A DNA stretch of 64,000 nt from Robertkochia sediminum (GTDB lineage: Bacteria; Bacteroidota; Bacteroidia; Flavobacteriales; Flavobacteriaceae): positions 132,796-196,795 of the forward strand of contig NZ_JADMKT010000080.1 of the NCBI RefSeq assembly GCF_016786255.1, written 5' to 3'. The notes beneath the pieces were generated by a model. That model was not told the DNA's origin. It made no database searches and saw only the letters and a list, made by a program, of their open reading frames with translations. The first letter of the stretch is position 1, and every line of letters starts with the position of its first letter. Below are positions 1 through 64,000 of the stretch, in pieces. The translations under genes and the position numbers were made by a program.

Positions 1-2044
1 AGATTCCGAAGGCTATACTAAATACCAGGATGGTCGATGGCTTGATAGGAATACCCAGATACCCCATAACCCCTGCTGTAATGATAAGCGGCAGGATGTT
101 CGGGATAAGTGATACCAGGATCATTTTGAACGAACGGAACATGTAGGCCATAAAGAGCGAGATCAATACAATGGCCAGGGACAACGACATTACCAGGTTG
201 TTTACCAGGTATTTTGTTCCCTTCATGAATACCAGGGCCTTTCCGGTTACGGTCACATCATAGCGATCCTCAGGCAATGCCTTACGGATCTTCTTTTCGA
301 GATCTTCTTCGATGCCTTCCATCTTGTCTGTGCCGATGTCTTTCATGAAGGTGGTGATCCTTGCGATCTGACCGGTAGAATCTACAAAGCTGCTGAGCAG
401 GTTCGAATTGTCCGACGATTTTTTGGCGTAGGACAGTATAAAGGTGTTTTCCTGGCTGTTCGGCAGCTGGTAGTACTTAGGGTTACCATTGTAAAAGGCT
501 TGTTTGGAGTACTTGACCAGGTTGGTGACCGAGATCGGATTGGAGAGCTCAGGGATCTCGCGAATCACTTCTTCCAGCTCGTCCATGCGTTTGAGTGTTG
601 AAGATTTCATAACCCCATTCCTTCTCTTGGTGTCGATCATAACCTCTATAGGCATGATCCCGTCAAATTCTTCTTCGAAAAAGCGGATGTCGTCAAAGAA
701 CGCCGCGCCCTTTGGCATGTCTTCGATCAGGGATCCGGAAACGCGAATCTGGTAGATCCCGATAATACTTGTGATCAGAGCGATAAGTGAAACGATGAAT
801 ACGGCAATACGATGTTCGCGAACCGTATTTTCCATCCATCCTACAAAGGCGTTGATCCAGGTCTTGTTCAGGTGCTTCAGGTGTTTCGTCTTAGGGATCG
901 ACATAAAGCTGTACAGGATCGGGATGATGAGCAGGGACAGGATGAAAATAAAGATGATGTTCAGGGAGGCAACGATACCAAATTCGGTAAGCAGCTTACT
1001 GTTGGTAATGATAAAAGTAGCGAAACCTGCCGCTGTGGTCATATTCGTCATCAAGGTAGCATTACCCACCTTGGAGATCACCCGTTGCAGGGACTTGGCC
1101 TTGTTACCGTGCTTGTTGAATTCCTGCTGGTATTTGTTGATCAGGAAGATACAGTTCGGGATCCCGATCACTATAATAAGCGGAGGGATAAGTGCAGTGA
1201 GCACCGTGATCTCATATTTGAGCAGTCCCAGGGTTCCGAAAGCCCACATTACGCCAATGATCACTACGACCATAGAGATGATGGTGGCTCGGAAAGAGCG
1301 GAAAAAGAAAAAGAAGATCAGCGAGGTAACCAGCAGTGCAGCGGCAATAAAGGTGCCGATCTCATCTATGATATTTTGGGCGTTCAGCGTGCGTATGTAG
1401 GGCATTCCCGATACGCGAAGGTCGAGGCCTGTGTTGTTTTCAAATTCTTCGATCAGGGGAATGAAATCGTTGAATATAAAATCTTTTCGAACCGATGTGT
1501 TTACGATCTCTTTGTCGAGGTATACTGCCGACCTCAGGGTTTGTGTTTCCTTATTAAAAAGAAGACTTTCGTAAAAGGGGAGGCGGTTAAAAAGCTCTTC
1601 CTTCAATTGGTCTACCTCTTGCTGACTTTCGACCTCTCCTTCTGTAAAGGGCTGGAGCTCGAATTCCTGTTTTTCGGTATTCTTGACCAGTTTTTTCAGG
1701 TTGTCTGTTGAGACAACGAGGGCTACCTCTGGTTTGGCCTGAAGTTGTTTGTTGAGCTTATTCCAGGCATTAAAATGCTCTGGAGTAAAAAGACTGCTGT
1801 CTTTGATCCCTACGACGATCAGGTTTCCTTCTTCCCCGAAAACATCGAGGAATTTATTGTAGGATACATTGATCGGGTGGTCGTCCGGTAACATATTCGC
1901 CTCGGTGTATGTAAACCTCATATATTGCCACTGGGAGGCCATAAAAATGGTAACCCCTGCAAGGGCAACCAAGATCGCAATACGGTTTCTTAGAATGAGA
2001 CGGGCAACATGCTGCCAGAAGTTTCTCGTGATCCAGTCAGTCAT
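1..2044 (-). CDS. RND/MMPL family exporter, N-terminal part (truncated by window edge)
   Basis: About 681 codons are present from an ATG at 2044; the gene runs off the left edge, so the C-terminus is missing. The protein starts with a short cytoplasmic stretch (MTDWITRNFWQH) and a first membrane helix (residues about 18-35), followed by a large extracytoplasmic loop. A block of several membrane helices follows (about residues 235-400), then a further helix and a second large loop, which is the duplicated layout of RND exporters. Proton-driven export of a lipid or other hydrophobic molecule is the usual role of the MMPL/HAE3 branch, but the substrate cannot be told. It lies 45 nt downstream of the DUF5686 gene on the same strand, so the two may be co-transcribed. 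Confidence 0.85.
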   Translation of the reverse strand, partial: MTDWITRNFWQHVARLILRNRIAILVALAGVTIFMASQWQYMRFTYTEANMLPDDHPINVSYNKFLDVFGEEGNLIVVGIKDSSLFTPEHFNAWNKLNKQLQAKPEVALVVSTDNLKKLVKNTEKQEFELQPFTEGEVESQQEVDQLKEELFNRLPFYESLLFNKETQTLRSAVYLDKEIVNTSVRKDFIFNDFIPLIEEFENNTGLDLRVSGMPYIRTLNAQNIIDEIGTFIAAALLVTSLIFFFFFRSFRATIISMVVVIIGVMWAFGTLGLLKYEITVLTALIPPLIIVIGIPNCIFLINKYQQEFNKHGNKAKSLQRVISKVGNATLMTNMTTAAGFATFIITNSKLLTEFGIVASLNIIFIFILSLLIIPILYSFMSIPKTKHLKHLNKTWINAFVGWMENTVREHRIAVFIVSLIALITSIIGIYQIRVSGSLIEDMPKGAAFFDDIRFFEEEFDGIMPIEVMIDTKRRNGVMKSSTLKRMDELEEVIREIPELSNPISVTNLVKYSKQAFYNGNPKYYQLPNSQENTFILSYAKKSSDNSNLLSSFVDSTGQIARITTFMKDIGTDKMEGIEEDLEKKIRKALPEDRYDVTVTGKALVFMKGTKYLVNNLVMSLSLAIVLISLFMAYMFRSFKMILVSLIPNILPLIITAGVMGYLGIPIKPSTILVFSIAFGI

Positions 2045-2089
2045 CTGAAAAATTTTCCGTGCAAAAATAGCAAACAAAGGGCATTCCCC

Positions 2090-4621
2090 CTAAATTCCTA
2101 AGGACAAATAGAAGGTGAATTTAAAGGAGATGTTGTCTTCGAAAATGGGCAGTGAATACGGGCCGTAGCGGTACATGGTGCTCAGTCCGAATCCGGAGAA
2201 GATATTGTTAAATTCAAGTCCGGACTCGTAGTATCCCTTGCTCAGGCTTTTGAAGGGAACGCCAAGGTGGTTCTCTATATCCCTGATATTACCTATCGCA
2301 TAGCGGTTAACCACTACGATCTGCGGATTTACGGTGGCCGATAACTTAATGCGTGGCAAAAGGTATTTGGCTTGCAGACTGAAATACCGGTCGGAGAAGA
2401 ACTCGTCAAAATACATGGTTTCGAAACTGTCGTATCCGGCAACCGAAAAGCGCTGAAGCAGGGCGTCTTTGGTGGGCTGGTTGGGGTACACATGGTAGAG
2501 CTCGGTAATGGGAAGCTCTCCCTTGGCGAAGCCTGCATTGATGTTCAAGCTCACAGAGCCTGCTGCGAAGGTGTGTATTTCCTGGCGTATGCGGAGTTGT
2601 ACTTTGGTAAAGCCGAAATCACTACCCATGATTCCCTTGATACCTTTGGTAAATTGTAAGTTGAACTGCGGCCATCCCGGCTCTAAAAGGGAACTTCCTT
2701 CTTCCGACACGAGATACCTGCTGTTGGGGGCCCAGTAACCCGAAACGGTAATGGTGTTGGTCTGAAATTGGGAGTAGGCCTTGTCATGCTGTAAATAGAC
2801 ATAGGGGTAGGTGGGTTGGGTGTCGGCCTGGGTCCACTGCATGCGTAATTGCAGCGCCGGATGGATGTCGTGACTCAGGTAGGCGCTCCCCGATTTACTG
2901 CGGTGAAAAGAGGTGATATTGAACAGGCGGGGTTCAAAAACGTAAAAGGTTCGTCCTGCGGTGATAAAGGCAGCAGTTCCTGTTTCTGTGAGGTCGTCGG
3001 TGTAATTGATCCCGACATAGGTCTCATCAGATTCCCTCACCTTGTAGGCGGCATCAAATCCGTATTTGAAGTCCTGGTCACGGGTACCGTAAACACCATA
3101 GCCCTTAAGGGTAAGTCGTTTGGAGAAGTTCTTGTTGGTAGTGGCACCCATCCCTGTTCTGAAGGCTTCGTAATTGTTGTATTTGATCAGGTATTTCAGA
3201 TCAAAGTCAATGTATTTGGTGGGGACGTAGCCTCTGAAGAGTTTGTTGAGAAATGCAATACGCTTATTGATCTTTATCGCTCCCGAAATGCTGTCCAGAT
3301 CGCGGTAGGTGATCTGTTCTCTCAGGGTTAGCGGACTATCACGGCGCTGGGTCCAGAAGGTTTCTTCACGCTGGTCAGAAAGCGGGTCGATGCGTATGTC
3401 TTCACTGCGTGTGGTGATGCTCACCGGTTGGTTGAGTCGTATGTTTTGGTTGCGGAGGTAGGTGATAAATTGTACTTTCTTATCGGTCGACTCCGGATTG
3501 GTATGTATGCAATTCGGATTTCTGCTGGTGCGTTCCACCTCAAAGAGCACGTCTTCAAACAGGGGGATATGCCTTTTGCTGTCTCCCTTGCCGATCACCA
3601 GGTTGGCCCTGTCCGGAAACCACAGGTCTTTTTCGGGGTAGTACAGAAAATCTTGTTCTGCTTTGATGCGCAGGTCTCCCTGAATTTGTGCGATCCCTTT
3701 TTGAAGAGCCAGGCTGGACGTGTCTATAAGCAGAGCGCCCTGCATGCGTTGTTCCGGTTTCTTGCTTCGGGAATAGTACCAGATAAGATAGGCTTGACGG
3801 CCTGCGTTGCTTACCGTGTCTATGATGCGGTAATTATAGGTACTCAAGGCGGTACCGGAGAGCGGACTTTTAAAGGTGGCGCGTTCCAGGCGATAGGTTT
3901 CGTTGTAAAAGGAAAAGGATTGTAGCTGGGTGGTTAGTACACGGTACTTGTTCTTTTTTAATCCGGCCATCTGGTACCCCAATATGGTTTCTTTCCGGCC
4001 TTTTTCTTTTTGAAAGTCTATGCGAATGGCGGTTTCGTTCATGTAGAGGTGACTTCCCTTCATGCGTTGCTTCAGGCGGTAGGCGCCACTGTCTACCGTT
4101 CTCAGGCTGAGTTGTCCGTTCTTGCGTTTAAAAACAGAATCTACCCGGCCGCGTATCGATCCGGGATCGGCTGTAATGAGTGATTTCTGATACGACTGGA
4201 AGCTGTAGCTTTCAAGCTTTTCTTCAGGAGCGTTGTTGCGTTTGCTTGCAATCACCCGCGCCATAAGTGCTTCGGCAGTTTTTTCTGCTACTTTTTGAGT
4301 TAAACCGGTGCCGTCTTCCAGGGTGGTTTCGAGGCTGATCTCAAGGGGTGATCCTGTTGATGGGGTCAGGGTTTGAGGGGCGTATCCCGGGTAGTGAAAG
4401 GTGATGGGGGTAGGATGTCCGGGGAAGGTGATCTCAAAGGTCCCGTCCGGGCCGGTGGTAGCTATGAACTCACCATTGGCTGTAATGGAAACAAAAGGCA
4501 GAGGCGTTTGTTCGTCTTTCGCGGTAACGGTTCCTGTGAGTAGTTGTTGCGCAAACCCATTGCTTACGATCAGCAGGAGAGTGGTGAGCATGACGTAACG
4601 AATGTGAAATGCGCTTTTCAA
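2090..4621 (-). CDS. DUF5686 outer-membrane protein with carboxypeptidase-like regulatory domain
   Basis: The 843-residue protein has an N-terminal signal peptide (cleavage near GFA-QQ) and a carboxypeptidase-regulatory-like beta domain at about residues 27-95 (LTGTVTAKDEQTPLPFVSI). A long region rich in alternating beta strands follows and ends in an aromatic C-terminus (FTFYLSLGI), as expected for an outer-membrane barrel. This is the architecture of the Bacteroidota DUF5686 family; its function is not established. The longest frame begins with TTG at 4621. An ATG at 4591 would still leave a usable signal peptide, so the start is uncertain. It precedes the exporter gene on the same strand. 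Confidence 0.8.
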   Translation of the reverse strand: MKSAFHIRYVMLTTLLLIVSNGFAQQLLTGTVTAKDEQTPLPFVSITANGEFIATTGPDGTFEITFPGHPTPITFHYPGYAPQTLTPSTGSPLEISLETTLEDGTGLTQKVAEKTAEALMARVIASKRNNAPEEKLESYSFQSYQKSLITADPGSIRGRVDSVFKRKNGQLSLRTVDSGAYRLKQRMKGSHLYMNETAIRIDFQKEKGRKETILGYQMAGLKKNKYRVLTTQLQSFSFYNETYRLERATFKSPLSGTALSTYNYRIIDTVSNAGRQAYLIWYYSRSKKPEQRMQGALLIDTSSLALQKGIAQIQGDLRIKAEQDFLYYPEKDLWFPDRANLVIGKGDSKRHIPLFEDVLFEVERTSRNPNCIHTNPESTDKKVQFITYLRNQNIRLNQPVSITTRSEDIRIDPLSDQREETFWTQRRDSPLTLREQITYRDLDSISGAIKINKRIAFLNKLFRGYVPTKYIDFDLKYLIKYNNYEAFRTGMGATTNKNFSKRLTLKGYGVYGTRDQDFKYGFDAAYKVRESDETYVGINYTDDLTETGTAAFITAGRTFYVFEPRLFNITSFHRSKSGSAYLSHDIHPALQLRMQWTQADTQPTYPYVYLQHDKAYSQFQTNTITVSGYWAPNSRYLVSEEGSSLLEPGWPQFNLQFTKGIKGIMGSDFGFTKVQLRIRQEIHTFAAGSVSLNINAGFAKGELPITELYHVYPNQPTKDALLQRFSVAGYDSFETMYFDEFFSDRYFSLQAKYLLPRIKLSATVNPQIVVVNRYAIGNIRDIENHLGVPFKSLSKGYYESGLEFNNIFSGFGLSTMYRYGPYSLPIFEDNISFKFTFYLSLGI

Positions 4622-4645
4622 GAACGGTGAGTAAGGTATGATGAT

Positions 4646-4678
4646 GAAAAAAAGCGATCCGCAAGGATCGCTTTTGCT
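4646..4678 (-). terminator. Intrinsic terminator after frr
   Basis: The stem AGCGATCC/GGATCGCT is followed on the minus strand by a run of seven T. It lies 13 nt past the frr stop and separates the pyrH-frr unit from the DUF5686 gene. Confidence 0.85.
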
Positions 4679-4690
4679 ATTGAAGGTATA

Positions 4691-5248
4691 TTATACCGTC
4701 ATAATTTCTTTTTCCTTGACAACGAGCAGTTCGTCTACCTTTTTGATATAGGTGTCTGTAAGGTCCTGCACGTCGATCTCTGCATTGGATTTGAGGTCTT
4801 CAGAGGCATCCTCCAGCTTCTTGATCTCCTTGTTGGCATCCTGGCGTGCGGTTCGAATAGATACTTTAGCATCTTCTGCTTCGCCTTTGGCTTGTTTTAC
4901 CAGGTCTTTACGACGCTCTTCGGTAAGTGGCGGAACATTGATGATGATCATCTCCCCGTTGTTCATAGGGTTAAAGCCAATATTGGCGAGCATGATCCCG
5001 CGCTCGATCTCCTGAAGCATGGATTTTTCCCAAGGCTGAATAGAAATGGTTCTCGCATCGGGAGTGTTTACGTTGGCCACCTGGCTCAGCGGGGTTTGCG
5101 AGCCGTAATATTCGACCATAACACTTCCCACCATAGCCGGGCTGGCTTTTCCTGCACGAATGTTTACAAATTCTTTTTCGAGGTGCAAAATGGAAGCATC
5201 CATAGACTCGCGGGTGCTGTCCAGAATAAATTTAATTTCTTCGTTCAT
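4691..5248 (-). CDS. frr: Ribosome recycling factor
   Basis: At 185 residues it has the normal length of the family. Typical features are the N-terminal helix (ESMDASILHLEKEFVNIRAGKASP), the domain II segment with QPWEKSMLQEIERGI, and the C-terminal coiled-coil helices ending in VVKEKEIMTV. With EF-G it splits post-termination ribosomes so that subunits can be reused. It follows pyrH by 48 nt on the same strand, the conserved bacterial pairing, and a strong terminator lies just after the stop. Confidence 0.97.
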   Translation of the reverse strand: MNEEIKFILDSTRESMDASILHLEKEFVNIRAGKASPAMVGSVMVEYYGSQTPLSQVANVNTPDARTISIQPWEKSMLQEIERGIMLANIGFNPMNNGEMIIINVPPLTEERRKDLVKQAKGEAEDAKVSIRTARQDANKEIKKLEDASEDLKSNAEIDVQDLTDTYIKKVDELLVVKEKEIMTV

Positions 5249-5296
5249 AACGACTTACTGTATTAGTTCTTTATGGCTGACGTAATGTGAATTTAC

Positions 5297-6004
5297 TTAA
5301 AGATTTACTTTTGTTCCAACTTTTTCCCCTGAAACGACTTTTAACAGGTTACCCTGTTTGTTCATGTCGAATACAATGATCGGGAGTTCATTCTCCTGAC
5401 TCAGTGTAAAGGCAGTGGTATCCATAACCTTGAGTCCTTTGTTGAGTACATCGTCAAAGGTGATAAAGTCGAACTTGGTCGCATCCTTGTCTTTCTCCGG
5501 GTCGGCGGTGTAGATACCGTCTACACGGGTCCCTTTCAGGATCACATCGGCATTGATCTCAATGGCACGAAGTACTGCTGCCGAATCGGTGGTGAAGTAC
5601 GGATTTCCGGTACCTCCTCCAAAGATCACCACGCGCCCTTTTTCAAGGTGTCTTATGGCTCTTCTTCTTATAAATGGCTCTGCCACTTCGTTGATCTTAA
5701 TGGCCGATTGCAGTCGTGTTTGAATGCCTTCGTCTTCAAGGGCCCCCTGAAGTGCGAGTCCGTTGATCACGGTAGCCAGCATTCCCATGTGGTCTCCCTG
5801 AACGCGGTCCATACCATTACTCGCCCCGGCAAGTCCGCGAAAGATGTTCCCGCCGCCAATAACGATGGCTACTTGTACTCCTTTGTCTACGATCTTTTGG
5901 ATCTCTTCGGCATATTCCTTAAGCCTAACGGGGTCAATGCCGTATTGACGGTTTCCCATTAATGCTTCTCCACTTAGTTTTAAAAGGATTCTCTTGTATT
6001 GCAT
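5297..6004 (-). CDS. pyrH: UMP kinase
   Basis: The protein of 235 residues belongs to the amino acid kinase fold and phosphorylates UMP to UDP with ATP. Recognisable parts are [11 protein letters not shown] at the N-terminus, the glycine-rich [10 protein letters not shown] (about residues 48-57), [20 protein letters not shown] (about 130-149) and the late [15 protein letters not shown] segment. The start ATG at 6004 is supported by a TAnnTTTG promoter element 43 nt upstream. frr follows directly. Confidence 0.97.
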
Positions 6005-6046
6005 GAATTGCTTGATATAATTGGGCAGAATGAATTAAAATCCCTG

Positions 6047-6054
6047 CAAAAATA
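6047..6054 (-). promoter_or_regulatory. Probable -7 element for pyrH-frr
   Basis: Read on the minus strand the site is TATTTTTG, matching the Bacteroidota -7 consensus TAnnTTTG. No TTG is found at the ideal distance upstream, so only half of the promoter is supported. Confidence 0.45.
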
Positions 6055-6092
6055 AGTAAAATTATTTAGTGTTTTTGCGGGGAATTGAGATA

Positions 6093-6128
6093 TAAAAAAA
6101 GCCCCTTTGAATTTCAAAGGGGCTTTTA
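6093..6128 (-). terminator. Intrinsic terminator after tsf
   Basis: Perfect stem AGCCCCTTTGA/TCAAAGGGGCT with a T tract on the minus strand. It ends the rplM-rpsI-rpsB-tsf unit, 22 nt past the tsf stop. Confidence 0.9.
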
Positions 6129-6149
6129 GGTATGTTGTTAAACGGATAA

Positions 6150-6974
6150 TTATCCAAGTGCTACTCTTTCGAAAGCAGTCACGGTAAGACCTCCGTCTAC
6201 AGATTTAACGTACTGAGCAACACTTTGCTTGTTGTCCTTGATGAAGGCTTGGTTAACAAGGGTGTTGTCTTTGAAGAATCTGTTCAGTTTTCCTTTGGCG
6301 ATGTTATCAAGCATAGCCTCTGGCTTTCCTTCAGCTCTAAGCTGCTCCTTAGCGATCTCGATCTCTTTGTCGATCACAGACTGATCTACACCTTCTTCGT
6401 TAAGGGCAACAGGGTTCATAGCAGCAGCTTGCATAGCTACGTCCTTAGCCGCACCTTCAGCACCTTCTACATTAGCAGAAAGTCCAACGAGGGTAGCGAT
6501 CTTGTTACCGGCGTGGATATAAGAACCTACGAAAGGAGCGTCGAGTTTACGGAAATCACCGATCTCGATCTTCTCTCCGATAACTCCGGTTTGCTCGATA
6601 AGCTTTTCAGCAACGGTGATCCCGTTGAAGTCAGCTTCCATCATAGCTTCTTTAGAGTCGAAGTTAAGGGCAAGGTCAGCAAGGTCATTAGCAAGGGTAA
6701 CGAAAGATTCGTTCTTTGCTACGAAGTCGGTCTCACAGTTAAGTGAAACGATAACACCTGTAGTTTTGTCGTCGTTTACCTTAGCGATAACAGCTCCTTC
6801 AGAAGAATCTCTGTCGGCTCTCTTAGCGGCAACTTTCTGACCCTTCTTACGAAGGATCTCTACGGCTTTATCAAAATCTCCTTCGGCCTCAACCAATGCT
6901 TTTTTACAATCCATCATACCGGCACCGGTAGATTTTCTAAGCTTATTTACTTCAGCGGCTGTAATTTTTGCCAT
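6150..6974 (-). CDS. tsf: Elongation factor Ts
   Basis: The 274-residue protein opens with the UBA-like domain of the family (KLRKSTGAGMMDCKKALVEA, residues 11-30). The core contains the TDFVAKNESF motif (about residues 81-90) that contacts EF-Tu and disrupts its magnesium site. EF-Ts exchanges GDP for GTP on EF-Tu. It lies 85 nt downstream of rpsB in the usual order and is followed by a strong terminator. Confidence 0.97.
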   Translation of the reverse strand: MAKITAAEVNKLRKSTGAGMMDCKKALVEAEGDFDKAVEILRKKGQKVAAKRADRDSSEGAVIAKVNDDKTTGVIVSLNCETDFVAKNESFVTLANDLADLALNFDSKEAMMEADFNGITVAEKLIEQTGVIGEKIEIGDFRKLDAPFVGSYIHAGNKIATLVGLSANVEGAEGAAKDVAMQAAAMNPVALNEEGVDQSVIDKEIEIAKEQLRAEGKPEAMLDNIAKGKLNRFFKDNTLVNQAFIKDNKQSVAQYVKSVDGGLTVTAFERVALG

Positions 6975-7059
6975 TTCTCTTAAGATTTTTGGTTTATAAG
7001 GTCGTCAACCGGAATAAAAATGGGATCAATTCCGGTTAACGACTTTAAGAAAATATTAT

Positions 7060-7851
7060 TTATTCGTTGTCCTCAGACTTTGCAGCCTCTTTCTCTGCTT
7101 TTGCAGGTTTTTCGGCTTGGCCTTCACTTTCTTTAGCAGCTTTTTCAGCATCCTTATCGGCTTTTCTTTCCGAAAGGCCTTCAGCCACAGCAGCAGTTAC
7201 ATGCGAAAGGATCTTTTCGATCGACTTTGATGCATCGTCGTTAGAAGGGATCACGTAGTCTACCTCTCTTGGGTCAGAGTTGGTATCGACCATCGCGAAG
7301 ATTGGAATGTTTAATTTTTGTGCTTCTTTAACAGCGATGTGCTCACGCATGGTGTCTACAATAAACAGTGCACCTGGAAGACGCGTCATGTCAGAGATCG
7401 ACCCGAGGTTTTTCTCGAGCTTAGCTCTTAAACGATCAATTTGAAGTTTTTCTTTCTTAGAAAGGGTATCAAAAGTACCGTCTTTCTTCATTCTGTCGAT
7501 CGAAGCCATTTTCTTAACCGCCTTACGGATGGTTACGAAGTTGGTAAGCATACCACCAGGCCAACGCTCAGTGATGTAAGGCATGTTAACAGCACCTGCT
7601 TTATCAGCAACGATGTCTTTTGCCTGCTTCTTAGTAGCTACGAACAGAATTTTTCTTCCTGAAGCTGCGATCTTTTTAAGGGCTTCGTTAGCCTCTTCGA
7701 TCTTAGCAGCAGTTTTGTAAAGGTTAATTACGTGAATTCCGTTACGCTCCATGTAGATGTAAGGAGCCATGTTTGGATTCCACTTTCTGGTAAGGTGTCC
7801 GAAATGTACACCTGCCTCTAGTAGGTCTTTAACTTCTATATTGTTTGCCAT
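7060..7851 (-). CDS. rpsB: 30S ribosomal protein S2
   Basis: The protein has 263 residues. The N-terminus (VKDLLEAGVHFGHLTRKWNPNMAPYIY) and the later segments ERWPGGMLTNF and RLPGALFIVDT are typical of S2. The last 35 or so residues form a Lys/Glu/Ala-rich tail (from about residue 225) that is not part of the conserved fold and is probably disordered. The gene follows rpsI after a 168-nt spacer, longer than other gaps in this operon, and the spacer holds a candidate RNA structure. Confidence 0.97.
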   Translation of the reverse strand: MANNIEVKDLLEAGVHFGHLTRKWNPNMAPYIYMERNGIHVINLYKTAAKIEEANEALKKIAASGRKILFVATKKQAKDIVADKAGAVNMPYITERWPGGMLTNFVTIRKAVKKMASIDRMKKDGTFDTLSKKEKLQIDRLRAKLEKNLGSISDMTRLPGALFIVDTMREHIAVKEAQKLNIPIFAMVDTNSDPREVDYVIPSNDDASKSIEKILSHVTAAVAEGLSERKADKDAEKAAKESEGQAEKPAKAEKEAAKSEDNE

Positions 7852-7880
7852 TTTTCTAATAGTTTACGTTCCGTTGGACA

Positions 7881-7941
7881 TTTAGCAATGAATAAGTGGT
7901 CACCTCTGTGAGGATTCTGCCTTGTTCATTTGGATGCTAAA
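7881..7941 (-). promoter_or_regulatory. Candidate structured leader of rpsB
   Basis: In the minus-strand transcript an outer 7-bp stem (TTTAGCA with TGCTAAA) leads, past a 5-nt bulge, to a second helix of five pairs, one A-C mismatch and three pairs, enclosing a small CCTC/GAGG hairpin. The element lies 30-90 nt before the rpsB start, between rpsI and rpsB. Autoregulatory leaders of S2 are known in other bacteria; that this is one is inferred only from position and folding. Confidence 0.4.
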
Positions 7942-8019
7942 CTAGTTTCCGCATTGCGGGTCAACGACATTATTATTTTCAATAGGGTGTGAACGATAGT
8001 TTTCTTCGCGAAAAAAATA

Positions 8020-8406
8020 TTAACGCTTAGAGAACTGGAATTTCTTACGGGCTTTCTTCTGACCGAATTTCTTACGCTCAACCATACGAGGATCTCTGGT
8101 AAGAAGACCTTCCGGCTTAAGAGTCAGACGGTGCTCCGCATCGATTTCGCAAAGTGCTCTTGAGATCGCAAGACGAACAGCCTCAGCTTGTCCGGTAATT
8201 CCACCACCGAAAACATTTACTTTGATGTCGAAAGCCTCTTCATTCTCAGTTAAAGCAAGCGGCTGCTTTACTTTGTACTGAAGCGTAGGAGTCTTGAAGT
8301 AGGTTTCCAGGTCTTTTTTGTTGATGGTGATGTTTCCTTTCCCTTCAGAAACATACACTCGTGCAACAGCAGTTTTTCTTCTGCCAATTTTGTGAATTAC
8401 TTCCAT
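8020..8406 (-). CDS. rpsI: 30S ribosomal protein S9
   Basis: The 128-residue protein begins with [17 protein letters not shown], has the central [21 protein letters not shown] block, and ends in the conserved basic tail KKFQFSKR, which reaches the P site tRNA in the ribosome. Its ATG overlaps the rplM stop by one base (TAATG), indicating translational coupling in the classic L13-S9 pair. Confidence 0.98.
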
Positions 8407-8861
8407 TATTTAAGATCGTTTAAATTAATTGCAGTAGGCTTCTGAGCTTCCTGAGCGTGCTCGCTTCCTACATACACTTTAAGGTTTCTAAAAAGATCTG
8501 CTCCAAGTTTGTTCTTAGGAAGCATTCCTTTTACAGATTTCTCGATCAAACGAGCAGGATCCTTAGCGAAAAGCTCGGTAGCAGTTTGAGTTCTCTGCCC
8601 ACCTGGGTATCCTGTGTGACGAACGTATTGTTTCGCCTCCCATTTTTTCCCGGTCATGTTGATCTTCTCAGCGTTGATGATAACAACGTTATCTCCGCAA
8701 TCAACGTGGGGAGTGTAATTGGGCTTGTACTTACCTCTTAGTAGCTTGGCTACCTTAGAAGAAAGACGTCCCAGCGTCTGTCCTTCAGCGTCAACAAGAA
8801 CCCACTGCTTATCAACAGTCGCCTTGTTCGCCGATACGGTTTTGTAGCTTAATGTATCCAC
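8406..8861 (-). CDS. rplM: 50S ribosomal protein L13
   Basis: The 151-residue protein shows the L13 signatures [19 protein letters not shown] near the N-terminus, [12 protein letters not shown] in the middle and [21 protein letters not shown] towards the end. L13 is an early assembly protein of the large subunit. It is the first gene of the ribosomal operon; a complete promoter lies 68-97 nt upstream. Confidence 0.98.
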
Positions 8862-8928
8862 ACTAACTTATTTAAAATTAAACATTCCATTCCTGCCCGA
8901 CTCATTATGGGTCGGATTTACAGGGGTG

Positions 8929-8958
8929 CAAATGTACATATAATTCTTATAATTGCAA
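8929..8958 (-). promoter_or_regulatory. Promoter of rplM-rpsI-rpsB-tsf
   Basis: On the minus strand TTG (8958-8956) is followed after exactly 19 nt by TACATTTG (8936-8929). Both elements and the spacing match the Bacteroidota housekeeping promoter (TTG, 17-23 nt, TAnnTTTG). Confidence 0.75.
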
Positions 8959-9097
8959 ATGTGTACCTGCTTATATTTGAAAGGAATAGGGAATGTATTG
9001 GGGTTTAATAGCTTTAGGGGCGACCTAACGGGATATTTTGATGTGCAAAGCGATTAAATCTGCCTTTTGAGGATGGTGTATACCTTGTCGGTTTGGT

Positions 9098-9240
9098 CGC
9101 AAGGACCAAATTCCAAAATTCAAATCCCAAAAGAGGCTCGGATGGCATATCGCAAGGACCAAATTCCAAAATTCAAATCCCAAAAGAGGCCCGGATGGCA
9201 TATCGCAAATTCCAAATTCCAAAAATTCAAATTCCAAAAA
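9098..9240 (+). repeat. 53-bp tandem repeat, two full copies and one degenerate
   Basis: Copies begin with CGCAAGGACC at 9098 and 9151; a third, shorter copy begins at 9204 and continues as AAATTCC-type repeats. Inside each unit are shorter words built from AAATTCC and AAATCCC. The array fills most of the gap between rplM and the four-helix-bundle gene and lies directly downstream of that gene's stop. The rest of the 8959-9097 stretch shows nothing recognisable. Confidence 0.85.
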
Positions 9241-9265
9241 CATACTTGTTTCTATTCTTAAAGGT

Positions 9266-9619
9266 TCAGGATAATTTAAGGATAATAGAGGATAGAATTT
9301 TCCTTATGGCGATAGCTTCATTATTTAACGATCTGATTTGATCACTATTTCCCAGGTTTGAATCTTCTAAAAGCTGCAACCATAATCCGGACTCTTTGAC
9401 TTCTTTTCGGGCAACTTTCATTCTGTACAGTTTGTCTTTGCTGCTTAGTGCTTCATTAGCTTCTAGGTAATTTGCAGCTACAGAACCGGAAGATCTTATA
9501 AGTTGTCTGGCGTCTTCTCTAATACTAAAATTGTTTGGAAGTGTTCTGACCATTGATCTGCAGTTCTTAGCAAATTCATAAGTGCGCTCTTCAAGTGAAT
9601 AAGATGGTGAGTTTTTCAC
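9266..9619 (-). CDS. Four-helix-bundle protein, S23/IVP family
   Basis: The 117-residue protein matches the S23-type four-helix-bundle family first met inside 23S rRNA intervening sequences. Features are LEERTYEFAKNCRSM at the start, then FSIREDARQLIRSSGSVAANYLEA and KVARKEVKESGLWLQLL. The family's function is poorly known; the accessory protein Avd of diversity-generating retroelements shares the fold, but no reverse transcriptase is present here. The start codon is GTG at 9619; no ATG fits. The gene stands alone and is followed by a tandem repeat array. Confidence 0.8.
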   Translation of the reverse strand: MKNSPSYSLEERTYEFAKNCRSMVRTLPNNFSIREDARQLIRSSGSVAANYLEANEALSSKDKLYRMKVARKEVKESGLWLQLLEDSNLGNSDQIRSLNNEAIAIRKILSSIILKLS

Positions 9620-9724
9620 ATATAAAAATTCAGACCTATAAATATAGAAAATAAACTACAATTATAAGGTTTCGAAAAACCTTTGGTCTTTTGTTTTATT
9701 GAAATTTGAAGGTTGCCTTGGGCT

Positions 9725-12547
9725 TTAGTGCGCCTCCAGCCAATTCTCGCCGGTACCTACTTCGACATCTAAGGGTACCGAAAGCTGGTAAGCATTTTCC
9801 ATTTCATCCTTGATCAGTTCACTTACCTTTTCCAGTTCGTCCTTATGGGCGTCAAATACCAATTCATCATGCACCTGCAGGAGCATTTTGGTTTTGTAGT
9901 TTCCGGCCTTTAACTTTTCCTGGATACGCAACATGGCGATCTTGATGATATCTGCAGCACTACCCTGTATAGGAGCGTTCACGGCATTGCGCTCTGCAGC
10001 TCCTTTTACGACCTGGTTCCTGGAGTTGATGTCTTTTAGGTACCTTCTTCTGCCCAGAACGGTTTCTACGTAACCGTGCTCTCTGGCAAAATTGATCTGG
10101 TTGGCAATATACTGCTTTAGCTTCGGGTAGGTGGCATAATAGGTGTCTATAAGCTCCTTTGCTTCCGATCGGTTCAGGGTGGTCTGGTTCGAGAGTCCAA
10201 AGGCCGATACCCCGTAGATGATACCAAAGTTTACGGTTTTGGCATTGCTACGCTGTTCACGGGTTACCTCCTCCAGGGGAACATTAAATACCTTGGCTGC
10301 GGTTGAAGCGTGAATATCCTGTCCGTCCTTAAAGGCCTGGATCATGGTTTCTTCTTCACTCAGTGCCGCGATAATTCGCAGTTCTATTTGTGAGTAATCT
10401 GCAGCCAGTAAGGTGTAGTCTTCACTTCGCGGTACAAAGGCCTTTCTCACCTGTCTTCCCCTTTCGGTCCTGATCGGGATGTTCTGCAGGTTCGGATTGG
10501 TAGAACTCAAACGTCCGGTTGCGGCAACGGCCTGGGCATAGGCGGTGTGTATGCGTCCGGTGTGCGGATTAACCTCTTCGGGGAGGGCGTCTACATAGGT
10601 GCTTTGGAGTTTTTTGAGTTGTCGCCATTCCATGATATCGGCAACGACCTTGTGTTCGCCTGCCAGTGCCGAGAGCACATCTTCTGCGGTGGAATATTGC
10701 CCGGTCTTGGTCTTTTTGGGTTTGTCAACCAGTTTTAACTTGTCAAAAAGTATAGGTCCTAATTGCTTGGGCGATGCCAGGTTAAAGGTTTCCCCGGCCT
10801 GTTCGAAAATACCTTTTTCCAGGGCTTCGATCTCCCCGGTCATTTCTGCTGAAAGGGCTTTCAGATAGCTGTCGTTGATCCTGATCCCTTCGATCTCCAT
10901 TTCGGCAAGCACCTTTACCAGCGGTGCTTCTATGGTTTCAAACAGCTCCTTTGCATTTCGCTTCGGGAGTTCCTGGCTAAACAGTTCTTTCAGTTGCAGA
11001 GTGATATCGGCATCTTCTACGGCGTATTCGGTTTGTTCCTTAACGGGTACAGAGCGCATGGACTTCTGATTCTTCCCCTTCTTGCCAATTAGATCGGTAA
11101 TTGGAACGGGCTGGTAGTTAAGGTATGTTTCTGCCAGGACGTCCATATTATGGCGCATATCGGGATTAATAAGATAGTGCGCGATCATGGTGTCGAACAA
11201 GGGGCCTTCTACGTCAATGCCGTATCGGGATAATACCTTGATATCGTACTTTAAATTCTGGCCTACCTTTTCGATCGCCTTGTTTTCAAAGAAAGGGCGG
11301 AAGGTTTCCAGTAAGTTGCGGGTTTCTTCATGTCCTTCCGGGAAAGGTACATAGTAGCCTTTTCCGGCTTCCCATGAAAAGGCGCATCCTACCAGGTCGG
11401 CCTCCAATGCCTTGATGCTGGTGGTTTCTGTGTCAAAGCAGACACTTTTTTGTTTTAACAGCTTTTCTAAAAGCAAGGCCCGGGCCTTAGGGGTTTCTGC
11501 CAGCTGATAGAAATGCGGTACCGTTTCTATCGTCTTGTATCCGGATGTGGCCTGTGTGGCAGAGGTGGTTTCCGGAGTAGCTCCAAAAAGGTCGAACTGG
11601 GCGTCTGCACCAGCGGTTTTGGTTTCTTGCGCCGGGTTTTGCACTTCGCTCTCTTCAGGACTTACATTGAAGGTCTTTAGCAGGTTCTCTTCCATACGTC
11701 TGAACTCCAGTTCCTGGAAGATCTCCCTGACCTTAGGGAAGTCGGGAGTATTGAGTTCAAAATCTTCTTCGTGAAATTCTACGGGTACATCGGTAATGAT
11801 AGTGGCCAGTTTTCTTGAAAGTCTTCCGAGTTCGGCATTGGCGATCACCTTTTCCTTCATTTTACCTTTAAGGCTGTCGGCGTTCTCCAAAAGGCCTTCA
11901 AGGCTGCCGTATTCCTTAAGGAATTTTTTTGCGGTCTTATCACCCACACCCGGGAGTCCGGGAATATTATCTACAGCATCACCCATCATTCCCAGGTAGT
12001 CGATCACCTGTTCCGGCCTTTCTACCTCGAATTTCTGTTGTACTTCGGGAATTCCCCAGATCTCTATTCCGTTACCCATGCGGGAGGGCCTGTACATAAA
12101 GATGTTTTCGCTTACCAATTGGGCAAAGTCTTTGTCGGGGGTAACCATATAGGTCTTGTAGCCTGCCTTTTCGGCTTGTTTGGCGAGGGTTCCTATGATA
12201 TCGTCTGCCTCGTATCCCGGTTTTACGACCACCGGAATGTGCATAGCCTTAAGAATGTCCTGGATGATAGGGACGGCAATGCGTATCGCTTCGGGGGTTT
12301 CATCCCTGTTGGCTTTGTATGCCTCGAAGAGCTCCAGGCGGTCTTTGCTTCCTTCCTTATCAAAGGCTACCGCCAGGTGGTCGGGATTCTCCCTTTTGAT
12401 CACATCGAGCAGGGAGTTCATGAATCCCATTACGGCAGAGGTGTCCATTCCTTTAGAGTTGATACGCGGATTCTTTATAAAGGCGTAATACCCTCTGAAG
12501 ATTAAAGCGTAGGCATCGAGTAGGAAAAGACGTTTTTGATCAGACAT
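9725..12547 (-). CDS. polA: DNA polymerase I
   Basis: The protein has 940 residues in three domains. Residues 1 to about 290 are the 5'-3' nuclease (DAYALIFRGYYAF, GDAVDNIPGLPGVGDKTA). Residues about 345-530 are the 3'-5' proofreading exonuclease with intact acidic residues (FDTETTS near 371, YAVEDADIT near 508). The rest is the family A polymerase, with DYSQIELRI, NFGIIYGVSAFGL and VHDELVFD. All catalytic motifs are present, so proofreading is likely active, unlike in some polymerases of this family. It fills gaps in repair and removes Okazaki primers. It appears monocistronic. Confidence 0.97.
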   Translation of the reverse strand: MSDQKRLFLLDAYALIFRGYYAFIKNPRINSKGMDTSAVMGFMNSLLDVIKRENPDHLAVAFDKEGSKDRLELFEAYKANRDETPEAIRIAVPIIQDILKAMHIPVVVKPGYEADDIIGTLAKQAEKAGYKTYMVTPDKDFAQLVSENIFMYRPSRMGNGIEIWGIPEVQQKFEVERPEQVIDYLGMMGDAVDNIPGLPGVGDKTAKKFLKEYGSLEGLLENADSLKGKMKEKVIANAELGRLSRKLATIITDVPVEFHEEDFELNTPDFPKVREIFQELEFRRMEENLLKTFNVSPEESEVQNPAQETKTAGADAQFDLFGATPETTSATQATSGYKTIETVPHFYQLAETPKARALLLEKLLKQKSVCFDTETTSIKALEADLVGCAFSWEAGKGYYVPFPEGHEETRNLLETFRPFFENKAIEKVGQNLKYDIKVLSRYGIDVEGPLFDTMIAHYLINPDMRHNMDVLAETYLNYQPVPITDLIGKKGKNQKSMRSVPVKEQTEYAVEDADITLQLKELFSQELPKRNAKELFETIEAPLVKVLAEMEIEGIRINDSYLKALSAEMTGEIEALEKGIFEQAGETFNLASPKQLGPILFDKLKLVDKPKKTKTGQYSTAEDVLSALAGEHKVVADIMEWRQLKKLQSTYVDALPEEVNPHTGRIHTAYAQAVAATGRLSSTNPNLQNIPIRTERGRQVRKAFVPRSEDYTLLAADYSQIELRIIAALSEEETMIQAFKDGQDIHASTAAKVFNVPLEEVTREQRSNAKTVNFGIIYGVSAFGLSNQTTLNRSEAKELIDTYYATYPKLKQYIANQINFAREHGYVETVLGRRRYLKDINSRNQVVKGAAERNAVNAPIQGSAADIIKIAMLRIQEKLKAGNYKTKMLLQVHDELVFDAHKDELEKVSELIKDEMENAYQLSVPLDVEVGTGENWLEAH

Positions 12548-12787
12548 AATGGAATTTTGATGTGTTTACCGGGTAAAAATAAGGAAGTTTTAAAGGAAAT
12601 GAAGTATCCTGATTTTTAATTTGGGTGGTCGAAGCCGGAGGATGGGTGGTAAGTGTTGAAGAACAGGGTGAAGCGGGATCTGGGGAGGTGCTTTTTGGTG
12701 GTTGGTCGATAAGACTGGTCAGTGTTCTTGTCGGTAAGAATTTATCGGTAATTTTAAGGGTTCCGACACTTAGAAATAATTGATGAT

Positions 12788-13513
12788 ATGATCACAGAAG
12801 TATGTGCGCCCTCTTTTCTGTCGGCAGTAAATGCCGGGAATTCCGGGGCTTCAAGGGTAGAGCTTTGTGCCGAGTTGGTGCTGGGCGGGGTTACGCCCTC
12901 TTATGCCCTTATAAAAAATGTGGTAGCGGCTATCGATATTCCCGTTTATGTGCTCATTCGTCCGCGTAGCGGCGGATTCACCTATAGTGAGGCAGAATTG
13001 AAGCTCATGAGAGACGATGTGGCCATGTGTGCCAGTCTTGGTTGTGCCGGGGTGGTAAGTGGGGTGTTGAAAAATGACCATACGATAGATACGGTGGCCA
13101 CAGCAGGATTGATCGAGGCTGCGGGTGCAATGGACTTTACCTTTCACCGTGCCTTTGATTGGGTGCCGGATATGGAAGAGGGCGTAGAGCGCTTATTGCA
13201 AATTGGTTGTTCGAGGGTGTTGACCAGTGGGGGGAGTCGTACTGCCGAGGAGGGTTTTGATACTTTGGTGGCACTGGATCGCACCTATGGCGACGATATT
13301 GTGGTGATGCCCGGTGGTGGGGTCAATGAAAAGAATATCTCCAGGTTCAAGGCTGCGGGTTTTTCTGAGGTTCATTTTTCTGCAACCAAAGTACAGCAGC
13401 AATCACTGCCCCTTCCTAATATTTCGTTCTTTCCGCAAACCATGCCTGACGAAAGGGGTGTTTATGTTTCTGATCCGGAGATCATTAAAAGAATGGTCGA
13501 CATGGTTAAATAA
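12788..13513 (+). CDS. cutC: CutC family protein
   Basis: The 241-residue protein is a TIM barrel of the CutC family. Recognisable stretches are GASRVELCAELVLGGVTPS (about residues 18-36), VLIRPRSGGFTYSEAE, TFHRAFDWVPD (about 118-128) and VLTSGGSRTAEEG. CutC was named for copper homeostasis, but its biochemical role is unsettled. It is cytoplasmic and reads away from polA after a 240-nt gap in which no other feature was recognised. Confidence 0.93.
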   Translation: MITEVCAPSFLSAVNAGNSGASRVELCAELVLGGVTPSYALIKNVVAAIDIPVYVLIRPRSGGFTYSEAELKLMRDDVAMCASLGCAGVVSGVLKNDHTIDTVATAGLIEAAGAMDFTFHRAFDWVPDMEEGVERLLQIGCSRVLTSGGSRTAEEGFDTLVALDRTYGDDIVVMPGGGVNEKNISRFKAAGFSEVHFSATKVQQQSLPLPNISFFPQTMPDERGVYVSDPEIIKRMVDMVK

Positions 13514-13577
13514 AGTTTAAAAGCTCTTTTTTCCTTGAAGAGAAAGATATTTTTGTAAGAAATCACTAAGATCCTGT

Positions 13578-14816
13578 ATGTCACGTTTTTTTATTTTTCT
13601 GGGAATTATTTATCTGGTAGGCACCTTTTATGGGTTTCAGGCGTTTCGTACGCTCGTAAGGAATCCATGGGTGCAGGGTGTTTATGTGCTCGCCTTCGTG
13701 TTGGTGCTCGCCAATATCTATTTTCAGTTTAGCGGTTACGACCGGGCACAAGGCATGTCGCAGGCCATGAGTATTTCTGTAGGGTTCTTTCTGGCGTTTA
13801 TGGCCTTGGGATTTATCTCCGGGGCGGTGATGTTGGTCGAAGACATCCTTCGCGCTGTAGGATGGGTGTTGAGAAAGGTCTTTAATGCTTCTTCCGGGAC
13901 CCAGGTGCATTTCCCGGAGCGCAGAAAATTCATTAGCCAGGTGGCGTTATTGCTGGCCTCCGTGCCCTTTGCATCTTTGTTGTACGGAATGTATAAGGGC
14001 AAGTACGATTATCGTGTGCTTAATTATGTTTTGGAGTTTGATGACTTGCCGGAGGCATTCGACGGATATCGCATCACCCAGATCTCCGATATACACAGTG
14101 GTAGTTTTGATAATGAAGGGAAGGTGTCTTATGCGGTAGATCTTGTGAACCAACAACAGAGCAATGTGATCTTATTTACGGGAGACCTGGTGAACAGCGT
14201 GGCTACCGAGATGTATCCCTGGAAGGATGTTTTTCGCAGGTTGAAGGCCGAAGACGGTGTGTTTTCAGTGCTTGGAAACCACGATTATGGGGATTATGCT
14301 GAATGGGATACGGAAGAAGATAAAGAGGCTAATCTCGATGAGCTCAAAGCGATTCAGCGGGAAATGGGCTTTGACCTGTTGCTCAACGAGAACAGGTTCC
14401 TGAATAAAGGTGAAGATCGCATAGCGCTGGTAGGTGTAGAGAACTGGGGTGCCGGCGGATTTAAAAAGGCGGGGGACCTTAAGCTTGCGCTTCAGGGGGT
14501 TGAGGAAGGTGATTTTAAGATCCTGATGAGTCATGATCCTTCGCACTGGGAGTACGAGGTGTTGCAACATCCCTGGCATGTGCATTTAACGCTTAGCGGA
14601 CATACCCATGGGATGCAGTTCGGGGTGGAGATCCCGGGGTGGTTAAAGTGGAGTCCGGTGAAGTACCGCTATAAATACTGGGCAGGTATTTATAAGGAGC
14701 TGGGGCAATACATTAATGTGAATCGCGGCTTTGGATATATAGGGTATCCCGGTAGAGTGGGTATCTGGCCCGAGGTTACCGTGATCGAACTGCGTAAGTC
14801 GAAGGAAACGACCTAG
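13578..14816 (+). CDS. Membrane-anchored metallophosphoesterase
   Basis: The 412-residue protein has about four N-terminal membrane helices (roughly residues 1-20, 33-52, 68-90 and 115-140). A calcineurin-like phosphoesterase domain follows, with the full set of metal ligands: QISDIHSGS (D and H), FTGDLVNS, LGNHDYGDY and LSGHTHGMQ. This resembles YkuE-type enzymes, some of which act on lipid-linked phosphates. The substrate here is unknown. It starts 64 nt after cutC on the same strand. Confidence 0.88.
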   Translation: MSRFFIFLGIIYLVGTFYGFQAFRTLVRNPWVQGVYVLAFVLVLANIYFQFSGYDRAQGMSQAMSISVGFFLAFMALGFISGAVMLVEDILRAVGWVLRKVFNASSGTQVHFPERRKFISQVALLLASVPFASLLYGMYKGKYDYRVLNYVLEFDDLPEAFDGYRITQISDIHSGSFDNEGKVSYAVDLVNQQQSNVILFTGDLVNSVATEMYPWKDVFRRLKAEDGVFSVLGNHDYGDYAEWDTEEDKEANLDELKAIQREMGFDLLLNENRFLNKGEDRIALVGVENWGAGGFKKAGDLKLALQGVEEGDFKILMSHDPSHWEYEVLQHPWHVHLTLSGHTHGMQFGVEIPGWLKWSPVKYRYKYWAGIYKELGQYINVNRGFGYIGYPGRVGIWPEVTVIELRKSKETT

Positions 14817-14888
14817 TGGGGTAAATAGGCTCTTTTTGGTAGTTTTTTATTACATTTGAACTACCAATCGCTTTAAACTGAAGTAGGT

Positions 14889-15185
14889 ATGTCAAAATTC
14901 GGCGAGTTAATCGATGTAAAAGTTCCCGTATTACTGGATTTCTTCACGGAGTGGAACGAGCCGTCTGTAAGTATGCACCCGGTGTTGCGGGATGTGGCTG
15001 AGGCTTTGGGTGACAAGATCAAGGTGATCAAGATCGATGTCGATAAGAATCGGGAATTGTCGGAGGCCCTAAGAGTGAAAGGGCTACCTACTTTAATGAT
15101 CTACAAGAATGGTGAGATGGTCTGGCGTCAGGCTGGAGAACAAGATGCCGGAACCCTGATAGGGTTGCTTCAGGAATACCTTTAA
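14889..15185 (+). CDS. Thioredoxin-like protein lacking the redox cysteines
   Basis: The protein of 98 residues is a full-length thioredoxin fold: DFFTEWNEPS at the active-site position, IKIDVDKNRELSEALRVKGLPTLMIYKNGE with the conserved cis-proline (LPT), and a final amphipathic helix. The usual WCGPC is replaced by WNEPS, so both redox cysteines are missing and the protein cannot be a disulfide reductase. A binding or chaperone-like role is inferred. A TACATTTG -7 element lies at 14851-14858. Its last four bases overlap the convergent deacetylase gene. Confidence 0.88.
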   Translation: MSKFGELIDVKVPVLLDFFTEWNEPSVSMHPVLRDVAEALGDKIKVIKIDVDKNRELSEALRVKGLPTLMIYKNGEMVWRQAGEQDAGTLIGLLQEYL

Positions 15186-15829
15186 AGACCTTTCATTTCC
15201 AGTTTTTCCTTTTTTAGAAATTCCAGATATCCAGGCAGTAGTGCCTTCAGGTTCTGGTAGGCCTTCATGCTGTCGTGAAAAACAATGATGCTGCCTTCTC
15301 TGCTATGTGTTTTCAGGTTTCTGAGGCTCTTTTCCGTGTTGAGCTCGGGGTCAAAGTCGGCACTTAATAAACTCCACATCACAATTCGGTATTCTTCTTT
15401 TATTAATGCTTTGCTCAGGGCGGTGTTCATTCGGCCGTATGGAGGGCGAAAGAGCTTTGACCGCTCAGGAGGACTTTGATCGCGAAGTTCCCGGATCACC
15501 GTTTCGGTCTTTTGTACTTCTTTGAGGTAGGTGTCTTGATCGGTCTTGCTGGCATTTAGGTGATTGAAGGTGTGGTTGCCTATGCTGTGACCTCGTTTAA
15601 CAATATCTTTAAAGATCTCCGGATGGGTCTGGATGTTCTTGCCGATACAAAAAAAGGTGGCTTTTGCATCGTAGGTGTCCAGCAGGTCCAGTACATAAGG
15701 AGTTACCTCAGGGGTAGGGCCATCGTCGAAGGTGAGGTATACGCCCTGCTTTTCTTTCTCCATCTCCCAGAGTAGGGTAGAGAAAAACCGCTTTACGAGA
15801 TAGGGTGTTTTGAAAAGGTAGGGTTTCAT
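15182..15829 (-). CDS. Polysaccharide deacetylase (NodB domain)
   Basis: The 215-residue protein is almost entirely a NodB homology domain. It has LTFDDGPTPE (catalytic and metal-binding Asp), GNHTFNHLN with the HxxxH metal ligands, RPPYGRMN, and a late IIVFHDS motif. Such enzymes remove N-acetyl groups from peptidoglycan or other polysaccharides. No clear signal peptide is present, so its location is uncertain. It is convergent with the thioredoxin-like gene and lies downstream of the DUF2723 gene on the same strand, separated by a hairpin. Confidence 0.9.
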   Translation of the reverse strand: MKPYLFKTPYLVKRFFSTLLWEMEKEKQGVYLTFDDGPTPEVTPYVLDLLDTYDAKATFFCIGKNIQTHPEIFKDIVKRGHSIGNHTFNHLNASKTDQDTYLKEVQKTETVIRELRDQSPPERSKLFRPPYGRMNTALSKALIKEEYRIVMWSLLSADFDPELNTEKSLRNLKTHSREGSIIVFHDSMKAYQNLKALLPGYLEFLKKEKLEMKGL

Positions 15830-15836
15830 ATATAAA

Positions 15837-15863
15837 ATAAGGCCGGAATCGCTCCGGCCTTAT
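15837..15863 (-). terminator. Terminator-like hairpin after the DUF2723 gene
   Basis: Stem ATAAGGCCGGA/TCCGGCCTTAT is perfect; the minus-strand T tract beyond it is interrupted (TTATTTTAT), so termination may be partial, with read-through to the deacetylase. Confidence 0.65.
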
Positions 15864-15869
15864 CAGGTG

Positions 15870-18800
15870 TTAATTTTCTATTTCCACTTCCTGGCTGTCT
15901 GCAGCAGGAATGGTTTCCGAAGGGTCTTCGGTTGCCGATTCTTCTTCTAATACGTCCGGTAGTTGCTCCCTGTCGTAGATCTGAGAGCGTTGTGCCTGAC
16001 GGTAGATCGCAAACATGGGCAGGTAATCGTTAAATGCCTTGGCTTGCTCCAGAGCGTAATCTTCCACGTCGTTCCTGGCGACAATGTCGAGGAGGCTTCT
16101 GTAGCGTTCCATGTTGTTGATGATGTCTTGCGTATAGTTCATCTGGTCTTCCTGGTTCATGCTGCCGTAGTATTCCAGGTGTTCCTGGTATTTTGTGGCT
16201 ACCTTCTCGAACAGTTCGCGGGCTTTGGTTGTTTCTCCTACCTGATAGTATCCGTTTACGAAAGGCTCGAGGAAAACATAGTACCCAAAATATCCAAACG
16301 GCATTTTTTCCATAGCCAGGTTCAGGATGTCTTTGGCTTTTTCTTCCTTCCCTTCATTAATGAGCTTTTCGGTAAGTCGGGCCAGGTTTCCTCTGAACGA
16401 GATGCTGTTCTTTCTAGTTTCCGGGTCGTGGTAGATCTCTGTAGATTCAGAGTTCCCCCATTTCCAGTCCATAACGATATCGTACATAAGGTCTTCATCT
16501 ATGCGTCCCATTTCGTACGGATTGTTCGGGTCTATAGCAGTTTTGATCGGCACCAGTTTGTATACGAGTCCGTCCAGCTGCAGGTAGTCTTTCATCCACA
16601 TATACTCTGCGCTGTCAAAACTTCCTCCGGTAAAGTAGATCGGACGTTCCCAGTTGTTGTTGGCCAGGATGTCCAGCATGAGGATACGGTTTTTCGGCAG
16701 TGCTTCTCCGGGGATATCAATATCAATATAGTCTACGATGAGGTGAGCATCTTCCGGTTTAACGAGTCCGCTTTTGAGAACGTTCTCCTTATTTACCGGT
16801 ACTCTGATCTTATTGGTCGGATAAAAATGGAGGTTCCTGTAGCTTTCAGGATACGCTTCAGGATCGATACCCCTTCTTTTCAGGATCATGTCCATGGTAT
16901 AGTCATCATTCGCGATCCAGTCCATGAACTTTTTAATATCCCAGCGCTCTTCGGTGAGCTGCTGCAGGTAAACGGCATCGCGCACCCCATAGGCGTATTG
17001 CGAATGCTCGAGTTGTGAAGGTATCGGTGCACTCTCATAGGCCGCCTTTTTCATCTGGTCAATATACCAGTCGGTGGCAAAAAGGCTGGTGTTGATCGTG
17101 CGCACATCGGTGCGGTACCCTTCGACCTCCTGGGCGTACCAGAGAGAGAAGGTGTCGTTGTCTCCAATGGTAAAAAGCATGGCGCCGGCATCTTCCTGTA
17201 TGGATTCCAGGTATGACTTTGCGATCGACTGTGCGGTGTAGCGGTTTGATCTGTCGTGATCGTCCCAGTTTTCAGTGGCCAATACTGTTGGTACGGCAAG
17301 CAAACAGATCGCAGTGACTGCCGGGGCGAGTATTTTCGGAGCGAGGAATTTTTTAAATTCTTCAAATATGGCGTAAACCCCCATCCCGATCCAAATGGAG
17401 AACACGTAAAAGGATCCTACCAGGGCGTAATCTCTTTCCCGGGGTTCAAAGGGTCGTTCGTTGAGGTAGACCTTTAGGGCCAATCCGGTAAACATGAATA
17501 ATACGAATAAGACCCAGAATTTTTGTTTGCTGGTCTTTAATAAGAACAGGAATCCTATAAGTCCCAGTATGAGCGGTAAAAAGTAATAGGTGTTACGGCC
17601 TTTGTTGTTAAGCACATCAGAAGGAAGGTTGTCCTGAGGCCCCAATCGCCATTCGTCTGCGAATTTGATCCCGCTAAGCCAGTTTCCGTGGTTGTCGAGT
17701 TTTCCCTGGATGTCGTCCTGACGTCCTACGAAGTTCCAAAGGAAATACCTCCAGTACATATATCCCATTTGGAAATCGAAGAGGTATTTCATGTTTTGGC
17801 CAAAGGAGGGCTTTTCAACCTCTATGAACTGATCGAACTGGCGAATAAAGCGCACATAGTCTTCGGTGTCGAGCTCGCCGGTATTCAGGTCCTGTTTAAG
17901 TTTTGCTACCGCGCTGGTAAGTTGCTGATCACTTCGGTACTCGCGTTTTACTCTAACGTTAACAGGTCCAGTGATCTTCATGTAGTTGGCAGCATGGCTG
18001 CTGCTCCACATCCTTGGAAGGAAGCCAACATGGTCGCCATGGGCGTTAGGGATCGCGTATTTAAAGTCGTTTACGATCACGTATTTACCCGCCTTGTAGT
18101 CGCGTTCATATTTTGGCTTTTCATCCTTATAAGGATCTGCAGGGTCTTGTCCGGCAAAGGCATCGGTGAACATAGGGCCGAAGAACAGGTGGGTCTCCGG
18201 GTATTGTTCCATATTGTAATACGCCAGTAGCTGACGGGCGTCGGTAGGGCTGTTCTCATTGATCACCGTACCGGCATTCGCGCGGATCGGGATCATAAGC
18301 CAGGTCGAGAATCCGATAAGGATGAACATAATGCTCAGCACGATACTGTTGAGCATGGGGTATTTCTTTTGTTTGGTGTAATTAATAAGGTACCAGAAAA
18401 GTACGATGATAAGGATCGCGGCAATAATGGTTCCCGAATTAAAGGGGAGTCCTATGCTGTTTACAAAGAATACTTCCAGGTACCCGAAAAAGCGCAATAC
18501 GTTTGGCAGTAACAGTTTAAAGATAAACAGGAGGATGGTGATCGATATCAGGTTGGCCAGGATAAATCCTTTTGCGTTGTGTTCTTTGAAATTCCTGAAA
18601 TAGTAGATCATGCCAATGGCCGGAATGGTAAGCAAGGCCATAAAGTGAACCCCAAAAGAAAGTCCGGTGATCAGGGCCAGAAGTACCAGCCAGCGGTTAG
18701 CTCTCGGGGTGTGCATCTCGTCAGACCATTTGAGGCCCAGGTAGAACATAAGTGCCATCAGGAAGGTAGCCATGGCATATACCTCTGCCTCCACAGCATT

Positions 18801-19220
18801 GAACCAAAAACTATCGGTGAAGGTAAAGGCCAGCGCTCCTGTGAGTCCGCTACCAAGAACTGCCACGTATTTAGGGGCAGTCATTTCGCCATGCATGAGT
18901 GCCAGTTTTCTGGTCAGGTTGGTGATGGTCCAGAACATGAACAGGATGGTAAATGCACTGGAGAATACCGACATATGGTTTACGGTTACCGCAATGGTTT
19001 CCGGAGAAAATGAGAAGTTGCCGAAAAACGCACCGATCATTTGGAATAATGGCGCTCCCGGAGGGTGGCCAACCTGGAGTTTTGAGGAGGTAGCAATATA
19101 CTCACCGGCATCCCAGAAACTGGAGGTGGGTTCTACGGTTAAGTGGTATACGGTTAGGGCGATGGCGAAAACGATCCAGCCAAGGATCGTGTCCCATTTT
19201 TTAAACTGTTGTGCAGTCAT
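15870..19220 (-). CDS. DUF2723 family membrane protein (GT-C-like)
   Basis: The 1116-residue protein belongs to the DUF2723 family common in Bacteroidota and related to vertebrate TMEM260. The N-terminal 650 or so residues contain about a dozen membrane helices. An early loop holds FWDAGEYIATSSKLQVGHPPG, whose acidic residue recalls the catalytic Asp of GT-C protein O-mannosyltransferases. The C-terminal 450 residues are soluble, with helical repeats resembling TPR (KAKDILNLAMEKMPFGYFG) and an acidic tail. A role in protein O-glycosylation is inferred from the family. Confidence 0.85.
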   Translation of the reverse strand: MTAQQFKKWDTILGWIVFAIALTVYHLTVEPTSSFWDAGEYIATSSKLQVGHPPGAPLFQMIGAFFGNFSFSPETIAVTVNHMSVFSSAFTILFMFWTITNLTRKLALMHGEMTAPKYVAVLGSGLTGALAFTFTDSFWFNAVEAEVYAMATFLMALMFYLGLKWSDEMHTPRANRWLVLLALITGLSFGVHFMALLTIPAIGMIYYFRNFKEHNAKGFILANLISITILLFIFKLLLPNVLRFFGYLEVFFVNSIGLPFNSGTIIAAILIIVLFWYLINYTKQKKYPMLNSIVLSIMFILIGFSTWLMIPIRANAGTVINENSPTDARQLLAYYNMEQYPETHLFFGPMFTDAFAGQDPADPYKDEKPKYERDYKAGKYVIVNDFKYAIPNAHGDHVGFLPRMWSSSHAANYMKITGPVNVRVKREYRSDQQLTSAVAKLKQDLNTGELDTEDYVRFIRQFDQFIEVEKPSFGQNMKYLFDFQMGYMYWRYFLWNFVGRQDDIQGKLDNHGNWLSGIKFADEWRLGPQDNLPSDVLNNKGRNTYYFLPLILGLIGFLFLLKTSKQKFWVLFVLFMFTGLALKVYLNERPFEPRERDYALVGSFYVFSIWIGMGVYAIFEEFKKFLAPKILAPAVTAICLLAVPTVLATENWDDHDRSNRYTAQSIAKSYLESIQEDAGAMLFTIGDNDTFSLWYAQEVEGYRTDVRTINTSLFATDWYIDQMKKAAYESAPIPSQLEHSQYAYGVRDAVYLQQLTEERWDIKKFMDWIANDDYTMDMILKRRGIDPEAYPESYRNLHFYPTNKIRVPVNKENVLKSGLVKPEDAHLIVDYIDIDIPGEALPKNRILMLDILANNNWERPIYFTGGSFDSAEYMWMKDYLQLDGLVYKLVPIKTAIDPNNPYEMGRIDEDLMYDIVMDWKWGNSESTEIYHDPETRKNSISFRGNLARLTEKLINEGKEEKAKDILNLAMEKMPFGYFGYYVFLEPFVNGYYQVGETTKARELFEKVATKYQEHLEYYGSMNQEDQMNYTQDIINNMERYRSLLDIVARNDVEDYALEQAKAFNDYLPMFAIYRQAQRSQIYDREQLPDVLEEESATEDPSETIPAADSQEVEIEN

Positions 19221-19333
19221 GAACTTATTTTCTATTGGTGGCGAATTTAAGAATAAATATAAGACAGGGTAGGGCTTTTACTCAACCTTAACAAGAGAAT
19301 TTGCGGGAGAGGAAAAAATATTTTCAAAAATGT

Positions 19334-19363
19334 TTGCGCAAATGAAACTTTGCACTAAATTTG
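19334..19363 (+). promoter_or_regulatory. Promoter of tRNA-Gln
   Basis: TTG at 19334-19336, then 19 nt, then TAAATTTG at 19356-19363: a full match to the Bacteroidota promoter, 43 nt before the tRNA. Confidence 0.75.
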
Positions 19364-19406
19364 CAACCGCTTTTGAGAACAACAATGTTCAACAGAGCAG
19401 TGGTGA

Positions 19407-19478
19407 TGGCCTATGGTGTAATTGGTAACACAGCTGATTTTGGTTCAGTCGTTCAAGGTTCGAGTCCTTGTAGGCCAA
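19407..19478 (+). tRNA. tRNA-Gln (anticodon TTG)
   Basis: The acceptor stem TGGCCTA pairs with TAGGCCA. The D arm (GTGT/ACAC), a 5-bp anticodon stem around the loop TTTTGGT, and a T arm with GTTCGAGTC are all present. The anticodon is TTG (glutamine). CCA is not encoded. A promoter lies upstream and a hairpin terminator follows at once. Confidence 0.96.
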
Positions 19479-19483
19479 CAAAA

Positions 19484-19515
19484 AAAAGCTTCTCAACTAT
19501 GAGGAGCTTTTTTAT
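19484..19515 (+). terminator. Intrinsic terminator after tRNA-Gln
   Basis: Stem AGCTTCTC/GAGGAGCT (one wobble) with loop AACTAT, followed by TTTTTTA. Confidence 0.85.
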
Positions 19516-19572
19516 TTTACGTTGTTTGAGTAATTTACCCTTTGTGTATATGGTTAAGGTTCAAAAATATTG

Positions 19573-19580
19573 TATATTTG
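19573..19580 (+). promoter_or_regulatory. Probable -7 element for rimP-nusA-infB
   Basis: TATATTTG matches TAnnTTTG, 66 nt before the rimP ATG. No TTG occurs at 17-20 nt upstream, so only the -7 part is supported. Confidence 0.5.
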
Positions 19581-19646
19581 CAGCGTTGAATGAGATGAAA
19601 TTGATTACAGAGGGGACCGGGGTCCCCTCTTTTTATACTGAAAAAA

Positions 19647-20108
19647 ATGCTTAAAGAACGGGTTGAAGAGCTTTTGGAGGAATTGTTCGAGGAGCGTCAG
19701 GATCTTTTTCTGATCGATCTGAAGATCACACCGGATAACCGGATCTTCGTTACGGTCGATGGAGATAGTGGAGTTTCGCTGAACGATTGTATCGAAGTGA
19801 GCAGAAAGGTGGAGCATAACCTGGACAGAGAGGAAACCGATTTTTCTCTCGAGGTTGGGTCTCCCGGAGCAACAGAACCCCTGGTGCACCAAAGACAATA
19901 CCAAAAGAATGTCGGGCGTAAGCTGAAGGTAAAGCTGGAAGGTGAGACCATTGAAGGGAAGCTTGCTGAAGTGAGTGACGACCACATTCGCCTGGAGTGG
20001 AAGGCCAGAGAGCCGAAACCGATAGGTAAGGGAAAGGTGACCGTTCTTAAAGAAAAAGAGGTCGCTTTATCGGATATTTTAGAAGCTAAAGTGATGATAA
20101 CGTTTTAA
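19647..20108 (+). CDS. rimP: Ribosome maturation factor RimP
   Basis: The 153-residue protein has the two-domain layout of RimP: an alpha/beta N-terminal part (LLEELFEERQDLFLIDLKI, then DGDSGVSLNDCIEVSRKVE) and an SH3-like C-terminal part (VGRKLKVKLEGETIEGKL). VGSPGATEPL corresponds to the conserved V-SPG region of the family. It assists late 30S assembly. It is the first gene of the rimP-nusA-infB operon, 13 nt before nusA. Confidence 0.96.
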   Translation: MLKERVEELLEELFEERQDLFLIDLKITPDNRIFVTVDGDSGVSLNDCIEVSRKVEHNLDREETDFSLEVGSPGATEPLVHQRQYQKNVGRKLKVKLEGETIEGKLAEVSDDHIRLEWKAREPKPIGKGKVTVLKEKEVALSDILEAKVMITF

Positions 20109-20121
20109 TTAAACAATTACC

Positions 20122-21357
20122 ATGGAAAATCTTGCATTGATCGATTCTTTTTCTGAGTTTAAGGATGATAAACTCATAGATCGTGTAACATTAATGGCCA
20201 TTTTGGAAGAAGTTTTCCGAAATGCATTGAAGAAAAAATACGGGTCTGATGATAACTTCGATATTATCATTAACCCAGATAAAGGTGACCTGGAGATCTG
20301 GAGGAACCGCGTTGTTGTCGCTGATGGTGAAGTGGAAGATGATAACCAGGAGATATCGCTTACCGATGCGAGAAAGATCGAGCCTGACTTCGAGGTTGGT
20401 GAAGATGTTTCTGAAGAGGTGAAGTTGATCGACCTTGGTCGTCGTTCGATCCTGGCATTGAGACAGAACCTGATCTCTAAGATCCACGAGCACGATAATA
20501 CGACCATATACAAGCAGTTTAAGGACCTTATTGGAGAGATCTATACAGCAGAAGTTCACCATATTCGTCATAAAGCCGTAATTTTACTGGATGACGAGGG
20601 TAATGAGATCATTCTGCCAAAAGACAAGCAGATCCCTTCAGATTTTTTCCGCAAAGGAGAAAACGTAAGAGGGATCATCGAAGGCGTAGAGCTCAAAGGG
20701 AATAAGCCGATGATCATCATGTCGAGAACAGCTCCTGAGTTCCTGGAGAAATTGTTCGAGCAGGAGATCCCTGAGGTATTCGACGGACTGATCACTGTTA
20801 AGAAGGTGGTGAGGATTCCTGGTGAAAAAGCCAAGGTAGCTGTAGATTCTTATGACGATCGTATCGATCCTGTTGGAGCTTGTGTGGGTATGAAAGGATC
20901 TCGTATTCACGGAATCGTTCGTGAGTTGGGTAATGAGAACATCGATGTGATCAATTATACCAATAACCCGCAACTGTTCATAAGCAGGGCGTTGAGTCCG
21001 GCGCGTGTTACTTCGGTAGTGCTTAACGACGAGACCATGCATGCTGAGGTGACCCTGAGGCCTGAGGAGGTTTCTAAGGCTATTGGTAAGGGAGGATTTA
21101 ACATCCGTCTTGCCGGGATGCTTACCGGGTATGAGATCGATGTGCTGAGAGAAGGAATGGAAGAGGAAGATGTGGAGCTTACCGAGTTCTCTGATGAGAT
21201 CGAGGATTGGGTGATCGCAGAATTCCGTAGAATAGGTTTAGATACTGCGAAGAGTGTACTCGAGCAGGATGTTGCCGATCTGGTTAAAAGAACCGATCTG
21301 GAAGAAGAGACCATTACGATGGTTGTTCAAATTCTGAAAGCAGAATTTGAAGATTAG
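20122..21357 (+). CDS. nusA: Transcription factor NusA
   Basis: The 411-residue protein has the NusA N-terminal polymerase-binding domain (to about residue 130), an S1 domain, and two KH domains (VGACVGMKGSRIHGIVRELGNE near residue 250 and SKAIGKGGFNIRLAGMLTGY near 325). It ends soon after KH2 in an acidic helical segment and lacks the two C-terminal acidic repeats of the E. coli protein, as is common outside Proteobacteria. It modulates pausing, termination and antitermination. infB follows after 36 nt. Confidence 0.96.
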   Translation: MENLALIDSFSEFKDDKLIDRVTLMAILEEVFRNALKKKYGSDDNFDIIINPDKGDLEIWRNRVVVADGEVEDDNQEISLTDARKIEPDFEVGEDVSEEVKLIDLGRRSILALRQNLISKIHEHDNTTIYKQFKDLIGEIYTAEVHHIRHKAVILLDDEGNEIILPKDKQIPSDFFRKGENVRGIIEGVELKGNKPMIIMSRTAPEFLEKLFEQEIPEVFDGLITVKKVVRIPGEKAKVAVDSYDDRIDPVGACVGMKGSRIHGIVRELGNENIDVINYTNNPQLFISRALSPARVTSVVLNDETMHAEVTLRPEEVSKAIGKGGFNIRLAGMLTGYEIDVLREGMEEEDVELTEFSDEIEDWVIAEFRRIGLDTAKSVLEQDVADLVKRTDLEEETITMVVQILKAEFED

Positions 21358-21393
21358 TACTGAAATGAAAATTTAGAGGATAACAAATAATTT

Positions 21394-24228
21394 ATGGCTG
21401 AAAACGCAAAATTGAGGCTAAATAAAGTTCTTAGAGAATTCAATATCTCCCTGGACAGGGCGGTGGAGTTTCTCGCGTCTAAAGGAATTGAAATAGAGGC
21501 GAGGCCAACCACCAAGATCTCCGGTGAGGTATATGAGGTTCTCCTGGATGAATTTCAAACAGACAAGAGTAAAAAGGTGGCTTCCAAAGAGGTGGGCGAA
21601 GAAAAGCGCAAAGAGAAGGAGGCTATCCGTATGGAGCTGGAGAAAGAACAGGAGCTAAGACGTCAGAAAGAGCAGGAGGTCGTTAAGGCCAAAGCCAAGC
21701 TCAGCGGTCCTAAGACTGTTGGTAAGATCGATCTTGACGGCGATAAGAAGGAGGAGCAAGCTGCTCCTGAGCCGGTAAAAGAGGTCGAAAAGGCACCTGT
21801 AGAAGCCCCTGTGAAAGAGGAAGCCCCTCAACAACAGGAGGTAGCTGAAGAAAAGCCTCAGCAAGAAGTTGCGAAACAAACGGAAAAGAGATCAGAGCAA
21901 AAGCCTGAGAAGAAGGAGCCGGTTAAGGCACCTGCTAAGGAAGCTCCAAAAGCGAGTGAAAAGGCTCCGGCAAAAGAAGTCGGGAAGGAAGCTCCGGCCG
22001 AGAAGGATAAGAAGCCAGCGGAAACCCGTGACGTGGTTGTTGATGGGGAAGTGGTGAAATCTGAAAAGGTGAAGACCGATTATGCGCGTCTTTCAGGGCC
22101 GAAGTTTACCGGTGAAAAGATCGATCTTTCCAAGTTTGATAAGCCTAAGAAGAAAAAAGAAGCTACCAAGTCTAAAGATAATAAGGCTGGTGACGATAAG
22201 AAGAAACGCCGTAAGCGTATCAGTAAGGATACCGGACAAGGGCCAGGTGGAGGACGTCGCTTCCAGAAAGACCAAAAGGGTCGTGGAAGAGGCCGCAAAG
22301 CCCAGGTAGAGAAGGTAGAGCCTACTGAAGAAGAAGTACAAAAGCAGGTTCGTGAGACCCTTGAGAAACTTCAGGGTAAAGCGAGCAAGTCCCGTGGGGC
22401 GAAATACCGTAGAGAGAAAAGAGATATTCACCGCCAGAAGACGCAGGAGGAAATGGCTCAGGCAGAAGCCGAAAGCAAAGTGCTTAAGGTGACCGAGTTC
22501 GTTACCGTGAGTGAGGTGGCTACCCTGATGGATGTTTCCGTAACTCAGGTGATCTCTGCTTGTATGTCTCTTGGTATGATGGTAACCATGAACCAGCGAT
22601 TGGATGCTGAAACGCTTTCTATCATTGCTGAGGAATTTGGATACCAGGTAGAATTTATTACTGCAGATATTGAGGAGGCTATTCCTGAAGAGGAAGATAA
22701 GCCGGAAGATCTCGAAATGAGAGCGCCTATCGTTACCGTAATGGGTCACGTTGACCACGGTAAGACCTCGTTGCTGGATTATATTCGTGAAGAGAATGTG
22801 ATCGCCGGTGAGAGTGGGGGTATTACCCAGCACATCGGAGCTTACGGGGTGACCCTGAAGAATGGTCAGAAGATCACCTTCCTCGATACTCCCGGTCACG
22901 AAGCGTTTACCGCGATGCGTGCAAGGGGTGCACAGGTTACCGACCTTGCGATTATCGTTATCGCTGCAGACGACGATGTGATGCCGCAGACCAAAGAGGC
23001 GATTTCTCACGCCCAGGCTGCAGGAGTGCCTATTGTATTTGCGATCAACAAAGTAGATAAGCCAACGGCTAATCCTGATAAGATCAAGGAGGCGCTTGCG
23101 AATATGGACCTTCTTGTTGAAGACTGGGGAGGTAAGATCCAGTCGCATGATATCTCGGCCAAGCAGGGAACAGGTGTTCAGGAGCTTCTTGAAAAAGTGT
23201 TGTTGGAAGCCGAGCTTCTCGAACTGAAAGCTAATCCGGATAAGATGGCTAACGGTACCGTAGTAGAAGCCTTCCTTGATAAAGGTAGAGGTTATGTGAG
23301 TACCGTACTGGTACAGGGTGGAACTCTTAAGGTTGGAGATTATATGTTGGCTGGTACCCACAGTGGTAAAGTAAAGGCCATGCATGACGAAAGGGGTAAC
23401 GCGATCAAAGAAGCCGGGCCTTCTACTCCGATCTCTGTACTGGGTCTCGATGGAGCGCCACAGGCAGGTGATAAGTTCCACGTGTTCGAAGATGAGAAAG
23501 AAGCGAAATCGATCGCTGCCAAACGTACGCAGTTACAGCGTGAGCAGTCGGTGAGAACGCAACGTCATATTACGCTTGATGAGATCGGTAGACGTATCGC
23601 GCTGGGTGACTTTAAAGAGCTTAATATTATCCTTAAAGGGGATGTGGATGGTTCTGTGGAAGCGCTTACCGATTCGTTCCAGAAACTGAGTACTGAAGAA
23701 ATTCATATCAATATTATCCATAAGGCTGTAGGTCCGATCACCGAATCTGACGTACTGCTGGCTTCGGCTTCTGATGCGATCATTATCGGATTTAACGTTC
23801 GACCAATGGGTAATGCCAGAATGATCGCCGATAAAGAAGAGATCGATATCAGAACATACTCGATCATCTACGATGCGATCAACGATCTTAAGGATGCGAT
23901 GGAGGGAATGCTTTCTCCTGAGCTTAAAGAGGAGATCACCGGTACGGCCGAGATCCGTGAGACCTTTAAGATCTCTAAGGTTGGAACCATTGCAGGATGT
24001 ATGGTTACCGATGGTAAGATCTACAGAAACTCCGGAATTCGCCTTATCCGCGACGGGGTAGTGATCTACACCGGAACCCTGGCATCGCTGAAACGTTTCA
24101 AAGATGATGTGAAAGAAGTATCCAAAGGATACGACTGCGGTATGCAGGTTAAAGGTTACAACGATATTAAGGAAGGCGATATTATCGAAGCCTACCAGGA
24201 AGTAGCCGTGAAGAAAACGCTGAAATAG
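21394..24228 (+). CDS. infB: Translation initiation factor IF-2
   Basis: The 944-residue protein has a small N-terminal IF2 domain ([25 protein letters not shown]), then about 270 residues of low complexity rich in Lys, Glu, Ala and Pro. A second IF2_N region ([18 protein letters not shown]) precedes the GTPase domain, with [10 protein letters not shown] (about residue 451), DTPGHEAF and NKVDK. The C-terminal domains bind initiator tRNA. It ends the rimP-nusA-infB operon and is followed by a strong terminator. Confidence 0.97.
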
Positions 24229-24242
24229 AACGTTTAGATATA

Positions 24243-24281
24243 ACAAAAAAAAGCCCCGTGGAAACACGGGGCTTTTTTTTG
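24243..24281 (+). terminator. Intrinsic terminator after infB
   Basis: AAGCCCCGTG and CACGGGGCTT form a perfect 10-bp stem with loop GAAA, flanked by A and T tracts of eight. Confidence 0.93.
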
Positions 24282-24330
24282 TTATGAGGTTACGAGGTTG
24301 CAAGGTGATATGGTTATGGGGAGGGGTGTG
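24281..24330 (+). repeat. 8-bp-phased degenerate repeat array A
   Basis: Starting at the end of the infB T tract, the sequence reads in 8-mers as GTTATGAG, GTTACGAG, GTTGCAAG, GTGATATG, GTTATGGG. The stretch 24331-24581 between this array and array B contains no convincing gene. Confidence 0.7.
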
Positions 24331-24581
24331 ATTTACAAGTGGATTGTCTTGGTTTTCTAAACTTTACTGCCAACCATTAAACCGTATAATCTCATCATAC
24401 CTGGCCCATTTGGAATTTGGGTCTTTGGCAGCGATGCATGAGCTAAGAGTAAATAACAATGAATGGTTGAGGTGCGGTTAGGAGGTAGGAAAAGGCGGTG
24501 GGCAATTATGGGTGGTGGAAGTGCGGTTTGAGATTTGCAGTGAAATGTTTTATTTTTTACCAACGTCATTACTCTTCACTC

Positions 24582-24612
24582 CCTAACCTCATAACCCTAT
24601 AACTTTATAACC
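24582..24612 (-). repeat. 8-bp-phased degenerate repeat array B
   Basis: On the minus strand, directly after the terminator of the SPOR gene, it reads GGTTATAA, AGTTATAG, GGTTATGA, GGTTAGGG: the same unit and the same placement beyond a terminator as array A. Confidence 0.7.
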
Positions 24613-24640
24613 AAAAAGCGACCCTAAGGTCGCTTTTTGG
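24613..24640 (-). terminator. Intrinsic terminator after the SPOR gene
   Basis: Perfect stem AAAAAGCGACC/GGTCGCTTTTT immediately after the stop codon; works best on the minus strand. Confidence 0.85.
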
Positions 24641-24641
24641 T

Positions 24642-25058
24642 TTATCTTGGTTCAAGTAAGAAGGCATTTGGATATTCCTTCTTAACTTCCATGAGTTTTC
24701 GGTCGGCCTCCAGGCGGGTGCGAAAGCGGCCTACTCTAACCTTGTAGTTCGGGAGCTCAAAACTAATGTCTGCCTTCCATTCCGGGAAGGTTTCCCTAAA
24801 GGTTTTGAGGGTTTCGTTTGCCTCTTTCAGGGTTCCGTTGTAGATCTGGATCCTGTACATAGTGGCCTCATTATTCCTGAACATTTCCTTCTTGGCATCC
24901 ACCAGCATGTCGATGCGTTTGTCTTGCTCAATGGTTACCTTCCCCTGAACCGATTGAGGTTTAGCAGTATCGGGGGTTTCCTGGGCGTATGCTGTGCCGG
25001 AAATGGCTAACGCAGCGAAGGCCAGCAGCGTTAAGTGCTTTTTGTTTGAAAAACTCAT
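24642..25058 (-). CDS. Secreted SPOR-domain protein
   Basis: Starting at the ATG at 25058, the protein has 138 residues with a signal peptide (MSFSNKKHLTLLAFAALA, cleavage near AYA-QE). A longer frame begins with TTG at 25079, but the probable -7 element at 25077-25084 would lie on that codon, favouring 25058. The C-terminal 75 residues resemble a SPOR domain (YRIQIYNGTLKEANETLKTF, YKVRVGRFRTRLEADRKL), which binds denuded peptidoglycan at division sites. It is divergent from actA. Confidence 0.85.
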   Translation of the reverse strand: MSFSNKKHLTLLAFAALAISGTAYAQETPDTAKPQSVQGKVTIEQDKRIDMLVDAKKEMFRNNEATMYRIQIYNGTLKEANETLKTFRETFPEWKADISFELPNYKVRVGRFRTRLEADRKLMEVKKEYPNAFLLEPR

Positions 25059-25076
25059 TTTATATGGGGTTTGCTG

Positions 25077-25084
25077 CAAAAGTA
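25077..25084 (-). promoter_or_regulatory. Probable -7 element of the SPOR gene
   Basis: The minus strand reads TACTTTTG (TAnnTTTG), 18 nt before the ATG at 25058. No upstream TTG at the right distance was found. Confidence 0.45.
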
Positions 25085-25180
25085 CATCTTATAATTTTAT
25101 GAGAAATATCATGTAATTTAGAATGTGTATAAATTAATTGTTAACACGAAGGTTAGCCTTCCATAATTACTCCAAAGTCT

Positions 25181-25188
25181 TATTTTTG
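25181..25188 (+). promoter_or_regulatory. Probable -7 element of the act-cox operon
   Basis: TATTTTTG matches TAnnTTTG, 84 nt before the actA ATG; the expected TTG position reads TTC, one mismatch. Confidence 0.45.
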
Positions 25189-25272
25189 CCCTTGATTCGA
25201 AAAATAGTGGGTTTTTGCCGGTATATCGTCAAAAATTCGCACCAATTAAGATAGAAAATTTAAGGTTTCAAT

Positions 25273-26556
25273 ATGAAAAAGGTGATACACCGTAATTCTG
25301 TTGTTAGGGTTTTAGGCATTGGTTTAGCTTTATTCTTCTCATTATCAGCTAATCTGACAGCTCAGGAGGCAGATCCTGGGGCTGGAAAAAGCCTGTTTAA
25401 TACCTATTGTGCTGCTTGTCATAACCTCGACAGGAACATGACCGGGCCTGCTCTTAGAGGAGTAGGTGACAAGTATGAGCGCGAGTGGTTGTACGAATGG
25501 ATTAAGAACAGTCAGGCGCTTATCAAGTCTGGTGATGAGCAGGCGGTTGCTCTTTGGGATCAGTATCAACCTGCAGTAATGACTGCTTTCCCTCAACTTT
25601 CTAACGAGGATATCGATAATATTATTGCTTACACCATGCAGCCTAAGGAAGAGCCTAAGGCTGAGGTGGCTGCCGGTCCTGCTGCAGGAGCCGGAGCTGG
25701 CGAGCAAGGTCTTGGGAACGAGGTAGTGCTTGCGGCGCTAGCCCTTGTTTTCGGGATGTTGGTGGTAATGCTTTACCTGGTGAACAAGACGCTCAGAAGA
25801 ATTGCTGAGGCTAATGGGGTAGAGTTTGCCCGTGCTGAAGAAGAAAAGCGTCTTCCTATTTGGAAGGCTTTTGTTCAAAATCAGTTCCTGGTATTGGTAA
25901 CTACGATCTTCTTCCTTTTAGGAGGGGCGTACTTTGCTTACGGATACCTGATGCAGATCGGGGTTGATCAGGGGTATATGCCTGTGCAGCCTATCCATTA
26001 CTCGCACAGAATTCACGCTGGTGAGAATGAGATCGACTGTAAATACTGTCACTCTTCTGCGAGAGTTTCCAAGCATTCGGGGATCCCTTCTCTTAATGTG
26101 TGTATGAACTGTCACAAGAGCATCGTTGAGGTGGCTCCTGAGACGGCTACTGCAGAGTATTCTAAAGAGTTTTACGATGGAGAGATCCAGAAGCTATACA
26201 AGGCTGTAGGTTGGGATATGAATACTCAGTCTTATACCGGAGAGACTCAGCCTGTGAAATGGGTGAGAATTCACAACCTTCCGGATTTCGCATACTTTAA
26301 CCACTCTCAGCACGTAGAGGTTGGTGGTATCGAGTGTCAGAAGTGTCACGGACCTGTTGAAGAAATGGAGGTTATGTATCAGTACTCTCCGTTAACTATG
26401 GGGTGGTGTATTAACTGTCACAGAGAGACCAATGTAAAGGTTAAAGGAAATGAGTACTACGAGAAGATCCACGAGGAGCTTTCTAAGAAGTACGGAGTAG
26501 AAGAGCTTACCGTTGCGCAAATGGGAGGTCTTGAATGTGGTAAATGTCACTATTAA
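25273..26556 (+). CDS. actA: Alternative Complex III multiheme cytochrome c subunit ActA, with extra N-terminal heme domain
   Basis: The 427-residue protein has a signal peptide (cleavage near LTA-QE) and then a class I cytochrome c domain with one CAACH motif (about residue 44). A membrane helix lies near residues 152-170 and a second near 195-220. The C-terminal part carries five more CxxCH sites: CKYCH, CMNCH, CQKCH, CINCH and CGKCH. The five-heme part corresponds to ActA of ACIII, which passes electrons from quinol oxidation towards the oxidase. The sixth heme is on the fused N-terminal domain. It heads the act-cox cluster. Confidence 0.93.
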   Translation: MKKVIHRNSVVRVLGIGLALFFSLSANLTAQEADPGAGKSLFNTYCAACHNLDRNMTGPALRGVGDKYEREWLYEWIKNSQALIKSGDEQAVALWDQYQPAVMTAFPQLSNEDIDNIIAYTMQPKEEPKAEVAAGPAAGAGAGEQGLGNEVVLAALALVFGMLVVMLYLVNKTLRRIAEANGVEFARAEEEKRLPIWKAFVQNQFLVLVTTIFFLLGGAYFAYGYLMQIGVDQGYMPVQPIHYSHRIHAGENEIDCKYCHSSARVSKHSGIPSLNVCMNCHKSIVEVAPETATAEYSKEFYDGEIQKLYKAVGWDMNTQSYTGETQPVKWVRIHNLPDFAYFNHSQHVEVGGIECQKCHGPVEEMEVMYQYSPLTMGWCINCHRETNVKVKGNEYYEKIHEELSKKYGVEELTVAQMGGLECGKCHY

Positions 26557-26566
26557 AAATATAACG

Positions 26567-26598
26567 CCTGCTACCGGTTTTCCGGTTGCAGGTTTTTC
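26567..26598 (+). terminator. Hairpin between actA and actB
   Basis: CCTGC/GCAGG and CCGG/CCGG pair around a TTTT loop, followed by TTTTT. It looks like an intrinsic terminator inside the operon and may reduce read-through to actB or stabilise the actA message. Confidence 0.55.
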
Positions 26599-26675
26599 TA
26601 TGGGTCTTTAAGGCCGTTTTAATTAAGAAATTTTTCAGGCCCGTTTAGGGTTGTTTAAATCAGTAATATAATAAC

Positions 26676-29600
26676 ATGGCATCAAACAAAAAATACTGGA
26701 AAAGTGTTGAAGAGCTCAATCCTGACAGCTCTGTTGTGGAAACGCTTAAACAGAATGAGTTTGTTGAAGAGATCCCGGTAGATGAGTTTTTAGGGGATAA
26801 GGAGTCTTTGGCTGCTTCTTCTACAACGAGAAGGGATTTTCTGAAGTACGTAGGTTTCAGTACAGCTGCAGCTTCGCTTGCGGCCTGTGAAGGACCGGTG
26901 AAGAAGTCTATTCCTTATGTTGTTCAACCTGAGGAGATCGTTCCTGGTGTGGCGAATTATTATGCAACGCATATCGCCGATGGTTACGATTTTGCTTCTG
27001 TGCTTATTAAGACCCGTGAAGGGCGTCCGATCAAAGTTGAGAACAATGGTGAGGCTAAGGCTGGTTTCGGAGCAAATGCAAGAGTGCATGCTTCAGTACT
27101 GGGTCTTTATGATAATTTACGTGTTCAAGGGCCTAAGGCCAATGGGGCGTACGTTGATTGGAGTGAGGTTGATGCCAAGACCGTAGCAGCTGTTAAGGCG
27201 GCTCAGGCTGCAGGGAAAGATGTTGTTTTCCTTACGCAGACTTTTGCGAGTCCTTCAACCGCTAAATTGGTTGCTGAGTTCAAGGGTATGTATCCAAATA
27301 CCCGTCACGTAGTTTACGATGCAGTTTCTGAAGCTGCTGCTCTTGACGCCTATAAGGCGAAATACGGCGTTCGTGCCATGGCCGATTACGATCTGGCTAA
27401 GGCGGGAGTTATCGTTTCGTTCGGAGCAGATATTCTTGGAGACTGGCAAGGTGGCGGTTACGATAGTGATTACGCTAAGGGGCGTGTTCCGCATGAAGGT
27501 AAGATGTCCAGACACGTACAGTTCGAGTCTAACATGACCTTGAGTGGTTCGAATGCCGATAAGCGTGTTCCTGTAACTCCTGCTCAGCTTAAGGTGGCTA
27601 TGGCCAAGTTCTACGGATACCTTATGGGTGCTCCGGTTGCCGGTGAGCTTCCTGAGGCCGTAGATGCAGCGGTTAAGAATGCTGCTGCTCAGGTTAAGGA
27701 TGCCGGAAGTAAGGCGGTAGTTGTTACGGGTATTAATGATATTAATGCGCAGGCGCTGGCTTTAGAGATCAATGAAAAGATCTCAAGTGCTGCCTTTAGT
27801 ACACAGTCGCCTAAGCTTACACGTCAGGGTGATCCTAAGCAGGTGATGCAGCTAGTTGCTGATATGGCTGCCGGTAAGGTTGGAGTTTTGATTACGGTTG
27901 GAGTGAATCCTGCCTACACCCTTCCAAATGCCGCTGCCTTTGCTGAAGCTATGAAGAATGTAGAGCACAGTGTTGTGTTCTCTCAAAAAGAAGATGAAAC
28001 AGCCGTTCTGGCTAACTATATCGCTGCCGCACCACACTACCTCGAATCATGGGGAGATGTGGAGTTGAAAAAAGGTCACTATGGCCTGATGCAGCCAACG
28101 ATTCGTCCGCTGTTTAACACCCGTCAGTTCCAGGATTCCCTGTTGGCGTGGATGGGAAGCGATGTGTCGTATTACAACTACCTGAAAGCGAACTGGGATA
28201 CGAATATCCTCGGTGGTGCTTCATGGCAACAAGCCCTTCACGACGGAGTGTTCGAAGGAGTTGCTGCTGAAGAGGCTGTTGCCGAAGGTGAGGCGCAGGA
28301 GGAAGAAGCTACTGTTGCTGCCGGAGCTGCTGCTGCCAGAGCATTGGCGGGTGCTTCTCAGGAAGGAATGGCCCTGGTGCTTTATTCTAAGACTGGAATG
28401 GGTGACGGGCAACAAGCTAACAACCCATGGCTTCAGGAGTTCCCTGATCCGATCACCAGAGTTTCGTGGGATAACTACCTTACGGTTTCTGCTCACGATG
28501 CGAAGGCATTAGGATTAGAGAACTATAACGTAGCCAACGGTGCTCTTAACGGAAGTTATGCTAAGGTGGTTGTGAACGGAGTGAGCCTGAACAGGGTTCC
28601 TGTTATCATTCAGCCTGGTCAGGCACGTGGTACTGCAGGACTTTCCTTTGGTTACGGACGTACGGCCGGAATGAAGAATGAAATGAAGACCGGGGTGAAT
28701 GCATTTGCCCTTTACAATAACTTCGACAGTGTACAGTCGGTGACCATTGAGAAGGTATCCGGTGAGCATGAGTTTGCTTGTGTTCAGTTGCACAACACCC
28801 TTATGGGTAGAGGTGATATCGTGAAGGAGACCACGTTGGAGATCTTTAATACTAAGGATAGCAGAGAGTGGAATCACGTTCCTCAGGTGTCGCTTAACCA
28901 CGAAGAGGTTGATGCAGTTTCTGTAGATCTTTGGGATGAGTTTGACAGCTCTATCGGACACCATTTTAACCTGTCTATCGATCTGAATGCATGTACCGGT
29001 TGTGGTGCTTGTGTGATCGCTTGTCACGCAGAGAACAACGTTCCTGTAGTAGGTAAGGCAGAGGTGCGTAAGTCAAGAGATATGCACTGGTTGCGTATTG
29101 ACCGTTACTACTCTTCTGAAGATACCTTCCAGGGGGATAATGAGACTAAGGATAATATGGATGGTCTTGGAGACTCTCTAAGTACCTTCGGTGAGATGGA
29201 GGTAGCTTCTGAGAATCCTCAGGTAGCCTTCCAGCCGGTAATGTGTCAGCACTGTAACCACGCTCCATGTGAGACGGTTTGTCCGGTTGCTGCAACTTCA
29301 CACGGACGCCAGGGTCAGAACCAAATGGCTTACAACCGTTGTGTGGGTACCCGTTACTGCGCAAACAACTGTCCTTACAAAGTACGTCGCTTTAACTGGT
29401 TCTTGTACAGCGATAACGACGAGTTCGATTTCCATATGAACGATAACCTCGGTAAGATGGTGCTTAACCCTGATGTAACCGTAAGGTCAAGAGGGGTTAT
29501 GGAGAAATGTTCTATGTGTATCCAGAAAACTCAGAAAACCATCCTTGATGCGAAGCGCGAAGGTCGTGAGATCAAAGATGGAGAGTTCCAGACCGCTTGT

Positions 29601-29768
29601 TCGGCAGCTTGTTCTTCAGGAGCTATGGTCTTCGGAGATGTTAACGACAAGGAGAGTAAAGTTGCTAAACTGAAAGAGAGTGATCGCATGTATCACCTGT
29701 TAGAGCACGTAGGGACTAAGCCTAACGTATTCTATCATGTGAAAGTAAGGAATACTCAGGAAGCTTAA
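26676..29768 (+). CDS. actB: Alternative Complex III subunit ActB (molybdopterin-like plus iron-sulfur domains)
   Basis: The 1030-residue protein begins with a Tat-type motif (TTRRDFLKYVGFS, about residues 49-61) that runs into a lipobox (SLAAC), so a lipoprotein exported folded is likely. The large N-terminal part resembles the molybdopterin oxidoreductase fold, which in ACIII carries no cofactor. An Ala/Glu-rich linker lies near residues 528-565. The C-terminal third carries cysteine motifs for [Fe-S] clusters: CTGCGACVIACH, CQHCNHAPCETVCP, CVGTRYCANNCP and CSMCIQKT. Electrons from quinol pass through these to ActA. Confidence 0.94.
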   Translation: MASNKKYWKSVEELNPDSSVVETLKQNEFVEEIPVDEFLGDKESLAASSTTRRDFLKYVGFSTAAASLAACEGPVKKSIPYVVQPEEIVPGVANYYATHIADGYDFASVLIKTREGRPIKVENNGEAKAGFGANARVHASVLGLYDNLRVQGPKANGAYVDWSEVDAKTVAAVKAAQAAGKDVVFLTQTFASPSTAKLVAEFKGMYPNTRHVVYDAVSEAAALDAYKAKYGVRAMADYDLAKAGVIVSFGADILGDWQGGGYDSDYAKGRVPHEGKMSRHVQFESNMTLSGSNADKRVPVTPAQLKVAMAKFYGYLMGAPVAGELPEAVDAAVKNAAAQVKDAGSKAVVVTGINDINAQALALEINEKISSAAFSTQSPKLTRQGDPKQVMQLVADMAAGKVGVLITVGVNPAYTLPNAAAFAEAMKNVEHSVVFSQKEDETAVLANYIAAAPHYLESWGDVELKKGHYGLMQPTIRPLFNTRQFQDSLLAWMGSDVSYYNYLKANWDTNILGGASWQQALHDGVFEGVAAEEAVAEGEAQEEEATVAAGAAAARALAGASQEGMALVLYSKTGMGDGQQANNPWLQEFPDPITRVSWDNYLTVSAHDAKALGLENYNVANGALNGSYAKVVVNGVSLNRVPVIIQPGQARGTAGLSFGYGRTAGMKNEMKTGVNAFALYNNFDSVQSVTIEKVSGEHEFACVQLHNTLMGRGDIVKETTLEIFNTKDSREWNHVPQVSLNHEEVDAVSVDLWDEFDSSIGHHFNLSIDLNACTGCGACVIACHAENNVPVVGKAEVRKSRDMHWLRIDRYYSSEDTFQGDNETKDNMDGLGDSLSTFGEMEVASENPQVAFQPVMCQHCNHAPCETVCPVAATSHGRQGQNQMAYNRCVGTRYCANNCPYKVRRFNWFLYSDNDEFDFHMNDNLGKMVLNPDVTVRSRGVMEKCSMCIQKTQKTILDAKREGREIKDGEFQTACSAACSSGAMVFGDVNDKESKVAKLKESDRMYHLLEHVGTKPNVFYHVKVRNTQEA

Positions 29769-29804
29769 TTAAATAAATAACACTAGAAACAATTATATAA
29801 GGAT

Positions 29805-31286
29805 ATGGCGTCGCATTACGAAGCACCTATACGTAAACCCCTTGTAGTCGGGGAGAAGTCTTACCACGATGTGTCGGTAGATGTTGCTGCTCCGGTAGAA
29901 GGAAGAGCTAATAAGCAATGGTGGATTGTGTTTTCGATCTCCCTTGTTGCCTTTCTTTGGGGGTTAGGTTGTATAATCTATACCGTAGCTACCGGTATCG
30001 GGACCTGGGGTCTTAACAAGACCGTTGGATGGGCCTGGGATATTACCAACTTCGTTTGGTGGGTAGGTATTGGTCACGCAGGGACACTGATCTCGGCAGT
30101 ACTTTTGTTATTCCGCCAAAAATGGAGAATGGCAATTAACCGATCTGCAGAAGCAATGACCATCTTCTCGGTGGTACAGGCAGGTCTTTTCCCGATCATT
30201 CACATGGGTCGTCCATGGTTAGGGTATTGGGTACTTCCAATTCCGAACCAATTCGGTTCACTTTGGGTGAACTTTAACTCACCGCTTTTATGGGACGTAT
30301 TTGCGATCTCGACCTATCTTTCGGTATCACTGGTCTTCTGGTGGACAGGATTGCTTCCTGACTTCGCTATGATCCGTGACCGTGCAGTGAAGCCTTTCCA
30401 GAAGAAGATCTACAGCCTTGTAAGTTTTGGATGGAGCGGACGAGCAAAAGACTGGCAGCGTTTCGAAGAGGTATCTCTGGTACTTGCCGGTTTGGCAACG
30501 CCTCTGGTACTTTCGGTACACACCATCGTATCGTTTGACTTTGCTACCTCGGTTATTCCTGGATGGCACACCACCATCTTCCCTCCTTACTTCGTTGCTG
30601 GAGCGATCTTCTCAGGATTTGCCATGGTAAACACCCTGCTTATCATCATGCGTAAGGTGGTTAGTCTTGAAGATTATATTACAGTTCAGCATATCGAATT
30701 GATGAATATCGTGATCATGATCACCGGATCTATCGTGGGTTGTGCCTACATAACCGAGCTGTTCATTGCATGGTATTCAGGAGTGGAGTACGAGCAGTAC
30801 GCCTTCCTTAACAGAGCAACAGGACCTTACTGGTGGGCTTACTGGAGTATGATGACCTGTAACGTATTCTCTCCACAGTTCATGTGGTTCAAGAAACTGC
30901 GTACCAGCATCATGTTCTCTTTCTTTATCTCTATTGTGGTAAACATCGGGATGTGGTTCGAGCGTTTCGTGATCATTGTGACCTCGCTTCACAGAGATTA
31001 CCTGCCATCATCATGGACCATGTTCTCTCCGACCTTTGTCGATATAGGGATCTTTGTTGGAACCATCGGATTCTTCTTCGTGCTCTTCCTCCTTTATGCA
31101 AGAACCTTCCCTGTAATTGCACAGGCCGAAGTTAAGACCATTCTGAAGTCTTCAGGTGAACGCTATAAGAACCTTAGAGACTCCGGAAAAAGCCTTGTAG
31201 GTACCGGAGCAGATAAAAGAACGTCTGTATACGCTACTCAGGCTGCAGACGATACCGATAATGATGATGTAGCCGACAAGGCTTAA
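29805..31286 (+). CDS. actC: Alternative Complex III membrane subunit ActC (NrfD family)
   Basis: The 493-residue integral membrane protein belongs to the NrfD/PsrC family, with about ten helices. It contains typical segments such as TNFVWWVGIGHAGTLISAVLLL and GRPWLGYWVLPIPNQFG. In ACIII this subunit forms the quinol-binding site next to ActB and may take part in proton movement. It starts 36 nt after actB; actD follows 18 nt after its stop. Confidence 0.95.
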   Translation: MASHYEAPIRKPLVVGEKSYHDVSVDVAAPVEGRANKQWWIVFSISLVAFLWGLGCIIYTVATGIGTWGLNKTVGWAWDITNFVWWVGIGHAGTLISAVLLLFRQKWRMAINRSAEAMTIFSVVQAGLFPIIHMGRPWLGYWVLPIPNQFGSLWVNFNSPLLWDVFAISTYLSVSLVFWWTGLLPDFAMIRDRAVKPFQKKIYSLVSFGWSGRAKDWQRFEEVSLVLAGLATPLVLSVHTIVSFDFATSVIPGWHTTIFPPYFVAGAIFSGFAMVNTLLIIMRKVVSLEDYITVQHIELMNIVIMITGSIVGCAYITELFIAWYSGVEYEQYAFLNRATGPYWWAYWSMMTCNVFSPQFMWFKKLRTSIMFSFFISIVVNIGMWFERFVIIVTSLHRDYLPSSWTMFSPTFVDIGIFVGTIGFFFVLFLLYARTFPVIAQAEVKTILKSSGERYKNLRDSGKSLVGTGADKRTSVYATQAADDTDNDDVADKA

Positions 31287-31304
31287 ACTTAAAAAAGAAA
31301 ACCA

Positions 31305-31829
31305 ATGGCTTCTAAAGTTATTCAAGCACTGTACAACGACGACGACGTATTAATGTCTGCCGTGAAACGCGTTAAGGCTGAACGTCATCACATCGAAGAA
31401 ATATATACTCCTTTTCCTGTTCACGGACTGGATAAGGTTATGGGGCTGGCTCCAACACGTATCGCCATCACTTCTTTCATCTACGGGTGTATTGGTCTTA
31501 CGGTAGCGATCACCATGATGAACTTCATTATGATCCAGGACTGGCCACAGAACATCGGAGGAAAACCTAGTTTCAGTTACCTGGAGAATATGCCGGCTTT
31601 TGTTCCGGTAATGTTTGAGCTAACTGTATTCTTTGCTGCCCACCTTATGGTTATCACTTTTTACCTGAGAAGTAAATTGTGGCCCTTCAAGGAGGCTGAG
31701 AATCCTGATGTAAGAACTACGGATGATCACTTCCTTATGGAGGTAGCTCTTTCCGGGAACGAAGATGAATTAAAGGCACTCTTGGTGGAAACCGGGGCTG
31801 TAGAACTAAAAATTACTGAAAAGCATTAA
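31305..31829 (+). CDS. actD: Alternative Complex III subunit ActD (DUF3341)
   Basis: The 174-residue protein matches DUF3341: an N-terminal soluble part (RHHIEEIYTPFPVHGLDKVMGLAPTRI) and two membrane helices (about residues 59-80 and 100-122) separated by a loop with GGKPSFSYLENMPAFVPV. It is a structural membrane subunit of ACIII with no cofactor. The gene lies between actC and actE with a gap of 6 nt to the latter. Confidence 0.94.
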   Translation: MASKVIQALYNDDDVLMSAVKRVKAERHHIEEIYTPFPVHGLDKVMGLAPTRIAITSFIYGCIGLTVAITMMNFIMIQDWPQNIGGKPSFSYLENMPAFVPVMFELTVFFAAHLMVITFYLRSKLWPFKEAENPDVRTTDDHFLMEVALSGNEDELKALLVETGAVELKITEKH

Positions 31830-31835
31830 GTCGTA

Positions 31836-32396
31836 ATGAGAATTATTAGCAAAATAGCCATTGTTTTAAGCGTAGTTGTTCTCGCTTCGTGTAATAGCAA
31901 CACAGCACCGAACTACCAGTTCATGCCTAATATGTATGAATCTGTACCTTACGATACCTACCAGGAGTCGGGTGCTTTTAGAAACGGTAAAGAAGGGCAG
32001 TTGCCTGTTGAAGGTACCGTTCCAAGAGGATTCGAGATCTATGAGTATGCAAATACCCTGGAAGATTATAACCTGGCCAAGGCCAATCTTATGAGTCCGC
32101 TGGATTCACTCAATATGGAGGCCGACCTGAAAACAGGAAAAGAACTTTACAATATTTACTGTGCGATCTGCCACGGGACTAAAGGTAATGGTAAAGGGAA
32201 ACTTGTAGACAGAGAGAAGATCCTTGGGGTGCCTAGCTATGACGACGCAGGTAGAGCGATCACAGAAGGTAGTGTTTACCACGTGATCCACTACGGACTC
32301 AACTCTATGGGGTCGTATGCTAATCAGCTCAACCAAACCGAGCGTTGGCAGGTTGCTGCTTATGTTATGCAGCTTAAAAAGGACTTAGAAAAATAA
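31836..32396 (+). CDS. actE: Alternative Complex III monoheme cytochrome c lipoprotein ActE
   Basis: The 186-residue protein has a lipoprotein signal (VVLASCNSN) and one heme site, CAICHGTKGNGKG, with a likely axial methionine late in the domain (LNSMGSYANQLN). In ACIII this subunit carries a single heme and helps hand electrons on to the oxidase. The gene follows actD by 6 nt. Confidence 0.94.
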   Translation: MRIISKIAIVLSVVVLASCNSNTAPNYQFMPNMYESVPYDTYQESGAFRNGKEGQLPVEGTVPRGFEIYEYANTLEDYNLAKANLMSPLDSLNMEADLKTGKELYNIYCAICHGTKGNGKGKLVDREKILGVPSYDDAGRAITEGSVYHVIHYGLNSMGSYANQLNQTERWQVAAYVMQLKKDLEK

Positions 32397-32425
32397 TAGC
32401 AACTATCAATAAGAAGATTCAGGAT

Positions 32426-33805
32426 ATGTATACGTTTTCAAACAGATTAAGAACCGCGGCTTTCGTTTTAATGATAGTTGGTGCTCTTGGATTGGCGTAC
32501 GGATTTTTTGCCGCGCCATCTACTGAGGCCGAAGCGCTTGCAATGGTAGCCGATGCGCATCATGGAGACGATCACGGAGATGCTCACGAAGCCGGTGCGG
32601 CTATGGAGCACGGTGATGCTCATGCCGAAGAAGCTCACGCTGAAGCGGCTCATGGTGAACAAGCACACGGAGAAGAAGCACACGCCGAAGATCATGGTAG
32701 CAGCCATGGAGAGCACGTGTTGCACCAATTGCAGAACAAGCCTTGGGCTGCACTTTATGTAAGTGCTTTCTTTTTCATGATGATCTCTCTTGGAGTACTC
32801 GCATTCTATGCGATCCAGAGAGCTTCACAAGCCGGATGGTCTCCGGTACTCTTCAGAGTAATGGAAGGGATCACCGCTTACCTGGTTCCTGGTGCCCTCA
32901 TCCTTTTTGTGATCCTCGCACTTTCAGGCCTTCACATGAACCACCTTTTTGTATGGATGGATCCAGAAGTAGTAGCTCATGATGAGCTGATCCAGGGGAA
33001 AGCAGGTTACCTCAATGTACCTTTCTTCCTGATCAGAGCGCTGATCTATATCGGAGGTTGGGGTGCTTATAAGTACTTCTCTACAAAATTCTCAAGAGCT
33101 CAGGATACGGCTTCAGACGATAGTAACTTCATTAAGAACTTCCGTATCTCTGCTGCATTCCTCGTGTTCTTCCTGGTATCAGAATCAATGATGTCATGGG
33201 ACTGGATCATGAGTTTTGATCCGCACTGGTTCTCTACCCTCTTTGGATGGTATGTATTTGCCAGTATGTTCGTATCGGGTATTACCGTGATCGCCCTGAT
33301 CACCATCTACCTGAAGTCAAAAGGATATTTAGACTTTGTGAACGATAGTCACCTTCATGACCTTGCTAAGTTCATGTTCGGGGTGAGTATCTTCTGGACC
33401 TACCTTTGGTTCTCTCAGTTCATGCTGATCTGGTATTCGAACATTCCGGAAGAGGTTACGTATTTCGTTACAAGGATCGAAGATTATAAGCTGCCATTCT
33501 TCGGAATGCTTGCGATGAACTTCATCTTCCCTCTGCTGGTATTAATGAATAGCGATTACAAACGCCTCAACTGGTTCGTAGTAATGGCAGGTATCGTGAT
33601 CCTCTTCGGTCACTATATCGATATTTTCAACATGGTGATGCCGGCTACCGTTGGTGACCAGTGGTTTATCGGTATCCCTGAGATCAGCGGGATCCTGTTC
33701 TTTGCCGGGTTGTTTATCTTTGTGGTATTCAACGCGTTGACCAAGGCTCCTCTTTTAGCAAAAAGGAATCCATTTATAGAAGAAAGTAAACACTTTCACT
33801 ATTAA
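32426..33805 (+). CDS. actF: Alternative Complex III subunit ActF with histidine-rich insert
   Basis: The 459-residue membrane protein has about ten helices, is related to ActC and forms part of the ACIII membrane core. Residues about 44-97, between the first and second helix, form a low-complexity stretch of repeated His, Glu, Asp and Ala (GDDHGDAHEAG, GEQAHGEEAHAEDHG) with more than a dozen histidines. This insert would lie outside the membrane and could bind metals. It is followed by coxB after 33 nt. Confidence 0.92.
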   Translation: MYTFSNRLRTAAFVLMIVGALGLAYGFFAAPSTEAEALAMVADAHHGDDHGDAHEAGAAMEHGDAHAEEAHAEAAHGEQAHGEEAHAEDHGSSHGEHVLHQLQNKPWAALYVSAFFFMMISLGVLAFYAIQRASQAGWSPVLFRVMEGITAYLVPGALILFVILALSGLHMNHLFVWMDPEVVAHDELIQGKAGYLNVPFFLIRALIYIGGWGAYKYFSTKFSRAQDTASDDSNFIKNFRISAAFLVFFLVSESMMSWDWIMSFDPHWFSTLFGWYVFASMFVSGITVIALITIYLKSKGYLDFVNDSHLHDLAKFMFGVSIFWTYLWFSQFMLIWYSNIPEEVTYFVTRIEDYKLPFFGMLAMNFIFPLLVLMNSDYKRLNWFVVMAGIVILFGHYIDIFNMVMPATVGDQWFIGIPEISGILFFAGLFIFVVFNALTKAPLLAKRNPFIEESKHFHY

Positions 33806-33838
33806 TAATTAATTAAAAAGTAAAACGGCAATTATAAA

Positions 33839-34900
33839 ATGACGGCTTTATTAACGATAATAGTACTTGTACTTGTAGCCATTGCGATCTGGCAAATGAC
33901 AAAGATCTTCGAATTGTCTCAAGTGAAAACTGAGCAAACCGAAGTAGCCAATGATAAGGATAACAGATTGAATGGGTACCTGATGTTCGGATTCCTGGTA
34001 TTTATCTACCTGCTTACCATCTTCTCTTTCTGGAAATGGGGTAGTGTGGTTCTGGGTAAACCTGCCTCTGAGCACGGTGGTCAATACGACAACCTGATGT
34101 TCATCTCTATGGCACTTATTTTCTTTGTGCAGATCGTAACTCAGGCCCTGCTTCACTACTTTGCATTCAAATACCATGGGAAAAAAGGTAAAAAAGCCTT
34201 ATTTTATGCAGATAACGATAAACTGGAAGCGATCTGGACCATTATTCCGGTGATCACCCTGGCGGGACTTATCCTGTACGGACTGTTTACCTGGACCACG
34301 CTTATGGATATCGACGAGGAAGAAGGTGATCCTATCATCATCGAGCTTTATGCACAGCAGTTTAACTGGAAGGCGCGTTACGCCGGTGCAGATAATGTGC
34401 TTGGAGATGCGAACGTAAGATTGATCGAGATCGATAAGAACAATGTGATCGGTATCGACGAGAGTGACCCTTACGGACAGGATGATGTAGTTTCTCAAAG
34501 TGAACTTCACCTTCCTGTAGGAAGAAAAGTGATCTTTAAGATGCGTTCTCAGGACGTATTACACTCGGCTTATATGCCTCACTTCCGCGCACAGATGAAC
34601 TGTGTTCCCGGAATGATCACCCAATTCTCTTTTACCCCTACCGTGACCACCGCAGAGATGCGTGCAGACAGTGACATGCAGGCAAAAGTTCAGCATATTA
34701 ATGAGCTGAGAGCTGAGGGGAGAGCTAAAGGTCTTGATACAGAAACATGGGAATTTGATTACGTGCTGCTTTGTAACAAGATCTGTGGAACTTCTCACTA
34801 CAACATGCAAATGAAGATCGTAGTTGAAGAAGAAGAAGAGTTCAATAAATGGATGGAGGCGCAGCAAACCTTTGGTGAGCAAATGGCTTCAGCGCAGTAA
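33839..34900 (+). CDS. coxB: Cytochrome c oxidase subunit II
   Basis: The 353-residue protein has three or so N-terminal membrane helices (residues about 3-18, 47-66, 85-105 and 130-155 are hydrophobic). A cupredoxin domain follows, with the CuA ligands in CNKICGTSHYNM (two Cys, His and Met) and the upstream HSAYMPHFRAQMNCVPG. It accepts electrons from ACIII cytochromes. No subunit III gene lies nearby. It precedes coxA by 39 nt, in the ACIII-oxidase supercomplex order. Confidence 0.95.
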   Translation: MTALLTIIVLVLVAIAIWQMTKIFELSQVKTEQTEVANDKDNRLNGYLMFGFLVFIYLLTIFSFWKWGSVVLGKPASEHGGQYDNLMFISMALIFFVQIVTQALLHYFAFKYHGKKGKKALFYADNDKLEAIWTIIPVITLAGLILYGLFTWTTLMDIDEEEGDPIIIELYAQQFNWKARYAGADNVLGDANVRLIEIDKNNVIGIDESDPYGQDDVVSQSELHLPVGRKVIFKMRSQDVLHSAYMPHFRAQMNCVPGMITQFSFTPTVTTAEMRADSDMQAKVQHINELRAEGRAKGLDTETWEFDYVLLCNKICGTSHYNMQMKIVVEEEEEFNKWMEAQQTFGEQMASAQ

Positions 34901-34939
34901 TTAGCTATTAAAGAAAAAATTAAACCGATTTAAGAGATT

Positions 34940-36763
34940 ATGTCAGCAACAGCAGTAAACGCACACGCAGAAGATCACGCACACGATCACGGGCATCATC
35001 ATAAAGAGACCTTCATGACGAAGTACATCTTTAGCCAGGATCACAAGATGATCTCTAAACAATACCTGATCACCGGATTGATCATGGGGGCTATAGGTAT
35101 TGCTATGTCTTTACTTTTCAGAATGCAATTGGCCTGGCCGGGAGAGTCGTTCAAGGTTTTTGAACTGCTTCTTGGTGATTGGGCTCCTGATGGGGTGATG
35201 GACCCTAATATCTACCTTGCATTGGTTACCATTCACGGTACCATCATGGTATTCTTTGTACTTACCGCCGGACTTAGTGGTACGTTCAGTAACCTGCTTA
35301 TTCCATTGCAGATCGGTGCAAGGGATATGGCGTCAGGATTCCTGAACATGGTATCGTACTGGTTGTTCTTCCTTTCAAGTGTGATCATGGTGATCTCACT
35401 TTTCCTGGAAGCCGGACCTGCAGCTGCAGGATGGACCATCTATCCGCCGCTTAGTGCCTTGCCACAGGCGCAGCCGGGATCCGGAATGGGAATGACCCTT
35501 TGGTTGGTATCTATGGCCATCTTTATCGCTTCATCATTACTTGGATCACTTAACTATATCGTGACCGTTCTTAACCTCAGAACAAAAGGAATGAGCATGA
35601 CTCGTTTGCCACTTACCATCTGGGCGTTCTTTGTAACGGCTATCATTGGTGTGGTTTCTTTCCCCGTTCTTTTATCTGCAGCATTGCTGTTGATCATGGA
35701 CCGTAGTTTTGGAACGTCGTTCTTCCTTTCAGATATCTTTATCCAGGGAGAAGTACTGCACTACCAGGGAGGTTCTCCCGTACTTTTCGAGCACCTGTTC
35801 TGGTTCCTTGGTCACCCGGAGGTATATATCGTACTGCTTCCTGCATTAGGTATTACTTCGGAAGTGATCGCTACCAACGCCCGTAAGCCGATCTTCGGTT
35901 ACCGTGCCATGGTGGCTTCGATCCTTGCCATTGCTTTCCTTTCTACGATCGTATGGGGTCACCACATGTTCGTATCGGGGATGAATCCTTTCCTCGGATC
36001 GGTATTTACCTTTACAACCCTGCTTATCGCGATTCCTTCTGCGGTAAAAGCATTTAACTATATCACCACCCTTTGGAAGGGTAACCTGCAGATGAACCCT
36101 GCAATGCTATTCTCTATTGGACTGGTATCTACATTTATTACCGGTGGTCTTACAGGGATCATCCTTGGAGACAGTGCCCTTGATATTAACGTACACGATA
36201 CGTACTTCGTAGTGGCTCACTTCCACCTGGTAATGGGTATCTCTGCACTTTACGGACTCTTTGCCGGCGTTTACCACTGGTTCCCTAAGATGTTCGGTAA
36301 AATGATGAACAAGAACCTGGGTTATGCCCACTTCTGGATCACCGCAGTGTGTGCCTACGGAGTATTCTTCCCAATGCACTTTGTTGGTATGGCGGGAGTA
36401 CCGAGAAGATATTACACCAATACCTTCTTCCCGATGTTCGATGACCTTACCGATGTTCAGGTGGTAATGACCGTATTCGCGATCATCGCCGGATTCGCAC
36501 AGCTGTTGTTCGTATTCAACTTCGTAAGAAGTATCTTCTACGGACCAAAAGCGCCACAGAACCCATGGAGCTCTACAACACTCGAGTGGACCACTCCTGT
36601 AGAGCACATCCACGGAAACTGGCCTGGTGAGATCCCACACGTACACCGTTGGGCTTACGACTACTCTAAGACCCGTGAGGACGGTGAGTATGTGATCCCG
36701 GGACAGGATTTCGTGCCACAGACGGTTCCGCTTCAGGAAAACGAAGAAGAGCTGAATCACTAG
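34940..36763 (+). CDS. coxA: Cytochrome c oxidase subunit I
   Basis: The 607-residue protein carries the heme-copper oxidase signatures: IHGTIMVFF (heme a ligand), GHPEVYIVLLPALG (CuB His and cross-linked Tyr), WGHHMF (two CuB His) and HDTYFVVAHFHLVMG (heme ligands). These indicate an active aa3-type oxygen-reducing site. The N-terminus has a His-rich stretch (residues 8-24, AHAEDHAHDHGHHH) similar in style to the insert of ActF. It is the last gene of the act-cox operon. Confidence 0.97.
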   Translation: MSATAVNAHAEDHAHDHGHHHKETFMTKYIFSQDHKMISKQYLITGLIMGAIGIAMSLLFRMQLAWPGESFKVFELLLGDWAPDGVMDPNIYLALVTIHGTIMVFFVLTAGLSGTFSNLLIPLQIGARDMASGFLNMVSYWLFFLSSVIMVISLFLEAGPAAAGWTIYPPLSALPQAQPGSGMGMTLWLVSMAIFIASSLLGSLNYIVTVLNLRTKGMSMTRLPLTIWAFFVTAIIGVVSFPVLLSAALLLIMDRSFGTSFFLSDIFIQGEVLHYQGGSPVLFEHLFWFLGHPEVYIVLLPALGITSEVIATNARKPIFGYRAMVASILAIAFLSTIVWGHHMFVSGMNPFLGSVFTFTTLLIAIPSAVKAFNYITTLWKGNLQMNPAMLFSIGLVSTFITGGLTGIILGDSALDINVHDTYFVVAHFHLVMGISALYGLFAGVYHWFPKMFGKMMNKNLGYAHFWITAVCAYGVFFPMHFVGMAGVPRRYYTNTFFPMFDDLTDVQVVMTVFAIIAGFAQLLFVFNFVRSIFYGPKAPQNPWSSTTLEWTTPVEHIHGNWPGEIPHVHRWAYDYSKTREDGEYVIPGQDFVPQTVPLQENEEELNH

Positions 36764-36782
36764 AATTAGCTTGACAGATATA

Positions 36783-36813
36783 AAAAAGGCCGCTCGTTAG
36801 AGCGGCCTTTTTT
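36783..36813 (+). terminator. Intrinsic terminator after coxA
   Basis: AAAGGCCGCTC and GAGCGGCCTTT form a perfect stem with loop GTTA, followed by TTTTT. Confidence 0.92.
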
Positions 36814-36834
36814 ATTGTTGCCTATTTTCTCTTG

Positions 36835-36882
36835 ACAGTTATGCAGTTATGCAGTGAGACGGTGTCGCGGTGACGCAGTTAA
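36835..36882 (+). repeat. 8-bp-phased degenerate repeat array C
   Basis: Beginning 22 nt after the coxA terminator: ACAGTTAT, GCAGTTAT, GCAGTGAG, ACGGTGTC, GCGGTGAC, GCAGTTAA. It has the same 8-bp phase and GTTA core as the arrays near 24.3, 50.5 and 51.2 kb. Confidence 0.65.
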
Positions 36883-36943
36883 ATGTAATCTTGTGCGAAA
36901 AATGAAATTGCTTTGGATCTTGCCTTATGGAGATTTTAAATTT

Positions 36944-36968
36944 GCTTCACGCTTCACGCTTCACGCTT
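36944..36968 (+). repeat. Short 7-bp tandem repeat
   Basis: GCTTCAC is repeated three and a half times in the gap between coxA and ahcY. The surrounding 36883-37074 is AT-rich with TTCTTTG-like words and no gene I can support. Confidence 0.75.
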
Positions 36969-37074
36969 TGATCTTTATTCTTTGTTCTTTCCTCTTTGTT
37001 CTTTACTCTAAAATCTATTTTAAAGCCATTTCAGGCTATTTCAATAGATTCAGCTATACTTTGTCAGTATCCAT

Positions 37075-37110
37075 AAAAAAAGCCTGCAGATCGTTCTGCA
37101 GGCTTTTTAA
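37075..37110 (-). terminator. Intrinsic terminator after ahcY
   Basis: Stem AGCCTGCAGA/TCTGCAGGCT, loop TCGT, flanked by A and T runs; 21 nt past the ahcY stop. Confidence 0.92.
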
Positions 37111-37130
37111 ATATGATGTAATCGATGCGA

Positions 37131-38447
37131 TTAGTAGCGGTAGTATTCCGGTTTGAACGGTCCGGCTACTTCAACGCCAATATAAGCTGCCTGATCTTCT
37201 CTGAGTTCGGTAAGCTCTACTCCGATCTTAGCAAGGTGGAGCTTGGCAACCTTCTCATCGAGGTGCTTAGGTAGCATATAAACTTCGTTCTTGTACTTGT
37301 CTGAATGTTTCCACAGCTCGATCTGTGCAAGGGTCTGGTTGGTGAAGGAGTTGCTCATCACGAAACTAGGGTGACCTGTAGCACATCCGAGGTTCACCAG
37401 TCTCCCTTCAGCAAGAAGAATGATGTCGTTTCCGTTGATGTTGTATTTGTCTACCTGTGGCTTGATGTTGATGTGGGTAGAACCGTAGTTCGCCTTCAAC
37501 CATGCTACATCGATCTCATTGTCGAAGTGACCGATATTACACACAATGGTCTTATCTTTCATAGCTTCGAAATGCTCTCCGCGCACGATGTCCTTGTTTC
37601 CGGTGGTCGTGATCACGATATCTGCATTTCCAACAACGGTCTCCAGACGCTTCACTTCGAATCCGTCCATAGCAGCCTGAAGGGCACAGATCGGGTCGAT
37701 CTCTGTAACAGTAACAATAGCTCCTGCTCCTCGGAAAGAAGCAGCAGTACCTTTACCAACATCACCATATCCGCAAACCACTACTCTTTTTCCGGCAAGC
37801 ATCACATCGGTAGCTCTTCTGATAGCGTCTACAGCACTTTCGCGACATCCGTATTTGTTGTCGAACTTCGACTTGGTCACAGAGTCGTTCACGTTGATCG
37901 CTGGCATAGGAAGCGTTCCGTTCTTCATGCGCTCGTAAAGACGGTGAACTCCTGTGGTAGTTTCTTCAGAGAGTCCTTTAACTCCCGCTGCGAGTTCCGG
38001 ATATTGATCGAGAACCATATTGGTAAGATCACCTCCGTCGTCAAGGATCATATTAAGTGGCTTTCGCTCTTCTCCAAAGAACAGGGTTTGCTCGATGCAC
38101 CAATCAAATTCTTCTTCATTCATCCCTTTCCAGGCGTATACAGGGATTCCGGCAGCGGCAATAGCTGCAGCAGCGTGATCCTGAGTCGAGAAGATATTAC
38201 ATGAACTCCAGGTAACTTCAGCACCAAGAGCGACAAGGGTTTCGATAAGAACAGCCGTTTGAATGGTCATGTGCAGACATCCGGCGATCCTTGCACCCTT
38301 AAGGGGTTGCTCGTCTTTGTATTCTTCTCTCAGTGACATTAGCCCGGGCATTTCTGCTTCGGCAAGTTCAATTTCCTTTCGGCCATATTCGGCTAGACTG
38401 ATGTCTTTTACCTTGTAAGGCACGTAGGGAATAGTTTTGGTACTCAT
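37131..38447 (-). CDS. ahcY: Adenosylhomocysteinase
   Basis: The 438-residue protein hydrolyses S-adenosylhomocysteine to adenosine and homocysteine with bound NAD. Signatures are [22 protein letters not shown] (about residues 57-78), [27 protein letters not shown] (catalytic Lys), the NAD motif [10 protein letters not shown] (about 222-231) and the C-terminal KPEYYRY, whose Lys and Tyr reach the partner active site. It regenerates methylation capacity. It is divergent from the phosphopantetheinyl transferase gene. Confidence 0.98.
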
Positions 38448-38528
38448 ATTACTTTGTTATTTTTACGTTCTGTTAAAGGGTGTTAGGGCGGAAACGACCT
38501 TGTATTTCCCTTGGAAATTTTTCGCGGA

Positions 38529-38536
38529 CAAAGGTA
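38529..38536 (-). promoter_or_regulatory. Probable -7 element of ahcY
   Basis: The minus strand reads TACCTTTG (TAnnTTTG), 81 nt before the ahcY ATG. The -33 region would overlap the start of the divergent gene; no TTG was seen there. Confidence 0.4.
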
Positions 38537-38556
38537 CGGAATAACTTTAAAAATTA

Positions 38557-39186
38557 ATGCCTCTTTATAAAACTATAACAGTTAGCGATACGACTAAAGT
38601 GTTGATTTGGAAGATAGAAGAGTCTGTCGCTGAGTTATCGCGCGATATCACCCTGACCCCGAATTGCGAACAACGTCTCTCTGATATGAGTTCTGAGCTC
38701 CATCAACGAGGATTCCTCAGCGTACGACAGCTGCTGAAGGTCGCAGGATATACCCCGGCAGAACTTTATTATAACTGCGATGGCAGGCCACATCTTACCG
38801 ATGGCAAGGAGATCTCCATTACCCACTCGTTCATATTTTCGGGTATCATCATCAGCGATCGTCCGGTGGGGATCGACATCGAAAAACAACGGGAGAAGAT
38901 CGGGCGTATTGCCAATAAGTTCGTGGACTACGAATACAGTTTTCTCGATAATTCTCACATGCGGGAGCTTACCGTGGTATGGTGTATAAAGGAGAGCCTG
39001 TATAAGTTGTTTGCCACCCGCGGACTCAGTTTTAAACAGCATACCCAGGTGATCCCGTTCCATATGGACGACGCCGTGGCTAAAGCCTGGATAAAATACC
39101 GGTCTGATGTTCGAAAGTATCATTTAGACTTTTTAGAATTCGAAGGATTTACCGCAGCTTGGGCCACCGAACACCCAACCACTTAA
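38557..39186 (+). CDS. 4'-phosphopantetheinyl transferase superfamily protein
   Basis: The 209-residue protein has the Sfp-type signatures: SITHSF, VGIDIEKQREKIGRIANKF (magnesium-binding Asp and Glu, about residues 104-122) and VVWCIKESLYKLFATRG (WxxKES-like, about 144-160). Such enzymes move phosphopantetheine from CoA to carrier proteins. It may serve fatty acid or polyketide-type carriers; nothing in the neighbourhood identifies the target. It lies 12 nt ahead of the DUF77 gene and seems to head that operon. Confidence 0.9.
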   Translation: MPLYKTITVSDTTKVLIWKIEESVAELSRDITLTPNCEQRLSDMSSELHQRGFLSVRQLLKVAGYTPAELYYNCDGRPHLTDGKEISITHSFIFSGIIISDRPVGIDIEKQREKIGRIANKFVDYEYSFLDNSHMRELTVVWCIKESLYKLFATRGLSFKQHTQVIPFHMDDAVAKAWIKYRSDVRKYHLDFLEFEGFTAAWATEHPTT

Positions 39187-39198
39187 ATATAAAATGAA

Positions 39199-39459
39199 AT
39201 GGAAATATCTGTAGAGCTTACCCTTACCCCCATACAGGATGATTTTGAACCGGCTATCATCCAGTTGATAAAGAACCTGAGGGGCTCAGGTCTCACCGTA
39301 TTAGAGAATCCGCTAAGCACGCAGGTTTATGGGGCTTATGACGAGGTGATGGCTGTGTTGCAAACAGAAATAAAGACGGCTTTTGAAATGATCGACAAAG
39401 GCCTGTTGTATATGAAGATCGTAAAATCTGACCGAAGCGATTATGAACCACATTTTTGA
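39199..39459 (+). CDS. DUF77/YkoF-type thiamine-binding protein
   Basis: The 86-residue protein matches the small MTH1187/YkoF-like family: beta strand ISVELTLTPIQ, helix EPAIIQLIKNLRGSG, TVLENPLSTQVYGAYDEVMAVLQTEI, and a last strand YMKIVKSDRS. Family members bind thiamine or related pyrimidines with a ferredoxin-like fold. The last 17 bases overlap the pnuC-like gene, implying translational coupling, so transporter and binding protein probably share a substrate. Confidence 0.85.
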   Translation: MEISVELTLTPIQDDFEPAIIQLIKNLRGSGLTVLENPLSTQVYGAYDEVMAVLQTEIKTAFEMIDKGLLYMKIVKSDRSDYEPHF

Positions 39460-40081
39460 TCTTATCGCCGAACCCTACCGGGATGTACCTGTATACCTGA
39501 TCATACTCGAAGCCATAGCCGTGGTGTTCGGGTTTTTGAGTGTTTGGTATTCCAAAAGGGAAAACATCCTGGTGTATCCCACCGGGATCATCAGCACCCT
39601 GATCTTTGTCTATATCCTTGGGTACTGGGGGCTGCTTGGTGATATGCTTATCAATGCCTATTATTTCTCCATGAGTATCTATGGGTGGTATCTGTGGACC
39701 CGTAAGGTCGATGCCGACCATTTTATTCCCGTGACCCGGACCACAAAGAAAGAGCATCGCTGGTCGGTGTTGTTATTTGTGGGGACCATGGCTTTTGTGA
39801 TCCTGGTCTATGAGGTCTTTGATAAATGGGACGGATGGCTGTCTTATGCCGATGTGGTGACCACAGCCATATTCTTTGTGGGGATGTGGCTTATGGCCAA
39901 GAAAAAACTGGAAAACTGGATCTATTGGATCATCGGAGATATTATTTCGGTGCCGTTATATCTTTATAAAGGCTTAACTTTAACCAGCTTACAATATTTT
40001 ATATTTACCATAATTGCGATATACGGTTATCTGGCATGGAAGAAAAACTTAAACAAAAGTCCGGCAACCTTGTTAAGGTAG
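39443..40081 (+). CDS. PnuC-family vitamin transporter
   Basis: The 212-residue membrane protein has about seven helices and the family's WxxW motif (GWYLWTRK, about residues 73-80). The LENWIYWIIGDIISVPLYLYKG and IYGYLAWKK segments near the C-terminus are typical. PnuC proteins move nicotinamide riboside by facilitated diffusion coupled to phosphorylation inside; the PnuT branch moves thiamine. Specificity cannot be read here. The DUF77 neighbour favours thiamine and the NadR-type kinase favours nicotinamide riboside. The end overlaps the kinase gene by 46 nt. Confidence 0.9.
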   Translation: MNHIFDLIAEPYRDVPVYLIILEAIAVVFGFLSVWYSKRENILVYPTGIISTLIFVYILGYWGLLGDMLINAYYFSMSIYGWYLWTRKVDADHFIPVTRTTKKEHRWSVLLFVGTMAFVILVYEVFDKWDGWLSYADVVTTAIFFVGMWLMAKKKLENWIYWIIGDIISVPLYLYKGLTLTSLQYFIFTIIAIYGYLAWKKNLNKSPATLLR

Positions 40082-40638
40082 TATTGTACGGTCCGGAATC
40101 TACCGGGAAGACTACCCTGGCAAAACGCCTGGCCGAACATTATAAAACGGCCTGGGTGCCCGAATTCGCCCGGGATTACCTGCAGGAAAAATGGGATCGG
40201 GAGCAAAAGGCTTGTGAGCGAAAAGACATGATCCCCATTGCGGTTGGGCAAATGGAGTCGGAAAATGAACTGGCGAAGGAAGCCGATACCGTTCTGATCC
40301 TGGACACCAATCTCCTGGTAACCATGGTGTATTCTGAGGCTTATTACGATGGATATGTAGATCCGTTGCTCGAAAAATATGCGCTGGAAAGTCAGTACGA
40401 CCTATATTTGTTAACCTATATCGATACGCCCTGGGAGCCCGATGACCTTCGTGACCGCCCTGACCGCAGGGAAGAGATGTTTGATTATTTTCTGAATACC
40501 CTGGATACCCATGGGCTGCCCTATGAAATATTAAAGGGAGATAAAGAAGAGCGATTTATAAAAGCCACTAATCTAATAGATAAACTCATTGCACATGACC
40601 CAACTACTAAACGCCGATCTAAAGCAAATAAAGAGTAA
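40036..40638 (+). CDS. NadR-type P-loop nucleoside kinase
   Basis: The 200-residue protein resembles the C-terminal ribosylnicotinamide kinase domain of NadR, without the repressor or adenylyltransferase domains. It has a Walker A GPESTGKTTL (about residues 19-28), FARDYLQEKW, a Walker B-like VLILDTNLLVTMVYSEAYY and DLRDRPDRREEMFDYF. Phosphorylation of the imported nucleoside would trap it in the cell. Given the DUF77 gene, a thiamine kinase is an alternative. Both ends overlap neighbours, showing a tightly coupled operon. Confidence 0.85.
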   Translation: MEEKLKQKSGNLVKVVLYGPESTGKTTLAKRLAEHYKTAWVPEFARDYLQEKWDREQKACERKDMIPIAVGQMESENELAKEADTVLILDTNLLVTMVYSEAYYDGYVDPLLEKYALESQYDLYLLTYIDTPWEPDDLRDRPDRREEMFDYFLNTLDTHGLPYEILKGDKEERFIKATNLIDKLIAHDPTTKRRSKANKE

Positions 40639-42157
40639 GGGTATCGCACCTGAAAAGATCGAGGAGCAGATCGAGGTCTTTAAAAGGGGGATCCCTTTTG
40701 TGAACCTTGTGGCTGCCGCTACTATAGACAATGGAGTAGAGCGTTACTCAGGGGAAGAAAGACAAAAGTACATTGACCGTTTTCAGGAAGAACGGGATAA
40801 CCTTGACCTCCTGAAATTCGTGCCTGCTTCCGGTGCTGCCACGCGAATGTTCAAGGCGCTTTTTGAGTTCCTGAGTGGCTTTGATCCGGAGAAGGAAACG
40901 GTGAACGCCTATGTGAACCGTACCAATGATCAGATCATACGAACCTTTTTTGTAGGGGTGGAGAAATTCCCCTTCTATCGCGAGGTGATGGAAGAGATGG
41001 AAAAGCGCTATCCCGACTATATCAAACTGTCTTATGACCACCAGAAGCTTATCTTCATAAAACTGTTGCTTTCTGAAGATGCTTTTAACTTTGGAGATTT
41101 TCCTAAAGGACTGCTTCCTTTCCACCGCTATAAGCGCAGGGCTTCAACCGCTTTTGAAGAGCACCTCTATGAGGCCGCCATCTACAACAGTGCGCATGGC
41201 AAGTCGCGATTGCATTTCACCATTTCCGAAGAGCACTTACAACGGTTTAAAGAGGAGTTTAAAAAGATTAGAAGTGAGGTCGAAGAGAAGACAGGGGTTA
41301 CATTCGATATTTCCTTTTCTTTTCAAAAACCTTCAACCGATACCATTGCGGTTACCCTCGATGATGAACCCTTCAGACTTGAGTCAGGAGAATTGTTGTT
41401 CAGGCCCGGGGGGCACGGTGCACTTATTGAAAACCTGAACGAACAGGAAGCCGATCTGATCTTCATCAAGAACATCGATAATGTAGTAGTGTATAAATTC
41501 AAGGAAGAGATGACCGAGTACAAGCAGATGCTTGCCGGAAAACTTCTGGAATTGCGGGAACAGGCCTACGCCTATTCCAAACTGCTCGATGAGTCGGTGC
41601 CGGACGAGGCGACCATTCAGGAGATCATGACCTTCTTGTCTGAAAAACTCAATGTGCATATCAAGTCGGATGTCAATAAGTATAAAGAGATCTATCAGAT
41701 CGAGTTCTTAAAAGAACGACTTGCTGCACCGATACGGGTTTGCGGGATGGTACAGAATGAAGGAGAGCCCGGAGGAGGACCCTTCTGGATTAAGGATGAG
41801 AACGGAAATATTTCCCTACAGATCATCGAATCGGCTCAGATCGATATTAAGAACAAGTTTCAAAACAAGATCTTTAAAGAGTCTACGCACTTTAACCCCG
41901 TTGATATCGTATGCAGTGTTAAGAATTATAAAGGCGAAAAGTACGATCTTCTCGATTTCGTAGATCACAACCAGGCCTTTATCACCCATAAAACCAAGAA
42001 CGGAAATAAACTAAAAGCCCTGGAGCTTCCCGGATTGTGGAATGGGGCTATGGCCCGATGGAATACGGTATTTATTGAAGTGCCGTTGATCACCTTTAAT
42101 CCGGCCAAGACCGTGGTAGATCTTCTCAAACAACCCCACCAGGTGAGGGCGCTATAA
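40595..42157 (+). CDS. DUF4301 family protein
   Basis: The protein has 520 residues from the ATG at 40595; a TTG two codons earlier is possible but less likely. It matches DUF4301, a large cytoplasmic family of Bacteroidota with no known function. Visible features are FVPASGAATRMFKALFEF (about residues 71-88), GLLPFHRYKRRASTAFEEHLYEA, RPGGHGALIENLNEQEADLIFIKNID and RVCGMVQNEGEPGGGPFW, glycine-rich motifs reminiscent of nucleotide-sugar pyrophosphorylases. It overlaps the kinase gene by 44 nt and ends the operon. Confidence 0.8.
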   Translation: MTQLLNADLKQIKSKGIAPEKIEEQIEVFKRGIPFVNLVAAATIDNGVERYSGEERQKYIDRFQEERDNLDLLKFVPASGAATRMFKALFEFLSGFDPEKETVNAYVNRTNDQIIRTFFVGVEKFPFYREVMEEMEKRYPDYIKLSYDHQKLIFIKLLLSEDAFNFGDFPKGLLPFHRYKRRASTAFEEHLYEAAIYNSAHGKSRLHFTISEEHLQRFKEEFKKIRSEVEEKTGVTFDISFSFQKPSTDTIAVTLDDEPFRLESGELLFRPGGHGALIENLNEQEADLIFIKNIDNVVVYKFKEEMTEYKQMLAGKLLELREQAYAYSKLLDESVPDEATIQEIMTFLSEKLNVHIKSDVNKYKEIYQIEFLKERLAAPIRVCGMVQNEGEPGGGPFWIKDENGNISLQIIESAQIDIKNKFQNKIFKESTHFNPVDIVCSVKNYKGEKYDLLDFVDHNQAFITHKTKNGNKLKALELPGLWNGAMARWNTVFIEVPLITFNPAKTVVDLLKQPHQVRAL

Positions 42158-42164
42158 GTGTTCC

Positions 42165-42226
42165 CTGTGTAATGTGTACCCGTAAAGTGTGTAATTTTTA
42201 CACAGTGTATACCGCTTTTACACAGT
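42165..42226 (+). promoter_or_regulatory. Enhancer-like palindromic sites
   Basis: Half-sites are CTGTGTAA (42165), AGTGTGTAA (42186), TTACACAGT (42198) and TTACACAGT (42218). The middle pair forms a 21-bp near-perfect palindrome with a 3-bp centre. Repeats of the same orientation are 20-22 bp apart, two helical turns. They lie about 125-185 bp before the predicted start site of the sigma-54 promoter, the distance used by NtrC-type activators. The regulator encoded at 42834 is the obvious candidate. Confidence 0.55.
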
Positions 42227-42262
42227 AGCACGGTTTATGTGTTTTTTGCTATAAAAAGTCAC

Positions 42263-42298
42263 AACCCCTGTAAAATCAATGGTTTTCAGGGGTTTTTT
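42263..42298 (+). terminator. Intrinsic terminator of the DUF77-PnuC-kinase-DUF4301 operon
   Basis: AACCCCTG and CAGGGGTT pair, extended by AAAA/TTTT, and are followed by TTTTTT. Confidence 0.88.
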
Positions 42299-42324
42299 GT
42301 GTTCTGGCATGAAGCTTTTTACAA

Positions 42325-42341
42325 TTGGTACGATAGTGGCA
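42325..42341 (+). promoter_or_regulatory. Probable sigma-54 promoter of the PepSY-like gene
   Basis: TTGGTACGATAGTGGCA fits the consensus YTGGCACGRNNNTTGCW, with GG and GC separated by exactly 10 nt and two mismatches (C to T at the fifth position, T to G in the -12 box). The predicted start site is near 42352, 33 nt before the ATG. Confidence 0.6.
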
Positions 42342-42384
42342 TCTATATAAGAAACACATTCACAATAACTTAAATTAATTGATT

Positions 42385-42699
42385 ATGAAAAACCTAGTTT
42401 TAGTTTCAGCATTGGCTTTAGGAAGTTTTACTTCATTCGCAGCAACTCCGGTTATTTTTCACGATGGGATCGCAGAAGATATCTATCATGAAGTATATCA
42501 GGAAGAGTTTACCGAAGTAGCTCATGATGAGGTGCCACAGGCAGTTAAAGATGCGTTGGCCAATGATTTTCCGGGAGCTGAAATTTCTAAGGCTTATGTA
42601 AATGAGGCCAAAGAGTATAAGCTGGAGGTGACCATGGGTGAAGAAACCGCTACCCTCTATGCGAATGAGAACGGAGAATGGATTAATAAATCAGAATAA
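42385..42699 (+). CDS. Small secreted PepSY-like protein
   Basis: From the ATG at 42385 the protein has 104 residues: a signal peptide (KNLVLVSALALGSFTSFA, cleavage before ATP), an acidic spacer, and a C-terminal PepSY-like domain (VPQAVKDALANDFPGAEISKAY, then YKLEVTMGEETATLYANENGEW). PepSY-like proteins of Bacteroidota are periplasmic and may bind or inhibit other proteins. A sigma-54 promoter lies just upstream and a terminator just downstream, so it is its own transcript. It sits beside an NtrC-family regulator. Confidence 0.8.
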   Translation: MKNLVLVSALALGSFTSFAATPVIFHDGIAEDIYHEVYQEEFTEVAHDEVPQAVKDALANDFPGAEISKAYVNEAKEYKLEVTMGEETATLYANENGEWINKSE

Positions 42700-42746
42700 T
42701 AAAAAGATCACATAGTAGTATTTAGTTAGTTAGTTTGATTGATAAA

Positions 42747-42773
42747 GAGGATGGGGAAACCCATCCTTTTTTA
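42747..42773 (+). terminator. Intrinsic terminator after the PepSY-like gene
   Basis: AGGATGGG/CCCATCCT with loop AAA-like centre and TTTTTT. Confidence 0.88.
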
Positions 42774-42833
42774 TGTAATATATTTAAAAACAGTACTTTA
42801 TATGTTTATTTTTGTGTGGTAACACACACAATT

Positions 42834-44195
42834 ATGTCCAGGGTTTTGCTTATTGAAGATGATGTAAACTTTTCAAGGATGTTTCAAAAGTTTTTGGAGC
42901 GTCATGGGCATAGTGTAGACCATTGTTCCAGTGCCGAGGCTGCATATACCGTGCTTAAAAAGAATAAGTACGACCTGGTTTTCTCCGACCTTCGACTTCC
43001 GGACGATGATGGTATCCAGTTATTAAGTCATTTTAAAGCGGTCGATGAGCAGCTTCCCGTGATCCTTATGACGGGGTATGCCCAGGTGACTACTGCCGTG
43101 GAAGCCATGAAAAAGGGTGCCTTTGATTATATTTCCAAGCCCTTTAATCAGGAGGAGGTGCTGGCGGTAATGAATAATGCCTTGAAAAAGGAAGTCTTGT
43201 CAGAGTCCGTTTCAGATGCCGGGCTGCCGGCTGTGAAAACATCTGTTAATAGCCAACTTTCGGAAAAGGTCAGGGGTATAAGTAAGGCCTCTCAGAAGCT
43301 TAATGAGTACATTGCCCTGGTAGCCCCGACGAATATGTCGGTGCTTATTTCCGGTGAGAGCGGTACCGGGAAAGAAGTGGTTGCCAAAGGCATTCACGAT
43401 CAGAGCAGCCGGAAATCGGCTCCCTTTGTACCTGTAGACTGCGGAGCCATACCGCGGGAGATCGCCGGTAGTGAGTTTTTCGGGCATCTCAAAGGGTCGT
43501 TTACAGGGGCGGTAAATAATAAAAAAGGGCACTTTGAGGAAGCAAACGGAGGGACCCTCTTTCTCGATGAGGTCGGAAACCTTCCTTATGAGGTCCAGGT
43601 GCAACTACTCAGGGCACTTCAGGAGCGAAGGATCAAGCCTATAGGTAGCAGTAAGGAGATCGAGGTCGATATCAGAGTGATCTCAGCCACGAATGAAGAC
43701 CTGCAAAAGGCGGTGAGTGATGGTCGCTTTCGGGAAGATCTTTTTCACCGTCTCAATGAATTTTCCATCCAGGTACCTTCCCTTACCGATCGTAAGGAAG
43801 ACCTCATGATCTTTGCCGATCACTTTTTACAACAATCCAATGCACAGCTGGGAAGATCGGTTGTAGGCTTTTCTGATGAAGTGATCGGGATCTTTCAGGA
43901 ACATCAGTGGCCTGGAAATCTCCGGGAATTGTCTAATGTGATCAAAAGGGCGGTATTGCTATGCGGAGGTGACCTCATAGAAAAAAAGAATCTGCCCCCT
44001 GAATTTATCGAGGAGGCCCTCAAGGCCGAAGCCCAACCGGTAAGAATGAACTTTTCGAAAAAGGAGAACGAAAGGGATCTCATCCTCAACGCCCTGAAAG
44101 AGACGGGGAATAATAAATCGCATGCGGCCAAACTTCTGCATATCACCCGAAAAACCCTTTACAACAAGCTCAAGGAATATGGTATAAAGGCTTAA
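42834..44195 (+). CDS. NtrC-family sigma-54-dependent response regulator
   Basis: From the ATG at 42834 the protein has 453 residues; an upstream in-frame extension would run through the terminator and is rejected. Residues 1-120 are a receiver domain with phospho-acceptor Asp52 (LVFSDLRLPD) and KPF. The AAA+ domain has Walker A GESGTGKE (about 182), GSFTGA (the loop that touches sigma-54) and Walker B GGTLFLDEVG. The C-terminus is a Fis-type helix-turn-helix (NNKSHAAKLLHITRKTLYNKL). It activates sigma-54 promoters when phosphorylated. Its stop overlaps that of the convergent hybrid kinase gene by 4 nt. Confidence 0.96.
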   Translation: MSRVLLIEDDVNFSRMFQKFLERHGHSVDHCSSAEAAYTVLKKNKYDLVFSDLRLPDDDGIQLLSHFKAVDEQLPVILMTGYAQVTTAVEAMKKGAFDYISKPFNQEEVLAVMNNALKKEVLSESVSDAGLPAVKTSVNSQLSEKVRGISKASQKLNEYIALVAPTNMSVLISGESGTGKEVVAKGIHDQSSRKSAPFVPVDCGAIPREIAGSEFFGHLKGSFTGAVNNKKGHFEEANGGTLFLDEVGNLPYEVQVQLLRALQERRIKPIGSSKEIEVDIRVISATNEDLQKAVSDGRFREDLFHRLNEFSIQVPSLTDRKEDLMIFADHFLQQSNAQLGRSVVGFSDEVIGIFQEHQWPGNLRELSNVIKRAVLLCGGDLIEKKNLPPEFIEEALKAEAQPVRMNFSKKENERDLILNALKETGNNKSHAAKLLHITRKTLYNKLKEYGIKA

Positions 44196-46642
44196 TGAAA
44201 TGTCTCTAACGATCGTTTCAGGTCGTGGAACGCGGTTTCCAGTTGTTCGATCTGCTTCTCGAGTTCGCTTATAACTTCCGGTGGTTGGTGTTCTAAGGTG
44301 TCAAGGGCAGATACCATGTGTTTTGCATGTATTTGATGGAACATGGTGCGCATGCGGTGGGCGAGGTCCGAAATGGCTTTCCTGTCTTTCGCTTCAGCAA
44401 GGGCCTTCATTCGTATGAGATCGTCTTCTGTCGTGATCACCAGATCATCTAACAGCTTTCTTACGGCAATCTTATCGTGATCCATAAACCCCATTAGGTC
44501 GTCCAGCACAAAAAGAGCAGGGGAGGTAGTCGTTTTTTCAGTAGGTGCTGCTATGGGTGGTTTTGATTCAGCATTACCTGTTGTTTCCAGATTCCTGATC
44601 ACTTCCAGGAGGTCTGACGGATTATAGGGTTTGAAGAGAAATGCTGTAAATCCGTTCTTCAGGTATTTTTGTGCATCGAGATCCTTCCTGCCGGAAACGG
44701 CGATCACCGGTTGGTCCTTGTATCGATAAGCAGGATCTGTTCTTAACAGTTCCAGGAAGCGGAATCCGTTAATTCCGGGAAGCTGAATGTCGGTAATGAT
44801 GAGGTCGTAATCGATCTCCGGGATCTTGCTTAAAGCTTCGGTAGCACTCTTAAAGGGATGAACTCCGGCATTCGTGGTTCGAAGCCAGTCTTCGAGCATT
44901 TGTAACAGGAGGGTATCGTCGTCAATGATCACCACGATCTTACCACTCAGGTCTCCGGCTGGTTTTTGCGATACCTCAGATGGTTTGGAGGGTAATTTGC
45001 TAAATCGTGCGGGTAATTCGAGGGTGAACGAACTTCCGATACCTTCCTCAGAAGTCATTTTCAAGTCGCCCTCGAGGAGTCCGGCAAGCTTTCGGGAGAT
45101 AAAAAGGCCCAATCCGCTACCTCCGAATTTCTTTTCGTGGCCGGCTTCGGCCTGTATAAATTCCCTGAAGATATCGGCTTGTTTTTCTTTCGGGATCCCT
45201 ATACCGGAATCTTGTACTCCTATGGTTACCAGGTCGGATGCTGCGTCGTGGTTGAGCGAAAGCGTTATCGTTCCGGATTCGGTGAATTTATACGCGTTTC
45301 CTATAAGATTATTGAGGATCTGCCTTACCCGGTGTGGATCGCTGATGAGCTTTCCGGGAAGCTTTTCAGGGAAGTCATAAGTAAGGGTAATGGGTTTGTT
45401 GCTGTAAATGGTGCGCACACTCTCGGCGGTCTCTTTGATGAGCTTGGGCAGCTGAAAGGGAACAGGGTCGATGGTAACCTTTCCCGCCTCTAGCTTGGTG
45501 TAATCCAAAAGGTCGTCTACCAATTTGGTAACGTAGTTCGAAGCGGTACGTATTCTGCCGGCGTAATAGGCCTCCTTCTGGGTCTGGGTATTGCCGGCCA
45601 GCAGTTCGGTGTATCCGAGTATGGTATTTAAAGGGGTGCGCAGATCATGACTTACCATAGAGATCAACTGTTCCCGGCCTTTCAGAAGGGTTTGGGTGTA
45701 CTCATTGGCCTCCTCGAGCTGCTCCCTGTACCTTTGACTCTGCAGGAAATCGTTGAGGATCACCAGGGAAAAAAGGATCGCAAGCACCACCCCGATAACG
45801 GCTGCCCAGCTGAGCACATTAATACTTCGGTTCAGGATGCGTTTGCGTTCGGCATTGGTTTCCCGGGCATTCTCAAGAAGTTCTTTCTCGAGTACAGACA
45901 GTATCTGCCGTAACTGCTGAGAGGTATTCAGATCGTTCTGCAAGAGGGTGTTTTCCTTAATAGCGACCGATAACCTTTGTCGGGCCGTCTCTTTCTGGAT
46001 CTGTTCCAGCATGGCTCTTGAGGCGATCACCAGGGAATCCAGGGTGCGCTCATCAACAGTATTGGTAGAGTCACGGGGAATGTAGTTGTTCAGGATGTTG
46101 ATCTGTTCCTGGAGCAGGTCCCGCCTCCGGGTGCCCAGTGCATCGGGGTTTGCAACAAAATCTTCGAGAGAAAGGCGTCCCAGGGTTTCTTCGATGTTCG
46201 AAAATTTTTCAATAGCCCGGTCCAATGCAATTTCAGAGGCATTGTTATTGCGTATCTGCCGCAGTTCGCGTATGTTGGTCACTTTTTGTTCCAGCAGGAT
46301 GCCTATACTGTCCAGAAGAGCCTGCTGATTGGCATTGGTCGTGATCGTGCGCAGGGAATCCAGGGTGATGCGTATGGAATCGGTTTTTTGCAGGTAGGCC
46401 CGGTAAGTACTTTCCTTACTGGATTGAATGGCTGAACGGGCAAAACTCTCACTCTCGTACATCTGGGTGAGTAGCCTGCCAATGCCAAAGACCTTATTGT
46501 TTTCCTGGGTATTGTTCTCCTGTGCACGTGTAAACGAATTGAGCTCGGCATAGATGATCCACCCGGCAACAATGGCCAGAAGGAGCAGCACCAGGTAACT
46601 GATGAGTACTTTTGCCGTGATGACTTTTTTTAACCTGGCCAT
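44192..46642 (-). CDS. Hybrid sensor histidine kinase with receiver and Hpt domains
   Basis: The 816-residue protein has membrane helices at about 10-32 and 276-298 flanking a helical extracytoplasmic sensor region. The HisKA domain has His332 (MVSHDLRTPLNT), followed by a HATPase domain (QILNNLIGNA, GVQDSGIGIP, GGSGLGLFIS). The receiver domain has Asp618 (IITDIQLPG). The C-terminal Hpt domain has His762 (SDLAHRMRTMFHQIHA). This allows an internal His-Asp-His relay, with the NtrC-type regulator encoded convergently as the likely final receiver. The signal sensed is unknown. Confidence 0.94.
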   Translation of the reverse strand: MARLKKVITAKVLISYLVLLLLAIVAGWIIYAELNSFTRAQENNTQENNKVFGIGRLLTQMYESESFARSAIQSSKESTYRAYLQKTDSIRITLDSLRTITTNANQQALLDSIGILLEQKVTNIRELRQIRNNNASEIALDRAIEKFSNIEETLGRLSLEDFVANPDALGTRRRDLLQEQINILNNYIPRDSTNTVDERTLDSLVIASRAMLEQIQKETARQRLSVAIKENTLLQNDLNTSQQLRQILSVLEKELLENARETNAERKRILNRSINVLSWAAVIGVVLAILFSLVILNDFLQSQRYREQLEEANEYTQTLLKGREQLISMVSHDLRTPLNTILGYTELLAGNTQTQKEAYYAGRIRTASNYVTKLVDDLLDYTKLEAGKVTIDPVPFQLPKLIKETAESVRTIYSNKPITLTYDFPEKLPGKLISDPHRVRQILNNLIGNAYKFTESGTITLSLNHDAASDLVTIGVQDSGIGIPKEKQADIFREFIQAEAGHEKKFGGSGLGLFISRKLAGLLEGDLKMTSEEGIGSSFTLELPARFSKLPSKPSEVSQKPAGDLSGKIVVIIDDDTLLLQMLEDWLRTTNAGVHPFKSATEALSKIPEIDYDLIITDIQLPGINGFRFLELLRTDPAYRYKDQPVIAVSGRKDLDAQKYLKNGFTAFLFKPYNPSDLLEVIRNLETTGNAESKPPIAAPTEKTTTSPALFVLDDLMGFMDHDKIAVRKLLDDLVITTEDDLIRMKALAEAKDRKAISDLAHRMRTMFHQIHAKHMVSALDTLEHQPPEVISELEKQIEQLETAFHDLKRSLETFH

Positions 46643-46735
46643 AAAGCAAAGATAATCAGAGTGTTGACAAGGCCGGTGTTGAATTTTGTAAATATTCTCT
46701 TCTTTATTGGGGATTACTTCTTAATTTTGCCCCGT

Positions 46736-46835
46736 CTCAAAAGGGGTGCCTTAACGGTTCTGCGAACAGATCGCGAATCATGCAGGCTGAGATCATACCC
46801 ATAGAACCTGGAACAGGTAATGCTGTTTAGGGATG
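46736..46835 (+). promoter_or_regulatory. TPP riboswitch
   Basis: The conserved thi-box elements occur in order: AAGGGGTGCC, an enlarged variable arm, GGCTGAGAT, ATACCC, AACCTG, CAGGTAATGCTG and AGGGA. A TAATTTTG -7 element at 46722-46729 would start transcription just before it. It controls the TonB-dependent receptor gene, which thus should be repressed by thiamine pyrophosphate. Confidence 0.93.
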
Positions 46836-46836
46836 G

Positions 46837-46874
46837 CGAAGAAAAGGTTGTACCGGCCGGAAGCCGATTCTTCG
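46837..46874 (+). promoter_or_regulatory. Hairpin in the riboswitch expression platform
   Basis: CGAAGAA pairs with TTCTTCG around an inner CGGC/GCCG hairpin. No T tract follows, so it is not a simple terminator; it may exchange with the riboswitch 3' end. Confidence 0.45.
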
Positions 46875-46937
46875 AAGAAAATCAAATAATTAATAGCAAG
46901 AATAATGACCCCTTTTTATTCGTAAAATTTATTACGG

Positions 46938-49319
46938 ATGAAGATCATTAATCTATTTACACTACTTTTTGTACTCTTTACTTCGATGGTGCAAGCCCAG
47001 GAAAACAGGGTTTACGGCACCTTTAAAGACCAGGCGGGGGAACCCGTGCCCGGGGTATCGGTTAGGGTGAAGGGTATCGATAAGGGAACCCAGACCGATA
47101 CGAATGGTGAATGGGAACTCTACCTGCTTAACGGCAATTACGAACTTGTTTTTTACTACGCTGCTCCGCAGCCGCTTCTGAGAGCGATCACGGTTGACGG
47201 AGCAACCAGGGTGCCTGTACAGCTCACGGAAGAAGATGTCCTTCTCGATGAGGTGTTGGTTTCTGCTGTAAGGGTCGATACCGAATCGCCGGTGAGTTTC
47301 TCTGATCTGTCGGCCTCAGAGATCGCACCCCGAAACCTGGGGCAGGATATTCCTATTCTTATGAACTACCTTCCGGGGGTGGTTACTACCTCCGATGCCG
47401 GTGCTGGAGTAGGGTATACCGGTATCAGGGTTCGTGGTAGCGATGCGACCAGAGTGAATGTTACCATTAACGGGATCCCTTATAACGACGCTGAGTCCCA
47501 GGGAACCTTTTGGGTGAATCTTCCCGATTTTGCCTCTTCGGTAGAGAGCTTGCAATTGCAGCGCGGGGTAGGTACTTCGGTAAATGGTGCCGGAGCCTTT
47601 GGTGCCAGTCTGAACCTGCTTACCGATGCCGTTTCCCAGGAAGCCTTCGCACAGGTCTCAGCAACCGGTGGAAGTTTTAATACCCTGCGTAACAATCTTA
47701 AGTTCAGTACCGGACTGCTTAACGACCACTTTGAGGTGTATGGCCGACTTTCCAGGATACAGTCAGACGGTTATATTGATCGCGCACGTGCCGACCTGGA
47801 ATCGTATTTTCTCCAGGGGTCTTATGTAGACGATAATACCCTGATCAAAGTGCTCACCTTTGGGGGGAGCGAGGTGACCTACCAGGCGTGGTATGGGATC
47901 GAAGATCCGGAAATACTGGAAAATAATCGCACCTTTAATATTGCAGGAGCGATCTACGACGAGAATGGAAATATCGTTGACTTCTACGATAATGAGGTCG
48001 ATAATTACAAACAGGACCACACTCAGTTGCACTGGAACCAGCAGTGGTCGCCTTATTGGAGTTCGAATATAGCCCTGCACTATACCTACGGACGAGGGTA
48101 TTTTGAACAGTACCGCCAGGATGACGATTTTGATACCTATGGACTCGAACCTGTGAATATTGATGGAGAATTGGTCAATACCACCGACCTGATACGAAGA
48201 AGGTGGCTGGATAATGATTTTTACGGAACCACCTTTTCGGTGCAATACCAAAAAGACAACTTAAAGATCATTACCGGGGGTGCATGGAATAGGTATGAAG
48301 GCGATCATTTTGGAGAGATCATCTGGGCGCGCTATGCCGGAGATAGCGATTACAAAGACCGCTACTATGACGATACTTCGGTAAAGACCGATCTTAATTT
48401 TTATAGTAAGCTCAACTACCGCCTGGATAACGGACTAGGGTTCTATGCCGATATGCAGTACCGTACGGTAAATTACCAGGCCAACGGAAATGAAACCGGA
48501 CTGGTTGATGATACGTTTAACTTTTTTAATCCGAAATTCGGACTCACCTATAGGTTAAACGATGCCCAGCAATTCTATGCGTCGTTTGCCCGTGCCCATA
48601 GGGAGCCTAACAGGAACGATTACGAAAGTGGGAATCCGCGACCTGAAAAGCTCAATGACCTTGAACTGGGATGGCGTTACAGGGGGGCAGACCTGGAACT
48701 TAATGCCAATGTGTATTATATGAGGTATAAAGATCAGCTGGTGCTCACCGGAGAACTTAATGATGTAGGTGCACCACTGAGAAGTAATATAGGAGATAGT
48801 TACCGCCTGGGTCTGGAGGTTGATGCGACCTGGCGCCTGGGAGAGAACTGGATCGTAAGGCCAAATATCGCTCTGAGCGATAACCGCAACCTGGACTATT
48901 TCTTCGAATTGGATGGGGAGCTGCAGGACCTGGGGAATACCACCATCGCTTATTCGCCTTCGGTGATCGCCGGGAATATGCTCACCTGGTTGCCGGTAGA
49001 TGGCATGCAGGTAGCCTTCCTTTCAAAATACGTTTCAGAACAGTACCTGGGGAATATCGATGCCGAGAGTTCTAAGCTCGACGATTACTTTGTAAATGAC
49101 CTGAATATACAGTATACGTTCGCCGATGTTGCATTCTTTAAGGCCATTACTCTGAGCGCCTTGGTGAACAATATCTTTGACGTGAAGTACAGTTCAAACG
49201 GATATTTCTACACCTATGACATCGATAATGCCGATGGTTCGGTAAGTACCCTTAGCGGTACCGGGTATTATCCGCAGGCCGGGATCAACTTCCTGGCGGG
49301 GATAGACCTGAAGTTTTAG
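46938..49319 (+). CDS. TonB-dependent receptor, probably for thiamine
   Basis: The 793-residue protein has a signal peptide (cleavage near VQA-QE) and a carboxypeptidase-regulatory-like domain (about residues 24-95). A plug domain follows with GVGYTGIRVRGSDATRVNVTINGIPYND (about 157-184), then a 22-strand-type barrel ending in FLAGIDLKF. The family imports scarce nutrients across the outer membrane with energy from TonB. The TPP riboswitch in its leader points to thiamine or a derivative as the substrate. Confidence 0.92.
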   Translation: MKIINLFTLLFVLFTSMVQAQENRVYGTFKDQAGEPVPGVSVRVKGIDKGTQTDTNGEWELYLLNGNYELVFYYAAPQPLLRAITVDGATRVPVQLTEEDVLLDEVLVSAVRVDTESPVSFSDLSASEIAPRNLGQDIPILMNYLPGVVTTSDAGAGVGYTGIRVRGSDATRVNVTINGIPYNDAESQGTFWVNLPDFASSVESLQLQRGVGTSVNGAGAFGASLNLLTDAVSQEAFAQVSATGGSFNTLRNNLKFSTGLLNDHFEVYGRLSRIQSDGYIDRARADLESYFLQGSYVDDNTLIKVLTFGGSEVTYQAWYGIEDPEILENNRTFNIAGAIYDENGNIVDFYDNEVDNYKQDHTQLHWNQQWSPYWSSNIALHYTYGRGYFEQYRQDDDFDTYGLEPVNIDGELVNTTDLIRRRWLDNDFYGTTFSVQYQKDNLKIITGGAWNRYEGDHFGEIIWARYAGDSDYKDRYYDDTSVKTDLNFYSKLNYRLDNGLGFYADMQYRTVNYQANGNETGLVDDTFNFFNPKFGLTYRLNDAQQFYASFARAHREPNRNDYESGNPRPEKLNDLELGWRYRGADLELNANVYYMRYKDQLVLTGELNDVGAPLRSNIGDSYRLGLEVDATWRLGENWIVRPNIALSDNRNLDYFFELDGELQDLGNTTIAYSPSVIAGNMLTWLPVDGMQVAFLSKYVSEQYLGNIDAESSKLDDYFVNDLNIQYTFADVAFFKAITLSALVNNIFDVKYSSNGYFYTYDIDNADGSVSTLSGTGYYPQAGINFLAGIDLKF

Positions 49320-49349
49320 TAAGTTATCTTTTTAGGGGAAAAGATCAAA

Positions 49350-49381
49350 AAGGCCCTCTGCCGGTAACGGTCAGGGGGCTT
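49350..49381. terminator. Bidirectional terminator
   Basis: AAGGCCCTCTG.CC and GG.CAGGGGGCTT form a hairpin between convergent genes. The T tract is stronger on the minus strand. Confidence 0.7.
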
Positions 49382-49829
49382 AATTGAATACGGTGATGAT
49401 GGGGCCGTTAACCTGAACCCGATAATTCAAGAGCGGATACGGTCTGCCATCTTCCGAAAATTCATTGAGCATGGCGCCGTTGAGCAGGCTGTACGTAAAG
49501 TCGTCGCATCCGCAATCGGCACTAACACCTCCTTCTATGGTCAGGGTCGAACAGTCGTTGGGTACGTGGTTGGGACATGAAGCTTCCCAGGCAACATATT
49601 GGCCAAATCCCTGATGGTAAACAATAATACCTTTGATGCCTACATTATTGCCTCCCACATAAAGAGCATTTCCGGCTATATTCAGGCTTCCATATTGAGG
49701 CAGGTTGAGGTTGAGGTCTATACTGAAGCGCGGTTCTAACAGGTACGGATTGCGATCTGTCTCGCTGTTGTCGCAGCTTACAGTTGCCATAGCCAAAGCC
49801 AATAGAGGCCATATGAATAAGTGTCTCAT
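49380..49829 (-). CDS. Small lipoprotein with degenerate Rieske-like fold
   Basis: The 149-residue protein has a lipoprotein signal (ALAMATVSCDNSE). The pattern of the rest resembles a Rieske domain: WEASCPNHVPNDCSTL where the first cluster box (CxH) would be, CGCDDFTYSLLNGA where the second (CxxH) would be, and PLLNYRVQVNGPIITVF at the end. The second histidine is missing and the first box is CxxH, so a [2Fe-2S] cluster is unlikely. Function unknown; it stands alone. Confidence 0.75.
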   Translation of the reverse strand: MRHLFIWPLLALAMATVSCDNSETDRNPYLLEPRFSIDLNLNLPQYGSLNIAGNALYVGGNNVGIKGIIVYHQGFGQYVAWEASCPNHVPNDCSTLTIEGGVSADCGCDDFTYSLLNGAMLNEFSEDGRPYPLLNYRVQVNGPIITVFN

Positions 49830-49879
49830 GGGAGCAAATTTCTGCCAATTTACAAAAATTAATGTTGGGTAAAATTTTG

Positions 49880-49887
49880 TATATTTG
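49880..49887 (+). promoter_or_regulatory. Probable -7 element of greA
   Basis: TATATTTG matches TAnnTTTG, 54 nt before the greA ATG; no TTG at the normal distance. Confidence 0.45.
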
Positions 49888-49940
49888 TTTGAATCCTCTT
49901 AGAGAAAAGGGGATTTTTTGTATTTATAAACCATGAAGTT

Positions 49941-50414
49941 ATGAGTAAAGTATCTTATTATACTGAGGAAGGAATAAAGAAGTTACGACAAGAGCTCGAC
50001 CAGCTGAAAAGCGTGGAACGCCCCAAAGCCTCTCAAGCTATAGCAGAAGCCCGGGACAAGGGAGACCTGTCTGAGAATGCAGAATACGATGCCGCTAAAG
50101 AAGCCCAGGGGCTTCTCGAAATGCGTATCGCCAAATTGGAAGAAACATTGTCTAATGCGAGGGTTATAGACGAATCCCAGCTGGATACCTCGAAAGTCTT
50201 AGTGCTTTCGTCTGTTAAGATCAAGAACCAGGCAAACGGGATGGAAATGAACTATACCCTTGTAGCCGAGAGCGAAGCCGACCTCAAGAGCGGGAAGATA
50301 TCGGTGAACTCTCCCATCGGGAAAGGACTCCTCGGGAAGTCGGTAGGTGAGATCGCAGAGATCAAAGTACCTAACGGAACCCTGAAATTCGAAATTCTGG
50401 AGATCAGCAGATAG
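49941..50414 (+). CDS. greA: Transcription elongation factor GreA
   Basis: The 157-residue protein has the N-terminal coiled coil (YYTEEGIKKLRQELDQLKSVERP) with the acidic tip GDLSENAEYDAAKEAQ (about residues 41-56), whose Asp and Glu promote transcript cleavage by stalled RNA polymerase. The C-terminal FKBP-like domain contains SPIGKGLLGKSVGEIAEIKVPNG. A terminator follows at once, so it is a single-gene unit. Confidence 0.97.
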   Translation: MSKVSYYTEEGIKKLRQELDQLKSVERPKASQAIAEARDKGDLSENAEYDAAKEAQGLLEMRIAKLEETLSNARVIDESQLDTSKVLVLSSVKIKNQANGMEMNYTLVAESEADLKSGKISVNSPIGKGLLGKSVGEIAEIKVPNGTLKFEILEISR

Positions 50415-50435
50415 TGCGATCTCTAAAGTATATTT

Positions 50436-50466
50436 AAAAGCCTCCGTATTCCGGGGGCTTTTTTTA
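50436..50466 (+). terminator. Intrinsic terminator after greA
   Basis: AAAAGCCTCCG and CGGGGGCTTTT pair (one wobble), followed by a run of T. Confidence 0.9.
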
Positions 50467-50468
50467 AT

Positions 50469-50510
50469 GGGGTTGCAGGGTTGTAAAGTTACAAGGTGAT
50501 GAGGTTACAA
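50469..50510 (+). repeat. 8-bp-phased degenerate repeat array D
   Basis: Immediately after the greA terminator: GGGTTGCA, GGGTTGTA, AAGTTACA, AGGTGATG, AGGTTACA. It then passes into purine-rich GGTAAAGA repeats to about 50560. Confidence 0.7.
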
Positions 50511-50577
50511 AGAGAAGAAGGTAAAGGAGTAAAGGGTAAAGAGGGTAAAGAGGGTAAAGAAATAGGTTGTTTTTTTG

Positions 50578-50655
50578 CCTACAGCCTACAGCCTACAGCC
50601 TACAGCCTACAGCCTACAGCCTACAGCCTACTGCCTACAGCCTACAGCCTACAGC
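50578..50655 (+). repeat. 7-bp microsatellite (GCCTACA), about 11 copies
   Basis: Near-perfect tandem GCCTACA with one copy reading GCCTACT. It lies in the intergenic region between greA and the YCII gene; such runs change length easily. Confidence 0.95.
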
Positions 50656-50694
50656 TATCTACTAACTATTCCCTATTAACCACTAACTCCTCTC

Positions 50695-51195
50695 TCACCT
50701 TAACCCGAATCCTTTAGCCGCCCACCAGGGGTGAATTTCGATAACCCAACGGCCACTTTTCACCATAGGGTCCATATTAGCAAGGCTGTCGGCCATTTCA
50801 AATGTGGGTACATTGTAGATTGTAATACCCCTGATGTCACCATCGTCACCAAACGGACCGGAGATATCGGCATATCCTTCTTCGTACATCCTTCCAAGAT
50901 GCTCTAGGTGTAGCGTTTGCAGGCTGTCGGCTTCCTGTTTGCTCTGGGACCGCCTGGGTCCTGCCTTAAGGAAAGCCATAAAATATTGCTGCATCAGGAT
51001 GGTATCTCCTGTTTTCTGATCGACATAATCAAAGATCTGGTAACCTTCATTTTGAAGTCGGGCTTTTAATGCAGCAACAGGTATTTCGCTTTTTTGTGTT
51101 TCCGGGGTCAGCGTTGATGGCTGTTCTTTTTCGACGGTGACGTTGCAGGAGATCAAGGTCAGTAACAACGCCATGGTCGGTAAATTGGTTTTCAT
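50695..51195 (-). CDS. YCII-domain lipoprotein
   Basis: The 166-residue protein has a lipoprotein signal (LLLTLISCNVT) and a C-terminal YCII-like alpha/beta domain: QYFMAFLKAGPRRSQSKQEADSLQTLHLEHLGRMYEEG, then ISGPFGDDGDIRGITIYNVPTFEMADSLANMDP and IEIHPWW. YCII domains have a ferredoxin-like fold and are sometimes enzymes; no function is known for this form. Its flanks on both sides are repeat arrays. Confidence 0.78.
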   Translation of the reverse strand: MKTNLPTMALLLTLISCNVTVEKEQPSTLTPETQKSEIPVAALKARLQNEGYQIFDYVDQKTGDTILMQQYFMAFLKAGPRRSQSKQEADSLQTLHLEHLGRMYEEGYADISGPFGDDGDIRGITIYNVPTFEMADSLANMDPMVKSGRWVIEIHPWWAAKGFGLR

Positions 51196-51198
51196 AGG

Positions 51199-51280
51199 CG
51201 GTTGGTTAAACGGTTAGGCAGTTATGCAGTTATACGGTTATAAGGTTATGTAGTTATACAGTTATGCGGTTGGGAGGTTT
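51199..51280 (+). repeat. 8-bp-phased degenerate repeat array E
   Basis: The longest of the family: TTAAACGG, TTAGGCAG, TTATGCAG, TTATACGG, TTATAAGG, TTATGTAG, TTATACAG, TTATGCGG. It sits between the start of the YCII gene and the end of the CYTH gene, without an adjacent terminator. Confidence 0.85.
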
Positions 51281-51330
51281 TAAATCAAGAGGGGGAGTTA
51301 TCATTTACGATCCAACCCCCCCCCTATTCA

Positions 51331-51825
51331 TTACTCCCTACTCCCTCTTTCCTCTTCACTCCAGTCTTTGAACGGATGCTTGCTGATCATGGAGTTGTAA
51401 TAGCGAATGATCCCGGTAACCTCCTGTCCCAGCCAATCGGGTTTCGTGAATTCTTCGCCTTCCGCTTCCAGTTCGATCTCCGCAACTATGAGTCCGTCGT
51501 TGTCGCCGTGAAACTCGTCGATCTCAAAGCATTTCCCATCGACAAGCACCTCGTAACGGGTTTTGTCGATCACTCCGGGTTCACAAATACGCAATAAGGC
51601 CTCAGCTTCTGATGCTTCGATCTCCCGTTCCCATTCGAACCTGGAGGTCCCACTTTCATTCGAGATGCCTTTTACGGTCAAGAACCCACGGTCTCCTTTG
51701 ATCCTTACTCGTACCGTACGTTCCGGATGGGTGTTCAGGAATCCCTGAACAATACGCAGTCCTTCGCTGGCCAGATTTTTCCAGGCATCTGAGCTTACCA
51801 GGAATTTATGTTCGATCTCCTTCAT
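51331..51825 (-). CDS. CYTH domain protein
   Basis: The 164-residue protein is one CYTH domain. It starts with EIEHKFLV (the ExExK signature, residues 3-10) and continues with RTVRVRIKGDRGFLTVKG, FEWEREIE and VLVDGKCFEIDEFHGDNDGLIVAEIELE, giving the acidic and basic residues that line the triphosphate tunnel. Bacterial members hydrolyse tripolyphosphate or related compounds. The last few residues (EEERGSRE) come from low-complexity DNA at 51340-51360, so the C-terminus may vary between strains. Confidence 0.88.
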   Translation of the reverse strand: MKEIEHKFLVSSDAWKNLASEGLRIVQGFLNTHPERTVRVRIKGDRGFLTVKGISNESGTSRFEWEREIEASEAEALLRICEPGVIDKTRYEVLVDGKCFEIDEFHGDNDGLIVAEIELEAEGEEFTKPDWLGQEVTGIIRYYNSMISKHPFKDWSEEERGSRE

Positions 51826-51837
51826 AGGTTAGCTGTT

Positions 51838-52494
51838 CTAATTAGCTGATAGTTCCATTAATTCGTCGTTTTGGTATCTTCCGGAAGGCTTTTTACCATT
51901 GGCCAGGCTTATCATGGCCCCGGCGATCTGCTCAGGTTCGATACTTCTGTATTTTTTCAGCGGACCTACCATAAGGAGATTCAGCCCCTTGAACAACTGT
52001 TTAAAGATCCATTCACCCGTGCGCTGTTCTTCTCGTTCTCCCCCTATAAGTCCGGGTTGTACGATATAGGTATTGGGGATGTTCTCCTCCAGGACGGCGT
52101 GTTCCATTTCCCCTTTCAGGCGGTTGTAAAAAACAGCGCTTTTGGGATTCGCTCCCATGGCAGAGATCACCACCAGGGTGTCTATACTGTTCTTACGGCA
52201 TAGTTTTGCAGTAGCAAGCGGAATACCGTAGTCTATGGCCCTGTAGGTTTCTTTGTCTGGAGTTTTGGCTTTGGTGGTACCAATACAACAAAACACCTCG
52301 TCGGCATTAAATCGTGCTTCCTCTTTTTCAAGCCGCATCAGGTCGGTAAGGTGTTCGGTGAGTTTGGGGTGCTTTTGGTTCACAGAGCGCCGTCCGAATA
52401 CCACGATCTCGCTGTAGCTATCATGGTGTAGTAACTGCTCCAGTAAATGACTTCCGGTGAGTCCGGTAGCTCCGAGAATGATCGCTTTTTTCAT
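51838..52494 (-). CDS. NAD(P)-binding Rossmann-fold protein (HTATIP2-like)
   Basis: From the ATG at 52494 the protein has 218 residues; a GTG at 52524 is the other possible start but adds only ten polar residues. It begins with KKAIILGATGLTGSHLLEQLL, the dinucleotide-binding turn, then VVFGRRS, VFCCIGTTKAKTP and VVISAMGANPKSAVFYNRLKGEMEHAV. This fits atypical short-chain dehydrogenases close to HTATIP2/TIP30. The substrate is unknown. The CYTH gene follows after 12 nt. Confidence 0.85.
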   Translation of the reverse strand: MKKAIILGATGLTGSHLLEQLLHHDSYSEIVVFGRRSVNQKHPKLTEHLTDLMRLEKEEARFNADEVFCCIGTTKAKTPDKETYRAIDYGIPLATAKLCRKNSIDTLVVISAMGANPKSAVFYNRLKGEMEHAVLEENIPNTYIVQPGLIGGEREEQRTGEWIFKQLFKGLNLLMVGPLKKYRSIEPEQIAGAMISLANGKKPSGRYQNDELMELSAN

Positions 52495-52550
52495 AGTGTT
52501 GGCTTGTGGGTTGCTCCCCTTCACATGCTAAATTACTTTAAATTTGCCGT

Positions 52551-53654
52551 ATGGAAGAAAAGTTCCCGGTCAGAAAGATCATCCATGTTGATATGGATGC
52601 CTTTTTTGCCTCCGTAGAGCAGCTTGATGATCCCGGTCTTCGGGATAAGCCTGTGGCTGTAGGTGGGGGTGAAAAGCGGGGCGTGGTAGCAGCGGCAAGT
52701 TATGAGGCCCGGAAGTACGGCGTAAGAAGTGCGATGTCGGGAAGGGTTGCCGCCGAGCGTTGCCCGGAACTTATCTTTGTTAAACCCCGTTTTGATCGGT
52801 ATAAAGAGATCTCTCTGAAGATCCGCAAGATCTTCCTGGACTACACCGATCTGGTTGAGCCCTTATCCCTTGATGAGGCTTTTCTCGATGTCACAGAAAA
52901 CAAAAAGGGGATGCCTTCCGCCACCCTGCTGGCCACGGAGATCAGGCAGCGTATCTATGAAGAAACGGGATTAAATGCTTCCGCAGGGATATCGGTCAAT
53001 AAGTTTCTCGCTAAGGTAGCCAGTGATATCAATAAGCCCAACGGACAAAAAACGATTCCGCCGGAAGAGGTGTTGGAATTTCTTGAAGGCCTTGATATTC
53101 GAAAATTCTTCGGTATCGGTAAGGTGACTGCAGAGAAAATGTATCAATTAGGGATCTTTAGCGGAAAGGAGCTAAAAGCAAGGTCTCTTGAATTTCTTAC
53201 TGAACATTTCGGAAAAAGCGGGACACATTATTACCATGTTGTGCGGGGTATTCATCACAGTAAGGTAACTCCGGAGCGTATTCCTAAATCGGTAGGCGCC
53301 GAACGCACCTTTGAAGAGAACCTCAGTAGTGAGGTATTCATGCTCGAAAAGCTCACCCACATTGCCGAAGAACTGGGGCGACGCTTAAAAAAACAAAAGG
53401 TGGCCGGCAAGACCATTACCCTTAAAATAAAATACAGCGACTTTAAAACCCAGACGAGATCGAGAACTCTGGGGTATTATATTGCTGATCAAAGCCTTAT
53501 TCTCGAGCTGGCCAAAGAATTACTATACCAGGAAACCCTTGAGAATTCTGTAAGGTTGCTGGGGTTGTCCCTTTCTAACCTCAATACAGGAAATACGGAA
53601 GAAGAACCTGAAGAGGAAACGGCATTAACCGTACAGTTGCGGTTCGAATTCTGA
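52551..53654 (+). CDS. dinB: DNA polymerase IV (Y family)
   Basis: The 367-residue protein has the Y-family active-site motifs IIHVDMDAFFASVEQ (about residues 11-25) and PLSLDEAFLDVTEN (about 104-117), the helix-hairpin-helix region IRKFFGIGKVTAEKMYQLGI, and a little-finger domain. The C-terminus, QLRFEF, resembles a beta-clamp binding motif. It copies past damaged bases. It is divergent from the NAD(P)-binding gene and is followed after 47 nt by a repair-type nuclease gene. Confidence 0.96.
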   Translation: MEEKFPVRKIIHVDMDAFFASVEQLDDPGLRDKPVAVGGGEKRGVVAAASYEARKYGVRSAMSGRVAAERCPELIFVKPRFDRYKEISLKIRKIFLDYTDLVEPLSLDEAFLDVTENKKGMPSATLLATEIRQRIYEETGLNASAGISVNKFLAKVASDINKPNGQKTIPPEEVLEFLEGLDIRKFFGIGKVTAEKMYQLGIFSGKELKARSLEFLTEHFGKSGTHYYHVVRGIHHSKVTPERIPKSVGAERTFEENLSSEVFMLEKLTHIAEELGRRLKKQKVAGKTITLKIKYSDFKTQTRSRTLGYYIADQSLILELAKELLYQETLENSVRLLGLSLSNLNTGNTEEEPEEETALTVQLRFEF

Positions 53655-53701
53655 AGTCGCCCGGGAAATACCTTATTTTTAAATCACCAAAGTACATTGT
53701 T

Positions 53702-55099
53702 ATGCGTTTTGCCATTGTCGATATTGAAACTACCGGACTTGCCGGACGGGATAACCGGGTGACCGAGATCGCTGTGGTATGGCATAACGGAAGGGAAAAA
53801 GAAAAGGAGTTTCACAGCCTTGTGAATCCCGGGGTTCCCATATCTCCATTTGTTACCGGACTCACAGGGATCGATGATGGTATGGTTGCTGAAGCACCCG
53901 CCTTCGAAGAGTTGGCCCCTCTGCTTTTAGATCTTTTTAAAGACCGGGTATTTGTAGCGCATAATGTGCAGTTCGATTACCAGGTATTACGTAGTGAGTT
54001 TAAGCGGATGGATCTGGATTTTAGAAGCAAGAAGTTGTGCACGGTACGGTGGTCGAGGAAAGTCTTTCCGGGACTTCATTCCTATAGTTTGGGTAAGTTG
54101 TGCGCCAGTCTGGATATCCCATTAGAAGACAGGCACCGTGCCAAGGGTGATATTGATGCTACCGTATTGCTTCTCGAGCGATTGTTGCATAATGATCTGG
54201 AGGAGGTATACCTGAAAATGGTTGCAGGAAATTCGGTGGAAGGAACGTTGCCTTCCCTCTTGCCCAAGGAGGAGTTTCTAAAGTTGCCTGAAACACCTGG
54301 GGTCTATTACTTTAAAGATCGCTATGGTAAGGTGATCTATGTAGGCAAGGCCATCAATATAAAGAAAAGGGTGTTGGGGCATTTTTACGATAAGCGCGCC
54401 AGGGAGATCGCTATGTGCCGGGAAACCGCCTCCCTTGATTTTGAGCTTTCGGGATCCGAACTTATGGCCCTGCTCATGGAGTCGAAGGAGATCAAGTCGG
54501 TATATCCCAAATACAACAGGGCTCAAAAGCGCACGAATAAGGGCTATGCGCTTATGGTTTACAAGAATAGAAAAGGCATATTACAACTGGGGTATAATCC
54601 TGTCTCATCGGTTCCTGAGGCGTTGCGAACTTTTTTTAATGTAACCGAATGTATCACCGAACTGGAGCGGCTTTGTATAAAATATGAACTCTGTCCCAGA
54701 TACACGGCACTTCAGACCACAACGGGAGCCTGTAACCATTTTAGAGTAAAAAAGTGTAAAGGGATCTGTACAGCTCAAGAGGATGTGGCAGCGTATAATG
54801 AGCGGGTAACGAAGGCATTAGAGGAGCTTACCCTGGCTGAAGCATCTTTTGTCCTGGTACTCAAAGGGCGAACTCCCGATGAAAATGGATTGGTGCTGGT
54901 AGATAAAGGGATCTATAAGGGCTACGGATTTCTTCCTGCAGATGAACAGGTTTCTGAGTTTGAGACTTTTTATTCCTTTATAGAGCCGCAACGACACAAT
55001 AGCGATGTGATGAAGCTCATTAGGCAATACCTTCTTAAGGAAGCCAATCCAAGGGTGATATTTCCTGAGCAGGGAGAAGATGTTCCTGGAGTATTTTAG
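53702..55099 (+). CDS. DnaQ-like exonuclease fused to UvrC-type GIY-YIG domain
   Basis: The 465-residue protein has an N-terminal DEDDh exonuclease (residues 1 to about 165) with VDIETTGL, AHNVQFDYQVL and HRAKGDIDA. A GIY-YIG nuclease domain like UvrC or Cho follows (about 200-285: PGVYYFKDRYGKVIYVGKAINI, then the ELMALLMESKEIKSVYPKYN segment). The last 180 residues resemble the Cho/UvrC cysteine-containing region (CIKYELCPR, CNHFRVKKCKGIC). Such fusions are probably DNA repair nucleases. The position behind dinB supports this. Confidence 0.92.
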   Translation: MRFAIVDIETTGLAGRDNRVTEIAVVWHNGREKEKEFHSLVNPGVPISPFVTGLTGIDDGMVAEAPAFEELAPLLLDLFKDRVFVAHNVQFDYQVLRSEFKRMDLDFRSKKLCTVRWSRKVFPGLHSYSLGKLCASLDIPLEDRHRAKGDIDATVLLLERLLHNDLEEVYLKMVAGNSVEGTLPSLLPKEEFLKLPETPGVYYFKDRYGKVIYVGKAINIKKRVLGHFYDKRAREIAMCRETASLDFELSGSELMALLMESKEIKSVYPKYNRAQKRTNKGYALMVYKNRKGILQLGYNPVSSVPEALRTFFNVTECITELERLCIKYELCPRYTALQTTTGACNHFRVKKCKGICTAQEDVAAYNERVTKALEELTLAEASFVLVLKGRTPDENGLVLVDKGIYKGYGFLPADEQVSEFETFYSFIEPQRHNSDVMKLIRQYLLKEANPRVIFPEQGEDVPGVF

Positions 55100-55168
55100 G
55101 GTAGTGCAAGCAGGGGCTTTTCCGGAAAAAAATCTTAGAAATGCATTCCGGAACATTCAAATTCCGTT

Positions 55169-55176
55169 TATTTTTG
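55169..55176 (+). promoter_or_regulatory. Probable -7 element of tRNA-Arg
   Basis: TATTTTTG, 29 nt before the tRNA; the TTG position reads TTC. Confidence 0.5.
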
Positions 55177-55204
55177 TCTGTGTAGGTGAATCACTACAAT
55201 TATC

Positions 55205-55276
55205 GGCCCCGTAGTTCAAGGGATAGAATAGAAGTTTCCTAAACTTTAGATCCAGGTTCGAGTCCTGGCGGGGCTA
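55205..55276 (+). tRNA. tRNA-Arg (anticodon CCT)
   Basis: The acceptor stem GGCCCCG pairs with CGGGGCT (first pair G-T). T8, A9 and G10, the D arm, a 5-bp anticodon stem around TTCCTAA, and the T arm CCAGG-TTCGAGT-CCTGG are present. The anticodon is CCT (arginine, AGG codons). CCA is not encoded. A terminator follows. Confidence 0.95.
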
Positions 55277-55286
55277 CATCAAGCAC

Positions 55287-55318
55287 AAAACCCATCGCGA
55301 AGGCGATGGGTTTTTTTA
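55287..55318 (+). terminator. Intrinsic terminator after tRNA-Arg
   Basis: AACCCATCGC and GCGATGGGTT pair perfectly with loop GAAG, followed by TTTTT. Confidence 0.92.
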
Positions 55319-55330
55319 TTCCGACCACGT

Positions 55331-55346
55331 CAAGAGCTAGCTCTTG
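55331..55346. repeat. Perfect 16-bp palindrome
   Basis: CAAGAGCTAGCTCTTG lies just before the 101-bp array, at the place where the array's CTTGC/GCAAG hairpin would be expected. Confidence 0.8.
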
Positions 55347-55371
55347 TAAGGGGTGAGGGATAAAAAAACAA

Positions 55372-55757
55372 TCCTTGCGTAGCAAGGGAAGGGTTTTGTA
55401 TTTGGAGGCGTAGGTCAAGCAGGTCCATGCGCGAAGCGCGTACTCCTGGCAAGGAGTTTTGGATAGAAGCGGTTCTTGCGTAGCAAGGGTGAGGTTTTGT
55501 ATTTGCATTAGTAGGTCAAGCAGGTCCATGCGCGAAGCGCGTACTCCTGGCAAGGAGTTTTGGATAGAAGCTGTTCTTGCGTAGCAAGGGTGAGGTTTTG
55601 TATTTGCATTAGTAGGTCAAACAGGTCCATGCGCGCAGCGCGTACTCCTGGCAAGGAGTTTTGGATAGAAGCTGTTCTTGCGTAACAAGGGTGAGGTTTT
55701 GTATTAGCATTAGTAGGTCAAACAGGTCCATGCGCGCAGCGCGTACTCCTGGTAAGG
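55372..55757. repeat. 101-bp tandem array, almost four copies
   Basis: Units start with CTTGCGTA at 55374, 55475, 55576 and 55677, exactly 101 bp apart. Each unit carries three short hairpins: CTTGC/GCAAG, GCGC/GCGC within ATGCGCGAAGCGCGT, and ACTCCT/AGGAGT. Copies 3 and 4 share two substitutions that copies 1 and 2 lack, and copy 4 decays at its end. As 101 is not a multiple of three, the array is not a coding repeat. The stretch 55758-55944 up to the GH16 gene holds no other recognised feature. Confidence 0.92.
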
Positions 55758-55944
55758 CTTTTAATGAAGTTTTAAGTCAAAGAGTTGATTCTAAGCTAAT
55801 TTCAGGGTTATAGTGAACTTTGGAGTTAGTGCTGTTAAATGATAAAGATCACCTTAATGAAACGTTTTAATCGTATCTTTACCCGGTTAAAATTATAAAC
55901 AAAACAACACCTTAATTATCGAGGTGCTGAGATACCCTTTAAAG

Positions 55945-57171
55945 ATGAAACCTACTATGATGTCGCTAATGCAATTAGCTGTAAAATCTCGTTTTTTGAT
56001 CGCTACATTCTTTACACTGTTTTTATTGCTTTCCTGTGGAGAAGACAAGCTGGAGCCTGATACCATGCCAAGAGATCTGGTGCTTAACGTTACTGTTATT
56101 GGCACAAATGCTTCCAATCCATATGGAGACGGTTCAGGTAGGGTGCAGGTTGCAGCAACCGCAAATAAAGCCGTTCGCTATGCCTTTAGTATGGAGGTAG
56201 GAGATCCGATAGAGAGCAAATCGGGAGTTATTCAATATGAATTCTCACAAGAAGGTACCCATACCTACGATATTACTGCATGGGCTTTTGGGGCTCAGGG
56301 TGAATTTATCAACGAAACTGTAACGGTTGAAGTATATAAGGCCGCGGTTAATGATGACTCTGGTGAAGGTTCCGGGGATGGCTCGGGCGAAGGCTCCGGT
56401 GAAGGTTCCGGCGAAGGATCAGGAGGTGAACAAGGCCTTATTTTCTCTGATGAATTTGAATACGAGGGAAGTCCGGATCCTGAAAAATGGCATCACCAGG
56501 TGATCCCGATTCAGGGTAGTAACTGGGCTAATGGTGAATTACAACATTATACCGACAGACAAGATAATTCCTATGTGAGTGACGGTACGCTTAAGATCGT
56601 TGCTAATAAGGAACAGTATATGGCCTATGGGTCTACCAAATCCTATACTTCGGCAAGACTCAACTCTAAATTCGCTTTTAAGTACGGACGGGTGGAATTT
56701 CGCGCAAAACTTCCGCAGTCGGCCGGGACATGGCCTGCATTGTGGACGCTGGGCGCGAATATCAATGAAACCGGGAACTACTTTGGCGATCAGTTCGGTA
56801 ATGTTGGTTGGCCTCGCTGCGGGGAGGTCGATATCCTCGAGCAGACCGGATGGGATAAGAATTCGACAATAGCCCATTTTCACTGGGCAGACATGATCAC
56901 TCATACCTATTTTAATGAGGGTGGTACTACTTCGGTAACCGATGCTTCTGGAACCTTTCATGTCTATACCATGGAATGGAGTGCCGATAGCATAAAGATA
57001 TTTGTAGACGACACTCTTGTTCATGAACTTCCCAATGATGAGAATAAACCTTATAACGATCCACACTATTTATTGATGAATATTGCTGTAGGAGGAAACC
57101 TGGGAGGAGATGTACCTGCGAATTTCACCCAGGGTGTATTGGAAGTAGACTACGTTAGGGTATACCAATAG
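55945..57171 (+). CDS. GH16 family glycoside hydrolase lipoprotein
   Basis: From the ATG at 55945 the protein has 408 residues. It has a lipoprotein signal (FLLLSCGED), a PKD-like beta domain to about residue 130, and a Gly/Ser/Glu linker (repeats of GEGS, about 134-155). A GH16 domain follows with the catalytic motif EVDILEQ (ExDxxE, about residue 300) and YTMEWSADSIKIFVDD. GH16 enzymes cut beta-1,3- or beta-1,3/1,4-glucans such as laminarin, or other galactans. It is probably surface-exposed. No SusC/SusD pair lies nearby. Confidence 0.9.
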   Translation: MKPTMMSLMQLAVKSRFLIATFFTLFLLLSCGEDKLEPDTMPRDLVLNVTVIGTNASNPYGDGSGRVQVAATANKAVRYAFSMEVGDPIESKSGVIQYEFSQEGTHTYDITAWAFGAQGEFINETVTVEVYKAAVNDDSGEGSGDGSGEGSGEGSGEGSGGEQGLIFSDEFEYEGSPDPEKWHHQVIPIQGSNWANGELQHYTDRQDNSYVSDGTLKIVANKEQYMAYGSTKSYTSARLNSKFAFKYGRVEFRAKLPQSAGTWPALWTLGANINETGNYFGDQFGNVGWPRCGEVDILEQTGWDKNSTIAHFHWADMITHTYFNEGGTTSVTDASGTFHVYTMEWSADSIKIFVDDTLVHELPNDENKPYNDPHYLLMNIAVGGNLGGDVPANFTQGVLEVDYVRVYQ

Positions 57172-57208
57172 GCATTAAAGAACATATGGTTCTTTGTAAA
57201 GAAATATC

Positions 57209-57242
57209 ATCAGGGCGAGCTGTAGCAGTATCGCCCTGATTT
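57209..57242 (+). terminator. Terminator-like hairpin after the GH16 gene
   Basis: ATCAGGGCGA and TCGCCCTGAT form a perfect 10-bp stem with a 12-nt loop; the T tract after it is short. Confidence 0.75.
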
Positions 57243-57270
57243 ATTCTTGTTTCCTTTGTACTTTTTCAAT

Positions 57271-57278
57271 TACATTTG
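57271..57278 (+). promoter_or_regulatory. Probable promoter of the small lipoprotein gene
   Basis: TACATTTG, with TTG 21 nt upstream (57247-57249). The -7 element ends 6 nt before the ATG, so the transcript would start at or next to the start codon. Confidence 0.45.
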
Positions 57279-57283
57279 TCCTG

Positions 57284-57844
57284 ATGATCTATACCTTTTA
57301 CAGATACAGCGTTATTCTTGTGGCTTTTGTAGCATTTGCTGCTATAAGTTGCGGGAGGTCAGAAGAGAAAGCTACACAGGTGGAAAATACGGTTGCAATA
57401 CCAACCATATCCACTTATGCACCATTAGAAGAGCTATACGTCATAGACCCAAGGACCGGAGAACGCATGCAAACCTGGAAGGCGTTCTGGGAACTCGAAA
57501 AGGAGATGAAAAATTTCAGGGCGACAGAAAGTGGCGACCTGGGCTTTATTACCGATGAGCTTATTCGCTTAGAAGCGACCCTGATCAATGATTCTACCCT
57601 TGAAAAGGTCAATATTCCAGCGGTAAAAAGCAGGGTGCTGGTGTTCAGAACGTTTACAAAAAAGTTGAAGGATCAGCTCAACCATCGCGTACCCACTCCC
57701 GATATCGATACCACACGATTTAAGATCCTCGAGGCATATAATGCCTTTCGCTACCAGGTGTCTGACGCACTCAGAGATAAGGTGTATGAGGACTTTTTAA
57801 ATCGCGATTCACTTCAGTTGGATACCCCGGCCGTTCAAAATTAA
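57284..57844 (+). CDS. Uncharacterised lipoprotein
   Basis: The 186-residue protein has a lipoprotein signal (FVAFAAISCGRSE). The mature part is mostly helical and charged (WKAFWELEKEMKNFRATESGDLGFITDELIRLEATLIND, RVLVFRTFTKKLKDQLNHRV, KILEAYNAFRYQVSDALRD). I do not recognise a family. The helical layout suggests a periplasmic helical bundle. It lies between the GH16 and M13 peptidase genes on the same strand but with its own likely promoter. Confidence 0.7.
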   Translation: MIYTFYRYSVILVAFVAFAAISCGRSEEKATQVENTVAIPTISTYAPLEELYVIDPRTGERMQTWKAFWELEKEMKNFRATESGDLGFITDELIRLEATLINDSTLEKVNIPAVKSRVLVFRTFTKKLKDQLNHRVPTPDIDTTRFKILEAYNAFRYQVSDALRDKVYEDFLNRDSLQLDTPAVQN

Positions 57845-58025
57845 GGGTGCTACATTTTCTTCTGTCTTTAAAAAGATCATCAAGGGGTAAAAATTGCTAT
57901 TTACACTTAATTGATCGGGATTAAGAAAATACCGCTAAAATTATGTTAATAAACGCATAAAGTCGGGGGTTAATTCGTTTCAAGCCTTAATTTTAGGAAC
58001 GTTCCAAAAAAATCAAATTTATCAT

Positions 58026-60107
58026 ATGAAAGGTAACAAATTTACGTTGCTTTCATTGTTGGTTGCCGGTGCCCTTACTTTTTCCTGTAAAACGGAAAAA
58101 GACGACCGCATGGCTATGAGCAATGAGGCAGAAGTAGTGCCCGGGATCAACCTGTCCTATATGGATACCACCGTGGCCCCACAAGATGACTTTTTTAATT
58201 TCGTTAATGGTACCTGGTACCGGGAAACGGAGATCCCTGCAGATCGTACGGTTTGGGGAGGCTTTAACGAACTTCGCAAAACAACCACAGAAGATGCTTT
58301 GGCCATCCTTTTAAAGGAGGCAGGCAATGAGGCGCTTGACCTGACCACAGATCAGGGGAAGGCGGTAGCCATGTTCATGTCGATCACAGACACTGTGGCC
58401 AGAAATGAGGCGGGAATTGCTCCGTTACAGCCATGGTTAGATAAGATCGCTGCGATCGAAGATGTTGAAGGACTTCAGGATTATCTTATAGAAACCACCC
58501 CAATGGGAGGTAATGTGTTTTTCGGGATCGGTGTTAGTGCCGACTCTAAGAATACGACCCGTAACATCGCTTCTTTAGGAAGTGCTGGTTTGGGACTTCC
58601 TAACAGGGATTACTACATGGAGGAAGACGATCGCTCTAAAGAGATCAGAGAACTCTACAAGCAGCATATCGTTCGTATGCTGGGTATGGTTGGGGTAGAA
58701 GAAGCAGAGGCTACTACCGATGCTGAGGCCATCCTCGCTCTTGAAACCGAATTGGCAGGAAATACACTTGATAAAGTAGCCAGAAGAGATCCGAATAACA
58801 CGTATAATCCAACTGCTGTTGCTGAACTTCCTGAGATGCTGGGTGCCTTTAATTGGGATAAATACCTCGATGCTGCAGGTGTTGCCGGAGCCGATACCCT
58901 TATTGTTTCTCAGCCGGATTATATGGCTTCCCTGGAAAATGTAATGAAGGCCGATCGTCTTGATGAGGTGAAGGCCCTTTTGCGTTGGGATGTGGTAAAT
59001 TCTGCTGCCGGGATCCTGACCACAGATATGGATCAGGCCAATTGGGAGTTCTACTCTAAAGAACTCAATGGAGCACAGGAGCAATTGCCGATCAACGAGC
59101 GTGCCCTGTCTACCATTAACTGGTCTTTAGGAGAAGCATTAGGTAAATTATACGTAGCAGAAAAATTCCCTGCTTCGGCTAAGGAAACTGCCGAAGAAAT
59201 GATCGGCAACCTGATCAAGGCTTACGAGGCCAGGATCACCGATCTCGAATGGATGGATGCCGAGACCAAAGCTAAGGCTATCGAAAAGCTTAAAGGGATC
59301 ACTGTTAAGGTGGGATATCCTGATGAATGGGAAGATTATAGCACCCTGGAAGTAAAGTCACCAAAAGAAGGTGGGTCTTACTTTAACAATAGCCTGGCTG
59401 TAAGACAATGGTCTTTCAAGGAGAATATGGCCGAACTTAATAAGCCTGTAGACCGTTCAGAGTGGTTTATGGCGCCACAGATCGTAAACGCATATTACAA
59501 TCCGCGTTACAACGAGATCGTATTCCCTGCTGCTATCCTTCAACCACCCTTCTTTAATTTCAATGCCGATGCAGCAGTGAATTACGGAGGTATCGGAGCG
59601 GTGATCGGTCACGAGATCTCTCACGGTTTTGACGATCAGGGCGCGCGCTTTAATGCAGAAGGAAACTTGAAAAACTGGTGGACTGAGGCCGACCTGGAGA
59701 AGTTCAGAAACCTGGGGCAGGATCTGGCAGATCAGTACAGCGCTATTGAGGTGGCTCCGGAACTATTCATTAACGGGAAGTTTACCCTTGGTGAAAATAT
59801 CGGTGACCTTGGAGGTGTGAATGCCGCTCTTGACGGATTGAAAATTCACCTGGCAGAGCACGGAGATCCGGGACTGATCGATGGATACACTCCTGAGCAG
59901 CGCTTCTTTATGTCGTGGGCTACCATTTGGAGAACCAAAATGCGCGATCAGGCACTGCGTACCCGTATCCTTACCGATACCCACTCTCCTGGTATGACCA
60001 GAGCAGTGCAGCCACTTAAGAATATCGACGCCTTCTACGAGGCCTTTAACGTTAAGGAAGGAGATAGTATGTATCTCGCTCCTGAGAAACGCGTTAAGAT
60101 CTGGTAA
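58026..60107 (+). CDS. M13 family zinc metallopeptidase lipoprotein
   Basis: The 693-residue protein has a lipoprotein signal (GALTFSCKTEKD) and the neprilysin-like M13 fold: an N-terminal helical domain with DDFFNFVNGTWYRETEIPADR and a C-terminal catalytic domain. The zinc site is GHEISHGFDDQGARF (HExxH) with the third ligand in GENIGDLGG, preceded by NAYYNPRYNEIVFPAAILQPPFF. It probably degrades peptides at the cell envelope. A terminator follows. Confidence 0.95.
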   Translation: MKGNKFTLLSLLVAGALTFSCKTEKDDRMAMSNEAEVVPGINLSYMDTTVAPQDDFFNFVNGTWYRETEIPADRTVWGGFNELRKTTTEDALAILLKEAGNEALDLTTDQGKAVAMFMSITDTVARNEAGIAPLQPWLDKIAAIEDVEGLQDYLIETTPMGGNVFFGIGVSADSKNTTRNIASLGSAGLGLPNRDYYMEEDDRSKEIRELYKQHIVRMLGMVGVEEAEATTDAEAILALETELAGNTLDKVARRDPNNTYNPTAVAELPEMLGAFNWDKYLDAAGVAGADTLIVSQPDYMASLENVMKADRLDEVKALLRWDVVNSAAGILTTDMDQANWEFYSKELNGAQEQLPINERALSTINWSLGEALGKLYVAEKFPASAKETAEEMIGNLIKAYEARITDLEWMDAETKAKAIEKLKGITVKVGYPDEWEDYSTLEVKSPKEGGSYFNNSLAVRQWSFKENMAELNKPVDRSEWFMAPQIVNAYYNPRYNEIVFPAAILQPPFFNFNADAAVNYGGIGAVIGHEISHGFDDQGARFNAEGNLKNWWTEADLEKFRNLGQDLADQYSAIEVAPELFINGKFTLGENIGDLGGVNAALDGLKIHLAEHGDPGLIDGYTPEQRFFMSWATIWRTKMRDQALRTRILTDTHSPGMTRAVQPLKNIDAFYEAFNVKEGDSMYLAPEKRVKIW

Positions 60108-60129
60108 TCCTAGCGGAGTATTATACATG

Positions 60130-60167
60130 AAAAAAAAGGCTGTTCCTCACGGAGCAGCCTTTTTTAT
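60130..60167. terminator. Bidirectional terminator
   Basis: AAAAAAGGCTG..CC and GG..CAGCCTTTTTT pair with T tracts on both strands, between convergent genes. A second hairpin (GGCAGC/GCTGCC, 60235-60253) lies nearer to the minus-strand gene but lacks a T tract. Confidence 0.85.
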
Positions 60168-60293
60168 TTGGTAGGGTAGCTTTGTATTTTTTGTCTTTAT
60201 TGCAGAACAGCAGGTCTTCCTGGTATTTCAAAGCGGCAGCAGACGCAGCTGCCACTGCTCATATCATTTGCCGTTTTTAACCGCCTATTCGGG

Positions 60294-62759
60294 TCATTGG
60301 TATTTCTCCGCTCTTTTCAACAATTTCTCCAATCCGGGTTCCTTCGGGTCCTGAGGCAAACCCGGATGGATGCACATGGCCGGGCATTTCTCTGCTGCAG
60401 CAACGATCTTTGCGTATTTGTCGCCTTTGGGATTGTGAACATGGGCTTGTTTGTCGCTATTGTATTTAAAAACATTGGGCGCTGTATTGATACATTCGTT
60501 GCAGGAAGTACATTCATCGCTTTCCACCCAGGGCACTTGACTCACCGATACTTCTTCATTAGGAGTTTCCTCCGGAGCCGGTACGTTTTCATTCGGAGCC
60601 GGTGCTGTTTCAAGGGGTTCCTCATCCGTTTCCAATGTTATGTTAACAGGCACGGTAGCGCTTGAGCCTAACGCAAGGCTGGTCAGGTCGGTTTTTCCTT
60701 CCATGAGTGCCAGCAGTATATTGTGGATGGTTCTTTCCATGTCTGCGGCTCTTTGGGTTTCATACGCCTCAGATAACCGTGCTTCCAGTGCTTTTAGTGC
60801 TTCTTCTTTGGCCTTTGTCCACTCGGCTTTTGATTTGGACAACTTGTTTTCAAAATGCTGACTCTTTACCCCTCCCAGTTCCTGTAAAAAACGCCAATAG
60901 TCCAGTCTGCTTCTTATCTGTTGAAGCCAGGAAGCGGGAATGGCAGCCCTATGCAGTTTGTAGTCTTCATCCACTACCTGAATAATGGGAATCTTTCCTG
61001 TCTGTGACTCCGGATCGGCCGAAAGGTAGTCTGCGACAGCTACCAGACTTTCCTTTTGATACCAGTCGGGAATGATCTCAAGGGCTTGTAAATTGTGTGC
61101 CTCCATAGCAAGGTAATCTGCCGAGCTCAGACTGATCTGTTCTGTGCACTTTCCGCGGGAAGTTTTGATCTCCAGCACTTGATTTGGATATACGAGATCG
61201 CATTGCGGATTGGCCTCCAAATTGAAATGGCTTCCAAAATCCACCCCGGCCTCGATATCGTAGATCAGGCGCGGAAATTGTCGGCTTTCGATCGCCCTGT
61301 GGATCCTGATGGCAGAAGCTGGGCCATCTTCCGATCCGGCATCAGGAATCAATACGTTCCAGAGTGCGGGTGTGGTGGCATTCAGTCCTTGACGTAGGGC
61401 ATTTTCAAAAGCGTAGGGGTCTTCAAAACTTCCCTGGTACACATAGGCGTTTCTACGAAAGGTTGCCAGGGATGCGATCTCCAGGGCACTTGCTTTCAAT
61501 TTAGAAGCTACGACAGGTAAATTGATGTCGTTCAATGTGTTGATGGCGAAAACCTTAATGAAGGCCCCATCTGAAAAAAGGGAAAGAAAATCCTTTGTCT
61601 GATCAACAATATTGTGGCTTTCGTCAATGACAATCACGGGGCGGAAATATTTGATCTCCTCGTAATTCAGATAGGACGGGGCGAATCCTTCAAAATAGGC
61701 ATCGTGTAAAGATTCGTCGTAGGTTTGCGTCATCTCAAGGTCCGCCAGACGCATCGCCCGGATCAATGCTGTAAAGTTGGGTAATTCCTTATCTAAATAG
61801 GCTTTGGCATGGGATAGGGCGTTAGATCCCACAACTTCAATTGTTGCCTGACCAAAAACCGCTTTAAGGTTGTGGCTTTCCAGTAGTTTTTTTGTGATAA
61901 AGATCTTATTGGGTTGCTCTGTATAGGATCTCACAGCGTTGGAAAGCGCTTTTATGCTTTCCCGAATGCGCTCGAGTCTCGCCTTTGGAAGATCTGAACT
62001 AACCCTTTGAGGTGAGACCTCCTGTACATCATCCAAGGAGAGAAGGTCTCCGGCAAATTCAAAATGCGCACTGTCCTTTTCCGGGCCCTTATCTTGGAGG
62101 TGGGCAATTGCACTCAGTCCTGATAGTTTCCGTTGCATATGAGCAATGAACTCTGAAAAGGTGGCCATATGCGATTTCAGCTGCATGTTGAGCAATTGAT
62201 ATGGAGTCTGTGCGCCAAAGCCCATTATGGGCCCTTGGCAGGATAAGAGCTTTTGTTTTACAGGGTCTAAATGCTCTTGGAAGTCCTTTGGCGTATCCTT
62301 GCTTAAAGCATTGCCCATGAGTTCCATCAATTCTTGTATCTGTGCGCTATGATCAAGTTCCGGTTTGGCTACTTGCAGATTTTCCTGAAGCGATAACAGG
62401 ATGGAAGGGAGTTTCCCGATCAAGTCGTTGCCGATTTCCGATGCACAATGTTCTGAGATCAACCCTTCCAGTTGTTCGTGAAGGCTGCAGAGCTTGTTTT
62501 TTTTCGGATCGAATAGTACCGGATAGGCTGTAGCAGGTAATTCACCGCGCAAGCACGGGGCCGACAAGACCGGTGCTACGTTAATTTGTTGGCAAAAGTC
62601 TGTTTTTACACCCTGTACAAAGTACTTGTGCAACTGCTCGCGATAGCTTTTTAATTGTTCATGCGGAGGTGCGGATTCTTGCTCCCGGGTAACCACGACG
62701 TCGCTATGCGCATAACAGTCGAGGATCTGATCCGTATCTAAATTATTTATTTCGTTCAT
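60294..62759 (-). CDS. Large protein with C-terminal ferredoxin domain, partner of 2-oxoacid:ferredoxin oxidoreductase
   Basis: The 821-residue protein has no domain I recognise in its first 630 residues. They are mixed alpha/beta and helical, and contain a segment weakly reminiscent of pyruvate:ferredoxin oxidoreductase (FRRNAYVYQGSFEDPYAF). A coiled coil follows (about 640-690) and then a Pro/Glu linker (about 705-740). The C-terminus is a one-cluster ferredoxin: CTSCNEC (Cys750, 753, 756) and CPAMC (Cys792, 796). Its ATG overlaps the stop of the beta subunit gene by 4 nt, so it is coupled to that enzyme. A built-in electron acceptor is inferred. Confidence 0.75.
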   Translation of the reverse strand: MNEINNLDTDQILDCYAHSDVVVTREQESAPPHEQLKSYREQLHKYFVQGVKTDFCQQINVAPVLSAPCLRGELPATAYPVLFDPKKNKLCSLHEQLEGLISEHCASEIGNDLIGKLPSILLSLQENLQVAKPELDHSAQIQELMELMGNALSKDTPKDFQEHLDPVKQKLLSCQGPIMGFGAQTPYQLLNMQLKSHMATFSEFIAHMQRKLSGLSAIAHLQDKGPEKDSAHFEFAGDLLSLDDVQEVSPQRVSSDLPKARLERIRESIKALSNAVRSYTEQPNKIFITKKLLESHNLKAVFGQATIEVVGSNALSHAKAYLDKELPNFTALIRAMRLADLEMTQTYDESLHDAYFEGFAPSYLNYEEIKYFRPVIVIDESHNIVDQTKDFLSLFSDGAFIKVFAINTLNDINLPVVASKLKASALEIASLATFRRNAYVYQGSFEDPYAFENALRQGLNATTPALWNVLIPDAGSEDGPASAIRIHRAIESRQFPRLIYDIEAGVDFGSHFNLEANPQCDLVYPNQVLEIKTSRGKCTEQISLSSADYLAMEAHNLQALEIIPDWYQKESLVAVADYLSADPESQTGKIPIIQVVDEDYKLHRAAIPASWLQQIRSRLDYWRFLQELGGVKSQHFENKLSKSKAEWTKAKEEALKALEARLSEAYETQRAADMERTIHNILLALMEGKTDLTSLALGSSATVPVNITLETDEEPLETAPAPNENVPAPEETPNEEVSVSQVPWVESDECTSCNECINTAPNVFKYNSDKQAHVHNPKGDKYAKIVAAAEKCPAMCIHPGLPQDPKEPGLEKLLKRAEKYQ

Positions 62760-63727
62760 TTTACCGATTGACTTGTACTATATTGGTCCAATAAGGATTC
62801 CAGATTCTCCTTTTTTTCTTCAACTCCCATCCCGAGATTGTGAGCTCCATATTCATCATAGCGAACGTTGTCGGTATTTTGATATAGCAAACCTATTGGA
62901 ATGCCATTATGGATCTCTGCGTGTTCCCTGGCCTTGTGGATATTTGAAGGGTCGTGTTCAATTACCCGGCCAAAGGCTTTCCGGGCCTTTGGCTTGAGGT
63001 TGATCCCATTTTCATTTGATAGCAGGATAAGGTTTTTCGGGTCGACAGCAATATCACCATAGAGGTCGCGCATAAATGCCGGACACCGTTGAACGATGCG
63101 TACAAAAGCGAGACCGGGATGTTCGGCGGCCTTTCGTATGGTCGCATAGAGGTGTGCAGCATTCCAATCTACGGTTTGCGCCACGAAAGAGACATTGGCC
63201 AATCCCAGGGTAGTTTGTAGCGGGTTGATCGGGGGAAGGAAGGATCCTTTGGGGTGTGTGTTGGAATGGGTGTTCAGCGGACTGGTGGGTGATGTTTGTT
63301 TTTTGGTCAAACCATAAATACCATTATCAAAGAGCAATGCTACCATTTTCATATTGTACCGGATTGCATGTACCCAGTGCGCTGCTCCAATGGAGCAACA
63401 ATCCCCATCTCCGGTTACGACAAAAACGTTGAGGTCCGGTCGTCTGAATTTTACTCCGCTGGCAACGGGGAATGCCCTTCCATGTAGTCCGTGAAACCCA
63501 TAGGTTCCCATGTAATGTGGAAATCGGCCACTGCATCCGATGCCGGAGACTACCACCGTTTTTTCAGGTTCGTATTGCATGTCCTTGCAAACGCGCTGTA
63601 CCGTGGTGAGTATGGAGTGCCCTCCACAACCCGGACACCAGCGGGCTACGCCTTTACCATAGTCTTCCATGCCATAATCGTGGTCAAAGGAGGGGACAGA
63701 ACAAAATTCATGAGTTTGTAAATGCAT
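62756..63727 (-). CDS. 2-oxoacid:ferredoxin oxidoreductase beta subunit
   Basis: The 323-residue protein is the thiamine pyrophosphate subunit of a 2-oxoacid (probably 2-oxoglutarate) ferredoxin oxidoreductase. It has RWCPGCGGHSILTTVQRV (about residues 29-46), VVSGIGCSGRFPHY, and the TPP motif GDGDCCSIGAAHWVHAIRYN ending in DNGIYGLTKKQTSPTSP. It oxidatively decarboxylates the 2-oxoacid with CoA and reduces ferredoxin. It follows the alpha subunit gene by 13 nt and overlaps the downstream ferredoxin-tailed gene. Confidence 0.92.
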   Translation of the reverse strand: MHLQTHEFCSVPSFDHDYGMEDYGKGVARWCPGCGGHSILTTVQRVCKDMQYEPEKTVVVSGIGCSGRFPHYMGTYGFHGLHGRAFPVASGVKFRRPDLNVFVVTGDGDCCSIGAAHWVHAIRYNMKMVALLFDNGIYGLTKKQTSPTSPLNTHSNTHPKGSFLPPINPLQTTLGLANVSFVAQTVDWNAAHLYATIRKAAEHPGLAFVRIVQRCPAFMRDLYGDIAVDPKNLILLSNENGINLKPKARKAFGRVIEHDPSNIHKAREHAEIHNGIPIGLLYQNTDNVRYDEYGAHNLGMGVEEKKENLESLLDQYSTSQSVK

Positions 63728-63740
63728 ACTATTACATTTT

Positions 63741-64000
63741 TTATACGCTTACTTTAGCGTTTTCAATATTCAATTCGCGCTTGATCATATTCAATACCTT
63801 TTCAGGATTCAGAGGCTGTCCGTAGACATTGCTGAAACTATCGATATCCATAAGTGTTTGGGCCCTGAGAAGCCACGCCAACTGGGCATGACGGCGATTC
63901 TCCCGGGTGATCATCGGGTGGCCCGGTGTATCGCTGTAATTGATCTCTACAGTGATAACTTTTTTGAATTTACTGAAGATCTCAGTCAATCCCGGAACCA
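63741..64000 (-). CDS. 2-oxoacid:ferredoxin oxidoreductase alpha subunit, C-terminal part (truncated by window edge)
   Basis: The frame stays open to the right edge, so only the last 86 codons are visible. TEIFSKFKKVITVEINYSDTPGHPMITREN and LLRAQTLMDIDSFSNVYGQPLNPEKVL fit the end of the alpha subunit (domain II region). A methionine at 63989 is internal, not the start. The order alpha, beta, ferredoxin-tailed protein suggests one operon. Confidence 0.82.
   Translation of the reverse strand, partial: VPGLTEIFSKFKKVITVEINYSDTPGHPMITRENRRHAQLAWLLRAQTLMDIDSFSNVYGQPLNPEKVLNMIKRELNIENAKVSV

Follow-up and report, generated by a model that had tools for sequence, protein, structure and literature searches.

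The window, i.e., the whole 64-kb stretch of DNA analyzed here (positions 132796-196795 of its contig), comes from the 3.53-Mb genome of a Robertkochia (Flavobacteriaceae). Past the stop of a DUF4301 gene at 42157, it contains a predicted enhancer, a sigma-54 promoter and the plus-strand genes of a small, putatively exported PepSY-like (PF11396-related) protein of 104 aa (42385-42699) and of an NtrC-type response regulator of 453 aa (42834-44195); these are followed by the convergent, minus-strand gene of a hybrid histidine kinase of 816 aa (44192-46642). The kinase, a terminator-like hairpin between the enhancer and the promoter, and the 3′UTR of the PepSY-like gene had been missed by the preliminary description of the locus. 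The contig also has an rpoN-type match at 129046-129519, approximately 3.3 kb ahead of the window start, and its product contains the RpoN box ARRTVAKYR. The sigma-54 activator domain has eight matching places in the genome, three of them strong (E < 1e-60), and one of these three is at this locus. In the literature, neither a transcript start, a mutant or a footprint for this locus nor any other experiment on it was found, the circuit is described in no title or abstract start among the matches listed, and nothing was found on PepSY-like together with Zobellia.

The regulator combines a REC domain, a sigma-54 AAA+ domain with a GSFTGA contact loop (GAFTGA-type, at about 43494-43511) and a Fis HTH, which bears out its earlier assignment to the NtrC family; its residues D9, D10, D52, T80 and K102 are invariant in 15 aligned sequences. 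An imperfect palindrome, TGTGTGGTAACACACA, lies at 42813-42828, directly ahead of the regulator start codon, and is not kept in two R. marina genomes. Another REC-AAA+ sigma-54 activator, with a frame of 387-390 aa, is found in the genus (L001 1258-2421, minus strand, and L014-L018); its domain match stops before the Fis HTH in five of five genomes of the genus. The kinase has HisKA, HATPase and REC domains and a weak Hpt match, preceded by an N-terminal region of 320 residues that is predicted to be all-helical (mean pLDDT of 79).

The small protein had been described as PepSY-like, an assignment that is weak on the window protein alone and is strengthened by its family, its profile and its predicted fold. 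Against PF11396, the window protein reached 21.1 bits (E 4e-4), and phmmer gave it no PDB match. However, PF11396 is matched at E <=0.01 by 49 of 61 aligned family members, and the family profile matches 3due/3db7. The predicted model consists of a helix (residues 52-61) and three long strands, that is, a helix followed by antiparallel strands as in BLIP-like proteins. Its best PDB match was 3u1w (E 0.007), followed by DUF2874-type structures at E ~0.07 and weaker, with no PDB match at E <=0.001. Since 21.1 bits is below the gathering score of 28.3, we call the product PepSY-like, a label on which the family, profile and predicted fold evidence agree, and do not file it as a PF11396 member. 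Its N-terminal signal-like stretch suggests that it is exported.

Relatives were collected by a contig search from which the best 80 of 559 candidates were kept. Sixty-two loci (L024-L085) were treated as orthologous, and the remaining 18 (L086-L103), with an identity of at most 51%, were left out; L010-L012 duplicate L024, L025 and L029. These loci are related by descent, so the counts given below are not independent. Within the 62 orthologous loci drawn from the best 80 of 559, the convergent hybrid kinase is present downstream in all 62 (that of L048 runs into the contig end, leaving 226 residues aligned), and a PepSY-like gene is present in 58, as a single gene in 30 and as two to five genes in 28. 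No PepSY-like gene is present in L028, L038, L040 and L057, where the highest dyad scores are 10, 12, 12 and 10 of 14, respectively.

The promoter of the PepSY-like gene, TGGTACGATAGTGGCA, is located on the plus strand at 42326-42341. As previously described, it is a -24/-12 element (TGGTACG-ATAG-TGGCA) with GG at 42327-42328, GC at 42339-42340, 10 bases between them and two mismatches to the sigma-54 consensus, TGGCACG-N4-TTGCW; transcription would start at approximately 42352. Both rpoN and an activator gene are present, and the promoter presumably depends on their products. These 16 bp are identical in the window and two R. marina genomes, in an alignment whose flanks diverge. Considering the 103 of 106 PepSY-like genes whose upstream regions were long enough and N-free, a TGGYAY-like -24/-12 element was called in 93 at a lenient score cut-off, set close to the 95th percentile of shuffles; at the 99th percentile, 91 remain. 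This test is partly circular, since the model was applied to the sequences that had trained it, and in L025 the site aligned to the window was chosen by hand over the best site of the model. The ten genes with no called promoter comprise six tandem Zobellia copies right behind a sibling (L041, L045, L046, L049), L045_2880, whose start is doubtful, and the distant homologues L074_5431, L075_10573 and L083_10400. Sigma-70-type promoters were rejected as candidates, with four matches on both strands of 42100-42900 vs 2.6 expected.

The -12 element varies in its first base. Across the 93 promoters, position -13 is T in 65, G in 13, C in 12 and A in 3, and position -12 is C in 84 and T in 9. The exact GC is found in only 6 of the 93 (the window, two R. 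marina, and Galbibacter/Joostella); TC occupies these positions in 65, including L029 and L013, which belong to the same genus as the window. In groES upstream regions, by contrast, all 30 sequences retrieved (out of 32 matches in 31 genomes) carry G at position -13, although the two genome sets are unmatched, with Robertkochia in both, so that promoter classes and not paired genomes are compared. The groES gene is among the sigma-54-controlled genes of the Flavobacterium psychrophilum map (PMC9723704). The words TGTCAG/CTGACA recur, by eye, ahead of the groES sigma-54 promoter (L119-L148) and may represent the operator of another activator.

The predicted enhancer (UAS, 42165-42225) is made of four half-sites with a perfect dyad in the middle. 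Two of them are on the plus strand, CTGTGTAA (42165-42172) and GTGTGTAA (42187-42194), and two on the minus strand, where TTACACAG occurs at 42198-42205 and 42218-42225; half-sites on the same strand are spaced 22 and 20 bp. The four half-sites and the 20-22 bp spacings had been recognized before; the 21-bp palindrome proposed with them is perfect over 17 bp and reaches 21 bp with one mismatched pair. The 17-bp dyad, TGTGTAATTTTTACACA (7+3+7, 42188-42204), is centered 131 bp before the GG of the -24 element. Counting both strands, the 64-kb window has five copies of TGTGTAA where 6.1 are expected; four of the five fall inside 42166-42224, i.e., within 59 bp, a clustering that is beyond chance.

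In the 3.53-Mb genome, the exact 17-bp palindrome occurs once, at this locus, and no copy with one mismatch exists anywhere. When two mismatches were allowed, 12 further genomic places were obtained vs 6 for a reversed control pattern; three of the 12 are in one stretch of contig C68 with no PepSY-like gene by eye, and these three were taken as chance. The genomes of 15 relatives contain the exact palindrome at 10 places in nine genomes (none for the control pattern), and it is absent from the other six genomes. Nine of these ten sites precede PepSY-like genes, an arrangement that the preliminary description had suggested looking for; the remaining one (L160) precedes the ORF-less gene of L036. 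Nine of the ten lie inside the fetched loci, and the tenth is located ~0.9 kb outside L042, also before a PepSY-like gene. The exact palindrome, as distinct from degenerate sites, is highly specific to this locus.

With a score of at least 11 of 14, a dyad was identified upstream of 80 of the 93 promoter-bearing PepSY-like genes (~1.6 expected from shuffles), and no dyad of this score was found for the other 13. According to the preliminary description, it would speak against the circuit if relatives with both genes had lost the -24/-12 element as well as the palindromes; this was tested and is not what the relatives show (promoter in 93/103; dyad in 80/93). The 62 loci contain 34 sites scoring at least 13, of which 29 are located at most 320 nt ahead of a called PepSY-like gene. 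Four of the other five are in Sinomicrobium loci that have lost the ORF; the fifth, in L059, precedes a start with the signal-like sequence of the family that was absent from the gene list used. The alignment with the two R. marina genomes shows the core dyad retained with few changes, and dyad-like sites are also retained in L029 and L013. Besides the dyad itself, half-sites of the form TAYMCA recur 22-24 and 32-34 bp downstream of its center.

Between the enhancer and the promoter, a terminator-like hairpin (CCCCTG..CAGGGG followed by a T-run) was read by eye on the plus strand at 42265-42298; its loop exceeds the limit of the automated scan, which did not return it. The hairpin could block read-through from the DUF4301 gene ahead of the sigma-54 promoter. 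Similar spacer hairpins are found in R. marina. As a general spacer feature, the hairpin was discarded, with a mean fold z of -0.78 and 19% of spacers below -2; given this weak fold signal, a sequence motif describes the relatives better than a hairpin. A motif search from random starts on the spacers returned a near reverse complement of the IHF consensus, WATCAANNNNTTR. This consensus, strong in relatives, is exact in 31 of 88 spacers (1.6 expected) and present with one mismatch in 44 (20.9 expected); the term IHF consensus occurs in PMC5963220 and PMC8942017. The element is weak or absent in loci of the Robertkochia genus, and the window has, enclosed by the hairpin, a weak IHF-like site, AATCAATGGTTTT (42274-42286), with one mismatch and a score of 5.6. 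Two HU/IHF-family proteins are encoded in the genome, one HU-leaning and one IHF-leaning, both below the NCBIfam IHF and HU cut-offs.

The distances between these elements fall into bands. For the 75 sites whose dyad scores 11 or more and whose spacer score is >5.5, the IHF-like element is located 34-36 (23 sites), 44-47 (50 sites), 57 (one site, the window) or 66 bp (one site) from the GG, and the enhancer dyad 61-62 (3 sites), 68-74 (60 sites) or 82-83 bp (12 sites) from the IHF-like element. The dyad to GG distances (n=80) are grouped at 97, 102-108, 115-118 and 127-131 bp, the window being at 131. These 10-11 bp steps fit helical phasing, with shared ancestry limiting the number of independent events.

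Downstream of the PepSY-like gene, a 3′UTR stretch, AGTTAGTTAGTTTGATT (42724-42740, plus strand), stands out as a candidate RNA element. It precedes an intrinsic terminator-like sequence (GGATGGG-GAAA-CCCATCC-T run, 42749-42773, plus strand), which was identified by eye and fold and is not in the automated scan. All 17 nt of the stretch recur in two R. marina genomes, and the CDS identities in this class are 0.81-0.87; three genes from three genomes are too few to weigh. In relatives, 3′UTRs were grouped into classes by an exact shared motif (16 nt for class A), a choice that inflates identity. Class A has 19 genes when its diverged member, L069, is counted; over 39 nt, its 18 other genes have a mean identity of 0.965 vs 0.778 at the CDS end, where third positions reach 0.511. 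Outside the picking motif, the identity is 0.94 vs 0.793 for the CDS in class A, 0.909 vs 0.797 in class C (4 genes) and 0.917 vs 0.86 in class Z (4 genes); class B (10 genes), with 0.761 vs 0.733, shows no real excess. A 3′UTR core pattern, drawn from the same sequences, is present in 43 of 106 3′UTRs vs 0.24 expected from shuffling; elsewhere, it has 15 copies on both strands of 793 kb, and it is absent from 26 of the 62 loci. A search of 11 genomes for the class A core gave a single exact copy in each of 8, plus two other places at 2-3 mismatches. In six loci, Rfam gave no gathering-level match, and the matches in the window stretch were all sub-threshold.

The class A sequence TTATTTGTTTTG is complementary, over 10-13 nt, to the leaders of distal siblings in 12 of 17 leaders (16 loci) at a shuffle p <=0.05, in a test done after an earlier complementarity result had pointed to distal leaders. 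The corresponding counts are 1 of 18 for own leaders and 0 of 11 for proximal leaders. By eye, one A-U pair of the leader match is turned into U-A in L060, a compensatory change. No complementarity excess was found in classes B, C and Z, and the mean z for the regulator and kinase starts is just -0.72 and 0.39, respectively. Trans targets of the class A core were also sought in eight genomes, where 54 non-self matches with at most two mismatches vs 41 for the control gave no clear excess. The Zobellia proximal 3′UTR carries CCGAACCAATTTT (L041, L043, L045 and L049; one base off in L046), which by eye can pair with the class A core if G-U pairs and a bulge are allowed (z of -2.1 in L049), a possible RNA sponge.

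In four Sinomicrobium loci, the PepSY ORF is cut to a short C-terminal remnant, and the enhancer, the promoter and the RNA end are kept (ends at L032 5755-5806, L033 5695-5745, L036 5512-5563 and L037 5759-5810). This 52-nt end has an identity of 0.965 vs 0.721 for intact PepSY CDS of the same genomes; 27 of its 52 nt are search motifs, and the intervening 24-25 nt vary little. A regulatory RNA from the 3′UTR is plausible on such sequence constraint, and it is possible that these stretches act at the DNA level.

Taken as a whole, the locus looks like a self-contained on-switch (kinase, activator, enhancer and promoter) for one small envelope protein, a switch that many relatives keep. The preliminary description had proposed a complete local circuit; its promoter, enhancer and activator stand, and completeness requires the hybrid kinase. 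We consider it very probable that the locus encodes a dedicated sigma-54 phosphorelay, probably with a single target locus. Judging from domains and conserved neighborhood, the hybrid kinase would sense an envelope signal and relay phosphate to the NtrC-type regulator by way of its own REC and Hpt domains. The regulator would bind the TGTGTAA-N3-TTACACA dyad and the flanking half-sites, as the specificity and co-occurrence of the sites suggest. DNA looping, probably helped in most relatives by an IHF/HU-type bend, would then bring it to the RpoN polymerase at the -24/-12 element, which would open transcription of the PepSY-like gene. On the basis of its fold family, the protein is probably a periplasmic binder or inhibitor that would buffer the envelope or feed back on the kinase. 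In part of the family, the constrained 3′UTR at the end of the message may provide a second, RNA-level output. An extended form of this model, in which the PepSY array is the whole regulon, the outputs are double (the PepSY-like protein and a 3′UTR RNA pairing with the sibling leader) and the ORF-less Sinomicrobium gene, still under this enhancer, encodes nothing but a regulatory RNA, is one that we hold tentatively, leaning slightly against it.

The readings that involve an RNA were rated lower because the excess of class B vanished outside the picking motif. One of them departs further from the dedicated phosphorelay: in some relatives, a 3′UTR-derived regulatory RNA that cross-talks between PepSY paralogs would be the more constrained product and the protein would be secondary. 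The class A 3′UTR, more conserved than its CDS both over the 39 nt and outside the motif, the Sinomicrobium remnants with their conserved end, and the 12 of 17 distal leaders matched beyond shuffles all argue for this reading. However, the leader test was post hoc, the complementarity may trace to one ancestral event and shows no excess in classes B, C and Z, the stretches vary between clades, and neither a clear trans target nor an Rfam match came to light in the searches above; we regard this alternative as possible but rather doubtful.

The G missing at -13 in 80 of the 93 promoters could suggest that the conserved -24-like box is used by another sigma factor (sigma-A or ECF). Against this, GG at -24 is present in 93 of 93 (the model favors GG) with a fixed spacing, T at -15 has a frequency of 0.99, C is kept at -12 in 84, and the box is accompanied by a distal enhancer and the gene of a sigma-54 activator. 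Moreover, no fittingly placed box of the sigma-A consensus, TAnnTTTG (PMC9723704), was seen by eye. A wrong sigma-54 reading is very unlikely. Slimmer still is the chance that the palindromes are no enhancer and instead control the DUF4301 gene upstream or form part of its terminator, as their position just past the DUF4301 stop and ahead of the terminator-like hairpin might suggest. Against this, there are two to five PepSY-like genes in 28 of 58 loci, and most promoter-bearing genes within these arrays, with no DUF4301 gene directly ahead, come with a dyad of their own, placed at a set distance from the promoter, with the caveat that 10 of the 103 genes have no called promoter.

With this dedicated phosphorelay, the Bacteroidota would gain a compact model of enhancer looping, in which one activator appears to serve one locus and the spacing varies naturally in helical steps. 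The -13 G that most relatives lack and groES keeps raises the question of how sigma-54 reads the -12 element. If the RNA reading is true, the conversion of an mRNA into a regulatory RNA would be traceable across sister genera.

Sigma-54 regulons had been called little explored in this group, which is only partly right, since the regulon of F. psychrophilum SM4, from the same family as the window host, has been mapped, likewise with -24/-12 promoters, by 5′-end sequencing, with three activators and a putative regulatory RNA, Rfp36, under a sigma-54 promoter (PMC9723704). The selection in its Table 2A includes chaperones, genes for gliding and exported proteins that are unknown, with no entry named PepSY-like, and the word PepSY appears zero times in the main text; unlike for the present locus, no enhancer is described in the parts of that account covered here (PMC9723704). 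BVU2987, a DUF2874/PepSY-like protein, is periplasmic, and such proteins have been suggested to be inhibitors (PMC2954215). It differs from the one-domain window protein in its tandem repeat, and sigma-54 control is unmentioned for it in the portion of that article consulted (PMC2954215). By profile and predicted fold, the window protein is related to BVU2987.

GlnZ is the RNA of the 3′UTR of glnA, a gene driven by NtrC and sigma-54, and CpxQ derives from cpxP, which encodes a periplasmic envelope protein. That the glnA 3′UTR yields an RNA has been documented (PMC9731577). The present locus is similar in having a regulated mRNA with a 3′UTR RNA, here a candidate only. Unlike GlnZ and CpxQ, this candidate, proposed from sequence, has a sibling gene of the same array as its candidate target. 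In the ZraP-ZraSR system of E. coli, an NtrC-type regulator and a kinase are encoded beside the gene of a small periplasmic protein, which has a sigma-54 promoter with upstream sites. The same arrangement is found here, the small protein being putatively periplasmic. Against the ZraR model, our regulator scored 383.7 bits (cut-off of 760), its best model being AtoC (412.7 bits, cut-off of 714); we do not call it a ZraR orthologue because its ZraR score is below the cut-off. In contrast to ZraP-ZraSR, the kinase here is a convergent hybrid phosphorelay kinase, the product is PepSY/BLIP-like and not ZraP, the operator is different, and the spacer in relatives carries the IHF consensus.
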